Assembly: GCF_002154695.1 (NCBI RefSeq)
Contig: NZ_MTAV01000047.1
Span: 31,717-95,716, forward strand
From: Nostoc sp. T09
GTDB taxonomy: Bacteria; Cyanobacteriota; Cyanobacteriia; Cyanobacteriales; Nostocaceae
Reading direction: 5' to 3'
Length of the DNA stretch: 64,000 nt
Shown: positions 1 through 64,000 of the stretch, piece after piece
How the letters are laid out: the number at the start of each line of letters is the position of its first letter
How positions within the stretch are numbered: the stretch's first letter is position 1
The notes under the pieces: model-generated
Databases searched by the model: none
Told to the model about the DNA's origin: nothing
What the model saw: only the letters and a program-made list of their open reading frames with translations
Position numbers and translations under genes: made by a program

Positions 1-2183
1 TTACGGATGTCGTAGTAGTAGGTTTCAACTTTTTTCTGTGCGCCTTCCAAACTGCGGGTAAGCATCCCCGATTCGATGGGCATATCTTCTTCAACGTTGA
101 AGGCATTCATTAACCCAGCAACGCGATCGCCACCAAAAATCCGTAGTAAGTTATCCTCTAAACTTAGGAAGAATCTCGTTGAACCAGGGTCGCCTTGTCG
201 TCCAGCCCGTCCGCGTAATTGGTTGTCAATCCGTCGCGATTCGTGGCGTTCTGTACCAATAACGTGCAAACCGCCTAATTCTACTACTTCTTCGTGTTCG
301 CGAGTGGTGAATTGTTCGTATTCCTGCTTGATCTGTTTATAAGCTGCCCGCAATCTTTGAATTACAGGGTCATCAATGGGGCCTTTTTCGGCTGCTACAG
401 CTATTTTTTCTTCTGCTTCTAATTCGGGTAAACTACGTTCGCCATACTCACGCACCGCCAATTCCACTGCTTCTTTCAATTGTTGCTCTGTCTGTTTGGT
501 CAACTGAGTGGGGAAAATTTCTGGCGAAGCTTTCCAAGTTTTCACTTTTTTGCCAGGGACAAAGCCTTGACCACCACTAGTTCCAGTTGGCAGGCCAGCA
601 GCTCTTTGGATACCAAAAGTATCCTCATCTTCTGGCTGGACAATCCGAGGCATAAAATATTCCCGCAATTTTAGACGGGCCATGTATTCTGAGTTACCAC
701 CGAGGATGATATCAGTACCTCTACCAGCCATGTTCGTGGCGATGGTTACAGCGCCTCTGCGTCCTGCTTGAGCGACAATCTCTGCCTCACGTTCTACGTT
801 TTCTGGTCGGGCGTTGAGCAACTCGTGGGGAATCTCCATCTCCTTGAGCAACTCGCTCAGATACTCAGATTTTTCCACACTTGTGGTGCCCACCAGCACA
901 GGTCTGCCCAGTTCATGCATTTCTGCACATTCGCGCGCGATCGCCTTCCATTTGCCTGGTTCTGTCTTAAAGACCATATCAGACAGGTCTTGGCGTCTTC
1001 TGATTTGGTTGGTGGGAATTATCGTTACTTCAAGTTTGTAAATTTTTTCAAACTCTGCTTCTTCTGTTTTTGCTGTTCCCGTCATCCCACCCAATTTGGG
1101 ATAGAGCAAGAACAAGTTTTGATAGGTAATCGTCGCGAGAGTTTGAGTTTCTGGCTGAATTTCTACGTGTTCTTTGGCTTCAATTGCCTGGTGTAGCCCA
1201 TCACTCCAACGTCTTCCTGGGAGCACTCGACCAGTAAATTCATCTACAATCACCACTTCTCCGTTGCGGACGATGTAGTTTACGTCCTTGAGGAAGAGTT
1301 CTTTAGCTTTAATCGCATTGAACACAAAATGCGCCCAAGGATCTTCTGGGTCAAATAAATCTGTTACACCCAAAAGCTCTTCCGCTTCTGCAAAGCCTTC
1401 ATCTGTTAACAGTACGTTACGAGCTTTTTCATCCACCTCGTAATGCTCATCTTTTTTCAAAGTGAATGCGATTTCGGCAGCTTGCAGATATTTTTCTGTC
1501 GGTCTTTCTACCTGTCCTGAAATAATTAGCGGTGTCCGCGCCTCATCAACTAAAATTGAGTCTACTTCGTCTATGACGCAGTAATTAAATGGGCGTTGCA
1601 CCACATCTGCCATTGATGTGGCCATATTATCCCGCAGGTAATCAAAACCGACCTCGCTATTAGTAACATAAGTAATATCACAGTCGTAATTTTTCTGGCG
1701 TTCACTGGGAATCATGCTCGCCTGAATTAGCCCCACGCTCAATCCCAAGAAACGATGCACCTGTCCCATCCATTCCGCGTCCCGACGAGCCAGGTAATCG
1801 TTTACGGTAACAACGTGTACACCTTTACCAGTCAAGGCATTTAGATAACTCGGCAATGTCGCAACTAGGGTTTTACCTTCCCCTGTCTTCATTTCAGCGA
1901 TTTGCCCAGTGTGCAGAATAATACCACCCAACATCTGTACATCAAAGTGCCGCAAGCCTAAGACTCGCCTTCCTGCTTCCCGAACTACTGCAAAAGCTTC
2001 CGGCAGGATATCATCTAAGGTTTCACCTTTGGCAAGCCGCTGTTTAAACTCTCCTGTTTTGCCTTTTAACTCCTCATCGGAAAGAGCTTTAATTTCGTCC
2101 TCTAAGAGGTTAATTTCCGTAGTGTAAGGTTGGTATTTTTTAAGTTTACGAGCGTTGGGATCGCCCAACAAGTTCTTTAGCAT
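1..2183 (-). CDS. secA: SecA preprotein translocase ATPase, N-terminal ~727 residues (runs off left edge)
   Basis: ATPase motor of the Sec translocase; drives unfolded preproteins through SecYEG at the plasma and thylakoid membranes. Translation from the ATG at 2183-2181 starts [17 protein letters not shown], the usual cyanobacterial SecA start. Walker [10 protein letters not shown] is at about residues 98-106, the DEAD-type box reads [14 protein letters not shown], and the second motor domain shows GRGTDI and [13 protein letters not shown]. The C-terminal end lies outside the window, so this is an edge truncation and not a broken gene. A TATAAT-like -10 (2236-2241) lies about 50 nt upstream. 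The nearest upstream feature on this strand is the group II intron. Confidence 0.97.
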
Positions 2184-2235
2184 GGCAGGTTATGGCACTA
2201 AATAAAGGGGGATGGAAATTAAAGTTTCGGCATAG

Positions 2236-2241
2236 ATTATA
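2236..2241 (-). promoter_or_regulatory. candidate -10 element of secA
   Basis: On the minus strand TATAAT lies 53 nt upstream of the secA ATG. No convincing -35 hexamer is visible at 16-18 nt, so this is a weak call based on one exact hexamer in the right place. Confidence 0.35.
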
Positions 2242-2320
2242 AAAATTTAACCCAACCCAGCCCTCTTGGTTGTTGATGGGTATGAAATGAAAATTAACTC
2301 ACAAACAGCAAAAAGGCTGG

Positions 2321-2344
2321 CCAATCAGTTTACTAAATGATTGG
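2321..2344. repeat. 7-bp hairpin (CCAATCA/TGATTGG) next to intron 3' end
   Basis: CCAATCA and TGATTGG flank a 10-nt loop; TTTT follows on the plus side. It sits 22 bp from the inferred intron 3' boundary. It may be a terminator or a recognition hairpin in the 3' exon; function unproven. Confidence 0.4.
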
Positions 2345-2406
2345 TTTTATTTCATATCTTATGTTGTCGGGTAAGGCAGGGGCATTTCTGCCCCTTTCCC
2401 CCCTAA

Positions 2407-2440
2407 GAACCGTGCTTACAAGTTTCCAAGTACACGGCTC
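2407..2440 (-). ncRNA. Group II intron domain V
   Basis: A 34-nt hairpin on the minus strand begins GAGCCGTGTAC and ends AAGCACGGTTC. It has the AGC catalytic triad, a GAAA tetraloop and the two-nucleotide bulge region characteristic of domain V, the catalytic heart of the intron. Confidence 0.85.
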
Positions 2441-2454
2441 AAGCAAGTCAATAG

Positions 2455-4215
2455 CTACCATATTAATACTTCCTCTGATTGGGAGGAGTGTTTCGTATGG
2501 TTGGAATGGATTTGTTGATGGCAGTAGTAATGCACCAATTGTAGATTGGCAAGATTATTTTTGCCGTTCTGGTGTCGGGGGGTGATGTGGTGTCGGTGAA
2601 GAGTTTCACCATTAAATAGGGATTCATGACACACTGGGCAGAGATAGTCTTGTTTTTTTGCTATCTTTTGGTTGCTGGGTTCTAGAGTTTGGGATTTACT
2701 CTTCTCTCTTTCAACCCAGTATTGCCTTAGTTCCGGGTCATCGGGTGAGGATGTACCTTTTACTAGGGTGTGTCTTTTAATATTGAACCAATTAAATTTC
2801 AACAGGTGTTTATTGGATGCTTTGTCACCAAATACCCAATTGTCCATCCTGTCTAGGTTCAATCTTCCCCAGTATCTTTTCTCCCGCCACTTGTCTGATT
2901 TATTTGGGTGCATTCTTTTGGTGTATCTTCTTTCCCTGATATACATCCAGTGGTCAAGACTACTGAATGCTTCTGTGGACACCCCTATGCGGAGATAATT
3001 AGCTATTCCCCTGATAATGGGGTTTAGTTTGTCTACCAGGTAATCAACGCTCTGGCTTTTATTTTCCAGCCATACATACCTGATTTTGTTCCGCACATTC
3101 TGCATGGTTTGTTTACTGGGTTTTATCAGTAACTTAAATCCTGTCAGGGTGTTGGATACGGGGTATTGTCTGACGTTAAAACCAAGAAAATCGAAGCCTT
3201 GTGTAAGGTGGACGATTTTTGTTTTCTCATCAGAGAGGGCAAGACCTCTGTCTTTCATCCATTTATTTAGGATGGTTACTGACTTTTCTGCATCTTCTTT
3301 AGTTTCGCAGAATACTACAAAGTCATCAGCATATCGGACAATAGCGCGTTTACCTGTTAGTTCGCCTCTATTATTGTGTTTTATGCCTAGAGCTTTTTCC
3401 AGTCCATGCAGGGCTATATTGGCTAAAAGTGGACTGATGATTCCGCCTTGGGGAGTTCCAGTTTCGGTTTCATAAAAAGTCCCTTTATCCACGTATCCCG
3501 CCTTTAACCATAAGTTGATTAATTTCCTTGCTGGGAAATTACCTATGATTTTAATTAGGGGTTCATGGGCAATGTTATCAAAACAACCCTTTATATCCGC
3601 ATCAACTACCCACTTTTTCGTCTTATTGGGACGCGCAATGTTGTATATTTTTCCTATTGCGTCGTGGGCACTTCTACCGGGTCGAAAACCGTAGCTACTG
3701 CCTTCAAATTTGGATTCCCAGTAGGGTTCCAATGCGTTTTTTACAATCGCCTGTAGGCATCGGTCTATTATGCTTGGTATTCCAAGGGGTCGTTTCTTGC
3801 CATTAGCCTTGGGGATATACACCCTCCGGGTAGGGTAGGGTTTCCAGGGGATGAATTTTGTTAGTATATCTACTAATAATCCTCTGGCTGCTGGTGTTTT
3901 TATCACCAATTTATCCACACCTGGAGTGTTTTTGCCCTGGTTGATTTGCGTCACTCTTCTTACCGAGATAAGGATGTTTGAGTAGCTTCGCATTAACAAC
4001 CTTTGCAGATTGCGAACCAGTTTCAACTTCCCAGACCTTGTAGCCTTGAATATTCTTAGTCTCAATCGCCTGACTACTTTATTGACTTTGCGCCAATTGA
4101 CACAATTCCATTGGGTAGTTCTCTCAGTTACGTTCGCATTCCTTACGGACTGCATCCAACTTTTCCTTTTGAGTTCGGTAATTTTACATCGGTATTCAAG
4201 AGACTCACCTGCCAT
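2455..4215 (-). CDS. ltrA: Group II intron-encoded protein: reverse transcriptase-maturase-HNH endonuclease
   Basis: Protein of 586 aa that helps the intron RNA fold and splice and copies it into new DNA sites. The N-terminal RT-0/RT domain contains YIPKANGKKRPLGIP and the active-site box VRYADDFVVF. The maturase (X) region contains KRMHPNKSDKWREKRYWG. The C-terminus is a zinc-binding HNH module with CPVC, LHRHHITPRHQNG and a final CHQQIHS. All catalytic motifs look intact and the length is normal, so the intron may still be mobile. The upstream methionine is accepted as given; a start a little further in is possible. Confidence 0.95.
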   Translation of the reverse strand: MAGESLEYRCKITELKRKSWMQSVRNANVTERTTQWNCVNWRKVNKVVRRLRLRIFKATRSGKLKLVRNLQRLLMRSYSNILISVRRVTQINQGKNTPGVDKLVIKTPAARGLLVDILTKFIPWKPYPTRRVYIPKANGKKRPLGIPSIIDRCLQAIVKNALEPYWESKFEGSSYGFRPGRSAHDAIGKIYNIARPNKTKKWVVDADIKGCFDNIAHEPLIKIIGNFPARKLINLWLKAGYVDKGTFYETETGTPQGGIISPLLANIALHGLEKALGIKHNNRGELTGKRAIVRYADDFVVFCETKEDAEKSVTILNKWMKDRGLALSDEKTKIVHLTQGFDFLGFNVRQYPVSNTLTGFKLLIKPSKQTMQNVRNKIRYVWLENKSQSVDYLVDKLNPIIRGIANYLRIGVSTEAFSSLDHWMYIRERRYTKRMHPNKSDKWREKRYWGRLNLDRMDNWVFGDKASNKHLLKFNWFNIKRHTLVKGTSSPDDPELRQYWVEREKSKSQTLEPSNQKIAKKQDYLCPVCHESLFNGETLHRHHITPRHQNGKNNLANLQLVHYYCHQQIHSNHTKHSSQSEEVLIW

Positions 4216-4990
4216 ACGTCAGCACCCTTTCGGGTTGGGTATTACCCTATCTGTCCGGTTATTTATTCCCGTTGCCTTTCGGATGACAGCATTCGCTTTT
4301 TATGGCATCCTTTTCCCACTGGGAAATTCGGGTTGGATTACTCCTTTGCTTACTAGTGCCATAGGTCTAGGCTCTAGATCCCATTGGGCTTACTTCGTTC
4401 CACACGTATGAGATGCGATTGGATTAGGTACTCTCTATATTCCGGGGAATTTGGTGTCCTAGCATTGACCAGTCCAGGGGTCATTGCCTTTTGCCTAGCA
4501 AATAAGCGTTTCCTAGGTCTTTTCCCATCACTGTCGTTGTACCAATTGATTGGTTCTAGCCACTTACAACAGCCTGAATATAACGGAACCTCAATGAGAG
4601 TTCATTTTCATTTACCTTACCAATCTTCCTCTTGCCTCCTCCCGAATGTGGTTATCAGGAACGGTTGGGCTTTTCTCTTTAGCTTTGAGATAAGGTAATT
4701 ACTTACCTAACCCCTTTGAGATGAGGACAAGCGTTGGACACTCGCTTGTAAATATCCTTCGGAATCGGTGCATTAATCATGCTTTATTTAAAACCTTATC
4801 CAGTAGAGATATTTAACTCATTACGTGCGACATCGAATCGCACTGGACTTTATTCATAGTATCATTTCACCCCCAGCTGGGGCAGAGAACGCCGACCATG
4901 CTCAAGTAGCAATTTCCGCCATTTAGGGAGCAAGGGAGGCAGAGCAATACAAGCAAGTATATTCTTCCTTGTCTTACTGCCCTCATCCCT

Positions 4991-5548
4991 TCACGGCGAG
5001 TTCTCCGATTCTGGACTCAAGCGACGAAAATTGTAGTCACTTGCGCTGGGATGACAGCTAACACAACTACTTATCTGAACAGGGCGTGGTAGCTTAACTT
5101 TTGGATGCAAAGCTTTGAAATAACGCGAGTTGTTGATGCGATAGGGTGTTTCTTCGTCTTTTCGTTGGGAACGGGAGAAAGTTTGGATATACTTCCAAAC
5201 CAAGATGCGCGGTGGATCAACTAGAGGCTGTAGCTGTGCGCCGTAGTGCTGCGTGTCTTCCAAGAGATTTTTCCAAGTTTGGGTAGGTAAAACTGCTGGC
5301 GGTAAAGCTATATGACAAGTTGAGCAGTTTTCCAAATATAATTCCTGCCCCAGTTTATATTGGGCAGGCACTACATCAACGGTGCCAATTTCCGCGTTAG
5401 AGATAGCACCTTGGGCGTTGCTAGCTAGGGCTAAAAGCCAACCCATAGCCAGACTCCACACCAAAATTATCAACAGCAAACCGAAAGGTTGGCGTTTGAA
5501 TTTGCTATCGCTTTTAGGGCGAGATCTACGCTTCACAAGATTTGACAT
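4991..5548 (-). CDS. Membrane-anchored diheme cytochrome c
   Basis: 185-aa electron carrier. It has a basic N-terminus, one membrane segment at about residues 22-45, then a periplasmic/lumenal part with two haem c sites, CSTCH at 75-79 and CVSCH at 162-166. This matches the cyanobacterial diheme cytochrome c (DHC) family. The physiological partner is unknown. The intron lies about 150 nt downstream. A 12-bp palindrome CCCCAGCTGGGG at about 4873-4884 lies in between. Confidence 0.85.
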   Translation of the reverse strand: MSNLVKRRSRPKSDSKFKRQPFGLLLIILVWSLAMGWLLALASNAQGAISNAEIGTVDVVPAQYKLGQELYLENCSTCHIALPPAVLPTQTWKNLLEDTQHYGAQLQPLVDPPRILVWKYIQTFSRSQRKDEETPYRINNSRYFKALHPKVKLPRPVQISSCVSCHPSASDYNFRRLSPESENSP

Positions 5549-5775
5549 TCCTCACATTCCCAAATTCTTAGATCTAGCACTGACATCACTGACATTGAAT
5601 TATCAGTAATTATTGTGCGACGCTCAAATTTTTGCTTATGTTCTCTCTGTATGAGAGATATAGATGATTGAGCAATCTGAGTTACTGCTATTAGAAAAAT
5701 AGCCATGCAATATCATCTTAAATCCTTCACCCTGTTTACTTTAATATTTTCTTTAATTTGTCCTCTAAGATTTTG

Positions 5776-6196
5776 CACATCGCTACTCATACCGTATTTG
5801 TACCAGGACGCTAGAATGATTCTTATTTAATATTCAATACTGGTGAAAAGTTACTAATTCCTAAAATTGATAATTTAGAAGACTTAAGAGATCTACATTT
5901 AGTAATGCTATCTGCTTGTGACACAGTACTCGGTCAAACTGCAAAAGACGGTATAGAAATTACCGTGTTTTAGCTTTTATTTTCTCAACCAAGAAAAGCT
6001 CAAGCCCTGCGTCAAGCGTAACTAAGTTTGCTGCATAGCAACAATTCCTTAACCGTAAATGTTGATAGAGGTGGAATTAATGTTAAACCATTACCAGGCG
6101 CAGCTACAACACCAAAAAGGAAACTTACTGACTATACCCATCCATGATTATTGGGCATCGTTCATTTTGATTGGCAATGAGTGTAATTTAACTTAA
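5776..6196 (+). pseudogene. CHAT-domain protein remnant (C-terminal end only)
   Basis: CHAT domains are caspase-like peptidase folds at the C-terminus of many cyanobacterial TPR proteins. Reading the plus strand gives HIATHTVFVPGR, then a TAG stop, then NDSYLIFNTGEKLLIPKI, LHLVMLSACDTVLG and DGIEI. After at least one frameshift the terminal DYWASFILIGN follows from 6146. The catalytic His and Cys neighbourhoods (HIATH, SACDT) are still visible. The upstream part of the gene is missing. It is dead as written. Confidence 0.75.
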
Positions 6197-6240
6197 ATCA
6201 AAAACTTTTCGTAGTGAGGACTGTAGTCCTCATGACAAAC

Positions 6241-7149
6241 TTAGGGAATGGGAACCGATCGCAATAATCGCTCTACAACACTTCTAGCACTACGACCGCC
6301 CCTAGCGATGAGGCGATGGCAAAGAACGTGAGGGACGAGAAACTTCACATCATCGGGAATGGCGTAATCACGCCCTAAAATAAAAGCTAGTGCTTGGGTA
6401 GCTTTTTGTAAGGATACTGTACCGCGAGGACTAACACCAAGAGAAATTTCTTCATCCTGCCTTGTAGCCCGTACCAATTCTAAAATGTACTGTTGCAAAG
6501 AAGTTTCTACTCTTACCTGAGAGCAGAGTTGGCGCAATTGAGCTACTTCTGCCAAAGTAATGCAAGGGTGCAACTCATCAACTTTGATACCATGTGCCAG
6601 GTTTTGCAGCATTTGCAGTTCGTCTGTCTCCGAAGGATAGCCCAAACTCAAGGACAGCATAAACCGATCCATCTGCGCTTCTGGTAGAGGAAAAGTGCCT
6701 TGATACTCAATCGGGTTCTGGGTAGCAATCACAAAGAAAGGCGTGGGAACAGCACGAGAGACGCCATCAACTGTTACCTGATGTTCTTCCATCACTTCTA
6801 GCAAAGCTGACTGAGTACGGGGTGTAGCGCGATTGATTTCGTCAGCTAGCAGCACATTGGCAAATATTGGACCAGGGAGAAAGCTAAATTCGCCGCTTTT
6901 TGGGTTCCAAATGTTAGTACCAGTAATATCAGTAGGCAGTAAGTCAGGGGTACATTGTAGCCGTTGGAACTTACCATCAACTGAACGAGCTAAGGACTTA
7001 GCGAGGAGGGTTTTACCCACACCAGGAACATCTTCTAGTAAAGCATGACCACCGCCTAAAAGAGCGACTAGCACCAAACGTATTGCTTCGGTTTTACCAA
7101 CGATGGTACGAGACAGGTTTTGTGTTAGAGCGTCAATTTTTTCTCTCAT
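6241..7149 (-). CDS. MoxR-family AAA+ ATPase
   Basis: A chaperone-like AAA+ ATPase of about 302 aa, usually associated with vWA-domain proteins. Walker A is DVPGVGKTLLA and Walker B is VLLADEINRATP; sensor and arginine-finger regions follow (MDRFMLSLSLGYP, GVSPRGT). I start it at MREKIDALTQ (7149). The longer frame would add MSLTPNPNSP, encoded by a GGGGAATTGGGG-type intergenic repeat. It is followed on the same strand by no vWA partner; ribF lies upstream. Confidence 0.9.
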   Translation of the reverse strand: MREKIDALTQNLSRTIVGKTEAIRLVLVALLGGGHALLEDVPGVGKTLLAKSLARSVDGKFQRLQCTPDLLPTDITGTNIWNPKSGEFSFLPGPIFANVLLADEINRATPRTQSALLEVMEEHQVTVDGVSRAVPTPFFVIATQNPIEYQGTFPLPEAQMDRFMLSLSLGYPSETDELQMLQNLAHGIKVDELHPCITLAEVAQLRQLCSQVRVETSLQQYILELVRATRQDEEISLGVSPRGTVSLQKATQALAFILGRDYAIPDDVKFLVPHVLCHRLIARGGRSARSVVERLLRSVPIP

Positions 7150-7242
7150 GCACCGTGGGATTGGGGAATTGGGGTTAGGGGTTAGGGACAATTTCCTAGT
7201 CCCTAGTCCCCTTTAGTGTTCCCAATCACTGCTCAGAACTCA

Positions 7243-8388
7243 TCACTCAGAAAGCAAAACTTCTTTAGCGACAGTACAATCAAGTTGAATTTGCGTTTTC
7301 AGAGCTTCTAGAGAAGAAAATTTTTGTTCGGGTCGTAAAAATTGTACTATCTGCACAGCCAGCTTTTTGCCATACAAATCTCCAGACCAATCGAACAGAT
7401 GGACTTCCACAGATGTATCAGTACCATCGACTGTGGGACGGTTACCTATATTCATCACTCCCAATTGGGGGTGAGCAACATCTGGTGTTTCATCGAGAAT
7501 AAAAACACGGACAGCATAAACACCTAAGCGCGGCAAAAACTTATCTTTTGGTAGTTGGATGTTGGCCGTGGGAAAGCCAATAGTTCTGCCAAGTTGTTTA
7601 CCTTGAACCACAACACCAAAGAGAGTATAAGGGCGTCCTAGGAGAAGATTTGCGCTTTTGATATCCCCATTTTCTAGTGTTTGGCGGATCAGTGAAGTGC
7701 TAATTGGTGGCTCTTGAGTTGGTGGAATGTTGAGACAATTACTGTCTGCTGGCAAGTTACCACTACCTGTATAGGTTTCTAAGGCAACGATTGTTACAGG
7801 GATATGATACTTTGCGGCGAGTAATTGTAAATCCTTTGCTGTACCAGTGCGCTGTTTGCCAAAACAAAAATCTTGCCCAACACTAAGTTGCTGACATCGC
7901 AGTTGCTGCACGAGAATCTTTTCAACGAACTCTTCTGGTGATAAAGCAGATAATTCCTTATCAAAGGGCAATAGTACCAGCTGTTCTATTCCCAGCGATC
8001 GCAATTTTTCAACTTTTTCATCAAGTGGAGTTAACAAAGCACGGGGTTGTCCCGAAAAAAACTCCTGTGGATGGGGATGAAAAGTGACAACAGTTGAGTA
8101 TGTATGCTCGTGTGTTGATGTTGTGGGGTTTCCTTGTTGGGGTGTTGGAGTAGTGGAGTCAGAGGGTGAGAGTTCTAGTAAATTCTTCTCATCTGCAACC
8201 AACTTTTGCTCGCCCAAAGCAGTCTCTGGGACTTGTCTTTTTGCCTGCTGTAAAACCGGTTGAATTACTCTTTGATGACCAAGATGCACACCATCAAATT
8301 TGCCAAGAGCAACAGCAGTTGGCGTTAGCAGCCCTTCTGTCGAAGAAGCAACCCACACAGAACACCCATTTGGAGACAAATTTAGCAC
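7243..8388 (-). CDS. ribF: Bifunctional riboflavin kinase / FAD synthetase
   Basis: Makes FMN and then FAD from riboflavin. The N-terminal nucleotidyltransferase has ALGKFDGVHLGHQ (HxGH type, about residues 27-39) and the C-terminal flavokinase domain has GRTIGFPTANI and VMNIGNRPTV. At 381 aa it is longer than the usual ~310-330. The excess is a low-complexity Ser/Thr/Gln/Pro stretch at about residues 50-95, just before TVVTFHPHP. Confidence 0.95.
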   Translation of the reverse strand: MLNLSPNGCSVWVASSTEGLLTPTAVALGKFDGVHLGHQRVIQPVLQQAKRQVPETALGEQKLVADEKNLLELSPSDSTTPTPQQGNPTTSTHEHTYSTVVTFHPHPQEFFSGQPRALLTPLDEKVEKLRSLGIEQLVLLPFDKELSALSPEEFVEKILVQQLRCQQLSVGQDFCFGKQRTGTAKDLQLLAAKYHIPVTIVALETYTGSGNLPADSNCLNIPPTQEPPISTSLIRQTLENGDIKSANLLLGRPYTLFGVVVQGKQLGRTIGFPTANIQLPKDKFLPRLGVYAVRVFILDETPDVAHPQLGVMNIGNRPTVDGTDTSVEVHLFDWSGDLYGKKLAVQIVQFLRPEQKFSSLEALKTQIQLDCTVAKEVLLSE

Positions 8389-8879
8389 GTGGATTCTGGG
8401 ATTTTAGGTTTATTTAGCTATCAGCCTCAAGCTACCCTATGGGTAACCGCCTAGAGGAGGACACGCCTGACGAACGGGCTACGACTTCACTGATCATGAA
8501 GCTGGAGCCTTTTCGGCTCTGACCCTAACATTTTGTGCCATCAGCCGAGGTGTTTACACTACCCCTTTAGCTATTAGCCAAAGCATACCCCACGGGAAGT
8601 CGCAAGCGAGGGCGTCTTGTGCTGTCGCTTGACTGCTCGTTGCTGAGTCCAGAGAACCCCACACCAAAGCCAAAAAGGCTCTAGCTGTAAATTTTGGGTT
8701 TTGCGGTATTTTACCCGCTCGGCCCCAATAGAGGCAGTCTCCGGGCATTTACGCTACCCTGGCGAACTCGCAAAGCGTGTCCTCCAGTTTTCGCAGTTTA
8801 CCCCAAAGGTAACCTCTCCCGCTGAGAGCTTCTGATCACCAATCTAATCTAAAATCTACCATCGCTTCGACTGCAACGT
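8389..8879. repeat. 491-bp intergenic block of imperfect repeats and small hairpins
   Basis: No convincing gene. Related segments recur: CTACCCTATGGGTAAC (about 8433), TACCCCACGGGAAG (about 8585), CTACCCTGGCG (about 8754) and TACCCCAAAGGTAAC (about 8799). There are also stem-loops such as GAGCC-TTTT-CGGCTC near 8507. They resemble SDR-type repeats of Nostoc-like genomes. It is the leader side of ribF, but I see no FMN riboswitch core. Confidence 0.45.
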
Positions 8880-9809
8880 TTACACTGAAAAGTTGCTCAC
8901 AGGACAAGATTCTGAAAAAGAAACAGAAACAGGAATATTGAGTACCATTCCTTCCCTGGCCATGATTGCATTCGGAAATTGCTCAACCGCTTGTTTACCT
9001 ATACCATCCAAAAAATCATCATTGTGTGCGGGGTCATGGTGAAAAATTACCAGAGTCTTGACTTTAGCGGCTATAGCTACCTTAACAGCTTCTTGCCAAG
9101 TAGAATGTCCCCAACCAATTCTGGGCGTTGTTGGAGAATGATACTCGTCATTAGTATAGGTAGAATCGTAGATCAGGATGTCAGCATTACGAGCTAGCCA
9201 GAGGACATTTTCATCCAAGCGATCAGGAAAATGTTCAGTATCGGTAATATAGGCAGCAGCACCATCACGCCAGTTAATTCGATATCCTACAGCTTCACCT
9301 GGATGGTTGAGTGGTGCTGTTTCTACGATAATGTCATTTATGTGTATTGCCTGCCCTGCGGTGATGTCACAAAAATTCAAGTTTGCCTGCATAATTTGCA
9401 AAGGCACAGGAAAATTTGGGTGAAGCATTTGGTCATTGAGACGCTGTTCGATTGTGGAACCATCAGGAGCAATTGCGCCGTAAATCTTAAAATTGTTCCC
9501 CTTGATAAACCCCGGAGCAAAGAACGGAAATCCTTGCATGTGGTCCCAGTGGGAGTGGGTGAAGAATATATGACCTTCTATCGGCATTTGGTGCAATAAA
9601 GATTGCCCCAAAACATGTAGCCCGGTTCCACCATCGAAAATTAAGCGTTTACCGCCCACTTGCATTGCAATGCAAGGGGTATTACCGCCATAACGCACGG
9701 TGTGTGGTCCTGGACTGGGGATGCTGCCGCGAACGCCCCAAAATTGCACGGTAAATTGGTTATCTAACCTAGACATGGGTGTTGCTTGCTGGACTGAGCG
9801 GGCGATCAA
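8880..9809 (-). CDS. MBL-fold metallo-hydrolase
   Basis: 309-aa metallo-beta-lactamase-fold enzyme. The metal-binding motif is FFTHSHWDHMQGFPFF, with later ligands in APLNHPGEAVGY, YITDTEH and LVIFHHDPAH. Starting motif WGVRGSIPSPG is typical of a phosphodiesterase/RNase Z-like subgroup. Substrate unknown. Start may be internal (MSRLDNQF) because the first 11 residues are not typical. Confidence 0.85.
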   Translation of the reverse strand: MIARSVQQATPMSRLDNQFTVQFWGVRGSIPSPGPHTVRYGGNTPCIAMQVGGKRLIFDGGTGLHVLGQSLLHQMPIEGHIFFTHSHWDHMQGFPFFAPGFIKGNNFKIYGAIAPDGSTIEQRLNDQMLHPNFPVPLQIMQANLNFCDITAGQAIHINDIIVETAPLNHPGEAVGYRINWRDGAAAYITDTEHFPDRLDENVLWLARNADILIYDSTYTNDEYHSPTTPRIGWGHSTWQEAVKVAIAAKVKTLVIFHHDPAHNDDFLDGIGKQAVEQFPNAIMAREGMVLNIPVSVSFSESCPVSNFSV

Positions 9810-10070
9810 TAAAACAAATTGTTACTTATTTTTATTCAGTTTATGCGGTCTCACCATTTTGGTAGAAGAGAATTTCTTGGTAAAACAGCATACCCTTTTT
9901 AAGGCTAGTTTTGTAAACCTGAGTGAGATATTACTAAGCACAAGCCTTAAGTTGTTTGGGCTTAAGTTTAGCAGTGGGATCAAGAGCGTTTCTACTTTAT
10001 AGCCTAAATTTGGCGATCATGTATTTAACTACCTCCAGAGTTTCAAAGTTTTCTTTAGATAACAAAGTTT

Positions 10071-10868
10071 TCACGGAAATTTAAATTCCCACTCCGACAA
10101 TTGAGTAATTCCACTTGCGTAGGTGAGATTGTATTGTAATGGCGTTATGCTAATGTAGTTTTTACGGATAACATGCACGTCTATAGGTATGTTTTGAGGT
10201 AAATTTAAGCCTTCGGGCGCTTCTACATCCTCCAAAACTTCACCAGTTAACCAGTAGTAGGTTTTACCACGAGGATCAACTCGCTTGTCAAAAACATCAA
10301 CGTAGCGCCGCACTCCCTGACGAGTGATTGTAACTCCAGCAATTTCTTCCCACTGTACTGGGGGAATATTGACATTGAGCAACATCAACTCTGGCAGGGG
10401 TTTTGCTGCCAGTTGTGCTACTAAAATTTGGGCAAAGCGAGCAGCAGCTTGAAAGTCTTTAGATGTATGACTGGCAAGACTCAAGGCGACGCTAGGAAGA
10501 CCTTCAATTATACCTTCCATAGCAGCAGACACAGTTCCGGAATAAAGAATTTCAGTTCCCAAATTGGCACCTTGATTAATGCCAGAGAGCACCAAGTCGG
10601 GGGGTGATTCCAATAAAGCCCAAATTGCCAATTTCACACAGTCTGAGGGAGTGCCGTCGCAAGCCCAAGCTTTGACTGCGGGATGAAAAATGGACTCTAC
10701 AATTTCCGCACGAATTGGTTGGTGTAAAGTTAATCCATGTCCAGTCGCCGATCGCTCTCGATCTGGGCAAACTACAGTCACATCATGACCTGCCTCTGCC
10801 AAGCTGTTGGCTAAGGTACGAATACCCAAGGCAGAAACTCCGTCATCATTGCTAATGAGTAATTTCAT
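10071..10868 (-). CDS. surE: 5'/3'-nucleotidase SurE
   Basis: Dephosphorylates nucleoside monophosphates; a survival protein. 265 aa with the metal-binding N-terminus [15 protein letters not shown], then [10 protein letters not shown] and [23 protein letters not shown], which are SurE signatures. Divergent from pheS; the 370-bp gap between them holds a palindromic element and TCATTAGT-type short repeats. Confidence 0.95.
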
Positions 10869-11091
10869 CGTTATTGGTTATTAGTCATGGGTCATTAGTC
10901 ATTAGTGATTTGTTATCAGTCATTTGTCAATGTCAGGTGTCACAAGCCTAAGCAAAAAAAACATCCTCACACACCTAATCACCTCTAAACTGGTAAACAG
11001 AGGTTTGGTTTTGACCCTTGCCTTTGACCTGTTAAGGTCATATTACTAAGGTCACTGGTAATTTGTTCTCAATTGTGGGACTAATGACCAA

Positions 11092-11213
11092 TAGACCTCT
11101 TGCAAAAATATATTTTTGCAAGAGGGGGGAAAGGGAAAAGGTTAAAGGGAAAGGGTTTTGAGTTCCTTTCCCCTTTTCCCCTTTCCCTTTTACCGACTTC
11201 TGCAAGAAGTCTA
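11092..11213. mobile_element. MITE-like foldback element between surE and pheS
   Basis: 122 bp. Ends TAGACCTCTTGCA and TGCAAGAAGTCTA form a 13-bp inverted repeat with one mismatch. The interior purine run (GGGAAAGGG) pairs with the distal pyrimidine run (CCTTTCCCC), so the whole unit folds into one long hairpin. The left end is itself a 30-nt perfect palindrome (11096-11125, centre ATATAT). No coding capacity. Confidence 0.65.
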
Positions 11214-11241
11214 ATGTCGAATGACTAATGATTAATAACTA

Positions 11242-12234
11242 ATGACTAGCAATTTAGAGGCTCAACTTTTAGCACTACGGCAGGAAGGAGAAAAAGCGAT
11301 CGCAGCCGCTGATACCTTAGAACGCCTTGAAGAACTCAGAGTCAGCTATCTGGGTAAGAAGGGGCAACTTGGGGCACTGTTGCGAAGTATGGGGCAGATG
11401 AGTGCAGAGGAACGCCCAAAAATTGGAGCGATCGCCAATACAGTTAAAGAATCCTTACAGAATAGTTTAGATAAGCAGCGCACTGCCCTAGAAGCGGCTC
11501 AAATTCAAGCCCAGTTAGAGGCTGAAACTTTGGATGTGACCATGCCGGGAATTTACAGCCCCCAAGGTCGTATCCACCCTCTAAATGGCATCATCGACCG
11601 GGCACTGGATATCTTTGTCGGTATGGGCTACACCGTGGCTCAAGGGCCAGAGATGGAAACAGATTACTACAATTTTGAGGCGCTGAATACTCCGCCTGAC
11701 CACCCAGCCCGTGATATGCAGGATACTTTCTACCTGCCAGATGGCAATCTCCTCCGTACTCATACTTCTTCAGTGCAAATTCGTTACATGGAAACTGAGG
11801 AACCACCTATCCGGGTGGTTGCGCCAGGTCGAGTTTATCGTCGAGATAACGTAGATGCTACTCATTCAGCGGTTTTTCATCAAATAGAGCTTTTAGCTAT
11901 TGATGAGGGACTGACGTTTACAGACCTCAAGGGTGCGATTAAAGTATTTTTACAAGCCATGTTTGGCGATCTGCCAATTCGCTTCCGTGCTAGTTATTTC
12001 CCTTTTACAGAACCCTCAGCTGAAGTCGATTTGCAGTGGAATGGGCGCTGGCTGGAGGTAATGGGTTGCGGTATGGTCGATCCAAATGTGCTGAAATCTG
12101 TCGGTTATGATCCAGAAGTTTATACTGGGTTTGCTGCTGGTTTTGGTGTCGAACGCTTTGCGATGGTTCTACATCAAATTGATGATATTCGTCGCTTGTA
12201 CGCCAGCGATTTGCGGTTTTTACGGCAATTTTAG
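11242..12234 (+). CDS. pheS: Phenylalanyl-tRNA synthetase alpha subunit
   Basis: Catalytic subunit of the alpha2-beta2 PheRS, charging tRNA-Phe. 330 aa: N-terminal coiled coil, then class II motifs [15 protein letters not shown], motif 2 region [28 protein letters not shown] and motif 3 GFGVERFAM. Length is normal. Start ATG at 11242 follows a run of TAATGACT repeats. Confidence 0.96.
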
Positions 12235-12470
12235 GCAAAAGTTAAAAGTCCAGAGTGATGTTAAGTTTTGGCTCTGGACGACCCTAAAAAGTCAGTATGC
12301 AAATAAAAGGATTGACTAAAAATAGACGAATCAAAGAGGCACAGAGAACACGCACAGAGGATAAATAGAGATTAGTGTTTAGAAATGACTAATGATAGTC
12401 TTCTCCTGTCGAAGACGCTGTGTGAACAAGAAAAAAGTGGAATATGTCAGCGTATTTGCTGATCGCATAT

Positions 12471-13916
12471 CTATGACAAACAGCGATCGCAATGTCCACA
12501 ACGCCAGTTAGCAGCTTCTTTGTCAAAACCAAAGGCGTTGAGCAGAAACTGCCAGCGGCACTGTTTGGTATGCAAATACTGATTCATTTGCTTGGCAGCT
12601 TGTAGTTGGGTTGCAGATTGCTTATCCACTCCTTGCTTAATGATGTAATGGAAAGGGTCAAGCCAGTTTAACTGACCGCTGCTGTGGAGTAAAGACAGTG
12701 CCATTGCGCCTTCGGGAAATTGTCGTGCGACTGTATTCACTTCTCCCTGTTTCGGCAGTTTTTTCGCCAATTCCTGTGCTATTTGCTGTTGCGATCGCAT
12801 TTGTTCCTCAAAAAAATGTTGTCTTTGCTTATCCTCTGAATCTAACCACCCCGTAGGTTCACTTACCAAAGTCAGCGCTTCGGCTGGTTTACCATCTCTG
12901 CCGGCGCGTCCAATTTCTTGCACATATTCCGAAAGCAGCAGCGGCGCGTGAAAGTGAATTACCCAGCGCACATCAGGTTTATTTATCCCCATACCAAATG
13001 CACAGGTACAAACGACAAATGGCATCTTGCCACTTAACCAGCTTGCTTCCACAGCACGGCGTTCTTCTGCACCTAATCCTGCATGATAACTAGCTGTGGC
13101 ATAACCCATCTCTGCTAACCATGCTGCTAACTTCTCACTATCTCGCCTAGTACGTACATATACTAATCCAGCTTGTTGCGGTCTATTTTGAATAAATTTA
13201 ACTAATTTTTGCTTTCTACCCCTTGGAGTCCAAGCTATGCAGACGTTGAGATGCAGATTCGGACGGTAGGGATTGAGGCGATAAATATCGGGCTGTTGTA
13301 ATTGTAAAACTGTAGAAATGATTTTTTGAGCTAAAGGGTCAGCAGTCGCCGTAAAGGCTGCAACGCTAATTTTTGTCCCTGGTGGTTTTGATTTAAGTAA
13401 TGCCGAGCGCACTGCCCCTAATCTGCGATAAGCTGGTCGAAATGTCTCTCCCCACTGCACTAAACAATGAGCTTCATCCAAAATGATGCCGTTAATCTGC
13501 AATTGCGGCTCGCACAATCTTTCCCAAACTGGGGTACTCAGTAAAGTTTCTGGTGATAAATACAGTAATCTGAGTTTTTGTCTATCCAATGCTTGCAGAG
13601 TCAAGCGACGTTGGGATGCAGATAGTTCGCTATGTAATAGTGCTGCACTTAGGTTTAACTGACGTAGTTCTTGGACTTGGTTTTCCATCAGTGCCACTAA
13701 CGGAGAAACTACTAAAGTTAATCCTGTTTGTAAAAGTGCGGGAAGTTGAAAACAAATCGACTTACCGCCACCTGTTGGCATAATAATCAGTGCATCTTTT
13801 TGCGACAATAAACTACTGACAATTTCTCCCTGTGGCGAACGAAAATCGTCGTAACCCCAAATTTTTTTAAAGGTAGCAAGAACTAAATTCCAAGATGTTG
13901 TTATTGGTTGATTCAT
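12471..13916 (-). CDS. recQ: RecQ-type ATP-dependent DNA helicase
   Basis: 3'-5' DNA helicase in recombination and fork repair. Walker A is IMPTGGGKSICFQLPALL and the box II is DEAH (ILDEAHCLVQWG). Motif V/VI are GMGINKPDVRWVIH and QEIGRAGRDG. A short zinc-binding end CGHCDRCLS follows. At 481 aa it is a short form: the HRDC domain of longer RecQ proteins is absent. Confidence 0.92.
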   Translation of the reverse strand: MNQPITTSWNLVLATFKKIWGYDDFRSPQGEIVSSLLSQKDALIIMPTGGGKSICFQLPALLQTGLTLVVSPLVALMENQVQELRQLNLSAALLHSELSASQRRLTLQALDRQKLRLLYLSPETLLSTPVWERLCEPQLQINGIILDEAHCLVQWGETFRPAYRRLGAVRSALLKSKPPGTKISVAAFTATADPLAQKIISTVLQLQQPDIYRLNPYRPNLHLNVCIAWTPRGRKQKLVKFIQNRPQQAGLVYVRTRRDSEKLAAWLAEMGYATASYHAGLGAEERRAVEASWLSGKMPFVVCTCAFGMGINKPDVRWVIHFHAPLLLSEYVQEIGRAGRDGKPAEALTLVSEPTGWLDSEDKQRQHFFEEQMRSQQQIAQELAKKLPKQGEVNTVARQFPEGAMALSLLHSSGQLNWLDPFHYIIKQGVDKQSATQLQAAKQMNQYLHTKQCRWQFLLNAFGFDKEAANWRCGHCDRCLS

Positions 13917-13996
13917 AATTAATAGTAGATGTACCCCTATCCTTGCTGAATATAGCCTCTCTCATTCAGATAACGTTTCAGTAATTTCATCATCTT

Positions 13997-14404
13997 ATGC
14001 TGCAAAGATTTCAATTTTGTTTTGAATGCCCAGCACATGATTGGATATTTGTTAAAGTTTTAAGTCAAGAACAGCAACTATCCTTCATTGCTTCTTATAC
14101 ACCTTACAATTCATTTATTGAACTCATAGATGCACTGCTAATTTTTCTGAAGAGAAGCGATCGCACAGTTGTGAGATGGAATACTGAACTAATTGAATAT
14201 GACTTTCACTTCTATAATAATGATCAGCAGGCAATGTTAGATATTGTAAAGCTTACAGATTGCCAGATTAATAGTTTAGCAAATGAACTAGTTTTTAGAA
14301 TAAATAGCTCACCTATATTTATAGCCTTATCATTCTGGCGAGCTTTGCGTCATCTGGAAACTGATAGCAATTTTGAACAAAAATGGGGAAGAGCTTTCCC
14401 CTAA
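13997..14404 (+). CDS. Hypothetical protein, 135 aa
   Basis: Not recognised. A mixed-composition soluble protein starting MLQRFQFCFECPAHDW. It has no signal peptide, no membrane segment and no known motif. Codon use and HIP1 content resemble its neighbours. Divergent from recQ with 80 bp between starts. Confidence 0.55.
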   Translation: MLQRFQFCFECPAHDWIFVKVLSQEQQLSFIASYTPYNSFIELIDALLIFLKRSDRTVVRWNTELIEYDFHFYNNDQQAMLDIVKLTDCQINSLANELVFRINSSPIFIALSFWRALRHLETDSNFEQKWGRAFP

Positions 14405-14501
14405 GGAGAAATGAAACTGTTAGGAGAGTACATTCAAATCTATAAAGCCCATACTTTATAGATAATTTAATTGAGTTTAGTATCAAATATATTGAGCCAC
14501 A

Positions 14502-15044
14502 ATGAACGAAGAATTAAAATATAGATTTTACATCAGCACAGATAAATCAAAACTCGATATCAACATGATTCATAATTTTCTGCGCAGTTCTTGTTAGGCA
14601 GAAAATATTTCCTTAGCCATATTGAAGAAGGCAATTTAAATTTCTCTGTGCTTTGGACTTTCCGAAAATACTCATACCAATTCACGAAAATCTTGATGCA
14701 CATAAATTTTTCGTAGGGGTTTAGCAATGCTAAACCCTTACTCGCGTATTTGTATCATTATTAAGGTGAAATGGTATCAGCAAGTTGGTTTTGCTAGAGT
14801 AATTACTGATTGTGCTAATTCTACTTTGTTGAAAGATCTATTTATTGTGGAGCCTTATCGAGGGCAACGATTAAGAAAATGGTTTGTGCAATATATTTTG
14901 GAAGCAGCAGAACTCCAAGATGTCCAAAGGTGGTTGTTAGGAACAAAAGATGCGAATGGACTGTATCGACGCTACGGTTTGAAAAATTTGACAGAATCCG
15001 AAAAAATGATGATGCGTATACATCTCAATGGTTATGAAAATTAA
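14502..15044 (+). pseudogene. GNAT-family N-acetyltransferase, disrupted by nonsense mutations and a MITE
   Basis: The N-terminal half reads MNEELKYRFYISTDKSKLD...IHNFLRSSC, then TAG, then AENISLAILKKAI, another stop and ISLCFGLSE. A 104-bp foldback element follows. The second half resumes at QQVGFARVITD with the acetyl-CoA loop FIVEPYRGQRLRKW (usually RGQGLGKW) and ends HLNGYEN. The stop after SC falls where related proteins carry a Trp. At least two stops plus the insertion make it non-functional. The right half alone could still be called as a 105-aa frame. Confidence 0.75.
14674..14777. mobile_element. MITE inserted in the GNAT gene
   Basis: 104 bp with near-perfect 12-bp terminal inverted repeats ATACCAATTCAC and GTGAAATGGTAT. 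The interior has a hairpin GGGTTTAGC/GCTAAACCC. It interrupts the acetyltransferase reading frame between SLCFGLSE and QQVGFARV, which fixes the insertion point independently. Confidence 0.7.
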
Positions 15045-15096
15045 GGTTTATTTTTGCTAAAAGACGTTTAAAGCTTCAGTATGCGTGTAATTCCTC

Positions 15097-15140
15097 AAAA
15101 AAAATCCTTGCAACTCTCCACAGGCGGAGAATGTGCAAGG
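15097..15140 (-). terminator. intrinsic terminator of leuA
   Basis: Minus-strand hairpin with outer arms CCTTGCA/TTGCAAGG and inner arms TTCTCC/GGAGAG, followed by a run of eight T. It lies just downstream of the leuA stop. Confidence 0.8.
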
Positions 15141-15159
15141 GTTACAGACTTAAATGTAT

Positions 15160-16764
15160 TTAGACTTTCTGCGGAGTTCCTTTTTCTGTCTTCTCTTTTG
15201 ATTGCAAAGATGCGTACAGCCGATTCAGTGCATTAACGTAGGCTTGAGCTGATGCAACGATGATATCTGTGTTGGCTGCATGACCGGAAAAGATTCGTGA
15301 TTCATGTCTTAATCGGATAGTCACTTCCCCGATCGCATCAATACCTGCTGTTACTGACTGTACAGAGAACTCAATTAACTGGTTGGGTACGTTTACTACT
15401 CGGTTAATTGCTTTGTAAACAGCATCTACAGGCCCAGTACCAATTGCTGCGTCGGTTAATTCTTCGCCTTCTGGAGTGCGCAGAGTAACTGTGGCGGTAG
15501 GTTTGGCATTGCTACCGCAGGAAACTTGCACTAACTCTACCCTAAACAAATCTGGTGCTTGTTGGATTTCATCATTGACAATCGCTTCTAAATCCCAATC
15601 AGAGATTTCTTTCTTTTTATCAGCAACTTCTTTGAATCGAATAAACGCTTTATTTAATTCGGTTTCTGATAGTTCAAAGCCCAATTCTTTCAAGCGGGTG
15701 CGGAAGGCATTTCTGCCAGAATGTTTGCCCAAAACTATTTGATTGTCTGTCAAGCCAATCAATTGGGCATCCATAATTTCATAGGTGAGCTTGTTTTTTA
15801 ATACACCATCTTGGTGAATGCCAGATTCGTGAGCAAAGGCATTTGCTCCGACGATCGCTTTATTTGGCTGCACTAGCATCCCTGTTAAATTGGAAACCAG
15901 GCGTGAGGATCTGTAAATCTCGCGAGTGTCGATATTTGTGAGTGGTTGTTCTGAATCTGCTGAGCGTCCTAAGAAGGGATTGAAATATTGTCGCCGGACG
16001 TGCAAAGCCATTACTAATTCTTCTAAGGCTGCATTTCCTGCTCGTTCACCAATACCATTGATAGTGCATTCTAATTGTCTGGCACCATTCTTGACGGCTT
16101 CTAAGAAATTAGCAACTGCTAAACCTAAGTCATTATGTCCGTGAACTGAAATAATTGCTTTGTCAATATTTGGGACATTTTCTTTTATCCCCTTAATTAT
16201 TGACCCAAATTCGCTGGGGGTTGTATAGCCAACAGTATCAGGAATATTAACTGTTGTGGCCCCGGCTGCGATCGCTCGCTCTAATACTTGATACAAAAAT
16301 TCTGGATCAGAGCGTCCTGCATCTTCGGGAGAAAATTCGACATCATCAGTGAAAGTTTTAGCATAAGCAACCATTTCTTCGGCGATCGCTAAAACTTCTG
16401 ATTTTGTCTTTTTCAGCTTGTACTCAAGGTGAATATTAGATGTGGCAATAAAGGTATGAATTCTGCCTTTAGCAGCTGGTTTGATCGCTGCTGCTGCTGC
16501 TTTGATATCATCTTGCCTGGCTCTTGCCAAACTACAAATCACAGGGCCATTTTCTGTGCCAACAATTTGGGCAATTTTGCTGACTGCTTCAAAATCTCCA
16601 GGACTGGCAAAGGCAAACCCTGCCTCAATTACATCTACGCCCAGACGCGCCAGCTGCTTGGCGATAACTAGCTTTTCGTCTATATTTAGGGTTGCTCCTG
16701 GACACTGCTCTCCATCTCGTAATGTAGTATCAAAAATTATGATTCGTTCTGGTTGGGTGCTCAT
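15160..16764 (-). CDS. leuA: 2-isopropylmalate synthase
   Basis: First committed step of leucine synthesis: acetyl-CoA plus 2-oxoisovalerate. 534 aa. Active-site signature [17 protein letters not shown] at 9-25, metal ligands in [15 protein letters not shown], catalytic region HESGIHQDG. The C-terminal half is the LeuA regulatory domain, the usual site of leucine feedback ([29 protein letters not shown]). Full length and intact. Confidence 0.96.
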
Positions 16765-16857
16765 TTTTTGTTATTTAGTTTAGGGTGGACTTTTCGCTAT
16801 AAATAACTGGGATTTTAATTTTTTTATTTTTACATTTGTAAATAATTGTTAAGTATA

Positions 16858-17379
16858 TTAACCTTCAGTTTTTTCTATTCTGTCTCTAATATCATTCAAA
16901 TCTATATATCTATCAGTAGCATTACGTAATTCCCTAGCTATCATTCCCTCTGTCGAAACTACTGTAATGTGTGTATTTTTTGAGCGTAATAATTCAATTG
17001 CTCTTTCAAAATCTCCGTCACCACTGAATAAAACTACTCTATCGTACTGATCTACTGTATTAAACATATCTACAACAATTTCAATATCTAAATTAGCTTT
17101 TTGCGAGTACCGCCCGGATGAATCATCATAATATTCTTTGAGAATTTTCGTTCGGACTGTATATCCTAAACTAATTAGAGCATCTCTGAAACCTCGTTGA
17201 TCCTGTGGGTCTTTTAAGCCAGTGTACCAGAATGCATTAATTAATGTTGTTTCTGATTGTTCGTTTTTAAAGTATTCTAATACTCGCCGTGGGTCGAAAA
17301 ACCAGCCATTTTTTTGTTGAGCATAGAACATATTGTTTCCGTCTACAAAAATAGACAGACGATTCATTGGAGAACCCAT
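16858..17379 (-). CDS. NYN-domain protein (LabA/DUF88 family)
   Basis: PIN-like nuclease fold of the NYN family, related to LabA, a circadian output factor in Synechococcus. Acidic motifs are SIFVDGNNMFYAQ near the start, NLDIEIVVDMFN, and VLFSGDGDFERAI. 173 aa. MNRLSIFVDG four codons in is an equally plausible start. RNA target unknown. Confidence 0.85.
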   Translation of the reverse strand: MGSPMNRLSIFVDGNNMFYAQQKNGWFFDPRRVLEYFKNEQSETTLINAFWYTGLKDPQDQRGFRDALISLGYTVRTKILKEYYDDSSGRYSQKANLDIEIVVDMFNTVDQYDRVVLFSGDGDFERAIELLRSKNTHITVVSTEGMIARELRNATDRYIDLNDIRDRIEKTEG

Positions 17380-17743
17380 AGAAAATTACACCTAATAATA
17401 GAAAAGAATTTTAGATTGAACAATAGATTATAGCAATTATCAAACGCTCAATTTGCTAATATCTATAAAGTATAACTTCATGTATAGCTTTTATCTTAAC
17501 CTCTTTTAATTCATAAAAATGGTGGAAACATGAGAGCAGATCCTGGACGCTGAAACTTTTTCATTCCAGACGCTGCAAGACTTACCCTGTGATCAAAATC
17601 TACCAATAAAATTGACTTAGTAACAGCATTCTTAACTGTATAACAGTCAAGTTTACTCCTAAAGAGGTATGGTAGAGGTTCCAAGGTAGAATGTAGGCTA
17701 ATGCCGATCTCTAGGTTTTGCCATCAACAACAGCACACACTTT

Positions 17744-17941
17744 TTGGAAAAAATCGCCGTTACAGCAGTGGCAGAAGTTGTCCAAGAGAAACTTCTGGTA
17801 AATGCTCTACTAGGGGCATACCTGTTGAGTTGGGTAGCTCTTCACATCAACCAAGTGCGCAAACAAAGCATCTCTGAATTTAGGTCTGTGGAACAATCAC
17901 AGATTGCACCTGTTTCAGAGAATCAGGTCGGCAGTGTTTAA
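17744..17941 (+). CDS. Possible small protein with one membrane segment
   Basis: 65 codons from a TTG, reading VNALLGAYLLSWVALHINQ as a possible hydrophobic helix. No homologue recognised. It is the only open frame before the CHASE2 kinase. Treat as tentative. Confidence 0.3.
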   Translation: MEKIAVTAVAEVVQEKLLVNALLGAYLLSWVALHINQVRKQSISEFRSVEQSQIAPVSENQVGSV

Positions 17942-18108
17942 ATGGGGAGACTCCTGCACAGACGCCATAACAATACAAATTTGTAGAGGAATAATGGATA
18001 GTTTACAAATGTATAAGTTTTTCATTTAAGTCTTATTTCAATGTGGTTGCACTAAAACAGGGTCTGAATAAATAAAACTGTTGTACCTAAATTAATCAAT
18101 AACACGAT

Positions 18109-20448
18109 ATGGCAGAAGAACCTACATCTAGGCTAACTAAAAAATATGTCTCTGCTGCCAATAGTCGGTCAGGCAAACCGACAAAAGCAACTTCGACCAC
18201 ATCAACCTACCATTCCCATCTGATGACTTGGTTTGGTCATCTGCTGGCTAGTGCTTCAGTAATAGGAGCAGCACTGCTGAGTACTTCTGGGATGGGCATG
18301 GTGCAATTGATGGAAAGTCAGGCGGTTTCCACTTTTTTTCAACTGCGCGGGTTGGTTGTGCCTCCAGAAGACATCGTGATTTTAGCAATTGATAATCAGT
18401 CTGTATCAGTCCCTGAACAGTACTATAAAACAAATTCACAACAGTATGCTTACCTGGAACCACTGAAATCTTTTCCATTTAAACGTGCTGCATACGCCCA
18501 AGTCATAGAAAAATTGATGCAGGCTGATGTTAAAGCTGTTGCATTGGATGTAGTTTTTGATACACCAAGTAGTTATGGGGTTGCAGACGATCGCCAATTC
18601 CAAGCAGTCTTGCGAAAATATGGCAGTAAAGTTACCTTAGCAGCGCTATATGAAAATTCCGAGTCACATCAAGGAACTTGGAATCAACTAACGCTACCTC
18701 AGCCAATGTTTCGTGTAGGGGCTGTATCTATCGGTACAGTTAATTTCCCTCTAGAGGTAGATGGAAAGATTCATCGATTAGCAAGCGAGTTTAATAAGTC
18801 ATTAGATCAACAAGATGTCTTAATAGATAAAGTGCCGTCCTTTGATGAAGCAGTATTAAGGGCAGCTAAAATTAATTATTCTCGACCAAGAGGCGATCGC
18901 ATTAATTTTTGGGGACCAGCCGGGACATTTGAGCCAATTCCCTTTTGGTACGTACTCGACCCGCAAAACTGGAAAAGCTATTTACAGCAGGGAAAGGTTT
19001 TCAAAGATAAAATCGTGGTGATTGGAGCCACAGCACAGTTAGGCAATGATTATCATCCAGTAGTGGCTGGCAACAATGGGTTTTATCCTGAACGCATGTC
19101 AGGAGTAGAAATTCATGCGAATGCGATCGCAACTTTGATGGAAAATAAAGCGATCGCTCAAGGAATTGTCAGTCCACCCATGCGAGGTTTATTTGTGCTG
19201 GCCATAGTCGGAGGTGCAGTGTTCCTCTGTACTAGAAGCAAGCGAGGCGTAAATAGATTTATATCTAGTATTTTCCTAGCCAGTATTTGGGGAGGGATAA
19301 GCTATGTATTATTCGTACATGAGCAGCTAATTTTCCCCACAACTATACCAATGGTAGCGATCGCCTTAAGTGGATTGTCCTACCTCGGAACCGAAGTAGC
19401 CAGAGAAAGCATTAAAAAGCGGCAATTAGTAGATATATTTCAGAAATATAAATCTTCTCCGGTTGTCCAAGAAATTATCAGTCAACAAGATGACTTGCAA
19501 GATCTACTTCAGCAACGAGATTTAGCCGTCGCCGGGAAAATACTTGGTGGACGCTACAAAATTGTCAAAGTTCTCGGTTCTGGTGGATTTAGCGAAACCT
19601 ATATTGCAGAAGATATCCAACGTCCAGGCAACCCTCGATGTGTAGTTAAACAGCTAAAACCAGCTAACACTAAATCGACGGGATTACAACTTGCTAGACG
19701 TTTATTTAACTCCGAAGCAGAAACCTTGGAAAGATTGGGAAAACATCCCCAAATTCCTCAGTTATTGGCTTATTTTGAACAAGACGAAGAATTTTATTTA
19801 GTTCAAGAATATATAATTGGCCATCCTCTCAGTCAGGAATTGCCATCAGGTCAACTCCTTGTAGAAACTACAGTTATCGAGATTTTACGAGATTTATTGC
19901 AAACATTGGCATTTGTGCATCAAAACAGTGTGATTCACCGCGATATCAAACCGAGCAATATTATCCGGCGACATTCAGACTGGAAGCTAGTATTGATTGA
20001 CTTTGGCGCAGTCAAACAAGCCACTGCACCGCAAATGGAAAATCAAGAACAGACCCCATTTACTATTGGTATTGGCACTAAAGGTTATGCACCCAACGAG
20101 CAATGTTTTGGACGCCCCCAATACAGTAGCGACATCTATGCAGTCGGTATGATTGGGATCAAAGCTTTGACTGGTATTGCACCCCATGAGTTCGATAGAG
20201 ATGCTGATGGAGAGTTGCAATGGAGAGATCGGGTAATGGTCAGCCAACCCTTGGCAAAGATTCTCAGTAAAATGGTTTTGGAAGACTACAAGCAGCGCTA
20301 TCAATCTGCAATAGAGGCTCTAGTGGCGTTTGATCAGTTGGTAAGTTATTCAGATAGAAACTATGTAAACGAAAACGACTCATCAATCAAAACTGCACCT
20401 TCAGACGATCCAGATGCACCTACCACACCTTGGGAAGGACGATCTTAA
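18109..20448 (+). CDS. CHASE2-domain serine/threonine protein kinase
   Basis: 779-aa transmembrane signalling kinase. Membrane segment at about 45-65, an extracytoplasmic CHASE2 sensor domain to about residue 350, and further membrane segments at about 360-435. A cytoplasmic Hanks-type kinase starts near 480: glycine loop VLGSGGFSETY, catalytic HRDIKPSNI, and DFGAVKQ in place of the usual DFG-xx. The ligand is unknown. The upstream gap lacks genes. A terminator lies at 20677-20705. Confidence 0.93.
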   Translation: MAEEPTSRLTKKYVSAANSRSGKPTKATSTTSTYHSHLMTWFGHLLASASVIGAALLSTSGMGMVQLMESQAVSTFFQLRGLVVPPEDIVILAIDNQSVSVPEQYYKTNSQQYAYLEPLKSFPFKRAAYAQVIEKLMQADVKAVALDVVFDTPSSYGVADDRQFQAVLRKYGSKVTLAALYENSESHQGTWNQLTLPQPMFRVGAVSIGTVNFPLEVDGKIHRLASEFNKSLDQQDVLIDKVPSFDEAVLRAAKINYSRPRGDRINFWGPAGTFEPIPFWYVLDPQNWKSYLQQGKVFKDKIVVIGATAQLGNDYHPVVAGNNGFYPERMSGVEIHANAIATLMENKAIAQGIVSPPMRGLFVLAIVGGAVFLCTRSKRGVNRFISSIFLASIWGGISYVLFVHEQLIFPTTIPMVAIALSGLSYLGTEVARESIKKRQLVDIFQKYKSSPVVQEIISQQDDLQDLLQQRDLAVAGKILGGRYKIVKVLGSGGFSETYIAEDIQRPGNPRCVVKQLKPANTKSTGLQLARRLFNSEAETLERLGKHPQIPQLLAYFEQDEEFYLVQEYIIGHPLSQELPSGQLLVETTVIEILRDLLQTLAFVHQNSVIHRDIKPSNIIRRHSDWKLVLIDFGAVKQATAPQMENQEQTPFTIGIGTKGYAPNEQCFGRPQYSSDIYAVGMIGIKALTGIAPHEFDRDADGELQWRDRVMVSQPLAKILSKMVLEDYKQRYQSAIEALVAFDQLVSYSDRNYVNENDSSIKTAPSDDPDAPTTPWEGRS

Positions 20449-20875
20449 AAAACTCCTCATAATTTAGTCTTGATAAACTGTGTAAACCAATAATATGGTG
20501 TCTGGTTAAATACTCATCATTAGGACTGTTCGCGTAGCGTGTCGAAGGTCAGGCTAGGCGTACTTTTCAACTGGTTAGATCTCGAAAAAGGAGGCGATCG
20601 CACGTTTAGGCAAAGCCGTCACAGATTAGGAATTTATCCATAATATATTTAAGAATATTAACAATTTTGGACTTATAACCCTGCCTTCCTGTCTCTGGTA
20701 GGGTTTATTTTTCATATTTAATTGCTAATAAAGAGCTAAATTCCAGTAATGCAAGGACTTAAAACTTGACATGATTTGGATTGCGATCGCAACAAGAAAG
20801 AGTATTAATAATCAATACTATCCATTAAAGTTCATAGCTCACAGAGGTTTCAAGGGGTAGGGAGCCAACACGTGT
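20449..20875. other. intergenic region with SDR-like repeat and terminator
   Basis: 427 bp without a gene. It holds an SDR-like stretch (TTCGCGTAGCGTGTCGAAGG at about 20528) and the hairpin listed separately at 20677. A run AGGGGTAGGGAG just before 20876 can serve as ribosome binding site of the next gene. Confidence 0.5.
20677..20712 (+). terminator. intrinsic terminator
   Basis: AACCCTGCC and GGTAGGGTT form a 9-bp stem (one G-T) with an 11-nt loop, followed by TATTTTT. It lies between the CHASE2 kinase and the ethylene-receptor-like kinase. Confidence 0.7.
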
Positions 20876-22999
20876 ATGTCAGATGTATGGAATATTTTTT
20901 TTAGTTCCGGACCTTTTATCCCGCATGGGCACTGCTATCTATGGAAAACTGATTTAGTTTGGCTACACATCTTATCTGACGCCCTGATTGGACTAGCTTA
21001 TTATTCTATTCCAACTACACTTTTCTTCTTCGTTAACAAGCGGCAGGATCTACCCTTCCATTGGATATTTCTACTTTTTAGTGGATTTATTGTAGCTTGT
21101 GGTACAACTCACTTCATGGAGATTTGGACGCTTTGGCATCCAACCTATTGGCTATCAGGATTAATCAAAGCTGGCACCGCAACCATATCTGTATTTACAG
21201 CCGCACAACTTGTACCGTTGGTTCCACAAGCCTTAGCACTTCCTAGCCCGGCTCAATTAGAACAAGCAAACCTACAACTGCAAACACAAATAGCCGAAAG
21301 GTTGAAGATAGAAGCAGAACTAAGAAAATACCAAAATCACTTGGAAGATTTGGTTGCTCTGCGCACTAATGAAATTACTAAAACCAACGAACAATTACAG
21401 CAGGAAATCACTGAGCGTCAGCGCATATTAGAAGTTTTACGGCAAAGTGAAGAGCGTTACCGTTATTTAGCTGAGGCAATTCCTCAACTTGTATGGACAG
21501 CTGATACTAACGGTGAAGCTAATTATTTCAACCACAAGTGGTGTACTTATACGGGGCTAACATTCGAGCAATCCTTGGGTTCTGGTTGGGTCGCAGCATT
21601 GCATCCAGATGACGTACAAACTGCTCATGAGGTGTGGTTAAATGCTGTTAATAATGGCACTTTATATGAAATAGAATACCGATTCAAACGGGCGGCTGAT
21701 GGTTCTTATCGCTGGCAGTTAGGGCGAGGTTTACCGCTTAAAGATGAACAAGGTCATGTGGTGAAGTGGTTTGGAACTTGTACTGATATACACGAACAAA
21801 AACAGCTACAACAAGAACGTGCCCATTTACTAGAATTAGAACAAGCAGCAAGAGCTAAAGCAGAAGCCGCCAATCGAATTAAAGATGAATTTCTTGCCAT
21901 ACTTTCCCACGAACTACGTACCCCAATGAATGCGATTCTTGGCTGGTCAAAGTTGTTGCAAAGTGGCAAATTAGAACCAGAAAAGATATCTCAAGCGCTA
22001 GCAACAATAGAGCGCAATGCCAAGTTACAGGTTCAACTAATTGAAGACTTACTAGATATCTCCAGAATTTTACAAGGCAAACTGACGCTTAATGTTACGA
22101 ATGTTTACTTAGAATCTATCGTCTTGTCTGCACTAGAAACAACGGCTTTAGCTGCACAAACCAAGTCAATACAGGTGAATACAGTATTTGAAGCCAATGT
22201 CGGGATAGTCTTAGGTAATTCTACTCGCTTGCAACAAGTCGTTTGGAACCTCCTTTCTAACGCTGTTAAATTTACACCCAATGGGGGAAAGATAGAAGTA
22301 CGATTGAGCAAGGCGGATGGCTATGCTCAAATCATAATTAGCGATACAGGTAAAGGAATTAGCGCTGAGTTTTTGCCTTATGCATTTGATTACTTCCGCC
22401 AAGCAGATAGCAGTTCAACAAGAAAATTTGGTGGCTTAGGTCTGGGATTGGCAATTGTCCATAATATCGTTGAAATGCATGGCGGTACAGTCACAGCAGC
22501 CAGCCAGGGCGAAGATCTAGGGGCAACTTTTACGGTCAACTTACCGCTTGTGCAAGACAAAAGCGAAAGTTTGAATGAACACAATTACTCCTCTGACTTA
22601 ACACCTAAGTCTTTATCCCTGGGAGGTATGCAAATTTTAGTTGTTGATGATGATGCAGATTCGCGAGATTTTATTGCTTTTGTATTAGAGCAAGATGGGG
22701 CTGAGGTAATTGCAGTATCTTCGGCATTAGAAGCATTACAAACCATAGAACAGAAAAAGCCAGATGTATTAGTCAGCGATATCAGTATGCCTGATATGGA
22801 TGGCTATACTCTAATGCACCAAGTGAGAGCTTGGAGTACAGAAAAAGGAGAACAAATTCCGGCGATCGCTCTGACTGCCTTTGCAAGACAATACGATCAG
22901 CAGCAAGCACTCCAAGCCGGGTTTCAGATGCATTTAGCCAAACCTGTTAACCCAGAAGAATTAGTTGCAGCGATTGTTAGACTGGCTGGGGTACGATGA
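20876..22999 (+). CDS. Ethylene-receptor-like hybrid histidine kinase
   Basis: 707 aa. The N-terminus is a three-helix ethylene-binding domain. It keeps an Asp in the first helix (LHILSDALIGLAYY), and Cys and His in the second (VACGTTHFMEIW), the residues that hold copper and ethylene in plant ETR1. Coiled coil at about 130-190, PAS domain 190-310, HisKA with phospho-acceptor LSHELRTPMNAILGW near 340, HATPase_c (NLLSNAVKFTPNG, GLGLGLAIVHN) and a C-terminal receiver with ISDISMPDMDGYTL. Related cyanobacterial receptors control phototaxis or pili. ATG follows an AGGGAG ribosome-binding sequence. Confidence 0.93.
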   Translation: MSDVWNIFFSSGPFIPHGHCYLWKTDLVWLHILSDALIGLAYYSIPTTLFFFVNKRQDLPFHWIFLLFSGFIVACGTTHFMEIWTLWHPTYWLSGLIKAGTATISVFTAAQLVPLVPQALALPSPAQLEQANLQLQTQIAERLKIEAELRKYQNHLEDLVALRTNEITKTNEQLQQEITERQRILEVLRQSEERYRYLAEAIPQLVWTADTNGEANYFNHKWCTYTGLTFEQSLGSGWVAALHPDDVQTAHEVWLNAVNNGTLYEIEYRFKRAADGSYRWQLGRGLPLKDEQGHVVKWFGTCTDIHEQKQLQQERAHLLELEQAARAKAEAANRIKDEFLAILSHELRTPMNAILGWSKLLQSGKLEPEKISQALATIERNAKLQVQLIEDLLDISRILQGKLTLNVTNVYLESIVLSALETTALAAQTKSIQVNTVFEANVGIVLGNSTRLQQVVWNLLSNAVKFTPNGGKIEVRLSKADGYAQIIISDTGKGISAEFLPYAFDYFRQADSSSTRKFGGLGLGLAIVHNIVEMHGGTVTAASQGEDLGATFTVNLPLVQDKSESLNEHNYSSDLTPKSLSLGGMQILVVDDDADSRDFIAFVLEQDGAEVIAVSSALEALQTIEQKKPDVLVSDISMPDMDGYTLMHQVRAWSTEKGEQIPAIALTAFARQYDQQQALQAGFQMHLAKPVNPEELVAAIVRLAGVR

Positions 23000-23075
23000 G
23001 AAAATTGCTAATATTGCTAATTTTGGAATTAAAGTTTTACTAATTTATTTATAAAGCAGGCGATCGCTTTATATT

Positions 23076-23528
23076 TTATGATGAAACAATTTTATTAATA
23101 CTAATTAAACGTTGAATTTCTGCTAATAATACGGTAGGTTCTACAGGTTTATTAACGTAACTTTGAAAACCCAATGCTAGAGCCATGCTGCGACTTTCGT
23201 CAGCACTAAGAGCAGTTAGAGCGATCGCTGGCATCTGTCGTTGTTCAGAAATGCTGCTTTCTCTAATTTTGCGAATGAACGAATAACCATCGACATCTGG
23301 CATAGCAATGTCAGAAATTAAAATATCAAATTTTAACTGTTTAATTATTTCTAAAGCTTGTGAGACTGATGTTGCTGTTTTTACCTGCAAGCCGTTATGT
23401 TCAAGGATAAACGTAATTAGGATCAAGCTATCTTCGTTATCATCTACTAATAGAACTCGCAAGCTATCTAGAGATTGAACGTTTTTTATATCTTCTTGGA
23501 GATGTGGAGCTTCAGCGTTACTTGTCAT
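23076..23528 (-). CDS. Single-domain response regulator
   Basis: 150-aa receiver-only protein. Acidic pair VDDNED near 31, phosphoryl site ILISDIAMPDVDGY, and Thr/Lys switch residues ALTALS and YVNKPVEP. It is close in sequence to the receiver at the end of the neighbouring histidine kinase, which converges on it. It lies 157 nt downstream of the Ro gene on the same strand. Confidence 0.9.
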   Translation of the reverse strand: MTSNAEAPHLQEDIKNVQSLDSLRVLLVDDNEDSLILITFILEHNGLQVKTATSVSQALEIIKQLKFDILISDIAMPDVDGYSFIRKIRESSISEQRQMPAIALTALSADESRSMALALGFQSYVNKPVEPTVLLAEIQRLISINKIVSS

Positions 23529-23574
23529 GGTTAATATGTGCCTCCTTAGTTGCCTGCATCAATTACGGAGGAAG

Positions 23575-23611
23575 TCCCACGAGACAGCTATTACATAACT
23601 ATCTCGTGGGA
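23575..23611. repeat. 10-bp hairpin between Ro gene and response regulator
   Basis: TCCCACGAGA and TCTCGTGGGA are perfect inverted arms around a 17-nt loop. No U-run follows on either strand, so it is not a typical terminator. It may stabilise a transcript end or be a processing site. Confidence 0.5.
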
Positions 23612-23684
23612 ATCTAACAACAAGCTACCACAACATTAGGCTTAAGCCAGGGGAAATATTTTCATCCTTCATGTTTCAGCCTTT

Positions 23685-25289
23685 TTACAGTTCACCTGTA
23701 GCCAGCATCTGGATGATGCGCGGTGTTCCAGGGTCGAACCCGGCCAAATCCCAGGAAAGTGGATCTTGAGGATCTACCAAGGTAATGTTGTAAGGTGCAA
23801 GGGTAACATACACTGCCTTGGCATTGGGATTTACCTTCTGACGGTAGTGTGCTAATGCTTGACTTGGATGCTTAGACCCAGCCCATGACTCATTATCAGT
23901 CCAAAAGCATACTACATCTGCTTTGAACTTGTTCTTAATCATCCAGTCGTAAGCTACAGAAGCATCTGTTCCACCAAAGTTTTGGTTACTAGCTTTGCGA
24001 AGTGCAGAACTAAAACTATCTTTGGCAGTGATACCTAATTCCCTAAATTCGGTAGCAAAGCCGCGAATCATGTAGTTTTTCTCTGCCTTTGCTGTTACCA
24101 GCGCCATTGCAGTAGCAATTTCACAGCAACTTAAGCCTACTGAATCAACCGCACTCCAAGACATGGAGCCAGAAACATCCACAGCGTGCATGAATACTTT
24201 GCCTGTAGGTTGCACGACATCAAAAGACAGTTCCACTGCCTTTTCTAAGATGTCTACAATCCGAGATACTGGTTCCCAATTCTTCTGGCTACGTCCTAAT
24301 TTGCCACCAGATTGATAAGTTTTGAGGGCTTTCAAAACATCAATTGGATGTATGCGACCTTTACGCAGATGTTCTTTGTTGTTGAGAACTGCTTCTACTC
24401 GTAAAATATTGGCACTTTCATCAGCTCGTAACACACCCAGTTCTGTCAAAGAACCAAGATTACGCAGCATTGCACCTATTGGCATTTCTTGGAAAAGCAA
24501 CTGCCAAGCTTGTTTATCCATCTTGCCCACAGGTGCAGCCATTTCATGAGTTAGGCGACCTTGAGCGATCGCTGTATGGGTTTCGTTAGGATTCCGTTTG
24601 AGCCACTCATACCACCAAATCTGCGCCAATGCTTCAGAAGGGATATCTGCTGGCAAATCTTCCCAACCTTTAACTACCCACTCAAATAATTCACGGTGAG
24701 TTTCTGTAGGTGGTTTGACATGGAACAACCGCAATGCATCTCGGTGAGAGAAGCCTTGACGCTGTTGATATTTCAACAGTTGATAAGCCAAACCTTTGAC
24801 ATCTTCCCGCGAAAGCCAAGTTTTCCCAGCTTCGCGCACTACCTTACCAAATCCCCGCAGCGATTTGGTATAGTTCAGCCATTCGTAGAAGTGGCTACCT
24901 GTGCGGATAACTTGCCCAAAGATTTCACCAAACGCCTTTTTGGCTTCTGGTGTTTCACCCATCGACAGCAGCACTAATGCCAAGATAGGCGCACTGTTAT
25001 TGATGGCGCGGCCATCGCTAGCATAGAGAATTTCCTCTGCAACATGCCCCGGATTCTCTGCAACAGCTTGTTTAACAACCATTACAAAATCTTCAGTTAA
25101 TTCTTGCTTTCCCGCGTAGTAAGTGCTTTTTGCTGTGCCAATCAACAGACAACGGCGCAGCATTTTCCAAATACCCGCATCAAACATATACCCGCCGGAA
25201 CGTCCTTTAATCATCTCTGCTTCCCGTCCGGGGATAGGCTGAGTTTGCGGTGTATTTGCTTTCTTTTTAGTAAAAAAATTGTAATTCAT
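23685..25289 (-). CDS. rsr: Ro60/TROVE-domain RNA-binding protein (Rsr-type)
   Basis: Bacterial orthologue of the Ro60 autoantigen: a ring of helical repeats that binds Y RNAs on its surface and misfolded RNA ends in its cavity. About 534 aa from MNYNFFTKKK. The TROVE region runs to about 340 (SGGYMFDAGIWKMLRRCLLIG, EILYASDGRAINNSAPILAL, LRGFGKVVREA). A vWA domain follows with MIDAS motif DVSGSMSW. I reject the longer frame to 25382 because its extra codons are tRNA-like unit 1. Upstream, same strand, are six tRNA/Y units from one promoter; the gene may be the last cistron. The leader has a GNRA hairpin (25302-25315) like those in the units. Confidence 0.93.
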   Translation of the reverse strand: MNYNFFTKKKANTPQTQPIPGREAEMIKGRSGGYMFDAGIWKMLRRCLLIGTAKSTYYAGKQELTEDFVMVVKQAVAENPGHVAEEILYASDGRAINNSAPILALVLLSMGETPEAKKAFGEIFGQVIRTGSHFYEWLNYTKSLRGFGKVVREAGKTWLSREDVKGLAYQLLKYQQRQGFSHRDALRLFHVKPPTETHRELFEWVVKGWEDLPADIPSEALAQIWWYEWLKRNPNETHTAIAQGRLTHEMAAPVGKMDKQAWQLLFQEMPIGAMLRNLGSLTELGVLRADESANILRVEAVLNNKEHLRKGRIHPIDVLKALKTYQSGGKLGRSQKNWEPVSRIVDILEKAVELSFDVVQPTGKVFMHAVDVSGSMSWSAVDSVGLSCCEIATAMALVTAKAEKNYMIRGFATEFRELGITAKDSFSSALRKASNQNFGGTDASVAYDWMIKNKFKADVVCFWTDNESWAGSKHPSQALAHYRQKVNPNAKAVYVTLAPYNITLVDPQDPLSWDLAGFDPGTPRIIQMLATGEL

Positions 25290-25301
25290 GACTTCATCTC
25301 C

Positions 25302-25315
25302 CGGCCCTTGCGGGC
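25302..25315 (-). promoter_or_regulatory. GNRA-capped hairpin in the Ro gene leader, matching the Y-insert cap
   Basis: Minus strand reads TTGCCCGCAAGGGCCGGGAG just before the Ro start: GCCC-GCAA-GGGC followed by the GGGAG ribosome-binding run. Unit 6 has TTGCCCGTAAGGGCCGAC at the same place in its insert. It is either a remnant of a seventh unit or an element allowing Ro to act on its own messenger. Confidence 0.55.
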
Positions 25316-25325
25316 AAAAATGAAA

Positions 25326-25477
25326 GGTGGCAGGGCAGGATTTGTAGACGCGAAGCGGCTTCCCGAAGGGTACCTGCGACATCCCGCTTGGAAGGCGATA
25401 ACCCTCATTCTTGGGCCTTTACAGACAAGGGGTGAACAAGGATGTTTTAGGCGCTCTACCACTGAGCTACCTGCCAC
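25326..25477 (-). ncRNA. tRNA/Y RNA chimera, unit 1 (anticodon UCC, Gly-like), T-loop interrupted
   Basis: Acceptor GTGGCAGG/CCTGCCAC (8 bp), D arm GCTCAGTGGTAGAGC, C27 then a 52-nt Y hairpin (25399-25450), then TCGC-CTTCCAA-GCGGG. The anticodon stem is rebuilt as CTCGC/GCGGG. The Y cap is GTCT-GTAA-AGGC. Two marks of decay are seen. The Ro motif reads GCCCAAG instead of GCCGAAG. The T loop is 33 nt because a 26-nt SDR-like sequence (25340-25372) is inserted. No CCA is encoded. It is nearest to the Ro gene. Confidence 0.8.
25344..25372. mobile_element. Small dispersed repeat (SDR-type) inside the T loop of unit 1
   Basis: GTAGACGCGAAGCGGCTTCC followed by CGAAGGGTA is the kind of ~25-nt GC-rich element scattered through Nostoc genomes. 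It expands a 7-nt T loop to 33 nt without disturbing the T stem GCAGG/CCTGC, so its ends are clear. Confidence 0.7.
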
Positions 25478-25546
25478 ATAAAGAATTTTGGATTTTAGAT
25501 TTTGGATTTTAGATTTTGAAATTAAATCTCAAATAAATTAAAATTT

Positions 25547-25688
25547 TGGCGGGTGGGGCAGGAATTGAACCTGCAACCTTTGAATTAACGATAACCCTCA
25601 ACTCGTCGGCCTTTTCAGGCAAGGTTGTGAAGCAAGGACTATGGGTAATTAACCCGTTCACTGCTCTACCAGATTGAGCTACCCACCC
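25547..25688 (-). ncRNA. tRNA/Y RNA chimera, unit 2 (Asn-like, insert apparently in the anticodon loop)
   Basis: Acceptor GGGTGGG/CCCACCC (7 bp), discriminator G and encoded CCA. D arm GCTCAATCTGGTAGAGC, T arm GCAGG-TTCAATT-CCTGC. The anticodon stem is best formed by TGAA and TTCA on either side of the insert. The insert then sits in the loop before GTTAA, which would give anticodon GUU. The insert is longer, with an extra hairpin GGGT-TAATT-ACCC before the Y stem. Its cap is GCCT-GAAA-AGGC and its Ro motif GCCGACG. The anticodon call is tentative. Confidence 0.7.
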
Positions 25689-25712
25689 ACATAAAAATTT
25701 CAATTTAGATTT

Positions 25713-25838
25713 TGGGTGGTGGGGCGGGACTCGAACCCGCGATGCTCGTCTTGCAAACGATAACCCTCAATTCTTCGGCCTTTGCAGGCAAGAGGTGAAT
25801 AAGGATATTAAGCGCCTTACCACTTGGCTACCCACCAC
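25713..25838 (-). ncRNA. tRNA/Y RNA chimera, unit 3 (anticodon GCA, Cys-like)
   Basis: Acceptor GTGGTGGG/CCCACCAC, encoded CCA, D arm GCCAAGTGGTAAGGC, T arm GCGGG-TTCGAGT-CCCGC. The 51-nt Y hairpin (25761-25811) separates C27 from T28; the stem CTCGT/ACGAG then holds loop TTGCAAG. The Y part has cap GCCT-GCAA-AGGC, Ro motif GGCCGAAG and GGGTTATC. One unpaired T and a U-A for U-G change relative to the other units preserve the helix. All conserved tRNA residues are present (GG in D loop, TTC in T loop). Confidence 0.85.
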
Positions 25839-25866
25839 ATAACAATTCAAAATGCAAAATTAGGTT

Positions 25867-25992
25867 TGGGTGGCGGGGCGGGATTTGAACCCGCGACCTC
25901 TCGAACCCAAATCGATAACCCTAATTCGTCGGCCTTTGCAGGCAAGGGGTGAACAAGGATGTTTAGCGCTCTACCACTGAGCTACCCGCCAC
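25867..25992 (-). ncRNA. tRNA/Y RNA chimera, unit 4 (anticodon UGG, Pro-like)
   Basis: Acceptor GTGGCGGG/CCCGCCAC with CCA encoded directly after it. D arm GCTCAGTGGTAGAGC; 50-nt Y hairpin (25916-25965) between C27 and T28. The anticodon stem CTCGA/TCGAG is a perfect 5 bp around TTTGGGT, with G37 as in proline tRNAs. T arm GCGGG-TTCAAAT-CCCGC. Y cap GCCT-GCAA-AGGC; Ro motif GGCCGACG. Removing the insert leaves a 76-nt tRNA. Confidence 0.85.
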
Positions 25993-26063
25993 ATTAAAAG
26001 TTATGAGTTGTGAGCTATGAGTGCTGAGTTTGGAATTTTTAACTCAGTACTCAGTACTGATTT

Positions 26064-26193
26064 TGGTGTGGCGGGGCAGGATTTGAACCTACGACCTTCC
26101 CGATTATGAGTCGATAACCTTCATTCTTCGGCCTTTTCAGACAAGGGGTGAACAAAGATGTTTTTGGCGCTCTACCACTGAGCTACCCGCCAC
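26064..26193 (-). ncRNA. tRNA/Y RNA chimera, unit 5 (anticodon CAU, Met-like)
   Basis: Acceptor GTGGCGGG/CCCGCCAC, discriminator A, encoded CCA. D arm GCTCAGTGGTAGAGC; 52-nt Y hairpin (26115-26166) between C27 and T28. Anticodon stem CTCGA/TCGGG around CTCATAA; the CAU could read Met, or Ile after lysidine modification. Y stem CTTTGTTC/GAATGAAG differs from unit 1 (CCTTGTTC/GAATGAGG) by a compensating C-G to U-A change. Ro motif GGCCGAAG and cap GTCT-GAAA-AGGC are intact. Confidence 0.85.
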
Positions 26194-26257
26194 ATTAAAA
26201 GTTATGAGTTATGAGTGCTGAGTGAAAAATTCAAAGCTTAGTACTAATTTTGGTGTT

Positions 26258-26391
26258 TGGTGTAGCGAAGCAGGATTTTCACCTGCATCTCCAGAAATGG
26301 ATCAAGGGTGTTTAAGTTATTTGCGATAACCCTCGATATTGTCGGCCCTTACGGGCAAGGTGGGCGCTCTGGTATTTGAGCTATCCGCTAC
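26258..26391 (-). ncRNA. tRNA/Y RNA chimera, unit 6 (promoter-proximal, re-ordered Y stem)
   Basis: Acceptor GTAGCGGA/TTCGCTAC, discriminator A, encoded CCA. The D loop AAATACCA lacks GG and the T loop TGAAAAT lacks TTC, so the elbow contacts of a true tRNA are lost. The cap GCCC-GTAA-GGGC and GGCCGAC remain. The other Y strand, which precedes the cap in units 1-5, here follows it as TAAACACCCTTGAT. It pairs 9 bp with ATCGAGGGT. No readable anticodon. This strand order is that of ordinary Y RNAs. Confidence 0.7.
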
Positions 26392-26433
26392 AGAAGAAAG
26401 CTTACTCCTTTTGGAACATCGGCTTGTATTATT

Positions 26434-26462
26434 AATGTAGTATGCGTGTTACTAGATGTCAA
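26434..26462 (-). promoter_or_regulatory. Promoter of the tRNA/Y array
   Basis: Minus strand TTGACA (26457-26462), 17-nt spacer, TACATT (26434-26439): an exact -35 and a 4/6 -10 at ideal spacing, about 43 nt before unit 6. No other good promoter is seen between units. The array and possibly the Ro gene would be one transcript. Confidence 0.65.
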
Positions 26463-26826
26463 GTATTTAGGAAGCTGAGTTTGACATTAATTGTCTCAGT
26501 CAAAAAAACTATCTACAACTACTGGAGCGTCACTGCGCTATCGCTATCACTCCACTTAAATAAAGAAGTATATATAATTACTAAAAATTTTACTTTTGCC
26601 AGACTGGCATAATTAGCACAAGCTGTTTTTTTGGCAAAAATCTTGATTTAAAAGAATTACAGGCTGAATAATTTGCCAATACTTCAGGTAGCTTACAGTG
26701 CATAAAAATTATTAATGTTATATTTTTCCAACAAATTTGCCGTAACTTTGCCAAAAGATACAAAAAAATGTCACAATTTTTGCCAAGATAATAATTATTT
26801 CTTTTCTAACAATTCACTTGGCAGCA
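26463..26826. promoter_or_regulatory. Intergenic region with repeated TTTGCCAA motifs
   Basis: AT-rich 360 bp between divergent transcription units. TTTGCCA(A) occurs at 26595, 26632 (inverted), 26672, 26747 and 26779, with further copies at 26883 inside the next gene and 27591 just after it. These look like protein binding sites for the downstream gene or the array promoter. Confidence 0.45.
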
Positions 26827-27564
26827 ATGAGCATGAGTGAAAAGACACTAGAAGGCAGCGGGAAGGCTTTTCTCGTTCTGCTTTTGCCAATCTCGTTTTT
26901 GATTATTTTCCTTGTTTCCACTTGGAAATTTTTGCTGGCTTTAATACTGCTGCTTATTGGTTTCAATGTTTGGCAGTGGCATCAATGGCAACAGTGGTGT
27001 CAGCAAGTTAATCCTATTTTCCATCGACTGCTTCAGGACACTCAGGGCAGAGTGACACCGATGGACTTGGCAATCAAGGGTAATTTTTCTGGAACAATAG
27101 CCAAACGCTACCTAGATACTAAAGCCAGCGAATTTGGTGCCAGTATTCTGAATTCTGAAGATGGCGGTCCAGTTTATTACTTTATCAATGCCACCATTTT
27201 GGGAAGCATACTCGAAAGTAGTGAGCCTGCTAAGGAACTTCCTTCTCAATCAGTTGCCCAAGCTGCTCCTATACTACTGGCACCAACGCTAGCACAGCCC
27301 CAGCCTGAAGAAACAGACGCTGAATTATTGCCTCCAGCAACTCATGAAGAAGTCAAAATACCTTTGGAAAAACAATTAGTTTTTGGCTCACTGATTCAAT
27401 CAGAACTTGCTAAAAGGCTCAATGTTTATTCCAGTACGGTATATAAACGGCGAAATGACCCTGACTTTCCTGAATGGAGCCGCAGTCGCGATCCAGATGG
27501 TATTGCCTGGTCATTCTCTCGAAAATCTAAGGAGTTTTTCCCCTTAGACGAAGATAAAAGTTAA
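26827..27564 (+). CDS. Membrane protein with a C-terminal DNA-binding-like domain
   Basis: About 245 aa, not assigned to a named family. Two close hydrophobic helices at about 13-45 (FLVLLLPISFLIIFLVS, FLLALILLLIGFNVW) anchor it. The middle part has LLQDTQGRVTPMDLAIKG, resembling a winged-helix-like fold, and a Pro/Glu linker. The C-terminus SELAKRLNVYSSTVYKRRNDPDFPEWSRSRDPDG looks like a MerR/excisionase-type helix-turn-helix. I use ATG 26827; a TTG at 26818 is possible. Its promoter region carries repeated TTTGCCAA sites. Confidence 0.7.
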   Translation: MSMSEKTLEGSGKAFLVLLLPISFLIIFLVSTWKFLLALILLLIGFNVWQWHQWQQWCQQVNPIFHRLLQDTQGRVTPMDLAIKGNFSGTIAKRYLDTKASEFGASILNSEDGGPVYYFINATILGSILESSEPAKELPSQSVAQAAPILLAPTLAQPQPEETDAELLPPATHEEVKIPLEKQLVFGSLIQSELAKRLNVYSSTVYKRRNDPDFPEWSRSRDPDGIAWSFSRKSKEFFPLDEDKS

Positions 27565-27744
27565 AACTAGAAACTTGATTTTCCTGGCTTTTTGCCAAGG
27601 AAAAAATATCAACAATCAGTCGACAGTGAACAGTGAGGAGTTTTTCAGATGGGATTTAAATTAGCCCATTTCTGGAATTCGTAAGTTTGAGTTGAGGTCT
27701 AAATCCCAACTCAAACTTTGAGAACTAATAATTATTAAATGGTT

Positions 27745-28887
27745 TTAATTTTTAGCTTTTGCTGCTAAACCTACAGCTGCATTGATGGAAGTTAATCCGC
27801 TTTCTTCTAACTTAGAAAGTAAACCTGTGAGAATGCGGCTTACCATCATAGGTCCTTCGTAAATCCAGCCTGTATAGACTTGAATCAGGCTAGCACCAGC
27901 AGTAATTTTTTCCCAGGCATCTTCTGGGGTAAAGATGCCACCAACGCCAATAATCGGCAATTGCCCTTGGGTTTGCTGCCAAATAAAACGAATTACTTCA
28001 GTAGAACGATCGCGTAATGGTGCGCCGCTAATTCCACCAGCTTCTTCTTGCACAGTTTTGCCTGTTTTTGCAATCACCTGAGTTTTCAGCAAATCACGGC
28101 GAATAGTGGTGTTAGTAGCAATTAACCCCGTAATTTGGTAGGTATTGGCTAAAGCAATAATATCAGCGATCGCTTCCCATTCTAAATCAGGTGCTATCTT
28201 GACAAAAATCGGCTTTTGTGATTTATTATCTTGTTGCAATAAATCTAAGATAGAGCCGAGCATGGCTGCATCTTGGAGCGATCGCAACCCTGGCGTATTA
28301 GGGGAAGACACATTAACTACAAAATAGTCTCCCCAATCTTTAAGTAAACGAAAACTATTGAGGTAATCGTTTGCAGATGCTTCTAAAGGGGTTACTTTAG
28401 ACTTGCCTAAATTTATACCTATAGGTATTCGCTGGTTTAATTCTTGTTTCCCTTGCGCCAATCGTGCTGCCAATGCTGCTGCACCGCTATTATTGAAGCC
28501 CATGCGGTTGAGGGCAGCTTTATCTAACGGCAAACGAAACAAGCGAGGGCGGGGATTTCCTGGCTGGGGAATAAATGTCACTGTTCCCAGTTCTGCAAAG
28601 CCAAAACCAAGGCTTGACCAGATCTGGGAGGCAATGCCATCCTTATCAAACCCAGCTGCTAAACCTAGAGGGTTAGGAAAGTTTAGCCCAAACAGATTTT
28701 GTTCTAAACGGGGGTCGTATAAGCATAATGACTGCTTAAGGAGGCCATTAACCCATCTAGCAGGTGGGCGATCGCTTCTTTGGGAGAGCCAGCCAAGAGT
28801 GTTAATCGTCTTTTGGTGTAACCACTCTGGATCTGTTTTGAGCAGATTAAACAACAGTGGACTAATTGCTATTTGATAGATATCCAT
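27745..28887 (-). CDS. pyrD: Dihydroorotate dehydrogenase (quinone), class 2
   Basis: Membrane-associated FMN enzyme of pyrimidine synthesis, passing electrons to quinone. About 380 aa from [13 protein letters not shown]. Motifs: [35 protein letters not shown] (catalytic Ser region), [26 protein letters not shown]. The first 13 codons of the longer frame are CATGGGGCATTGGGCAT-type intergenic repeat and are excluded. Confidence 0.95.
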
Positions 28888-28994
28888 TCCAATCACAGTT
28901 GCCATAGGGCATTGGGCATGGGGCATTGGGCATTAATTATTTCACCGCGTCCCCGCGTTCCCTGTCTCCTTGTCCATCTTACTCATCTTTTTAT

Positions 28995-29030
28995 TCTGCC
29001 CTCTGCCTTCTGCCTTCTGCCTTCTGCCTT
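28995..29030. repeat. Heptamer short tandem repeat (CTTCTGC)n
   Basis: Four tandem copies of TTCTGCC/CTTCTGC between pyrD and the GAF-domain gene, the short tandem repeat class common in heterocystous cyanobacteria. A shorter copy is near 61028-61050. Confidence 0.75.
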
Positions 29031-29102
29031 ATTTTTAGATGCTAATTTTAAACGCAACTTATTATCAGGGTGCTTTTCTGGGCATCTTATATATTACAAG
29101 TT

Positions 29103-31997
29103 ATGTTGACTAATAATCAGATGGGACCGCCAGAAAAACCAATAGCTGCTGAAAAACAGATAATTTCCTTGGGGCGTGTCCTCCAGAAACTCAGGGAAGA
29201 GGATAATGTTGAAGTTTTAATTGAAACTACTATTGCTTACATTAAAGAGCAGTTTGACTACCAACTAATTTGGATTGCTCTTTACGATCGCCTGAATCAT
29301 ACATTGTATGGCAAAGGCGGCATGACGCCTACTAAAGACCCTAATTTCTTACAGCAGCGCTTAGTTCTCAGTTCAGGAGATTTATTAGAACAAGTCGTAA
29401 TTGAACAGCGTCCCTTAGGTGTAGCCGATTTAAGAGATGAACACCGCGCTGATACATTACAGGAAGTAGCGAAAAAATTCCAAATCCAAGGAACGATTGT
29501 TTTACCGATTCGCTATCGAGACCGCTGTTTGGGTTTGGTATTACTAGGTTCGCAAAGCTGGGGCTATTTACTAGCTGGAGACGCAAAAGCAAGGCTATTA
29601 ATGGTTTTAGCCGAACTGGGGGCAGTACTTTATCAACATGAGATAGATTTGCAGCAAAAGCAAACCAAGCGGATTGAGGAGCCTTTGTTGCGATTGTTAG
29701 AAAATTTACGCTCCCTAAGTAATTTAGATAAAAAACTAGAAGCCGTAGTAGAAGCAACTCATCAATTTGTTTCCCCATCTCGAACAAATATTTACTGGTT
29801 TGAACGAGAAGGGCGCTACTTTTGGTGTCGGATGAGCAATCAGCTGCTCAACCTCGGTCGCAACTCTGGTCCCCAGCAACCAGCAGTAGGAATTTCTGTG
29901 CAGGACTTGAGTGAATTTTATTACGCTTTGGTAGTCAATCAAGTTGTCTCGATTGGTGAGTCACGTAGTTCTCTCAATAGCCATGTTACAGGCAAGCTAC
30001 TCCAACGCCTGCGGGTGCGATCGCTGTTGGCAGCTCCCATCATCTGTCAAAAGGAATTGCTGGGTTTTCTGGCAGTAGAAGGCAATCAACCTCGCATCTG
30101 GACAGATACAGACAAAAATTTCGTCCAAGGTGCGGCTGGGTTAATCTCTTTGGTTGCCCCCACTGATAACATGGAAAGTACCATCAAACAAATTCAAGCG
30201 GATGCCCAGTTAACTAGTCAAGTTGCCCAAGCTATCTATAGTGAGCATGACCTTCAAGAAGTACTACGTATCTGTGCTCAGAGAGTTTTAGATCGACTTG
30301 GTACCACCCGCTTTTTATTGTTGCGTTATGACCCTGACCAAAATCATTATCAAATTCTGCACCAAAGCCAACTCCAGAATCGCCGACCTTTGACATTTAC
30401 ACTCAATGCTCTCAAAGATTTAGATAGACAGCTTTTGCAGCGTGTCACTGAGGCAGTGGAGATTGAGAATTTAGATGAAGATCTGCGATTTTTTAATTGG
30501 CGGCCATTTTTTATCGAAAATGGTGTGCATTCTCTACTAGTTTGCAACTGTGCTCAGGGTAATTCCCCAATAGCCCTTGTCGTCATTGCTCATGAAACGC
30601 ACCGCTGTTGGACGACTTTAGAAAAGGAACTGCTATGGGTTGTCAGCCAACAAGTTGGTGTAATTGTTCGTCAGTGGCAACTGCAAGGCAATAACGAGCA
30701 GCAAAAAACAATCTTACACAGCCTACAACAATGCTTGCGTATCTTGGCACAAACCCAGAGTAAAACAACAGATACAGAAGAACATCATCTAGAACGCACC
30801 GCACTGCAACAAATAGCATCTGTTCTGGGTTGTCCTTTAGCATTAATGCTATCTTGGGCACCTGGCCAGAATCAGGCAGAAATTATCCCAGGAGTCATTA
30901 CTAATAAGGGATTTGAGATTGTTGCTAATACATCGATCTCTGTTCAGACTGAAGTTCTCATCCAATGGGCACTTGCCCAAGAAGGTTACCTCAGCCTCAG
31001 AGTAGATGATTTGCCTCCAGAAACCAGAAATTGGTTGAATGGGTCGGATATTGGTCAAATTTTGGTGATGGTATTACGTACTTCCAATGCTTATCAACCC
31101 ACAAGTGTGGTGTTATTTGCAGACCATCGAGAGCGTTATTGGTCGGAGCAAAGCCTCAGTGCGGCTGAAACTCTTGTTTGTCAATTAGCTTGGTTGCATC
31201 GTCAAAAGCAAATTACCCAACTTCTAGAGTTGGCAACCGAGGACTTACGACAACTCAATTGGTACAAGCATCGTCGTCTAGAAGAAATTCACAGAGCAGC
31301 AACGCCGTTACTCTCTCAGATTCATGATTCGGGCATTTCTGCCCAGGAAATACGAGAAACACGCCCCCAACCACTAATGCGGCAGTTAGAGCACGCAACA
31401 GCCTCGATCGCAGAACTGCTCAAATATGAGCAATGGCAGTTACACATAAAATCGGAAACTATACCTGTAGCCAGTTTGCTGAAGCGAGCCATCGAAAAAG
31501 TGGACAATTTACTTAAACAACATAAGCTATGGGTAGGTGTGCATGGCTTAGGACAGTCTGTTGTAACTCAGGAGTCACCAAAAAATTCTGCGGATCTTAA
31601 AGGTACTCAAACTTTAGGAAATCAATCCTCAATGGCGATCGTCGGTGACAGTAGAAAAATTGAACTAGTGCTTCAGGAATTATTGGTTGTAGCCTGTCAA
31701 CGTTCTCAGCCTGGAGGCAGAATTGATATCTGGTGTCGTCGCTTAGATGAGGGAATGTTAGATATTTCGATTACAGACAGTGGCCCTATAGAAGCGCTGC
31801 TACTAGAAGAGCTAAATCAAGATCAACCCAAGGATTTGCTTGCTGTCTCTAGCCTAGATCAACCACCAGGTTTGCACCTTTTAATCTGCAAAAATCTCAT
31901 GCGACAAATGCAAGGCGAATTGCATTTCTATCAGTTACCAGATAATCGAGTAGTCAGCCGATTACTGCTACTGTTAGCTACACATATTTCACAGTAA
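29103..31997 (+). CDS. Multi-GAF sensor protein with degenerate histidine-kinase-like C-terminus
   Basis: About 964 aa, soluble, from MLTNNQMGPPEKP. Several GAF-type sensor domains are visible (about 30-200, 215-365, 385-535, 560-710). After a helical region RRLEEIHRAATPLLSQIHDSG, where the usual H-E/D-LRTP motif is missing, there is an ATPase-like fold (MAIVGDSRKIELVLQELLVVACQ, LDISITDSGP, LHLLICKNLMRQMQGEL). The missing phospho-acceptor motif suggests a non-canonical kinase. No phytochrome PHY domain or chromophore Cys is obvious. Confidence 0.75.
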   Translation: MLTNNQMGPPEKPIAAEKQIISLGRVLQKLREEDNVEVLIETTIAYIKEQFDYQLIWIALYDRLNHTLYGKGGMTPTKDPNFLQQRLVLSSGDLLEQVVIEQRPLGVADLRDEHRADTLQEVAKKFQIQGTIVLPIRYRDRCLGLVLLGSQSWGYLLAGDAKARLLMVLAELGAVLYQHEIDLQQKQTKRIEEPLLRLLENLRSLSNLDKKLEAVVEATHQFVSPSRTNIYWFEREGRYFWCRMSNQLLNLGRNSGPQQPAVGISVQDLSEFYYALVVNQVVSIGESRSSLNSHVTGKLLQRLRVRSLLAAPIICQKELLGFLAVEGNQPRIWTDTDKNFVQGAAGLISLVAPTDNMESTIKQIQADAQLTSQVAQAIYSEHDLQEVLRICAQRVLDRLGTTRFLLLRYDPDQNHYQILHQSQLQNRRPLTFTLNALKDLDRQLLQRVTEAVEIENLDEDLRFFNWRPFFIENGVHSLLVCNCAQGNSPIALVVIAHETHRCWTTLEKELLWVVSQQVGVIVRQWQLQGNNEQQKTILHSLQQCLRILAQTQSKTTDTEEHHLERTALQQIASVLGCPLALMLSWAPGQNQAEIIPGVITNKGFEIVANTSISVQTEVLIQWALAQEGYLSLRVDDLPPETRNWLNGSDIGQILVMVLRTSNAYQPTSVVLFADHRERYWSEQSLSAAETLVCQLAWLHRQKQITQLLELATEDLRQLNWYKHRRLEEIHRAATPLLSQIHDSGISAQEIRETRPQPLMRQLEHATASIAELLKYEQWQLHIKSETIPVASLLKRAIEKVDNLLKQHKLWVGVHGLGQSVVTQESPKNSADLKGTQTLGNQSSMAIVGDSRKIELVLQELLVVACQRSQPGGRIDIWCRRLDEGMLDISITDSGPIEALLLEELNQDQPKDLLAVSSLDQPPGLHLLICKNLMRQMQGELHFYQLPDNRVVSRLLLLLATHISQ

Positions 31998-32408
31998 TTT
32001 TTAGTCTTTGCCTTCCTACGCAATTCCGCCTGCTTGAACTCAGTAATTACCATTACATAGCTAAGTTTTTAGCATTACATAAATTTTTAGCATATGTTGT
32101 GAGGGGTATAACCCATAAATTTGCGGGCTGATTGCAGGTAGCAAATGCCTGTAGCGATTGATAATTGTCTTGGCTTGAATTACTGATAATGCTGCTACAA
32201 TCTTGCTCTAAATAGGTCTCGCCGCCTGAGCTTGAGTCCAAATAGCAGTGAACATTTCTAAAATACTCGCTAAGTTAACCTGGAATAACTCTCTAGGGGG
32301 ATTGACCCCACATTTGTTCGTAAAAAGTATCCTGCGGTTGTAACAATCTGGTTATAATTATTTTCCAGCGCTCTCGCAAATTTTTTCTCCAATCTGCACA
32401 GTATCAAA

Positions 32409-32579
32409 ATGGGGCGTAAGCGTTCTAAATCTGACTTACCTACGAAAATCTGTCCGGTATGCGAACGTCCCTTCACCTGGCGCAAGAAATGGCAAGATTG
32501 CTGGGACGAGGTGAAATACTGCTCAGAACGTTGCCGCCGTCGGCGTTCTGAGGTTAAAAATGAAACTGACTCAAACTAA
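32409..32579 (+). CDS. DUF2256 small zinc-binding-like protein
   Basis: 56 aa, starting MGRKRSKSDLPTKICPVC. It carries CPVCERPFTWRKKW and YCSERCRRRR, the paired Cys motifs of the DUF2256 family. Function unknown; possibly a structural zinc site. It lies 32 nt before the isoaspartyl peptidase on the same strand and may be cotranscribed. Confidence 0.85.
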   Translation: MGRKRSKSDLPTKICPVCERPFTWRKKWQDCWDEVKYCSERCRRRRSEVKNETDSN

Positions 32580-32611
32580 CACCACTGAGACGCAAATAGC
32601 GCAAGGGATAT

Positions 32612-33598
32612 ATGAAGTTACAGGTGCAGCCAAAATTAATTATTCATGGAGGAGCTGGTAGTTCACTCCACGGGAAAGGAGGGGTGGAGGCGGTGCGCCA
32701 AGCGCTCTATACAGTGGTAGAGGAAGTGTACTCTCTACTCATCTCCGGAGCAAATGCTTCTGAGGCGGTAGTGCAGGGTTGTCAATTATTGGAAGATAAC
32801 CCCCGCTTTAATGCTGGCACTGGTTCGGTACTGCAATCTGATGGTCAAATCCGCATGAGTGCTTCTCTGATGGATGGATCATCAGGGCGCTTTAGTGGTG
32901 TAATTAATATCTCGCGGGTAAAAAATCCTATACAGTTAGCAGAATTTTTACAAACCTCTCCAGACAGAGTACTGTCAGATTACGGTTCAGCTGAACTAGC
33001 ACGGGAGTTGCAAATCCCCAGTTACAACGCTTTAACAGATTTGCGGTTGCAAGAATGGATACAGGAACGTCAAGATAATTTTAAAAGCACGATGGCTGGG
33101 GTGGTTGCAGAACCCGAACTTGTGGAAAGCAGCAATGCTCGACGTGGCACTATAGGAGTAGTAGCTTTGGATAGTTACGGTAGATTAGCTGCTGGTACTT
33201 CTACAGGCGGTAAGGGGTTTGAGAGGATTGGCAGAGTTAGCGATTCTGCAATGCCAGCGGGTAATTATGCAACAAATAATGCTGGTGTCAGCTGCACTGG
33301 AATTGGAGAAGACATCATTGATGAGTGTTTAGCAGCCAAGATTGTAGTACGTGTGACTGATGGAATGTCTCTTAAAGAAGCCATGAAACGCTCATTTGCT
33401 GAGGCACACAACAACCAACGCGATTTAGGAGCGATCGCCTTGGATGCAAGTGGGGCGATCGCATGGGGTAAAACCAGCCAAGTCTTACTCGCTGCATACC
33501 ACGACGGTAACAGAATTGGTGATACTTTAGAACTACCGATTGCGACAAATGTTGGCTGTATCGTTAATGCTGAGTCTTCAGTAGTGAGTGCTGAGTAA
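32612..33598 (+). CDS. Isoaspartyl peptidase / L-asparaginase (Ntn hydrolase)
   Basis: 328 aa. Plant-type asparaginase that self-cleaves before a nucleophilic Thr. IHGGAGSSLHG at the start, NPRFNAGTGSVLQ, and the cleavage site in ARRGTIGVVALD with Thr at about residue 180. Substrate-binding GTSTGGKGFERIGRVSDSA follows. It degrades isoaspartyl dipeptides, for instance those released from cyanophycin. Confidence 0.92.
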   Translation: MKLQVQPKLIIHGGAGSSLHGKGGVEAVRQALYTVVEEVYSLLISGANASEAVVQGCQLLEDNPRFNAGTGSVLQSDGQIRMSASLMDGSSGRFSGVINISRVKNPIQLAEFLQTSPDRVLSDYGSAELARELQIPSYNALTDLRLQEWIQERQDNFKSTMAGVVAEPELVESSNARRGTIGVVALDSYGRLAAGTSTGGKGFERIGRVSDSAMPAGNYATNNAGVSCTGIGEDIIDECLAAKIVVRVTDGMSLKEAMKRSFAEAHNNQRDLGAIALDASGAIAWGKTSQVLLAAYHDGNRIGDTLELPIATNVGCIVNAESSVVSAE

Positions 33599-33627
33599 GT
33601 TATGAAAAACTCAGCACTCATCACTCA

Positions 33628-34983
33628 TCACTCAGCACTCTTCTTACGCCAACCAGGTTTGACTACCTGACGTGCACGGGCAATCACCAGAGCATCATCA
33701 GGGACATCTTCTGTGACAGTTGAACCAGCTGCCACATAGACATCATTGCCTAAGGTAACTGGAGCAACTAAGACGCTATTAGAACCAGTTTTAGTGCGAT
33801 CGCCTATTTTAGTTGGGTGTTTTTTCACACCATCATAGTTAGCTGTAATTGTGCCTGCACCAATATTGACCCTAGTACCAGCAGTGGTATCGCCTAAATA
33901 TGACAAATGTGCCACATTAGTGCGATCGCCTAAGCGAGTATTTTTTAATTCCACAAAGTTCCCAACACGGCAGCCAGCACCTACTTGAGCCTGACCGCGT
34001 AAATGGCTATAGGGGCCAATCTGGCTTTCTGCTTGCACAATGCTATCCCTAACTACGGAATATTGTACTGTGACATTCTCACCCAACTGGCTATTTTCAA
34101 TTAAACTCCCAGGGCCAATGCGACTTCCTGCCTTAATCACAGTATCGCCACGCAGGTGAGTTTGGGGTTCAATAATCACATCTGGCTGTAACTCGACAGT
34201 GTCATCAATGGTAATACTGCTAGGGTCAATCAGAGTGACACCTGCCACCATCCATTTTTCCTTAACTCGTCTTTGCAGAATCTCGTAAGCATTTGCGAGT
34301 TGTAAGCGATCGTTGATGCCAAGAATTTCTTGATAGTCTTCCACATCTACTGCCATCACTTGCCCGACTTGAGTTACGGCATCGGTGAGATAGTATTCTT
34401 TTTGATTATTATTTGCTTCTAGGTAGGGCAATACCTTTGCTAAATTTTGCCAACGGAAGCAGTAAACCCCAGCATTAACCCGGCGATTTTGTCTTTGAGC
34501 AGTGGTGCAATCCTTATCTTCGACGATTTGTTGCACAATATTTTCACTATCGCAAAAAACGCGCCCGTAACCTTGGGGATTAGGCAAATATGCTGTGAGA
34601 ATAGTAGCAGCGTTCTGATGTTCTTGGTGAGTTTGCCAAAGATTTTTCAGGGTTTGGGTACTTAACAATGGAACATCACCGTTTAACACTATTAAATCAC
34701 CAGCGTAATCCTCCAAGTGAGGAAGCAATTGCTGGATGGCATGACCCGTTCCTTGTTGTACAGTCTGTTCGACAAACTCCAAATCAGGGATTGACTGCAT
34801 GGCTGTTTTCACTTCTTCAGCCTGATATCCCACAATCACTAATCGCCGTGAAGGCGAAAGTGGTTCTACACTATTGATAACTCTCTGTACTAGCGATCGC
34901 CCACCCAAAGAATGTAAAACCTTGGGCAGCTGTGATTTCATCCTTGTGCCGCGTCCTGCCGCTAGAATTGCTACAACTACCAT
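33628..34983 (-). CDS. glmU: Bifunctional UDP-N-acetylglucosamine pyrophosphorylase / glucosamine-1-phosphate acetyltransferase
   Basis: Makes UDP-GlcNAc for peptidoglycan. 451 aa: N-terminal uridyltransferase with [25 protein letters not shown] and VNAGVYCF; C-terminal left-handed beta-helix with hexapeptide repeats and [28 protein letters not shown]. Intact and full length. Convergent with the asparaginase gene. Confidence 0.97.
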
Positions 34984-35501
34984 AACTTAGCTATCAGCTA
35001 TTAATGAATAGCGCTTGTGCGCTTGGTATTCTGAGATTTAGCCTCAAACAATACCAGCTAATCATCATAGACTGAAATCCCTAGTCATAATTAATTAGAT
35101 CAATATCTAAGCTATTACCAACTCAAAAGCTACTCATTTTCACCGCAAAGCTTGATTCGCCACTTCAATTACTTGTTTTGCTGCTTTCTCCTTGCGTTCG
35201 TTTTAGCGCTTGTCGCGTAGCAACAAGGTCAAGTGTAGGAAGAGATAAAAAAAGGACACACATCAAAAAGTCACTTGTCAAATTGCCAAAAACTACAAAT
35301 CACATTCACTCATGTTGCCCAGACGAACTGAAAGAGCGCAGGGACAGGCAAAAAACTCCTAGTCGTGACAACCTCATCCGCAAGCCCGCCCCCGCCACGC
35401 CGCATAATTGTCTTTCAGTTCTCAACCATTCTAAAAAATACACTCAGTATTTTTGAAAAAACAAATGAAGAATTTGTTTAAGCCTTTATTTAAAAGGCAT
35501 T
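34984..35501. other. intergenic region with an 11-bp inverted repeat
   Basis: 518 bp without a credible gene; the 92-codon plus frame at 35178 crosses repeats. GAACTGAAAGA (35325-35335) and TCTTTCAGTTC (35411-35421) are perfect inverted arms around 75 bp that includes a GC-rich CCCGCCCCCGCC tract. An SDR-like CGCTTGTCGCGTAGC lies near 35205. Confidence 0.45.
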
Positions 35502-35735
35502 ATGGCATTCGAGAAAGTGCAAAATTTGCTAAGTTCAACAGCAACTTACTTAAAAGCAGAAGAGATCGATACTAGTCTTAAACATTTTATTGTCCAAGTA
35601 ATACATGGGCTAAATATTAAATTTCAGAATTTGAAGTTTAAAAATTCACAATTCAGCCAAGTAATACATGGAAAAGTGAGATACAGTTATGCTACACAGG
35701 AATGTAAGCTGTCTAAAGGTGAAAGAGATGACTAG
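35502..35735 (+). CDS. Doubtful 77-aa frame upstream of the antitoxin
   Basis: Starts MAFEKVQNLLSSTATYLKAEE. Its body includes two translated copies of the 15-bp palindromic site (as QVIHG), so much of it is probably regulatory DNA and not protein. No family recognised. Confidence 0.25.
   Translation: MAFEKVQNLLSSTATYLKAEEIDTSLKHFIVQVIHGLNIKFQNLKFKNSQFSQVIHGKVRYSYATQECKLSKGERDD
35594..35671. promoter_or_regulatory. Two direct copies of CCAAGTAATACATGG upstream of the toxin-antitoxin genes
   Basis: Identical 15-mers at 35594-35608 and 35657-35671, exactly 63 bp (about six helical turns) apart. Each is a near-palindrome. They precede the antitoxin start at 35728, a likely position for operators. 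Confidence 0.6.
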
Positions 35736-36357
35736 CACAATCGCGGCTAGCCTCAATGAACTCGAAAAACTAGAACAAATAAGACAACATTTAGAAAACT
35801 GCTTAACCAAAACTAAACAAATCGACCAAACAGCAGAACTAATAAAATTCTACATCGAGTTATCTGAGGTAGAAGGTATAAGCCTAGAAAAAATAATTGA
35901 TGAGCTTATTAGCATAAATAAAAAATCATCTGAAATTAAAACTTTAATTTCAGAATGTTGGTCTGCTAAGTGCAAAAGATCACAAATAAGAATTTTAATA
36001 AAAATATATCGACTCTTTACGGAGTTAGTAACTGATCACTGGGATTATTTACCGCCAAAAGCTATTGAAAGTTTAAAAAACATAAAAGAGGAAATTGAAA
36101 AATCTGGCGGGACAGTTGAGTTAAGTATGGTGCATACTATATTATTAGTACTTACTCGCTCAAGCAACGGTGAAAACTTGCAAAAAGCTTATAAAGAAGC
36201 ATCTTTAGGCTTAGCGAATGCAATCTCCGAAGCGATAGAGCAAGATATAGAAGATGCCCTAGATCTGGAGGTTGCGCGTGCCGCCGAACAAGAAGCAAGA
36301 AGAGAAGGCACAATCCCTTGGGAAGTTGTCAAAGGCAAATACGGAGGCAACAAATAA
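35728..36357 (+). CDS. Oversized RelB-like antitoxin (long helical N-terminus)
   Basis: 209 aa from MTSTIAASLNELEKLEQ, preceded by AAAGGTGAAAG. Residues 1-170 are mostly helical and unfamiliar. The end, IEDALDLEVARAAEQEARREGTIPWEVVKGKYGG, looks like the toxin-wrapping tail of RelB/StbD-type antitoxins (EGTIPWEEVK). Usual antitoxins of this class are 70-95 aa. The RelE-type gene begins 2 nt after the stop, the normal coupled arrangement. Confidence 0.6.
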   Translation: MTSTIAASLNELEKLEQIRQHLENCLTKTKQIDQTAELIKFYIELSEVEGISLEKIIDELISINKKSSEIKTLISECWSAKCKRSQIRILIKIYRLFTELVTDHWDYLPPKAIESLKNIKEEIEKSGGTVELSMVHTILLVLTRSSNGENLQKAYKEASLGLANAISEAIEQDIEDALDLEVARAAEQEARREGTIPWEVVKGKYGGNK

Positions 36358-36359
36358 CG

Positions 36360-36628
36360 ATGGCAAAATCTACAAAATAGAATTTTCGCCAAAAGCAGAA
36401 AGGGCGTTTTCAAAGCTCTCAGAGTTAGTGCGTGAAAAAATAACCTTAAAAATTGATAACCTTACTTTTGACCCCAGACCTCCTGGGGTCAAAAAGTTAA
36501 AAGGGGGTAAAAATCAATACAGAATAAGAGTAGAAAACTACAGAATCCTGTATACAATTGAAGACTCAATTCTATTAATACTCATAGTTGATTTGGGAGA
36601 CAGAAAAGAAATATATAAAAATATGTAA
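36360..36628 (+). pseudogene. RelE/ParE-type toxin with a single-base frameshift at codon 6-7
   Basis: The ATG at 36360, 2 nt after the antitoxin stop and behind GGAGG (36343), reads MAKSTK then TAG. One more A in the AAAA run at 36374-36377 would give MAKSTKIEFSPKAERAF, the normal toxin start. The rest of the frame is intact: LTFDPRPPGVKKLKGGKNQYRIRVENYRILYTIED and VDLGDRKEIYKNM. The only in-frame alternative is a TTG at 36272 inside the antitoxin gene. So the toxin is disabled, needs frameshifting, or reflects a sequencing error. Confidence 0.75.
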
Positions 36629-36659
36629 AGATTAATAAGAAAAGTTTTTAAACATACTA

Positions 36660-36694
36660 AAACCCCCTACCATGTAATACATGGTAGGGGGTTT
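36660..36694. promoter_or_regulatory. 35-bp perfect palindrome: terminator/operator
   Basis: Arms of 17 bp (AAACCCCCTACCATGTA and its complement) around a central A. The core CCATGTAATACATGG is the same site found at 35594, 35657 and 37012, but perfectly symmetric. It lies 31 nt after the toxin stop and 9 nt before the next ATG. With flanking TTT it can act as a terminator and, as DNA, as an operator. Confidence 0.7.
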
Positions 36695-36702
36695 AGAAAC
36701 CT

Positions 36703-37011
36703 ATGCGTAAAAGAGATGAGTATGGGCAATTTAAGCAAAAATCCAACGAACCAAGAGAGGTTAGAAGCATAAGGCTAACAAACTCCACATGGGAAAAGCT
36801 AGGTGAAATAGCTCAAACAGCAGGAGTCACGCGAGCAGATATTATAGAAGCTATGTTTGAGACAAACACATCAGTCCAAAAATTTTCTAAGGCAGAAGTG
36901 AAAAATTTAGTAGAAGAAATTTTGAGTGACCAAGAAGTTACTAGGACAGGAAAAGACAGAGGATCAGTAAAACGAGGACTGGAAGCATTACTTCAAAAGC
37001 TACCTGAGTAG
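36703..37011 (+). CDS. Ribbon-helix-helix-type DNA-binding protein
   Basis: 102 aa. VRSIRLTNSTWEKLGEIAQTAGVTRADIIEAMFE has the strand-helix-helix pattern of Arc/CopG-type regulators. The C-terminal half is helical and charged. It is bracketed by the 15-bp palindromic sites at 36670 and 37012, so autorepression is a reasonable inference. Confidence 0.7.
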   Translation: MRKRDEYGQFKQKSNEPREVRSIRLTNSTWEKLGEIAQTAGVTRADIIEAMFETNTSVQKFSKAEVKNLVEEILSDQEVTRTGKDRGSVKRGLEALLQKLPE

Positions 37012-37026
37012 CCATGTATTACTTGG
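37012..37026. promoter_or_regulatory. Fourth copy of the 15-bp palindromic site (inverted)
   Basis: CCATGTATTACTTGG is the exact reverse complement of the two upstream copies, and begins at the base after the stop codon of the ribbon-helix-helix gene. Confidence 0.6.
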
Positions 37027-37047
37027 TTGAAGATTAAAATTTTTTGC

Positions 37048-37236
37048 CTACGCTTTTCTAATTACATCCTGTAGTTCCTCTTCTAACTCACGCAAGTAAT
37101 CGCGGAGTACTCCACCAACTGCGATCGCCTGAGTTCGGTGCAGTTGCCTAGTAAGTTCCAAAAAACACTCACGGTCAGTCATCAAATGAGATTCTTTGAC
37201 AGAGTACTTAATAACTTCAGCAAGCAACCCAATCAA
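37048..37236 (-). CDS. Possible small protein, 44-62 aa
   Basis: The frame from MTDRECFLELTRQLHRTQAIAVGGVLRDYLRELEEELQ looks like a helical small protein, and has a HIP1 site in its coding part. No family recognised. The longer start MIGLLAEVIKYS is less likely. Confidence 0.35.
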   Translation of the reverse strand: MIGLLAEVIKYSVKESHLMTDRECFLELTRQLHRTQAIAVGGVLRDYLRELEEELQDVIRKA

Positions 37237-37325
37237 TATACCTGCCTTGAAAATAGAGGCTGAAACTTACGCACACCTGCCATAGATCCTGCTGCATTGG
37301 TTTGGATTTTAGTAGATACAAAGCC

Positions 37326-37739
37326 TTATCCCACAGGCATAAATTCTGCTGTTAGTGATTCGATGAGTTGTGTCACTCGTTCTTTAATCTCATCGCGCAC
37401 TCTGGGGAAAATTTCTGGCTGTTCAGCTGGATCGTCTAATTGCCAGTCTGCAAATACTTCCCGTTTCACCCACTCGGATGGCAGATTCACGCCACAACCA
37501 CACAGAGAAATCACTACATCAAAGTCTTCCGCTTGGAAGTCACTCAGAGGTTTGGAGTGTTGATCGGTAATGTCGATGCCAACTTCTTTCATGGTAGCGA
37601 TCGCCTCTGGTCTGACAAGACTTGCTTCTAATCCAGAACTAGTCACTTCAATCTTTTCTTTACCAAGTGTTTTGGCAAAGCCTTCAGCCATTTGGGAGCG
37701 TGCAGAATTCTTTTTGCAGACAAACATTACACGTTTCAT
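37326..37739 (-). CDS. arsC: Arsenate reductase (LMW-phosphatase fold, glutaredoxin type)
   Basis: Reduces arsenate to arsenite. 137 aa. P-loop VCKKNSARSQMAEG with nucleophile Cys8, and Cys80 and Cys82 in SLCGCGVNLP. This is the arrangement described for Synechocystis ArsC, which uses glutathione/glutaredoxin. It is the last gene of arsR-acr3-arsC, 30 nt after acr3. Confidence 0.92.
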   Translation of the reverse strand: MKRVMFVCKKNSARSQMAEGFAKTLGKEKIEVTSSGLEASLVRPEAIATMKEVGIDITDQHSKPLSDFQAEDFDVVISLCGCGVNLPSEWVKREVFADWQLDDPAEQPEIFPRVRDEIKERVTQLIESLTAEFMPVG

Positions 37740-37769
37740 GCTTCAATTCCTCTATTAATGTCGTTAAAT

Positions 37770-38840
37770 TTATAAAGTTCTCGATTCAGGTGCTGAGAAA
37801 TAACGTTTTTGAAACCAGAAGGCAACATTAACAAGACTAATCAACACAGGCACTTCTACTAAGGGACCAACGACAGCGGCAAAAGCCGCACCCGAATTAA
37901 TGCCGAACACTGCGATCGCCACCGCGATCGCCAACTCAAAATTATTTCCTGCGGCTGTAAATGCTACACTTGCGGCGCTGGAATAGTCCGTCTTGATTCG
38001 CCACGCCATGTAAAAGCTGACCAAAAACATGACGATAAAGTAGATAATTAGCGGAATTGCAATCTTAACCACATCCAAAGGAATTTGAACAATTAAATTC
38101 CCTTTCAAGCTGAACATGACGACGATTGTAAATAACAAAGCAATCAATGTGATGGGGCTAATTTTAGGAACAAATTCCTCGTGATACCAGCGCTTGCTTT
38201 TCGCCTTCACTAAAAAGAAACGAGTCAAAAATCCGCCTAAAAAGGGAATACCAAGATAGATGAATACACTTTGAGCAATCTCGGCAATACTGACGTTAAC
38301 GATACTACCTTGCAATCCAAATAGGGGAGGTAGCACAGTAATAAAGAACCAGGCATAAGGACTGTAGAAAATAACCTGAAATATGCTGTTGAAAGCAACC
38401 AATCCAGCTGTGTACTCAGTATTGCCTCGTGCTAGATCGCTCCACACAACTACCATCGCAATACAACGGGCTAATCCAATCAAAATCAATCCCGTCATGT
38501 ATTCTGGATAATTACGTAAGAAGATAGCCGCCAGCGCAAACATTAGAATTGGCCCGATAATCCAATTCTGAATTAGTGACACACCGAGAATTTTTCCGTT
38601 GCGAAATACATCCCCTAACTCTTCATACCGCACCTTGGCTAGGGGTGGGTACATCATTAGAATTAACCCAATGGCAATTGGTATATTAGTCGTTCCTACC
38701 TGAAACTGATTAATAAATGCTTCGACTCCAGGCAGCAAATAGCCCAAGCCAACCCCAACAGCCATTGCCAAAAAAATCCATAAGGTCAGGAAGCGGTCAA
38801 GAAAAGAAAGCTGTTTGGAAATGGTTTTCGTCGTCATCAC
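37770..38840 (-). CDS. acr3: Arsenite efflux permease Acr3
   Basis: Exports arsenite across the plasma membrane. 356 aa, ten predicted membrane helices. The helix-4 region [24 protein letters not shown] carries the conserved Cys. Other family motifs: [17 protein letters not shown] and [24 protein letters not shown]. Directly upstream of arsC. Confidence 0.94.
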
Positions 38841-39010
38841 TTATTCCACAGAAACTTACCACTGCTTGCTAAAGCCAGCGTCAAGAGCGCGAGAGCCAAT
38901 TTCTTGACTTTTGCTTCCATTGACTTCTCCACCCTGTGTGGTCGCTAAGTTTGTAAACCTCTCATTTCAATAAAAATTGATATATGAGTGTATTGTCAAC
39001 CACAGGATAT

Positions 39011-39034
39011 AAAAATTCATCAAAAAAACTTGAT
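39011..39034. promoter_or_regulatory. ArsR operator candidate before acr3
   Basis: CATCAA and TTGATG are perfect inverted hexamers 6 nt apart (39019-39036 region), in the 210-bp gap between arsR and acr3. ATCAA/TTGAT half-sites are typical of ArsR/SmtB operators. Suggests a separate ArsR-controlled promoter for acr3-arsC. Confidence 0.55.
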
Positions 39035-39049
39035 GGATTATTTGAGAGT

Positions 39050-39370
39050 TTAGCAGGGGCGGGCAGGTAAGATTTTAATTAAGCGGCGATAATCGGATAA
39101 ATATTGCTCTAAGACAACAAATTGAGCCAAATTCAGGCTGTAGTAAATCCAGCGTCCCTCTTGACGCGAGCGGACTAAACCAGCTTCTTTGAGAGTTTTT
39201 AGGTGAAAAGACAGTTTTGACTGAGTAACTCCTAAAGTCGAGCACAAGTCACACACACACAGTTCTTGCTCGCGCAGCAGTTCCAAGACCTTCAGCCGCA
39301 AAGGTTCAGACAGAGCATGAAAGCCTGCAACGATTGCATCGGAAGTGAAAGTAGAGAGAGAATCCATCAA
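39050..39370 (-). CDS. arsR: ArsR-family arsenite-responsive repressor
   Basis: 106-aa winged-helix repressor. The metal-binding segment ELCVCDLCSTLGVTQSKLSFHLKTLKEAGLV has the CVCDLC cysteines of the As(III) site in the recognition helix region. It releases DNA on binding arsenite. An operator candidate CATCAA-N18-TTGATG overlaps its start (39366-39395). Confidence 0.94.
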   Translation of the reverse strand: MMDSLSTFTSDAIVAGFHALSEPLRLKVLELLREQELCVCDLCSTLGVTQSKLSFHLKTLKEAGLVRSRQEGRWIYYSLNLAQFVVLEQYLSDYRRLIKILPARPC

Positions 39371-39395
39371 GTTTTATTAAAATATTTTTTGATGT
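39366..39395. promoter_or_regulatory. ArsR operator candidate at the arsR start
   Basis: CATCAA and TTGATG inverted hexamers, 18 nt apart, in an AT-rich stretch covering the arsR ribosome-binding region. Confidence 0.5.
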
Positions 39396-39796
39396 TTATC
39401 ATACTCTAAGCTAAATTCAACCTAGACTTCATTGCACCTGATAAGCTAATAATCATTTAAATTGCATCCCCGCGTCTTTTTGAGGGTCAGGCTAGAATAG
39501 CCATACCTAGAGGCCTTTACGCAGCAGTAGCATAGTTAAGCAATTTCCAAACCCTTGCGATTGTTCCACTTTGTTACACTCGCAATGACATATCAAAAGC
39601 AATTTGCCACACATAATATGAGTTGTGAATTAAACAAAGTTTTGTGGCACTACTATGCTTGATAACACAGCGTGCGACCGGGTTTGATATAAAATTTTTT
39701 AAGGTCAAGGAAAGGATCAATAGTCGATATTCAATAGTCAAAGGTCATGTCTTCCTCTGCTAGCTGCTCCCTTCTTCTTGGTACTGCTTTCTAGCA

Positions 39797-41026
39797 CTAA
39801 TAACCTTTTGTTTTAATAAAATCTGCAAACTGTAGCATGAGTTCAGGATTCCGCCAACCAGAATTAGTTTCTTCTAGCATGACAGTAAGTGCTTCCTCTG
39901 AGGTAAAACTCCTTTTGTATGGTCGTTCGCTTGTCAGAGCATCATAAATATCGAGGACCTGAAACACTTGTGCTAGGTAAGGAATATCATCACCTTTGAG
40001 TCCATCAGGGTAGCCGGACCCATCCCAGCGCTCGTGGTGATGGCGAATAATCGGAATTACACCTCGCATACTGCGTAGTGGCTGGCAGATTTTTTCCCCA
40101 ATGGAAACGTGCAGTCTCATAGTCTCCCACTCTTCGGTAGTGAGTTTGCCTTTTTTTAGTAGCACGGCATCAGGTATACCTACCTTACCAATATCGTGGA
40201 GATAACCACCCCACATCAAATCTCTAATTTGGTTACGTGAGAGATTAAGGTATTCACCAAAAGCTTGTCCTAGTTTTACTAACCGTTCACAGTGGTCGCC
40301 AGTATTAGGATCTCGACTTTCAATTGCCCTAGCAACGGAAAATAGTACTTGTTCTGCATGGTCTAAATCTTCATTCAAACGCTTTTGCCGTACTAAGGAT
40401 TTAACACGTGCTGCTAGTTCTACACGATCAAAGGGTTTGGTGAGAAAATCATCTGCTCCTACTTCGATACCCCGGATACGCGATCGCCTATCATTTAAAG
40501 CAGTAATAAAAATGACCGGAATCAGCCTGGTATGCTCATTTTGTTTGAGGATTTGGCAGACTTCAAACCCATCCATTCCTGGCATCATGACATCGAGCAA
40601 AATCAAATCTGGTTGTTTCTCTGTCACCAAATTCACTGCCATAGAACCACTGTCAGCTTCAATGACTTCGTACCCTTCCATACCCAACAGTGCAACAGCA
40701 GTCATCCGACTGGCAGCGTGGTCATCAACTACTAAAATTTTCGGCAGATCCCAATCCCAGCCATTCACTTTAGAACCTTGGAATTGTAGCGCTTTTGAGT
40801 CTAATGATTCTTCATTAGTATTAACATTTTGCTGTTTCATCCAAGAAGGCAATGCTGGGGTTTTTTCAAGCATAAACTCTCCTTTAGATAAGCCCATTGA
40901 ATCACCCTCTACATTTTGTAATTCTAAGGCATGATTTGAACTTATATTCGCCAATTTGCTTAGGGGGTTAGACCCTCCAGCATTTTTTTCTATAGAGTTT
41001 GTATGCTTGGGTTCCCATTGAATCAC
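39797..41026 (-). CDS. Response regulator with HD-GYP phosphodiesterase output
   Basis: 409 aa. N-terminal leader to about 90, receiver domain (ILVVDDHAASR, phosphoryl site LILLDVMMPGMDGFEV, ADDFLTKPFD), then HD-GYP: SRDPNTGDHCERL, GGYLHDIGKVGIPD, HHHERWDGSGYPDGLKG, DIYDALTSERPYK. Expected to degrade cyclic di-GMP when phosphorylated. No partner kinase adjacent. Confidence 0.93.
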   Translation of the reverse strand: MIQWEPKHTNSIEKNAGGSNPLSKLANISSNHALELQNVEGDSMGLSKGEFMLEKTPALPSWMKQQNVNTNEESLDSKALQFQGSKVNGWDWDLPKILVVDDHAASRMTAVALLGMEGYEVIEADSGSMAVNLVTEKQPDLILLDVMMPGMDGFEVCQILKQNEHTRLIPVIFITALNDRRSRIRGIEVGADDFLTKPFDRVELAARVKSLVRQKRLNEDLDHAEQVLFSVARAIESRDPNTGDHCERLVKLGQAFGEYLNLSRNQIRDLMWGGYLHDIGKVGIPDAVLLKKGKLTTEEWETMRLHVSIGEKICQPLRSMRGVIPIIRHHHERWDGSGYPDGLKGDDIPYLAQVFQVLDIYDALTSERPYKRSFTSEEALTVMLEETNSGWRNPELMLQFADFIKTKGY

Positions 41027-41667
41027 AAAACTGCTCCAGTTTTTTCAATAAAAGTTAACAGTGTCAATTTTTCAAAATTGTCAGTTTAGTAGTTGCTTAT
41101 ATTCAACGAATATTCCACAAACTTTATGCAATCATGATATACATCTTTCTTTGCATCAGATACATTATGTTTTTTAATAATTTTTGAAAAAATTAAATAG
41201 TTTGTTAACCCTATTAATTTTTTCATTGATATAGCAGCAATTTACTTAAGTTTTCAATCCTGTTTTTACTGAGATTTGTTAAGATAACATCCTAAAAAAT
41301 TGCTATATTTTTTCAATTCCTTTCTAGGTAAGGTCTATAATTTATAGTTTTTATTTTTCTCTAAAGCTATAAGTAATTGCGCCAATTGGGTCTAGTGCAT
41401 TATCTACTAAATAATATCTAGGTTTGAGTGATTTAGAACACAAAAATTAATGATCCTGATTACTAGAAAAAAATTTAAGTCGCTTCACAGATTAATGATT
41501 CCGTGGCTTTTCTTCAACCATAAGGAATGTAGTTTACCTTAGTCAAGAATTCAAGCCTCTTATTTTCTAACGAGAATAAATTATGTAGCAAAAAACCCAT
41601 AAATCAGGAATCATTTTTTTGTAGTGGCAAATTAAAGATAAGGCAATACCTGCGATAGCACGACAAA

Positions 41668-42582
41668 TTACGAATCTGCTTTCGTAAAATCTTTAGCAAT
41701 ACTTCCACAAAGCCACCTTTTCCGCCAACGGGATGTAGGCTCTAGTGAAGAAGCTTGTTGCTCTTGTTGTCGTCGCATCAATATAACATCAGCAGGGTCA
41801 TTCAATTGAGGGTCGCGGTAGGGAATAGCAGCACGAGTGAGCAAATGCTCTTTTTCTGACTGGAAAAGTGGAGGAAGTGCTAAGTTGCCAGAAGATCCCT
41901 GATGAACCGCTACTGTTCCAGGCGATCGCCTTCCTACTGGTGGGGTAGAACCTATCGTTAAGCTAGCAGTTAATAATGCTGCACGTACAGAAGCCGCACA
42001 GGAATAAGTCGCGAGAATACCATCTGGGTGCAAACACAAAGATATTTGCTGAATGAATTCTAAAGTCCATAAGTGAGGACACTGAGGTGGTGAAAAGGGA
42101 TCGAGAAAAATTGCATCTGCTTGAAAGCCTCGCTCTTGTACAATTTTAATTGACTTTCTAGCATCGCCAATGATTAACTCAGCCTTCAGATACTCTTGTT
42201 GCACTTGATACTCAAAAGCTAACTGAGTCATAATATCGGTATACTTGTAGCCCCAGTTATCAAATAAGTGATGAGCGATCGCAGCTTGTGGTACAGCCCG
42301 ATTGAGTTCTAAAGCCATGAGTTCAACATCACAATTGGGATTCACTTCCCAAATTGTCTGCAAAGCCGCTGCTGTGTTGTATCCTAGACCATAGCAAATA
42401 TCCAACAGCCGCAAGACTGGTTTTTGAGCACGCGCAGCCAATTGAGTAGGTACTGCAAACTTGAGGAAACTCTCCTGCTTGGCTCCATAATGACTGTGAA
42501 AGGCTTCGCCAAACTCTTGGGAAGTAAAGGTGAAGGAACCATCTGCCGTTGGTTGTGGTACAAATATGTCAAAATCTGGCAT
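41668..42582 (-). CDS. MnmC2-like tRNA wobble-uridine methyltransferase
   Basis: 304 aa, SAM-dependent methyltransferase of the DUF752/MnmC methyltransferase family, completing mnm5U-type groups at tRNA position 34. FTSQEFGEAFHSHYGAKQES is the family start; SAM site LLDICYGLGYNTAAAL; catalytic region IFLDPFSPPQCPHLWTLEF. It lacks the FAD oxidase half of the E. coli fusion, as is common outside gamma-proteobacteria. Divergent from the sulfurtransferase with 36 bp between starts. Confidence 0.85.
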   Translation of the reverse strand: MPDFDIFVPQPTADGSFTFTSQEFGEAFHSHYGAKQESFLKFAVPTQLAARAQKPVLRLLDICYGLGYNTAAALQTIWEVNPNCDVELMALELNRAVPQAAIAHHLFDNWGYKYTDIMTQLAFEYQVQQEYLKAELIIGDARKSIKIVQERGFQADAIFLDPFSPPQCPHLWTLEFIQQISLCLHPDGILATYSCAASVRAALLTASLTIGSTPPVGRRSPGTVAVHQGSSGNLALPPLFQSEKEHLLTRAAIPYRDPQLNDPADVILMRRQQEQQASSLEPTSRWRKRWLCGSIAKDFTKADS

Positions 42583-42618
42583 GATACTTTTTCACCTGAT
42601 AATAATTTGCAATTGTTT

Positions 42619-43440
42619 ATGTCTGACTCCCAAATAGTTGTTTCGCCATCATGGTTGTTAGAACACCTTAACGATCCGCAAGTTGTGATTGTCGATTGTC
42701 GCTTTTCGCTTGCCGATCCTCAACTAGGACGACGGCAGTACCAAGAAAGCCATATACAGGGATCTTACTATTTAGATTTAAACCAGGATCTTTCCAGCCC
42801 TTTAGGAGAGCATGGTGGGAGACATCCTTTGCCTAATCCCATCGATTTAGGTCACAAGTTATCAGAAATCGGAGTGAATTACCAAAAAACCTTAGTTGTA
42901 GCTTACGATGATTCCCGGTTTGCTTTTGCAGCGCGTTTATGGTGGCTGTTACATTATTTAGGGCATGAAAATGTAGCGGTATTAGATGGCGGATTTACCG
43001 GATGGCAAAAAGCTGATTATCCTGTTACAAATATTATTCCTCAACCTCAAACTGCTAGCTTTGTTCCTCAAATCCAAACCAATAAAATAGTAGATATTAA
43101 AACTGTAAAAAATAAAAAAGATTTACCAGAGATAGTTTTGGTAGATTCCAGAGAGAGCGATCGCTATCGAGGTGAACGAGAACCAATAGATAAAATTGCT
43201 GGTCATATTCCTGGTGCTGTAAATTATCCTTGGCAGGAAGTCACAGATCCTTCAGGATATTTACTTTCCCCTGTAGAACAACGCCGTCGCTGGGAAGAGC
43301 TAGCAACTGCTGAGGAAATTCTAGTTTATTGTGGTTCTGGTGTTACTGCTTGCGTGAATTTACTTTCTTTAGAACTAGCAGGTATTTCTAAAGGTAAACT
43401 GTATGCTGGTAGCTGGAGTGATTGGATTAGTTATATGTAG
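42619..43440 (+). CDS. Thiosulfate / 3-mercaptopyruvate sulfurtransferase (two rhodanese domains)
   Basis: 273 aa from MSDSQIVVSPSWLLEHL. The N-terminal inactive rhodanese domain is VVIVDCRF...; the C-terminal domain has active-site loop VYCGSGVTACVN with Cys about residue 235 and the signature WYD-type end GSWSDWI. Frames starting further upstream overlap the divergent methyltransferase and are rejected. It moves sulfane sulfur to acceptors such as cyanide or thiols. Confidence 0.92.
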   Translation: MSDSQIVVSPSWLLEHLNDPQVVIVDCRFSLADPQLGRRQYQESHIQGSYYLDLNQDLSSPLGEHGGRHPLPNPIDLGHKLSEIGVNYQKTLVVAYDDSRFAFAARLWWLLHYLGHENVAVLDGGFTGWQKADYPVTNIIPQPQTASFVPQIQTNKIVDIKTVKNKKDLPEIVLVDSRESDRYRGEREPIDKIAGHIPGAVNYPWQEVTDPSGYLLSPVEQRRRWEELATAEEILVYCGSGVTACVNLLSLELAGISKGKLYAGSWSDWISYM

Positions 43441-43597
43441 TTTTGACTCCAAAAACCTGTGAGAATAGGCATTTGAAAAATAGATAATTAGAATACAATA
43501 AAGAGAATTTGTAAAGTGTTTTTTATCTATTTGGGGAAATCTGCACAGCTTAAACTGTAGCAGAATTATTAGGCAATATCATTAAAGCTAAGAGCAA

Positions 43598-44359
43598 ATG
43601 AGCGAAAATAGCCAGCGTCGAATTGTAATTGGGGATGTGCATGGTCACTATGAAGGATTAATGACTTTATTGGCAGCCATTGCTCCAGCATCAAACGATC
43701 AGCTCTATTTCCTAGGAGATTTAATTGATCGTGGACCTCAAAGTGCACAAGTAGTAAATTTTGTCAAGAACAATAACTATCCCTGTCTGCTGGGAAATCA
43801 TGAGCAGATGTTATTAAATGTATTGACCAATGGCAGCGCTTCTACACCAGCGATGCAAGCATGGTTATACAGTGGTGGGCAAGCGACCATAGCCAGTTAC
43901 CAAGAAGCGACAATCCCCCAAGAGCATATTGATTGGTTCACAACGTTACCGACATATCTTGATTTAGGGGATGTTTGGTTAACCCATGCTGGTGTTGACC
44001 CTTTAATGCCTTTGAATAAACAAACTGCCGAGCAATTTTGCTGGATTAGAGAAGAGTTTCACGGCATTGAGAAACCTTTCTTCCCTGATAAATTAATTAT
44101 TGTTGGCCACACGATCACCTTTACCCTACCTGGCGTTAGTCCTGGTCAGCTAGCACAAGGAAAAGGGTGGCTAGACATAGATACTGGTGCGTATCATCCC
44201 CGTAGTGGCTGGTTAACTGCACTGGATGTCACAAATAACTTGGTTTATCAAGCCAACGTTTTTAAGAAGCGCGTCCGCAGCTTGCCTTTAGCAGAAGCAA
44301 CTGTCATCATCGATCCGTCCGAAATCAAAGGTGCTCGCCGCAATCAGCAGCGAGCATAG
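43598..44359 (+). CDS. PPP-family serine/threonine protein phosphatase
   Basis: 253-aa metallophosphatase with the three PPP motifs: GDVHGHYEGL, GDLIDRGPQS and LGNHEQM, then WLTHAGVDP and VGHTITF. Such enzymes oppose the Hanks-type kinases, several of which occur in this window; no direct pairing is visible. Confidence 0.92.
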   Translation: MSENSQRRIVIGDVHGHYEGLMTLLAAIAPASNDQLYFLGDLIDRGPQSAQVVNFVKNNNYPCLLGNHEQMLLNVLTNGSASTPAMQAWLYSGGQATIASYQEATIPQEHIDWFTTLPTYLDLGDVWLTHAGVDPLMPLNKQTAEQFCWIREEFHGIEKPFFPDKLIIVGHTITFTLPGVSPGQLAQGKGWLDIDTGAYHPRSGWLTALDVTNNLVYQANVFKKRVRSLPLAEATVIIDPSEIKGARRNQQRA

Positions 44360-44409
44360 TTACAAATGGGGTAATGGAGAGACTTTTGAGTCTGCACAGG
44401 TTTGTGAAA

Positions 44410-45285
44410 TTAAAGTAATGCTCGGATATTAGCCTTATAAGCGGCATTATCCAATCCATAACGCCCATTGCTAGGTTGAGAACTAATAGCACGTTTGAGG
44501 GCAGTAATGCGATCGCCTGTTGCGGGGTGAGTACTCAAAAATGTTGGAGTAGAACCCTTTCCGAGCAACTTTTGCATAAAGGAAACCATCCCCGACTGGG
44601 CATAACCACTACGAGTCAAAGTTTTTAACCCTCGTTGATCGGCATCAAATTCATCTTGACGACTGCGGGGACGGTTAAGTGCTAGTTCAACACCAATTCC
44701 TACTGCTGTATTGCGATCTAAACCTGCCGCTGTCGCTACACCACTAGCAAGCGCTCTTTGCCGCATTTGTTTGACTAAATGTTTGCCGCCAACGTGACCA
44801 ATTTCATGGGCGAGTACACTTGCTAGTTCCGCTTCATTGTCTGCGGCTTTGAGCAAACCTGTGTTGACATAAACGTAGCCTCCCGCAGTAGCAAAAGCAT
44901 TAAGAGCCGGATCTTCAACCACTTGGAAAGTATAAGGGAGTGATGGGCGATCGCTATTAGCTGCCAAGCGCCGACCAACTTGTTCTACATAGCGATTAAT
45001 CTCAGGATTGCGGTTAAGTTTTACTTGACTACTTAATTCCTGATTCATCTGCTTACCAAGCTCAACTTCTTGGCGATCAGATATATTAGATAGCTGAAGT
45101 ATCTGAGCACCTTGAAAAAGAAGTGGCAATAAGTCAAATGCCCTTCCAGGAAGGGGTGCGCTCAAGCATACACTTAGGGCGACTACCAGCGAAATTAACG
45201 GATAAAACCAGCGACGCCGCCACAAACGGTAATTTGTTAAAAAGGCTTGCCAAGCAATCATAATCCGATTGTTTTGAAGAATCAT
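44410..45285 (-). CDS. M48-family metallopeptidase, exported/membrane anchored
   Basis: 291 aa, similar to BepA/LoiP-type peptidases. Hydrophobic signal/anchor at about 27-50 (FYPLISLVVALSVCLSAPLPG). Zinc site LAHEIGHVGGKH and third ligand region RQDEFDADQRGLKTL. Start may be MIAWQAF (codon 9). Likely acts in the periplasm on envelope proteins. Confidence 0.9.
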   Translation of the reverse strand: MILQNNRIMIAWQAFLTNYRLWRRRWFYPLISLVVALSVCLSAPLPGRAFDLLPLLFQGAQILQLSNISDRQEVELGKQMNQELSSQVKLNRNPEINRYVEQVGRRLAANSDRPSLPYTFQVVEDPALNAFATAGGYVYVNTGLLKAADNEAELASVLAHEIGHVGGKHLVKQMRQRALASGVATAAGLDRNTAVGIGVELALNRPRSRQDEFDADQRGLKTLTRSGYAQSGMVSFMQKLLGKGSTPTFLSTHPATGDRITALKRAISSQPSNGRYGLDNAAYKANIRALL

Positions 45286-45545
45286 GAAAGAACATAAAAT
45301 TATGGGACGAAATTAATGCGTTTTAAGTTGCATTTTTAACTAAAAACTGAAATTGTGTAGATCCGTAGCAGCTTAATTCCAAAAGTTGGCTGCCTCGTCC
45401 CGGAATTTCAGAAGTCGTGATAAACTGTCGCTTGACTGCACCCCCCAGCCGCTTCTAGCGCTTACTACATAGGGAACACTGCCATCACCCTAGTAAAGCC
45501 TGCTGCTACAAACTATTACTCTGCTCTTATCTGGGAAAACTTGTT

Positions 45546-46079
45546 ATGGCTCTTTTAGATTCCAAAGGTCGCTTGTTCGGTAAAATCAATCTCCTCGATT
45601 TAGGTGCTGTACTAGTAATTGTGCTAGTGATATTCGGCATATTTGTCTTTCCTGGTACTTCCGGTTCTGTGGCCCAAGTGGGTGCAAAAACAGTACCTAT
45701 GGAAGTAGATTTAGTAGTTCGTGGTTTGAATGTCCGCGACCCGCAGCAGTTATTTGATAAAGGATTGAAAGCCAATGGTAAAACTAATGTAATTATCCGC
45801 AATCAACCTCACGGTGAAATCGCTATTAAATCAATTCAACAATTACCAAGAACAGTAAATGTTCCCCAACCTGACGGTTCTATTAAAGAGTTACCAGATC
45901 CAAAAGCCAACAATTTTAGTACAGATATGCTGTTGACCTTACAAGGCAAAGCACAAGTCACTGCAAACGGTCCAGTTTTAGGCAACAGCAAAGTCAAAAT
46001 TGGTATGCCATTTGAGTTAGAAGGCTTCAACTACAACTTTAATGCCACTGTCATCGATTTAAGATTGAAAGATAAATAA
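45546..46079 (+). CDS. DUF4330 membrane protein
   Basis: 177 aa. Starts MALLDSKGRLFGKINLLDLGA, then one membrane helix (VLVIVLVIFGIFVFP) and an extracytoplasmic beta-rich region. It matches the cyanobacterial DUF4330 family, whose function is unknown. Confidence 0.85.
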   Translation: MALLDSKGRLFGKINLLDLGAVLVIVLVIFGIFVFPGTSGSVAQVGAKTVPMEVDLVVRGLNVRDPQQLFDKGLKANGKTNVIIRNQPHGEIAIKSIQQLPRTVNVPQPDGSIKELPDPKANNFSTDMLLTLQGKAQVTANGPVLGNSKVKIGMPFELEGFNYNFNATVIDLRLKDK

Positions 46080-46685
46080 ATAGATTAGTTTTATCGACAA
46101 CACCAATAAGCTCGACTTTGTCCACATCAAACAAACTAACTGTGTCTTTACAATCTGGTGGCAGCAAAAAGGCTAAACCTACTGTTAAATAAGGGTTTTA
46201 CTGTATGCATAAACGCTTTTTAAGTAGTTGCCGCAGGCATCACAAATATGGAAAATGGATAAGGTCGAGCTAGGTGCTAATTTGGCAATGAGGATCTAGT
46301 TAGTTCCCTAGTTTGCAAGCATTGAAAATGTATCAAATTATCAGAAATCTGTGTAGAAACTACCGATACAGGGTAGGATAGGACATCGACAATTAAAAAT
46401 GAAAGTGTTAAAACGCCAGTAATAGATGTAAGTTGAATAGACCTATCCTACCTAACCTTCTATACTTCGAGGGAAGGATGAAATATAAAAATCAGGGTTT
46501 TAAGCTTTTACTTTGATAATCCAGAGGTCAAATCAAATTCATCGAACTTAGGTTAATTGAGTTTTCACAAGAAAAATATCCAAATTTTTATTTGGGTAGA
46601 TTTTTGGAAAACTTCCTAGACTAAATAATTATTGTTTTCTTATAGTTAGAGAAATTTTGGACTCAGTAGACGAAGTAATAGAGCC
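46080..46685. other. 606-bp intergenic region with an 11-bp inverted repeat
   Basis: No gene seen. GGTAGGATAGG (46372-46382) and CCTATCCTACC (46442-46452) are perfect inverted arms around 59 bp. It could be a small RNA/terminator or a foldback repeat. Confidence 0.5.
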
Positions 46686-47252
46686 TTGAATAAGCTATTG
46701 TTTACAGGTAAATCTTTTCGCTTTATGGCTGTTGCCGTGCCGCTATTAATGTGGTGGGGATACAAGGAAGTCAAAAACCAGATTGTGCAGCCGCAAGCGG
46801 TCTTAGTGTTAGGCGGTTCCACAAAAAATTTGGAGCGAGAAAAGTTTACAGCAAATTTTGCTAAGAAGCATCCAAAATTACCAATTTGGATTAGTGGCGG
46901 TAGCCCACCTAGATCGACTCAAAAGGTGTTTACTAAGGCAGGAGTTGATCCCGACCGTTTACACTTGGATTATGAAGCTGTAGATACAGTTACTAATTTT
47001 ACAACGTTGGTCGATGATTTGCAAGCTCACGGCATCAAGAGTGTTTATTTAATTACCTCTGACTTCCATATGCGTCGTGCTAGTGTCATTGGTGAGATTG
47101 TTCTGGGTAGTCGGGGTATTGAGTTCAAAACCGTACCAGTTCCTTCAGAAAAACCGTCGGAACCTATTGAAAAATCTCTCCGTGATGGGGCTAGAGCTAT
47201 ACTTTGGGTAGCAACTGGTTACACGGGTGCAGAGGACACGAAGCATAAATAG
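46686..47252 (+). CDS. YdcF-family (DUF218) membrane-anchored protein
   Basis: 188 aa from a TTG start. N-terminal membrane helix FMAVAVPLLMWWGY, then the DUF218 core: AVLVLGGSTKNLERE, LPIWISGGSP, AVDTVTNFTTLVDDL, VYLITSDFHMRRAS. Related to ElyC/SanA-type envelope proteins; exact substrate unknown. Followed by a 100-bp GGGAAGTGGGGG-type repeat. Confidence 0.85.
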   Translation: MNKLLFTGKSFRFMAVAVPLLMWWGYKEVKNQIVQPQAVLVLGGSTKNLEREKFTANFAKKHPKLPIWISGGSPPRSTQKVFTKAGVDPDRLHLDYEAVDTVTNFTTLVDDLQAHGIKSVYLITSDFHMRRASVIGEIVLGSRGIEFKTVPVPSEKPSEPIEKSLRDGARAILWVATGYTGAEDTKHK

Positions 47253-47421
47253 GGACAAGGGAGTGTGGGAAGTGGGGGAAGTGTGGGAGAGGGTGGGGAG
47301 AAATGGGACAAGGTGAGACAGCGCTGCGGGAGGGTTTCCCTCCGCAGGCGACTGCGAATCCGAAGGAGAGACAAATGACTCTTGACTTTTGACCCTTGAC
47401 TCTTGACTCGCCAAAGTGGTT

Positions 47422-48729
47422 TCAAAGCAAATCCTGATGAGTAAATGACTTAGCATTTGCGCCAGTGTAGGTAGCTACAATATGACCATCGCCAGTCATT
47501 TGATACTTGTACGTTACCAATCCTTCTAAACCAACAGGGCCTCTGGGGGGCATTTGTTGAGTACTGATCCCAACTTCTGCACCAAAACCGTAGCGAAAAC
47601 CATCAGCAAAGCGGGTAGAACAGTTATGGTAAACTCCTGCTGCATTCACCAATCCTATGAAAGTTTCAGCAGCCGCTAAATCTTCAGTGACTATGGCTTC
47701 TGTATGGCGCGAACCATATTCGTTAATATGAGCGATCGCTTCTTCTAAGGAATCTACAATTTTAATTGCCAAAATCAAATCGCTGTATTCTGTTTCCCAA
47801 TCTTTTGCTGTTGCACTATTAATATGATGCAAAATCTTAGCAGTGCGTTCATCGCCTCTTAATTCCACATGATTTTCTTGTAAAGCGGCGGCTAATTTGG
47901 GGAGAAATTCTGGTGCAATACTTGCGTGAACTAGCAAGGTTTCAATGGCATTACAAGCTGCGGGATATTGAATTTTAGCATCAACGGCAATGCTTACTGC
48001 TTTGGCAATATCAGCGGCTTTATCTACATAAACATGACAAATACCATCAGCATGACCAAGTACCGGAATCCGGGTATTTTCTTGCACGAAGCGGACAAAA
48101 GAATTAGAACCTCTGGGAATAATTAAATCTACATATTTATCTAAATTTAAAAGCTCTAAAGTTTCTTCCCTAGTTGTTAACAACTGCACTGCATCTGGGC
48201 TAACAGCAGTGTGTGATAAACCCTGCTTAATTGCTTTGACAATAGCTTCGCAAGAACGTATGGCTTCTTTGCCACCTTTGAGGATGACACCATTACCTGA
48301 TTTGATAGCCAAAGAAACGATTTGAATTGCTGCTTCTGGACGTGCTTCAAAAATAATACCCAAAACGCCCAAAGGACAAGTAATTCGCTTGAGAATCAAG
48401 CCTGTATCAATTTCGCGGTGAATTTGGACTTTCCCTACCGGATCGGCTAGCTTACCGACATCTCTAACTCCCGCGATCGCATCTCTCAATTTGTGTTCAT
48501 CCAACTGCAAGCGTTTATACAGTGGTTTAGCAATACCATCAGCAGTAGCGGCTTCACAATCAGCAATATTTGCTTGCAAGATTTCATCTCTTGCCGATTC
48601 TAAAGCTTGGGCGATCGCTTCAATAGCATGATTTTTTGCTTCAGCCGAGAGAACTGCCAGCTTACTTGCTGCTTGGCGGGTTTTTTGAGCGATCACAATT
48701 AGGGGAGAGGCAGCTTGGAGAGTAGTCAT
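47422..48729 (-). CDS. proA: Gamma-glutamyl phosphate reductase
   Basis: Second step of proline synthesis. 435 aa from [10 protein letters not shown]. Motifs: [32 protein letters not shown], the nucleophile Cys in [41 protein letters not shown] and [14 protein letters not shown] [15 protein letters not shown]. Intact. The GTG-led longer start adds only three codons. Confidence 0.96.
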
Positions 48730-49007
48730 ATCACACAATAACCGTCAAGTATGGCACAAATCTTTAGCTTTTACTCATCCTATCAACCTTAGTTAGTTAT
48801 TTGTCATTTGTCATTGGTTAAGAATCAAGCTCAAAAGTCATAATTTTTGACTTTTGAATGGATTGTCTTTCCTTGCTCTCCTCATTTGCCAATCACTTAA
48901 GATAATTTATACCACTGGTATTTGAAGTTTTACGAAATAGCGATGACGAGTGCTGGATCTATTGAGTATTGATCGATCAATTACTACTCCTTTGCCAAGG
49001 AGATACT

Positions 49008-51005
49008 ATGTCATTGCAATCTGGATTAGATGCCTTTAACCAAGGACGTTATCAGGAAGCCGTTCAAATACTCGAACAATTCTGCCGGAATGCTGGAGAT
49101 CAAAATTCCTCAGATTATCTTTCAGCACAGATGTGGCTGATGAAAGCCTATCAAGGCACAGGAGAAATCGAAAAAGCGACAATCCTGTGTCAAAAGTTGA
49201 TGATGAGCGACAATCCCCAGGTACGGAGTTGGGCAGAACAAGCTCGCCAATCCTTCTCCCAAGCACCAGCAACCCAGTCTAGACCAATGTCCCAAGCCGG
49301 ACGTGCGGCGACGGCTGGTGTCACATTAGCAATGGGTGGTGTAGGAGGAAGCCTAGTATTAGCTTCTGGCGTCACCATTACCTTGCTGTTTGGGATGGTG
49401 TTAGCTTTAGGTTTGAGTTTAGTATTTATTTTGGGTAGTAACGATCCACTGCAAGGGTTAGCGATCGCGATCGCGATCACTATAGTTTTTAATCTTGCTG
49501 CCTTTTTCCTGTCACCCTTTCTCTTGGATTTAACCCAACGTTGGCTTTACCAAACGCGCTGGGTAGATTTGGCAGAAATTGAAAGCCTCAGTCCCGAGAC
49601 AGCAAAAGTTATTCAGCAAGTCTGTCAACAGAAGAACCTGAAAACTCCTAGATTGGGCATTATTAACGACCAAAACCCCACAGCTTTTACTTACGGCTCA
49701 CTGCCTAATAGCGCCCGGTTAGTCGTCAGCCAGGGGCTTTTCACTTATCTAGATGATGATGAAATTGCTACTGTCTACGCCCATGAATTAGGGCACATCG
49801 TCCATTGGGACTTTGCAGTGATGACAGCAGCTTCTACCCTAGTGCAAATTTGCTACTTAATTTACAGTACAGCCAACAGATTTGGTCGTGGTGGCGGCGA
49901 TAGTAAAATCAAAGACGCCTTGCAGACGGCTGCCCTTGTTGCATATATATTCTATATTGTCGGCACTTATTTACTTCTGTATCTTTCCCGTACAAGAGAA
50001 TACTTTGCTGACCATTTTGCTGCGGAAACCACGGGCAATCCCAATGGACTGTCCCGCGCTTTGGTGAAAATTGCCTACGGCATTTTAGAAGAAGGCTCTC
50101 GGACGCAAGAACCTAGCCGTTTAATTGAAGGAACGCGCGCCTTAGGCATTTATGACCCAAAAGCTGCTGCTTCCACTGGAACCGCCTACCGCATCGCTTC
50201 CGATCCCCAAAAAATTGGTCGCGTCTTTTTGTGGGATATGTTTAACCCTTGGGGCTGGTGGATGGAGTTAAATTCCACTCACCCACTCACTGGTAAACGA
50301 GTTCGCGCCCTTAGCACCTATGCAGAACAATTGGGGTTACCAATTGAGTTTGATATGGGGCGAGTCATGGGTGAAGGAAAGAATCTCAATCGGAGTAAGC
50401 TTTACGGTAATTTCTTTTTAGATGTAGTGCTGTACGGTGCTGAAACCATCGGTTTTATAGTTGGCTTGGTCATAGGCATTATTCTATTGTCTAGTTCCCC
50501 CCATTCCGGTTTGGTATTTGGCGCACCACTTATTGGCTTAGGCTTAGGCATCGTGGTCAAAGCCTTGGTGATGTTCCCAGACTATAAACAAGCACCAGAA
50601 ACGGACATTTTAACTCTGATGTCAGACCCCTACGCCAGTCCGTTGCGGGGTCAACCTGCAAAACTGCAAGGACAACTTATAGGTCGCGGCGTCGCAGGGA
50701 ATAAATTTGGTTCTGATTTAAAAATTCAAGATCGTAGTGGGATGCTTTATCTACACTACGCCTCACGTTTTGGACCCATCGGCAATTTCTTGTTTGGTAT
50801 GAAGCGAGTGCAAAGCTTGATTGGTGAACAAGTGGGGGCTGTGGGTTGGTTCCGTCGTGGGGTTGCTCCTTGGATGGATCTGATTCAACTCCAGAGCGAT
50901 AGTGGTACGGTTGTCAATAGTTACCACCGCTTTTGGTCATTTATTCTGGGTGGTGGAGCAATTATCTTGGGATTGGCCTTGACGATATTTATAAGCAGCA
51001 GTTAG
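49008..51005 (+). CDS. M48 metallopeptidase with N-terminal TPR-like region and four or more membrane helices
   Basis: 665 aa from MSLQSGLDAFNQGRYQEAV, behind AAGGAG at the right distance. A TPR-like repeat (1-85) is followed by two helices (about 103-165), an M48 core with YAHELGHIVHWDF and TREYFADHFAAETTG, and further helices. The end, LQGQLIGRGVAGNKFGSDLKIQDRSG, resembles an OB-like region. Related to HtpX-type membrane quality-control proteases. Confidence 0.9.
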   Translation: MSLQSGLDAFNQGRYQEAVQILEQFCRNAGDQNSSDYLSAQMWLMKAYQGTGEIEKATILCQKLMMSDNPQVRSWAEQARQSFSQAPATQSRPMSQAGRAATAGVTLAMGGVGGSLVLASGVTITLLFGMVLALGLSLVFILGSNDPLQGLAIAIAITIVFNLAAFFLSPFLLDLTQRWLYQTRWVDLAEIESLSPETAKVIQQVCQQKNLKTPRLGIINDQNPTAFTYGSLPNSARLVVSQGLFTYLDDDEIATVYAHELGHIVHWDFAVMTAASTLVQICYLIYSTANRFGRGGGDSKIKDALQTAALVAYIFYIVGTYLLLYLSRTREYFADHFAAETTGNPNGLSRALVKIAYGILEEGSRTQEPSRLIEGTRALGIYDPKAAASTGTAYRIASDPQKIGRVFLWDMFNPWGWWMELNSTHPLTGKRVRALSTYAEQLGLPIEFDMGRVMGEGKNLNRSKLYGNFFLDVVLYGAETIGFIVGLVIGIILLSSSPHSGLVFGAPLIGLGLGIVVKALVMFPDYKQAPETDILTLMSDPYASPLRGQPAKLQGQLIGRGVAGNKFGSDLKIQDRSGMLYLHYASRFGPIGNFLFGMKRVQSLIGEQVGAVGWFRRGVAPWMDLIQLQSDSGTVVNSYHRFWSFILGGGAIILGLALTIFISSS

Positions 51006-51132
51006 CCTGTTCCCAGAGCATTTCTAATTTATCCAAGCTGTAATTTGCTAGGGGCAGTGAATCACTGCCCCTATTTTTTTGTAGCAAATTGCCTTTTACC
51101 TCCTGAAGAAACTACGGTAGTTGCGATCGCCT

Positions 51133-54100
51133 TTAAAACTCTAGCTTAGATGCTAGCAACGCACTGGTTTTTTCTCTATCCAAAGGACGCGAGAACAAGT
51201 AACCTTGGGCTTGGTCACATTCCAACAATCTAAGTTGTACCAACTGGTTGATCGTTTCTACCCCTTCCGCAACTACACTCATCCCTAGGTTGTGCGCCAA
51301 GGTAATAATGGCTCGAATAATCGCCAATTGGTCACCATCGCGATCGATTTGATTGACAAAAGAACGGTCAATTTTCAGAACATCAATAGGAAAATGGTGC
51401 AAATAAGCTAGGGATGAGTAACCTGTCCCAAAGTCATCAATACATAATTGCAGACCAAAAGCTTTGAGTTTTTCCAGAACACTAGCAGCCTTTTCAGGGC
51501 TAGTGATAATTGCACTTTCAGTGATTTCTAGCTTTAAGCTGCTGGCATCAAGACCAGTCTCTTGCAGAATTTGGTCGATTTGCTCAACTAGATGGGGTTG
51601 AGAAAACTGTTTACCAGAAAGGTTGACATTGATCGTCAAGGGCGTCATTGCTGGAAATTGTAGCTGCCACTGCCGCAACTGTTGGCAAGATTCACGCAGT
51701 ACCCATTGACTAATCGGGACGATTAGCCCGGTTTCTTCGGCTACTGGAATAAACTCACTTGGTGAGATGAGTCCTCGTTCTGGATGCTGCCAGCGAACTA
51801 GGGCTTCAAATCCTGTAATCTTCCCTGTGGCAACGGACACAATTGGCTGATAGAAAACTTGTAATTCCTGGCGTTCAATTGCCCAGCGTAAGTCGGTTTC
51901 TAACTGCAAAAGCGCTACTGCTCGGTCATACATAGTAGTGTCAAAGACAATATGCCAAGCTTTACCCTGCTCTTTAGCACGGTACAGGGCAGTATCAGCA
52001 TCTCGGAGCAAATCAGCAGGTTGATTATAGCCAGTCGTACTTAAGGCAATGCCAATGCTGGCAGTTGTAAATACTTCATATCCATGTAAGTTGAACGGTA
52101 ACTTGAGTAATTGATGGATTTGTTCTGCTATCCGGGTAGCGTCGTCAATGCTTTTAATGTCGGAAACCAAGATCGTAAACTCGTCTCCGCCTAAACGAGC
52201 CACAATATCTTCAGGCTGTAGACAGCTTTGTAGGCGTTGGGCAAATGCTACCAGTAGTTGATCGCCAACCAAGTGTCCGAGGCTATCATTGACAACTTTA
52301 AAACGATCGAGGTCTAGAAATAGGACGGCAAATAAGTCATCTGGGCAGATCTTTACTCTTTCTATGGCTTGTCCTAATCTGTCCATAAATAAAACTCGGT
52401 TGGGCAGCCCAGTAAGGGCATCGTAGAACGCATGGCGGACTAACTTTTCCTCCATCTGTTTGCGTTCGGTAATATCTGTAGCAATTCCCTCGATGCGAAC
52501 AGGCTGACCACTAGTGTTATAGGTCAAATGGCTGCGGTTCAAGAGCCAGCGTACCTGTCCATCAGGTCTGACAATCCGGTATTCTAGTTCTTGATTTCCA
52601 GTCAAGAATAACGGTTGAATTGCAGCCTGAACCCGTTGTTGATCCTCTGGGTGAATGACTTCAAACCAAAGGTTCAAGTTATTAAAGAATTCAGATGCCG
52701 GACGACCATAAATTTTTAGGACAGCAGGATTGAGATAGAGAGTCTCAAAAGTATCGGCTGAAATCGACCAGACGACATCTTCAATAGAACACAAAATTCC
52801 ATCCAGACGTTGTTTGCTTTCCTGTAATGCGGCTTCTGCCAGTTTGCGATCGGTGATGTTAGTAATCATCCCTAAGACGCCAGCATAATTCCCTTGCTCG
52901 TCAAACATTGGGGCACAAGAAACGATCGCCCACAAATCTGAGCCGTCTTGACAGCGGAATTTGAAATCATGTGTTTCGTTAATACCTTGATGACGACGTT
53001 CAAGGTTGGTTTTAGCAATCTCCACTCCTTCTGCATCCATAAAGGAGAACAGCGTCGCACCCAGCATCTGGTCTGTGGTGTAGCCCAACATAGTTGCCAT
53101 CTGTTGGTTGACAAAGGAGGTCTGGTTATTCTCATCAAGTACCCAGATGCCTTCAGTTGCCGTTTCCACAATGCGGCGATACTGTTCTTCTCGCTGCCGT
53201 AAAGTCTCAAGAGCCTGCAAATGCTCGGTAATATCGGTCTGAACACCAATAAAGTGAGTTAAATACCCAAGGGCATCAAACACAGGAGCTAGGTAGAGTT
53301 CATGCCAAAACAGAGTCCCGTCTTTACGATAATTGCGTAAAATAACATGGCATTCTCTTTGTTCTTGTATGGCTGTACGCAACTCACTTAAGGCTGGCTG
53401 GTTATGGTCGGTTCCTCGTAAGAAGCGGCAGTTACGTCCAATGACTTCAGCAGCGGAGTAGCCTGTAATGGTTTCAAAAGCTGGATTGACGTAAATAATT
53501 GGATTGTCTGGTTGATTGGGATCTGTGAGAATAATCCCGTTACTGCTAGCAGCGATCGCACGTTCCATCAGATGTAAGCGTGTTTCTGGCTGCTGGAGTG
53601 CGATCACTGGTGCTTGGGCAAAAGCAGGGTTTACATATTCCAGCTTTGCCTGAACATCTGTAATTTCAATTGCATCTCCTAGCTTTTGAGTGTTCATATC
53701 CATGAATATGAACAGCGCCGCCAGCTTACCCTCGTAATTAACGACTTTGGCAGAAATTTTAGATGCAAAGGTATCTCCGTTAACTCTTTTGAGTTGTACT
53801 GCACAATTCTTAACGTAATTGCCACTTTGAAGCTGATTAGCCAACTGATTCCATTCCGCAGGATTGGCGTAAAAGTCGGGGGTGATTTTGTCGAGGGTTT
53901 TGCTCGACTCAACTCCAAAAAAAGATTCTAAATTCTGGTTTTTAAATAAAATTTGATTGCTTTCCAAGCACACAATCGCGACAGGTAATGGGCTGAGTTC
54001 TGCAAACGAGTTGAGTAGTTCTTGCCAATCTAGTTTCGACTGCTTACAAGCCTCCACTTCCGCAAGTAACATTCGACTCAAATTTTTGCACTCAGCAGTG

Positions 54101-54210
54101 CACTCCTTAATTAGGGGTGCCAGGTTTTTGTTAAGATTGCTTAACCTATTCTGATTTTTATACACGTAGCCTTGAGTAAAAACCATTGTTATAGTTTTAT
54201 AAATTGCCAC
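51133..54210 (-). CDS. PAS-rich GGDEF-EAL cyclic di-GMP protein
   Basis: 1025 aa. Helical N-terminus, then about four PAS domains (65-180, 215-335, 340-455, 465-590), with ITGYSAAEVIGRNCRFLRGTD matching the LOV-like NCRFL motif. GGDEF at about 600-755 has RLGGDEFTIL; EAL at about 765-1015 has GFEALVRWQHP, NVNLSGKQF, DDFGTGYSSLAYL and VVAEGVET. Both output motifs look complete. MVFTQGYVY is an alternative start. Confidence 0.93.
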   Translation of the reverse strand: MAIYKTITMVFTQGYVYKNQNRLSNLNKNLAPLIKECTAECKNLSRMLLAEVEACKQSKLDWQELLNSFAELSPLPVAIVCLESNQILFKNQNLESFFGVESSKTLDKITPDFYANPAEWNQLANQLQSGNYVKNCAVQLKRVNGDTFASKISAKVVNYEGKLAALFIFMDMNTQKLGDAIEITDVQAKLEYVNPAFAQAPVIALQQPETRLHLMERAIAASSNGIILTDPNQPDNPIIYVNPAFETITGYSAAEVIGRNCRFLRGTDHNQPALSELRTAIQEQRECHVILRNYRKDGTLFWHELYLAPVFDALGYLTHFIGVQTDITEHLQALETLRQREEQYRRIVETATEGIWVLDENNQTSFVNQQMATMLGYTTDQMLGATLFSFMDAEGVEIAKTNLERRHQGINETHDFKFRCQDGSDLWAIVSCAPMFDEQGNYAGVLGMITNITDRKLAEAALQESKQRLDGILCSIEDVVWSISADTFETLYLNPAVLKIYGRPASEFFNNLNLWFEVIHPEDQQRVQAAIQPLFLTGNQELEYRIVRPDGQVRWLLNRSHLTYNTSGQPVRIEGIATDITERKQMEEKLVRHAFYDALTGLPNRVLFMDRLGQAIERVKICPDDLFAVLFLDLDRFKVVNDSLGHLVGDQLLVAFAQRLQSCLQPEDIVARLGGDEFTILVSDIKSIDDATRIAEQIHQLLKLPFNLHGYEVFTTASIGIALSTTGYNQPADLLRDADTALYRAKEQGKAWHIVFDTTMYDRAVALLQLETDLRWAIERQELQVFYQPIVSVATGKITGFEALVRWQHPERGLISPSEFIPVAEETGLIVPISQWVLRESCQQLRQWQLQFPAMTPLTINVNLSGKQFSQPHLVEQIDQILQETGLDASSLKLEITESAIITSPEKAASVLEKLKAFGLQLCIDDFGTGYSSLAYLHHFPIDVLKIDRSFVNQIDRDGDQLAIIRAIITLAHNLGMSVVAEGVETINQLVQLRLLECDQAQGYLFSRPLDREKTSALLASKLEF

Positions 54211-54630
54211 AAAAAATCAGCCAAACTTCAACCCTGCCGACAAGCTCTGACAACTTAACTTACAGTACTCATACACCAGTAGAAGAGAAAGGCAGTGATT
54301 TTGCTTTTATAAATCTAGAAATTTAATTGATTCTCAAGGAAATTTTGTAGCATAAAGCACAGCTATCCGAAAACAGCATAACTGCTTCGGGTTAGGCATC
54401 TCAGAATTTATAAGTGCTAAGTATTGTTTGTCAAAGTTAATTCTTAAGCTATTCTTAACTTTACTTCTTTAGATAGATTTAATTATATTTTTCATAAAAA
54501 CTTTATATATTTCTGGCATTCCTATTTGATTTGTGAACTTACTCTAGAGGCAGGGAACACGAAAAAAGGAAAATATAAGAATAGGTGATTTTTTCAAAAA
54601 TCAAACTGGATTCTAAATCTATAGAATTTC

Positions 54631-56067
54631 TTAACTTTTGCTGTTGTTCTGGCTAAAATTATTTAATTCTGCAAAAGTGCGAATTTCATCTACCAACCAT
54701 GCTTTCTCTGGCTGGCTTAAAAATAGTCCAAACCGAATTTGTTTCCAGCCGATCGCTAGGGTACAAAACGAGTTGAGATTTTTGAATAAAGGAACTGAGT
54801 GTTGGATCTGAGTTAAACTTACCTGGAGTTTGTTACTACTTCTAATTGGTAGGTTTTTCACACTCAACAAGCCTAAAAACCATGTCATCTGAATGCTCCA
54901 GAATGGCTTGATTTCAATCCGAGTACGAAAAGCACTGCTGAATAGCAAACTCTCAGCAGCAAAGAGGCAAACAAATATACCTACAGGGTAGACACCCATC
55001 AACAGAATGCATAAGCGGAATAATAGTTCCCTCCCTGGCTCAACTTCAACCAAAGGTTCTAGCACTTGGGCAATCAAGGCATTAAATATGCAAACGCTGA
55101 AGATACCCGCCAACAGCAGAGACAATCCCAAGCATAAGCTTTGCGGACTATTGAGCAGTGTCGGAGGAATATCAACGATCATTTTGTCAGTTGCTTTGAT
55201 TAATTGAATTTTGCTATTTTTGGGTTGCTTAAAGGTGGAAGCGCGGGGTGGGAGTGGTTGTTTTCCTTGTAATACAACTAACGCTTCTACAGCTGAGGGA
55301 AATCTTGCTGTACTGATTGGTTCAATCATCCGTTCTAACCAATCTGCAAAGCGTTTAGGCAATTGGATCGCAGAATGAAAGTTGATGGTGAGTTGACGGT
55401 GTGGTAAATCTGCGGGTGATTTCCCAGTGAGCAAGAATAGCAGCGTTGTTCCCAGTCCATACAAATCGGTAGACAACACCGCCTGTCCGCGAAACTGTTC
55501 GGGAGCCATATAGCCAAAGGTTCCTACGACAGTAATCCCACCAGCAATGCTGTTATTGTAGGTATCTTGAACTGCACCAAAATCCACAAGAAAAATTCTG
55601 CCATTGTCTTGGCGAATCAGATTTTGCGGTTTAATGTCGCGGTGAATTACTGGTGGAGTGAGCTGCTGCAAATACACTAGAATTTCTAACACTTGAGCAG
55701 CAATAGTTTGCACTTCCTCGACACTTGGTAGCCAGCCTTGACTAACTAAATCAAAAAGAGATTTTCCTAATGCTAATTCTTGCACAAGGTAGAAGGCGCG
55801 ATTGTCATCTGATTCAACTTCAAAGTAGTTCAAATATTGAGGAATACCAGGATAGTTGAGATGGGCAAGAATTTTGGCTTCTCGTTCAAATAATTCCAAT
55901 ACTTTCCAGTCTTTGATGCGATTTAAGGAAAGTACTTTTAACGCTACAGATTGATTTGTTTGCAAATCTTTCGCTGCATAAGTAATACCCATACCACCAT
56001 GACCTAAGATTTTGAGAATCTCATAGCGTCCGGCGATCGCATCACCAGGATTGTGTAATGTATTCAT
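54631..56067 (-). CDS. Serine/threonine protein kinase with C-terminal membrane segments
   Basis: About 478 aa from MNTLHNPGDAIAGRYEIL. Hanks-type kinase: ILGHGGMGITYAAKD, HRDIKPQNLIRQ, VDFGAVQDTY, GTFGYMAPEQF. Two membrane helices at about 320-345 and 365-390 follow. A tail repeats the phrase SVLSVKNLP-like residues without a known domain. It starts 11 nt after the stop of the ankyrin kinase; the two are probably an operon and recent duplicates. Confidence 0.9.
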   Translation of the reverse strand: MNTLHNPGDAIAGRYEILKILGHGGMGITYAAKDLQTNQSVALKVLSLNRIKDWKVLELFEREAKILAHLNYPGIPQYLNYFEVESDDNRAFYLVQELALGKSLFDLVSQGWLPSVEEVQTIAAQVLEILVYLQQLTPPVIHRDIKPQNLIRQDNGRIFLVDFGAVQDTYNNSIAGGITVVGTFGYMAPEQFRGQAVLSTDLYGLGTTLLFLLTGKSPADLPHRQLTINFHSAIQLPKRFADWLERMIEPISTARFPSAVEALVVLQGKQPLPPRASTFKQPKNSKIQLIKATDKMIVDIPPTLLNSPQSLCLGLSLLLAGIFSVCIFNALIAQVLEPLVEVEPGRELLFRLCILLMGVYPVGIFVCLFAAESLLFSSAFRTRIEIKPFWSIQMTWFLGLLSVKNLPIRSSNKLQVSLTQIQHSVPLFKNLNSFCTLAIGWKQIRFGLFLSQPEKAWLVDEIRTFAELNNFSQNNSKS

Positions 56068-56078
56068 GCTTACCTCTA

Positions 56079-57608
56079 TTAATTTTTGCGGTTGTTGATT
56101 TCTCGCTGCCAATCACGAATGCGCTCGGAGTCGGGATCGCGGTTGGCAACTGCACCTTTTTCCAACAGCATTAAACCAATCTTGACTTCATAACGTCGAG
56201 CCGCTACATCCAGCGCTGTTTCTTCATCACTGCTTTTGGCGTTGACATCAGCACCATTGTTAATTAATAGTTCTGCAAATTCCTGTTGACCATTTTGGAT
56301 GACTGCCTGAAGTATGGGATATTCGTTAATACCTCCTTTATGCCTTTGACTAGTAAGTTTGGCGTTGGGATTTGCACCATATTTCAACAGTAATTTCATT
56401 AAATTTATGTCATTGGTTGCTTTGTACAGTATCGGTTCGCCTGATTCTTGGCTATTAGGATTAGCTCCATGCTTTAGTAGTAATTCTGCACTTGTAAGTG
56501 AGGAAACACAAAATAATAGCGGCCATTGACGACCGCCACGCCAACTAAAAGTCCGGCTATAATCAATGCGAAAATTAGGATCGCCGCCTTGCTGGAGGTA
56601 ATTTTGCAACACGGTAATGTCGTCGCAAATTCTGCGCGGTGTCATGCCAAAAGCATTCAATACTTTCCACTTGAAAGCATTGCCTAACCAAACAGCAGCA
56701 AAGGTTCCTAAAATTCCGGCAATTAAAGCAGTTCGAGGCGATAGTTGGCTGGGTGGTTGAACAACAGTAGGCGGTTGTCTTAAAGCTGTGAGGGCATCTT
56801 GCGCTGATGCAAAGCGATCCTTGGCATCGGGTTCTAGCAGTTTTTCTAACCAATTAGCAAAAGCATCAGAAACTTGAATGCGATTGCGAAAATCCAAAGT
56901 TAAGCCGTTCTGAGGTAGTTCGGCTGGCGAACGGTGGGTTAACAAAAATAATAATGTTGCTCCCAAACCATACAAATCGGTGGCTGGTAATGCTTGCCCG
57001 CGAAACTGTTCAGGAGCCATGTAGCCATAAGTGCCAACAACTGTACTACCTCGCATCAAGGTGCTGTAGTAGGTGTCTCGCACTGCACCGAAGTCTACTA
57101 AAAATAACGAGCCGTCTTCATGGCGAATAATATTTTGCGGTTTAATATCACGATGAATAATTGGTGGATCAAACTTTTGTAAATAAATGAGAATCGCTAA
57201 TATCTGCTGGGCAATTTGTCGCACCGTTATTTCGTTGGTGCGCCATCCCTGTTGCACCCATGTAGCTAGAGATTTTCCTTTCGCCAATTCTTGCACAATG
57301 TAAAAACGGCAATCGCGCTCAGTATCAATATGAAAAGAATTCAGATAGCGCGGAATTCCCCGATGCTGAAGCTGCGCCAGCACCTTAGCCTCACGCTCAA
57401 ATAACTCCAAAACTTTCCAATCACTTGTTTGCTGAAGAGATATAACTTTTAGTGCCACAATGACACCTGACTCAGTTAAATCTTCCGCAACATAGGTAAT
57501 ACCGCTATTTCCTTCACCCAAAATATCAATAATGCGATAGCGATCGCTCAGGGGTTGCTTTGCAGCATCGACGATCACATCACCTGGTTGATGCAATGAC
57601 ACGCCCAC
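56079..57608 (-). CDS. Serine/threonine protein kinase with ankyrin repeats
   Basis: 509 aa. Kinase domain at about 20-285 (ILGEGNSGITYVAED, HRDIKPQNIIRH, VDFGAVRDTYYS, GTYGYMAPEQF). One helix at about 300-317. Ankyrin repeats at about 365-490 (ELLLKHGANPNSQ, MKLLLKYGANPNAK, ELLINNGADVNAK, EETALDVAARRYEV, MLLEKGAVANRD). The ankyrins probably bind a partner protein. First gene of a pair. Confidence 0.92.
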   Translation of the reverse strand: MGVSLHQPGDVIVDAAKQPLSDRYRIIDILGEGNSGITYVAEDLTESGVIVALKVISLQQTSDWKVLELFEREAKVLAQLQHRGIPRYLNSFHIDTERDCRFYIVQELAKGKSLATWVQQGWRTNEITVRQIAQQILAILIYLQKFDPPIIHRDIKPQNIIRHEDGSLFLVDFGAVRDTYYSTLMRGSTVVGTYGYMAPEQFRGQALPATDLYGLGATLLFLLTHRSPAELPQNGLTLDFRNRIQVSDAFANWLEKLLEPDAKDRFASAQDALTALRQPPTVVQPPSQLSPRTALIAGILGTFAAVWLGNAFKWKVLNAFGMTPRRICDDITVLQNYLQQGGDPNFRIDYSRTFSWRGGRQWPLLFCVSSLTSAELLLKHGANPNSQESGEPILYKATNDINLMKLLLKYGANPNAKLTSQRHKGGINEYPILQAVIQNGQQEFAELLINNGADVNAKSSDEETALDVAARRYEVKIGLMLLEKGAVANRDPDSERIRDWQREINNRKN

Positions 57609-57816
57609 AATGGTTCCTGCCCACTTAATACTGACTTCAGTATTCCCAAAATCAGTTTTGTAATTTTAGTTCTAAGCACAAATCAAGAAAAAATGGCAGC
57701 ATGTCCTAACATTAAAAAGCCTAAAAATTTATAAAGAAACTCACCTAAAGTACTGTATCCGAGGAAACATAATTAATAGATTTAAGCAAATTTTTTCTGA
57801 GCTTAAGGAGGACCTG

Positions 57817-59286
57817 ATGGTTACAGCAACAGTACCAGGACAACAGGTCAAAATCGGCCCAACCCAGCTGCTGATTAATAACGAGTGGGTAGAAAGTGTC
57901 AGCGGCCGTCGATTTGAAACTATTAACCCAGCTACAGGCGAAACTACCTGTACAGTAGCAGAGGCAGACGCTCCAGATGTGGATAAAGCTGTGCAAGCAG
58001 CCCGTAAAGCTTTTACTAGTGGCGACTGGCCCAAGATGTCTGCAACTAAGCGCGGCGAGTTACTTTACAAACTGGCTGACTTAATTGAGCAGAATATTGA
58101 TGAATTGGCACGACTGGAAACTCTAGATAATGGCAAGCCTGTACATGATGCTTTGGGTGACTTGGGATTAGTCATCGCTTGCTACCGCTACTATGCAGGC
58201 TGGGCGGATAAAGTGCAAGGCAAAACAATTCCAATTAACGGCCCTTATTTCTGCTATACACGCCATGAGCCTGTGGGTGTGGTTGGTCAAATTATCCCGT
58301 GGAATTTCCCACTATTAATGCAGGCGTGGAAACTAGCACCAGCTTTGGCTACGGGTAATACTGTGGTGATGAAAACGGCTGAACAGACACCTTTATCAGG
58401 ACTGCGGGTAGGGGAGTTGATTGTTGAGGCTGGCTTCCCGCCTGGTGTGGTGAATATGCTATCAGGATACGGCCCAACTGCCGGGGCGGCGATCGCTCGC
58501 CACATGGATATTGACAAAGTAGCGTTTACAGGGTCAACTGAAGTCGGGCATCTGATTATGGAAGCAGCTGCCAAGAGTAACCTGAAGCGCGTCACTTTGG
58601 AATTGGGTGGTAAGAGTCCCAACATCGTCTTTGCTGATGCTGATATGCGTCAAGCAATAGAAGGTGCCCACCAAGCTTTATTCTTCAATCAAGGTCAATG
58701 CTGCTGCGCTGGTTCGCGGTTATTTGTGGAAGAACAATGTTACGACGATTTTGTCGCCTTGGCTGTAGAAAGAGCTAAAAAGCGAGCTGTTGGCGATCCT
58801 TTCGATAAAAACACAGAACAAGGCCCGCAAGTAGACAAAGAACAATTCGACAAAGTAATGGGTTACATCGAGTCAGGAATGCGAGATGGTGCCCAAATGC
58901 TTTGTGGTGGTAGCCGTGTGGGAGATAAAGGTTTCTTTATTGCACCTACAGTCTTTACTGATGTCCGCGATGACATGAAGATTGCTCAAGAAGAAATCTT
59001 TGGCCCTGTGATGAGCATCATCAAATTTAAGAGCATTGATGAGGTGATTCAACGGGCAAACAACACCATGTATGGACTCGCCGCCGCCGTGTGGACTCAG
59101 GATATTACTAAAGCCCACGCGATCGCAAATAATGTTCGTGCTGGTACAGTTTGGGTCAACTGCTACGACGTTTTCGACGCCGCCGCACCCTTTGGTGGAT
59201 TCAAGCAGTCTGGTATTGGTCGGGAATTGGGCGAGTACGGCTTGCAACAATACACCGAAGTTAAAACCGTCACCATCAAATTGTAA
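57817..59286 (+). CDS. NAD(P)-dependent aldehyde dehydrogenase
   Basis: 489 aa, ALDH1/2-like. Catalytic Glu in [16 protein letters not shown] and catalytic Cys in [16 protein letters not shown]; cofactor site FTGSTEVG and PWNFPLLM. Ends [22 protein letters not shown]. It oxidises aliphatic or aromatic aldehydes to acids. Start follows AAGGAGG, an ideal ribosome-binding site. Confidence 0.95.
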
Positions 59287-59444
59287 ATTTGTTTTTTCAA
59301 GGCTTTAGCTCAAGTTAAGCCTGAGCCTGATTTATCCCCCCTTATCCTTTTGAAAAATTGGGTGTAAGGGGGGTTATGAATGTGATATCTGTTATGGCTT
59401 GGGAATGATAAATAGATATTGCATACAACCCCAAGAAAATTCTT

Positions 59445-60659
59445 ATGATAACTGCGATCACTAGTAAATTTCGCCGATTGATGATCGGGTGGAAGAGCCA
59501 GATTCCTTACTTTTACAAAGGTTACGGTAAAAACAAAAGCAAGCATTCCCCAAAACGGCATATCTGGCTAGCATTATTAAGCGGACTGATGGCGATGTTG
59601 CTGGTGCTGTCGGTAGTGAATCCAGGACTCGCTCAAAAACCACCTGAACCATCAACAAAATCATTTGTAGTAGCCACACGTGTGATCCCACCCTTTGTAT
59701 TTGCCAAAAAAGATGAACTATCCGGCTTCAGTATTGACCTCTGGCGCAGCATTGCTACCAAGTTAGGTATAGAGTCTAAATTTGTTGAGTATTCAACTGT
59801 ACCGGATCTGCTTTCTGCTGTTAAGGATGGCAAAGCGAATGTAGGAATTGCAGCTATCTCTATTACCGCCGAACGGCAGGAAAACTTTGATTTCTCTTTA
59901 CCAATGTTTGCGGCTGGGCTTCAGATAATGGTAAGACCCCCAGAAGCAAATGGCGGTGCTTTTTCTAATATTTTCCAATTGTTGTTTTCTACGACTCTTT
60001 TGCAGGTATTTGGCATTGCTTTGCTGCTGATTGTAGTAGCAGCTCATGTTATTTGGTTGTCTGAACGCAATCACAAAGAAGGGATGATTGATAAATCATA
60101 CTTCCCTGGAATTTTCAAAGCCTGTTGGTGGGCAGCTGCAACATTAGCAACTCAAGCCGACGAAATGCCCAAGGGTGTGCTGGGACGGGTAATAGCTATT
60201 ATCTGGATGTTTATCGGCGTTTTGTTCGTTGCCTACTTTACAGCCGCCGCTACCACTTCGCTAACTGTGCAGCAGCTTCAAGGAGACATCAGGAGTGTAG
60301 ACGATTTACCAGGTAAGGTAGTAGCAACAACTGCTGGTAGCACAGCAGCAAAATATCTGCGCGAACAAAAAATTCCAGTCTTAGAAGTTCCCAAGATTGA
60401 GCAAGCTTACGATGCTCTACAAACTAAAAAAGCTGATGCTGTAGTGTTTGATGCTCCCGTACTTCTGTTCTATGCTGCTAATCAAGGACAAGGCAAAGTA
60501 GAAGTAGTTGGTAGTGTCTTCCGTGAAGAAAACTACGGTATTGTTCTGCCTAATAACAGTTCCTACCGCAAACAAATTAATAGTGCATTGTTGAGTCTCA
60601 AAGAAGATGGCACTTATCAAGCACTTTATGATAAGTGGTTCGATGCGAAGAAATCTTAA
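59445..60659 (+). CDS. Prokaryotic ionotropic glutamate receptor-like ligand-gated channel
   Basis: 404 aa. Signal/anchor at about 41-58; ligand-binding lobe S1 (72-165) with SITAERQENFDFS; helix M1 (187-204); re-entrant pore region (225-243); helix M2 (246-268); lobe S2 (280-400). This S1-M1-P-M2-S2 order is that of iGluRs and GluR0. The pore has TLATQADEMPKG and no TVGYG potassium filter. M2 ends AYFTAAATTSLTV, like SYTANLAAFLTV in animal receptors. Likely amino-acid gated; ion selectivity unknown. Confidence 0.88.
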   Translation: MITAITSKFRRLMIGWKSQIPYFYKGYGKNKSKHSPKRHIWLALLSGLMAMLLVLSVVNPGLAQKPPEPSTKSFVVATRVIPPFVFAKKDELSGFSIDLWRSIATKLGIESKFVEYSTVPDLLSAVKDGKANVGIAAISITAERQENFDFSLPMFAAGLQIMVRPPEANGGAFSNIFQLLFSTTLLQVFGIALLLIVVAAHVIWLSERNHKEGMIDKSYFPGIFKACWWAAATLATQADEMPKGVLGRVIAIIWMFIGVLFVAYFTAAATTSLTVQQLQGDIRSVDDLPGKVVATTAGSTAAKYLREQKIPVLEVPKIEQAYDALQTKKADAVVFDAPVLLFYAANQGQGKVEVVGSVFREENYGIVLPNNSSYRKQINSALLSLKEDGTYQALYDKWFDAKKS

Positions 60660-61050
60660 TTAGCGCATAGGGCATGGGGCATGGGGCATTGAGTGTCTAA
60701 AAATAGTTGAGATAAGTTGGATATAAATGCCCTAAGTTTTAGAGTTGGGTGAAAGCGATGTCTACGACAAGCCGCTCTGCGTCTACGCATTGCATGACGA
60801 TACAATTCGATTGCAGGGCGATGCATTAACATAACAAGCCGATGCAATTCGATTGCAGGGCGATGCATTAACATAACAAGCCAATGCAATTCGATTGCAG
60901 GGCGATGTATTAACATAACAAGCCGATACAATTCGATTGCAGGTCGATGTATTAATATAACAAGCCGATGCAATTTAATTGCAGGGCGATGTATTAACAT
61001 AACAAGCCTAAAACTTATTTCTTCCCATCTGCCCTCTGCCTTCTGCCTTC
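60660..61050. repeat. Five tandem copies of a 42-bp repeat, with short repeats on both sides
   Basis: Unit GATGCAATTCGATTGCAGGG followed by CGATGYATTAACATAACAAGCC, from about 60796 to 61009. Copies differ at a few bases. Inside each, GCAATTCGATTGC is an inverted repeat. Flanked by an SDR-like GTCTACGACAAGCCGCTC (60762) and by CTTCTGCC repeats (61028). The minus-strand frame through it encodes a 14-residue repeat and is not a convincing gene. Confidence 0.8.
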
Positions 61051-61863
61051 TCAACCTTCCTGAGCAATTTGCGCTTTTGCTTGTTGCCACAAAGCTTCTA
61101 ACTCTTCCAAACTGTAATCTGAAAGGGGGCGGTCAACAACTGCCTCCATTTTTTGTAAGCGTTGGATAAATCGCTGATTTGTGCCTTGCAAACCTGCGCT
61201 AGGATCGAGGTCATGCCAACGGGCTAGCTGAATTGCTGCAAATAGTAAATCGCCTAATTCTGCTTGTTGTGCTTCTGGGGTTTCTTCGGCTAAAGCTTGG
61301 CGAAATTCTTCCAATTCTTCATGGAACTTAGCCCACACCCCATCTATGTTTTCCCACTCAAACCCCACCGCCGCAGCTTTTTCGGAAATCTTCATCGCCG
61401 CCATTAATGGAGGAAGGCTACGCCCATAGCGACTGAGTTTAGCACTGAGTTTTTGATTTTCTGGAGATGGTTCACCTTTTTCTGCGGCTTTGATTTCTTC
61501 CCAGTTTTGCCGCACTTCATCTACACTCGCTACCGTTACATCACCAAATACATGGGGATGACGGCGAATCAACTTTTGGGAAATGCCTTCAGCGATTTCT
61601 TTGAGAGAAAATTGTCCTGATTCACTAGCGATTTGGGCTTGCAGTACTACCTGTAATAATAAATCTCCCAACTCTTCTGCGATCGCCTTTTGATCTCCAC
61701 TCTTAATCGCATCCACCACCTCATAAGCTTCCTCGATTACATAAGGTGTCAAACTCTCCGGTGTTTGCGCCAAATCCCAAGGACAACCACCATCAGGCGA
61801 TCGCAATTTTGCCACCACCTCAATTAATTCCTGCAACGCCGCTAAAGTATTATTCATAGTCAT
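61051..61863 (-). CDS. mazG: Nucleoside triphosphate pyrophosphohydrolase MazG
   Basis: Hydrolyses NTPs/dNTPs to monophosphates; housecleaning. 270 aa with two MazG domains: LRSPDGGCPWDLAQTPESLTPYVIEEAYEVVDAI and EELGDLLLQVVLQAQ in the first, and HEELEEFRQALAEE with AELGDLLFAAIQLAR in the second. Complete. Confidence 0.95.
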   Translation of the reverse strand: MTMNNTLAALQELIEVVAKLRSPDGGCPWDLAQTPESLTPYVIEEAYEVVDAIKSGDQKAIAEELGDLLLQVVLQAQIASESGQFSLKEIAEGISQKLIRRHPHVFGDVTVASVDEVRQNWEEIKAAEKGEPSPENQKLSAKLSRYGRSLPPLMAAMKISEKAAAVGFEWENIDGVWAKFHEELEEFRQALAEETPEAQQAELGDLLFAAIQLARWHDLDPSAGLQGTNQRFIQRLQKMEAVVDRPLSDYSLEELEALWQQAKAQIAQEG

Positions 61864-61902
61864 TTGTTATTAGTCCTTTGTCATTAGTAAAGAGTTAATA
61901 GG

Positions 61903-62568
61903 TTATTTCTCCTTTGTCTCCCCTGTCCCCCTTGTCTTCCTTGTCCCCCCTGCTCCCTGCTCCCTGCTCCCATTCCTCCCCTTCACCCCTGAAACCCGCC
62001 GCCGACCTGTTTTAGTTGATTTACGTTTCTTAATTTTGCCACTGGGAAGCAAAGCACGGATGCCTTGTTTCTTGACACGCTTGTATGCAGAACCGCCCCA
62101 ATCGCTGAGAGAATGGCTCATAGCACCGAGTTCCATACCCAAGAATAAGGCGAGAAATTCAGTACTGTAACTCGTTAGCGATCGCCCGACTGTTCCACCA
62201 ACGTTTTGCCAAATAAAGGCGATATTCCACAGCTTTTCGGCAATTGCTAATACGAAAATTGCCACAATAGCTAGCAAGCAGCTCAGATAAAGTACTCGTA
62301 GCGTCGTCCCAATAATCGGCCCGTGGGATAAGAAAGAGCGATGGCGTAAACTTTTTTGATAAGGTAGCCAAATCCAGCGCAGGAAACCCCAGCGTTGGTA
62401 TTGAATCGAGTAAATATCCAAATCCGGGCCGAACATCAGCCCACCAAACAGAAACCCGCCGGAAACGAGTAAAGTCACATTGCTACTGCGAGTCTGCCAG
62501 AAAGTCACACCCGCCACAAACGGCAGAGCATACAGCGTAATGCTATCGTGCGTTCGACCAGAGGGCAT
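61903..62568 (-). CDS. DUF2227-like membrane protein
   Basis: 221 aa. MPSGRTHDSITLYALPF then two helices, GPDLDIYSIQYQRWG, and a His-rich loop LRHRSFLSHGPIIGT typical of the DUF2227/YdjM-like putative metal-binding proteins. The basic tail GSREQGAGGTRKTRGTGETKEK is translated from GGGAGCAGGG-type short repeats, so the natural C-terminus has probably been extended by repeat DNA. Confidence 0.8.
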   Translation of the reverse strand: MPSGRTHDSITLYALPFVAGVTFWQTRSSNVTLLVSGGFLFGGLMFGPDLDIYSIQYQRWGFLRWIWLPYQKSLRHRSFLSHGPIIGTTLRVLYLSCLLAIVAIFVLAIAEKLWNIAFIWQNVGGTVGRSLTSYSTEFLALFLGMELGAMSHSLSDWGGSAYKRVKKQGIRALLPSGKIKKRKSTKTGRRRVSGVKGRNGSREQGAGGTRKTRGTGETKEK

Positions 62569-62650
62569 CTGAAGGTTCTCAAAAATTTTTTCTCAAAAAT
62601 ACTAGCGCGATTAGAATTATTTTGCTATATTGTTTAATTGTGAGTGCAAT

Positions 62651-62723
<73 letters not shown>

Positions 62724-62734
62724 TCACACTAATT

Positions 62735-62774
62735 AAGGCTAGAGACAGGTTGAAGGCTGTTTCTAGCCTTTTTA
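62735..62774 (+). terminator. intrinsic terminator after tRNA-Val
   Basis: AAGGCTAGAGACAG and CTGTTTCTAGCCTT form a 14-bp stem (one G-T), ending in TTTTT. Confidence 0.85.
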
Positions 62775-63198
62775 GTTGCCTTATAGATTGGATAATATAA
62801 CATCGCGCTTACTGTCATTGCAGGTTTCTGCTATTGAGTGCGGTGAGATTGGGTTTTTATGTGCGGTAAGGGAAGCTATGCCGTTAGGCTTATCGCCCTG
62901 ATTTGATGAAAAATCCTGAGAGGAAAAAGTTGCATTAGCAAGAGCGATGGCGCAACGTTGAAGCTAGGCGATCGTACAGCTACAACTGAAGAAATTGCAT
63001 AAATTTGTTTACATCATGGTTTAAACCAATTCGTTAAGTCTCGATTTCTATTGCTGGTGCTCAATTAGCTCACCCAAATGGGTGAGGGATAAATCAACTG
63101 AATGGGTGACCTGAGTGCAGGAAGTTGAGACTGATAAAAAATAAGACGCTATTAGTTAATAACAGTAATTAAACTTTACTTTAAGTAAGGATAAAGCT

Positions 63199-63588
63199 AT
63201 GAAAGTGGCTAGCTTGATCAATTCTGCGTTTCTTGTTACCTCTATTGCTCTATTACCTGGAATTTCTGGTGCTCAAACAGATGCTAAAAACATCAATGAA
63301 CCAGTATCTATTAACTCTAACAATTTATCCAATCACTCCACAAACATCAGCTATCTTAAACCGTTTAATGTAGTTTTTCTAGCTTATCAAGGTAACTTAA
63401 AAGAGCAGGGCATTCCTAGTGGTAGCACTTTGGTATCTCAATACCAAACTCGAAACCTAACTGCCCTAGATGTGGTTAAAGCTGCTGTTAAAGCTCATAA
63501 GATACCATCACAAGTTTTGAACGATCAAAGTTATTTATACGCTGTGGAGTTGCAGCTTCAATCATTCAATAACAATTTCTCTGAGTAA
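63199..63588 (+). CDS. Small exported protein of unknown function
   Basis: 129 aa with a signal peptide: MKVASLINSAFLVTSIALLPGISGA, cleavage likely after GA-Q. The mature part (YLKPFNVVFLAYQGNLKEQGIPSGSTLVSQY) has no family I recognise. ATG preceded by AAGTAAGGATAAAGCT. Confidence 0.65.
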   Translation: MKVASLINSAFLVTSIALLPGISGAQTDAKNINEPVSINSNNLSNHSTNISYLKPFNVVFLAYQGNLKEQGIPSGSTLVSQYQTRNLTALDVVKAAVKAHKIPSQVLNDQSYLYAVELQLQSFNNNFSE

Positions 63589-63714
63589 GTGCAGTAGTGC
63601 TCGAGTTCTTTACGAATTTATGAAATGCTGTACTATGACTCTCACTGCATGATCAAGAAATTATCCTCAACAAGGAAAAGCGGCTACTTGTTCCTGACTA
63701 CCATCTTCTTAGAC

Positions 63715-63742
63715 AAACCCTTCCAAGCTTGGAGGGGTTTTT
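63715..63742. terminator. bidirectional terminator
   Basis: AAACCCTTCCA and TGGAGGGGTTT arms around AGCT, with TTTTT following on the plus strand and AAA-rich on the other. It lies between convergent genes. Confidence 0.75.
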
Positions 63743-63770
63743 AGTTGCTGTGTAGGATAATACTTCTAGC

Positions 63771-64000
63771 TCATGGTTTGGAAGCTACAGCTAGCACCAC
63801 AGAAGCAGGAATTTCAACACCACTGTCTGTAGCGTACTTTTTTGCTCCCTCGATAATTGCGTTCTCAATATTTTGTCGTTGCTCTTGGCTTTGCATTGCT
63901 AGCATTGGCCCAAGGCGCGCTGTACTTGAAACTACCGTTGGTATTAACCCAAGTTGCGGGTTATCGAATGATGTGTGCTTGTCACCCCTCAACAATTTAT
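63771..64000 (-). CDS. C-terminal part of an unidentified protein (runs off right edge)
   Basis: At least 75 codons, open to the window end. The end reads MLAMQSQEQRQNIENAIIEGAKKYATDSGVEIPASVVLAVASKP. This tail resembles those of some SAM-dependent methyltransferases, but no catalytic motif is in view, so no function is assigned. Confidence 0.55.
   Translation of the reverse strand, partial: KLLRGDKHTSFDNPQLGLIPTVVSSTARLGPMLAMQSQEQRQNIENAIIEGAKKYATDSGVEIPASVVLAVASKP

Follow-up and report, generated by a model that had tools for sequence, protein, structure and literature searches.

tRNA-like units with a Y RNA hairpin in the anticodon stem, arrayed upstream of the Ro60 gene in Nostoc sp. T09 and its relatives

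The closest described RNA is the bacterial Y RNA YrlA (Rfam RF02553), which combines D, T and acceptor arms with a Ro-binding stem and links Rsr to PNPase in the Rsr-YrlA-PNPase assembly RYPER (available text of PMC8394870). The Ro-binding motif consists of a helix, a bulged C and a larger bulge on the opposite strand, according to the available part of the review PMC4726728 and in agreement with the Rfam consensus; the same review regards the Y RNAs of bacteria and of vertebrates as not homologous. The rsr-yrlBA-rtcBA RNA repair operon of Salmonella places Ro, a tRNA-like Y RNA and RtcB under a single control that is linked to tRNA damage, and in the available text of PMC7790460 YrlA fragments were not observed following DNA damage and YrlA was judged not to be a substrate of the nuclease concerned. 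The Salmonella YrlA has no anticodon arm. In Anabaena, TrcR represses trn and rtcB, and translation stress relieves the repression (available text of PMC10272220).

The window analysed here is a stretch of 64,000 nucleotides from Nostoc sp. T09. Six tRNA-like units lie in tandem on its minus strand (25327-26391), upstream of a Ro60/TROVE gene (23685-25289), where the initial annotation had placed six such units ending at a Ro gene. The locus comprises the following features.

23685-25289, minus strand: Ro60 orthologue with TROVE and Ro60 vWA domains (534 aa), from domain search and structure match
25298-25318, minus strand: mini Y hairpin (UUUGCCC-GCAA-GGGC-C-GGGAG), which overlaps the probable ribosome-binding site of Ro
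25327-25477, minus strand: unit 6, tRNA-Y with anticodon loop CTTCCAA (TCC), interrupted T loop and altered Ro motif
25550-25689, minus strand: unit 5, tRNA-Y with an insert of 69 nt and without a normal anticodon arm
25716-25838, minus strand: unit 4, tRNA-Y with anticodon loop TTGCAAG (GCA), insert at 25760-25810
25870-25992, minus strand: unit 3, tRNA-Y with anticodon loop TTTGGGT (TGG), insert at 25915-25964
26068-26193, minus strand: unit 2, tRNA-Y with anticodon loop CTCATAA (CAT), insert at 26114-26165
26262-26391, minus strand: unit 1, aberrant tRNA-like leader unit with a Y insert of 37 nt (47.4 bits with covariance model R1)
26425-26443, plus strand: operator-like tandem, TGTATTAT TAA TGTAGTAT, with a spacing of 11 bp and lying over the -10 box
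26434-26462, minus strand: sigma-70-like promoter TTGACA-17-TACATT of the array, from the promoter scan, with TTGAC(A/G) at a similar distance in relatives

A closed hairpin of 50-52 nt with the Ro-binding motif splits the anticodon stem in units 2, 3, 4 and 6. The insert length of 50-52 nt first proposed holds for these four units (52, 50, 51 and 52 nt) but not for unit 1 (37 nt) or unit 5 (69 nt). The covariance model R1 matches all six units, with 119-141 bits for units 2, 3, 4 and 6, 68.5 bits for unit 5, and a score for unit 1 that is near those of ordinary tRNAs (up to about 45). Units 1 and 5 have longer D loops. The D arm of unit 4 is identical to that of tRNA-Cys and tRNA-Gln in the same genome, and unit 6 is damaged by a 26-nt element within the T loop (25346-25371) and has the altered Ro motif GGCCCAAG. 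Units 4 and 5 passed the general tRNA model RF00005, with a long gap, and ARAGORN matched 0/6 window units.

Every helix covaries over 96 units, and this includes the pairs that bridge the insert, so that the anticodon stem is indeed rebuilt across it as initially described. Standard pairs make up 94.7% of the pair cells compared with 80.2% in shuffles (96 units, 93 distinct), and two-sided changes occur in 31 of 36 pairs. The pair 28:42, with 28 on the 5' side, is formed in 77 of 86 distinct units (TA in 40, CG in 27), the highest of 500 shuffles being 61, and 27:43 is paired in 72 of the 86 (highest shuffle 52); for these counts 7 of the 96 units were dropped and 3 duplicates were then merged. 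Because nucleotide 28 pairs with 42 in these 77 units, the insertion is placed between 28 and 29 and not between 27 and 28, where it was first assigned. Both halves of the anticodon stem, outer and inner, are preserved. Among 285 distinct units 243 apical hairpins were found, and in 190 of these the Y stem is capped by a GNRA tetraloop. Single-sequence folding, with z of -1.4 to -3.5 in 7 units, gives weak support, and the minimum-energy folds of some sequences depart from the model.

Of the 285 distinct units, 22 had no acceptor, T or D frame and were left out, and the 263 framed units were compared. Nucleotides -1 and 73 pair in 241 of them, resulting in an acceptor stem of eight pairs; as a set, the units depart from the seven-pair acceptor stem and normal anticodon arm of elongator tRNAs. 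An encoded CCA is in register in 136 of 287 units and not in the remaining 151. Reading the G(-1):C73 pair as that of a His-tRNA was set aside because 77 of the 287 units read eight acceptor pairs, then A, then CCA. TTATC or TTACC stands ahead of the T stem in 258 of the 263 units, and for the five further units without the TTA(T/C)C flank no loop was read. This element had been likened to GUUAUC of human Y RNA. Vertebrate Y RNAs do have a Ro stem with bulged C, an upper stem and GUUAUC in the same order (the human sequence as given in the initial annotation), but they have no tRNA body; the likeness is one of order and need not reflect homology.

Like YrlA, the units are encoded beside a Ro orthologue and have tRNA-like D, T and acceptor arms, and sequence and covariation give them the Ro motif with its helix, bulged C and larger bulge opposite (altered in unit 6). 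However, YrlA builds its Ro stem from its own 5' and 3' termini and has a closed acceptor end, whereas in the units, with ends inferred from sequence, a tetraloop closes the Y stem and the acceptor end is left open. The initial proposal, in which a linear tRNA encloses a closed Y hairpin and the YrlA topology is reversed, is supported. The units also differ in that an anticodon arm is often kept and in being arranged in arrays. The best RF02553 match (50.6 bits, gathering score 69) spans two adjacent units. The array could also be read as a series of YrlA RNAs that each extend over adjoining units, but this reading was rejected because a single-unit locus exists (L031), the Y stems are closed by tetraloops and the Rfam match omits the Y motif. 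At another locus, L142, a YrlA-like RNA and tRNA-Y units share one tRNA array beside Ro. Intron-containing tRNAs likewise have extra sequence in the anticodon arm, but the units differ in the site (28/29), the length (about 50 nt) and the Ro motif, and no known splicing signal was seen.

The covariance-model search that had been proposed found units (E<=2.1e-10) in 68 of 291 genomes of the order, and the identical 68 genomes have Ro at E<=1e-140, a strict link that agrees with the initial association of the units with Ro. None of the other 223 genomes of the order has units at that threshold; 219 of these have no Ro match at 1e-20, and four have just a fragment or a distant Ro. Units were found at 78 of 80 named loci, 214 of 214 on the strand of Ro and with a median gap of 38 nt, and Ro-bearing loci of the virus collection with units number 8/80; the counts are not independent because the strains are related. 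Units are also present in other orders, and some genomes have a further unit downstream of Ro. R1 matched 1 of 18 genomes in the class of genome G343, which is listed as 7% contaminated. Matches to R1 of about 1e-4 to 1e-8 are largely ordinary tRNAs and were left out of the unit counts; unit 1 and the units downstream of Ro score in this range too and were accepted on the Y motif.

The Ro gene starts at 25289 and not at the longer-ORF start 25382. The protein has a TROVE and a vWA domain with the MIDAS residues (DxSxS invariant in 8 of 8) and matches the structure 2nvo with an E-value of 2.3e-74. The mini Y hairpin at its start site, which matches the hairpin of the units, is new here and was found in 71 of 86 distinct leaders compared with 7 of 1980 coding windows, a count that excludes L029, L142, L143 and four viral loci and adds L032. 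An earlier and stricter pattern had matched 55 of 105 leaders; the relaxed pattern permits C or U after the stem. With the stricter pattern, L142, L143 and the four viral loci tried gave no hairpin. The position of the hairpin over the likely ribosome-binding site suggests that Ro is likely to repress its own translation when free Y hairpins are scarce.

The promoter scan of the window gave 5 such sites compared with 2.6 expected, and the case for the array promoter is carried chiefly by TTGAC(A/G), which was found again in 30 of 30 related upstream regions; these distinct regions came from those of 81 loci in which the unit-1 pattern was found with at least 100 nt upstream. The second half of the tandem repeat, TGTAGTAT, is the 8-mer protected by TrcR in the Anabaena trn promoter, and it lies at the -10 box as in the TrcR regulon. 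The tandem, which has no mismatch, is the only match in the window at up to 2 mismatches, with at least one match in 16 of 100 shuffles, and the single 8-mer occurs 4 times compared with 1.66 expected. The exact 8-mer is present in 27 of the 30 upstream regions (1.1% of shuffles) and the 11-bp tandem with up to 2 mismatches also in 27 (0.3% of shuffles), but among 26 loci that are viral or more distant, only 5 have the tandem within 1 mismatch. The same tandem precedes the long tRNA array of this genome and one of three RtcB-family matches, the second-best; the best-scoring match has no repeat. This sharing of a tandem of the TrcR-protected 8-mer with the long tRNA array and one rtcB-family gene is likewise new here. 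The long tRNA array of Anabaena PCC 7120 (trn operon) also has TGTAGTAT over the -10 box but is described as tRNA genes, and the available text of PMC10272220 contains neither Ro nor the term tRNA-like. The shared promoter 8-mer predicts that the regulator in Nostoc sp. T09 is likely to be TrcR-like. The combination resembles the Salmonella operon, as far as that is described in the available text of PMC7790460, but here the rtcB-family gene lies elsewhere and is linked only by the promoter repeat, and control is likely to be by a TrcR-like factor and not by RtcR.

In 121 of the 263 framed units, about half, the 3-bp inner stem is fully paired and the loop has 7 nt; six-nt loops and absent anticodon arms also occur. 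U33 is present in 120 and a purine at 37 in 117 of these 121 units, which have 24 anticodons. The commonest loop, TTAGGGT (15 units, anticodon AGG), is absent among the tRNA loops of this genome, and such loops account for only 10 of the 42 distinct ones (39 of the 121 units). The Ro-proximal unit alternates among TCC, CTT and TTT loops, each identical to a real tRNA loop. The genome has ordinary tRNAs for all four anticodons read in the window units. The suggestion that tRNAs are placed under Ro control is thus unsupported in the sense of a supply of working tRNAs, because of this redundancy, the eight-pair acceptor in 241 of 263 units and the full inner stem and 7-nt loop in only 121 of 263.

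Set beside the covarying fold, the strict Ro link, the varied tRNA-like loops, the tRNA redundancy, the promoter repeat and the leader hairpin, all read from the sequence, the explanation that we hold with moderate confidence is that the units are Ro-bound tRNA mimics belonging to a tRNA-damage response. The array, the long tRNA array and the RtcB-family RNA ligase would be induced together when translation stress lifts a TrcR-like repressor, as the shared 8-mer suggests. Ro would hold the RNAs by the Y hairpin, judging from Ro and Y RNA homology, and they are likely to be its own partner RNAs. The units might then serve as baits, or as docking tRNAs, to enzymes of anticodon-loop cleavage or repair. 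Taken alone, this role is the weakest step and is put forward tentatively; it is favoured because the anticodon loop, needless for a plain Ro tether, is so often kept. The lack of YrlA fragments in damaged Salmonella counts against it, with the qualification that the Salmonella RNA has no anticodon arm. The initial proposal that the RNAs tether Ro to tRNA-handling enzymes is near this reading and compatible with it.

The units might instead be the local form of YrlA, with a tRNA body docking Ro to PNPase or tRNA-modifying enzymes and with leftover anticodon loops. The YrlA architecture and its link to PNPase (PMC8394870, available text) and the 142 of 263 framed units without a full inner stem and 7-nt loop fit this, but the retention of U33 and purine 37 across 24 anticodons and the shifts of the Ro-proximal unit among real tRNA loops do not, and we consider it possible but rather unlikely. 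Intron-bearing tRNAs, from which the Y hairpin is excised and the exons are joined, perhaps by RtcB, to give extra tRNAs under stress, would agree with the preservation of both stem halves, the promoter repeat common to an rtcB-family gene and the in-register CCA in 136 of 287 units. This is nevertheless improbable given that the window anticodons are already covered by ordinary tRNAs, that loops of six nt and missing anticodon arms occur, that 241 of 263 units have eight acceptor pairs and 151 of 287 no in-register CCA, and that the inserts are GNRA-capped and have the Ro motif; an Rfam search of 20000-30000 with E up to 1 gave no match to a group I intron core.

We give quite a low probability to a purely cis-acting role, where units in the Ro mRNA leader titrate Ro, the operon sets the Ro level and the tRNA shape merely lets RNase P and RNase Z trim the transcript. 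The units are on the Ro strand, a median of 38 nt before the start, with the mini Y hairpin at the likely ribosome-binding site, but such a role has no need for varied anticodon loops, and an extra unit lies downstream of Ro in some genomes. That the units are tRNA genes in decay into which a repeated hairpin element has inserted is very improbable and already disfavoured: the damaged unit 6 and the irregular units 1 and 5 would be expected, but not the covariation in all helices, the strict co-presence with Ro, the constant strand and spacing, or the units in other orders and virus-collection loci.

Literature on cyanobacterial or Nostoc Y RNA, permuted tRNA, phage Y RNA, TROVE, YrlA and Ro60 showed no such RNA in the titles and abstract openings listed, and an earlier description is possible, for example in Chen et al. 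2014. A more far-reaching proposal, which we consider doubtful, is that tRNA-Y is a distinct RNA class in cyanobacteria and Ro-bearing viruses. Real tRNAs of many specificities would have acquired a Ro-binding hairpin in the anticodon stem and would serve as stress-induced, Ro-held anticodon decoys together with RtcB and a reserve tRNA array, and YrlA might be their kin by circular permutation.

With the array, Ro would gain a partner RNA of open tRNA architecture, and Ro, an RtcB-family ligase and the reserve tRNAs of a cyanobacterium would be tied into one likely stress regulon. A possible relationship between YrlA and tRNA is suggested, and Ro autoregulation and the role of bacterial Y RNA become testable in cultured relatives of this Nostoc.

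Six tRNA-like units with a Y RNA-type hairpin insert (tRNA-Y units, numbered 1-6) precede the gene for the Ro60/TROVE protein (Ro):

26462-26434, minus strand: promoter-like site upstream of the units
between 26462-26434 and 25289-23685, minus strand: six tRNA-like units, from the sequence and the R1 model
25289-23685, minus strand: Ro60 gene, after the units

ARAGORN recognised none of the six units; two of them match the Rfam tRNA family, each across a long gap. All six are recovered by R1, a covariance model trained on 29 units taken from the window and from relatives. A whole-genome R1 search listed 28 matches among 150 candidates scored, namely the six units and 22 matches coinciding with tRNA matches. 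In unit 6 a 26-nt element lies inside the T loop (25346-25371), and a G of the Ro motif is replaced by C (25412-25428). In relatives, similar elements break the T arm of a Leu-type unit, starting near L020:5484 and L022:5460.

Covariation supports the fold. Standard pairs make up 94.7% of pair cells in 96 units (93 distinct) with changes on both sides at 31 of 36 pairs, and shifting the 3' partners one to three columns reduces pairing to 36-55%. Since the model had shaped this alignment, the key pairing test was redone independently of it, with frames taken from D-stem and T-stem positions alone in 86 units. Nucleotides 27:43 pair in 72 of these units and the 5'-side nt 28 pairs with 42 in 77, against respective maxima of 52 and 61 in 500 shuffles, which places the insert between nt 28 and 29; the initial annotation had placed it between nt 27 and 28. 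Single-sequence folding of seven units gave z from -1.4 to -3.5, weaker evidence than covariation, and certain minimum-energy folds differ from the model. At its tip the insert has a stem of four pairs with a bulged C after it, and a GNRA tetraloop caps 190 of 243 tips found in 285 units. At the 3' end of the insert, ahead of the inner anticodon stem, TTA(T/C)C is present in 258 of 263 units and is mostly unpaired in the model.

In classical YrlA, the known bacterial Y RNA (RF02553), the RNA ends form the Y stem and the acceptor is closed (Rfam consensus; PMC8394870). The tRNA-Y unit has the corresponding strands in the opposite order; judged by this match, it is the YrlA plan in circularly permuted form, extended by an anticodon arm.

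Units were found by R1 at E<=2.1e-10 in 68 of 291 genomes of the order, with 12 candidates scored per genome and filters that can lose weak matches; the next-best genome match (9.7e-9) is within the range of ordinary tRNAs. Ro was found at E<=1e-140 in the same 68 genomes, spanning 19 families, and in no others of the 291, counts that are inflated by kinship. This is co-occurrence per genome; the listed units and Ro are on different contigs in G129 and G183. Four further genomes have only a Ro fragment or a distant Ro. Among named genomes, the 80 top-ranking Ro loci out of 266 were considered; units are present at 78 of them and all 214 units are on the strand of Ro. The Ro proteins closest to that of the window (95% identity) include those of Calothrix membranacea FACHB-236 and Nostoc carneum NIES-2107. 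Across the phylum, 28 of 292 sampled genomes gave a Ro match. Units also occur in two of these genomes that belong to other orders of the class (L138, L139). Outside the class, three loci were examined: L140 and L141 lack units and L142 has them (66.5 and 49.5 bits) in a long tRNA array adjoining Ro, which also holds a YrlA-like RNA of 38.4 bits, under the Rfam cut-off of 69. In a virus collection, 8 of 80 Ro loci retained out of 254 have units at E<=1e-8 (L238, L240, L248, L249, L255, L291, L299 and L316; L248 resembles L249).

An additional Y-bearing unit lies 3' of Ro at L021:2814-2924(-), L022:7679-7789, L023:7696-7806, L024:2814-2924(-), L025:7649-7760, L026:2813-2924(-) and L032:7603-7713, where the D arm is seemingly missing and some have a UUCG cap. 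Ro is split in two or reduced to remnants in L033 (G001), G113, G064, G181 and L034 (G011); G001 and G113 retain units, and none were found in G064, G181 and G011 at the cut-offs used. At L143 (G265) a distant Ro (33% identity) stands amid 21 ARAGORN tRNAs spread over 8.6 kb; two YrlA-like matches, both weak (26.4 and 25.5 bits), adjoin Ro, and no tRNA-Y unit was found at this locus. Adjoining Ro at L141:4703-4768 and 4843-4908 (-) are matches to the nematode stem-bulge RNA family RF01656 (37.4 and 31.3 bits; cut-off 38). L248 and L291 carry extra Y-like sequences, GGGCCGA...GGTTATC, outside the units, <=300 nt upstream of the first.

The Ro leader, from the final unit to the Ro start, contains a small hairpin that copies the Y hairpin tip and covers the probable ribosome-binding site. 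This hairpin mostly has a GCCC/GGGC or GCCU/AGGC stem and a GNRA loop, followed by C or U, and occurs in 71 of 86 distinct leaders compared with 7 of 1980 coding windows and 57 of 4300 shuffled leaders. An earlier, stricter pattern gave 55 of 105, and by that pattern the hairpin is missing in four viral loci, L142 and L143. Ro would probably bind this hairpin and restrict its own translation.

In Anabaena, TrcR represses rtcB as well as a long tRNA operon. Translation stress lifts this repression, and at the -10 box of trn the protein protects 5'-TGTAGTAT-3' (PMC10272220). The 8-mer TGTAGTAT overlies the -10 box of the window array (four copies in the window, 1.66 expected). It is half of a tandem spaced 11 bp apart, which occurs once in the window with zero mismatches; with up to two mismatches, 16 of 100 window shuffles have a match. 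Related arrays gave 30 distinct upstream regions; the exact 8-mer is found in 27 of them (1.1% of shuffles) and the tandem within two mismatches likewise in 27 (0.3% of shuffles). Of 26 loci that are viral or more distantly related, only 5 carry the tandem with at most one mismatch. The long tRNA array of Nostoc sp. T09 has the 8-mer in three copies. The genome has three RtcB-family matches; the tandem lies upstream of the second-ranked one and is missing at the top-scoring one. In Salmonella, broken tRNAs are reported to induce a single operon that holds Ro, Y RNAs and RtcB (PMC7790460). In Nostoc sp. T09 the parts look dispersed but linked through a TrcR-like operator.

A fully paired inner stem with a 7-nt loop is present in 121 of 263 framed distinct units, with U33 in 120, a purine at 37 in 117 and 24 anticodons represented. 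Ten of 42 distinct loops (39 of the 121 units) are identical to a tRNA loop of Nostoc sp. T09; in the first set it was 5 of 14, with 0.6-1.9% expected. The commonest loop, TTAGGGT (15 units), has no equal among the tRNA loops of this genome. The genome has ordinary tRNAs for the window-unit anticodons CAT, TGG, GCA and TCC. Nucleotides -1 and 73 pair in 241 of 263 units (G and C in 196), and CCA is encoded in register in 136 of 287 units and not in 151. These features are more in line with tRNA mimicry than with decoding.

The whole account of tRNA-Y units is inferred from sequence. Work on bacteria outside this group reports that Y RNA is bound by Ro, with YrlA connecting Ro to PNPase (PMC8394870). 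The main rival reading for tRNA-Y units is a plain tether, in which the tRNA body would only dock Ro to PNPase or tRNA-modifying enzymes. The retention of the anticodon loops favours a partner that reads them. Hughes et al. name competitive inhibition of the nuclease among the possible roles of YrlA, and in their work YrlA itself was not cut. The proposal favoured here is that tRNA-Y units may serve as bait or docking RNAs for enzymes involved in cutting or repairing anticodon loops.
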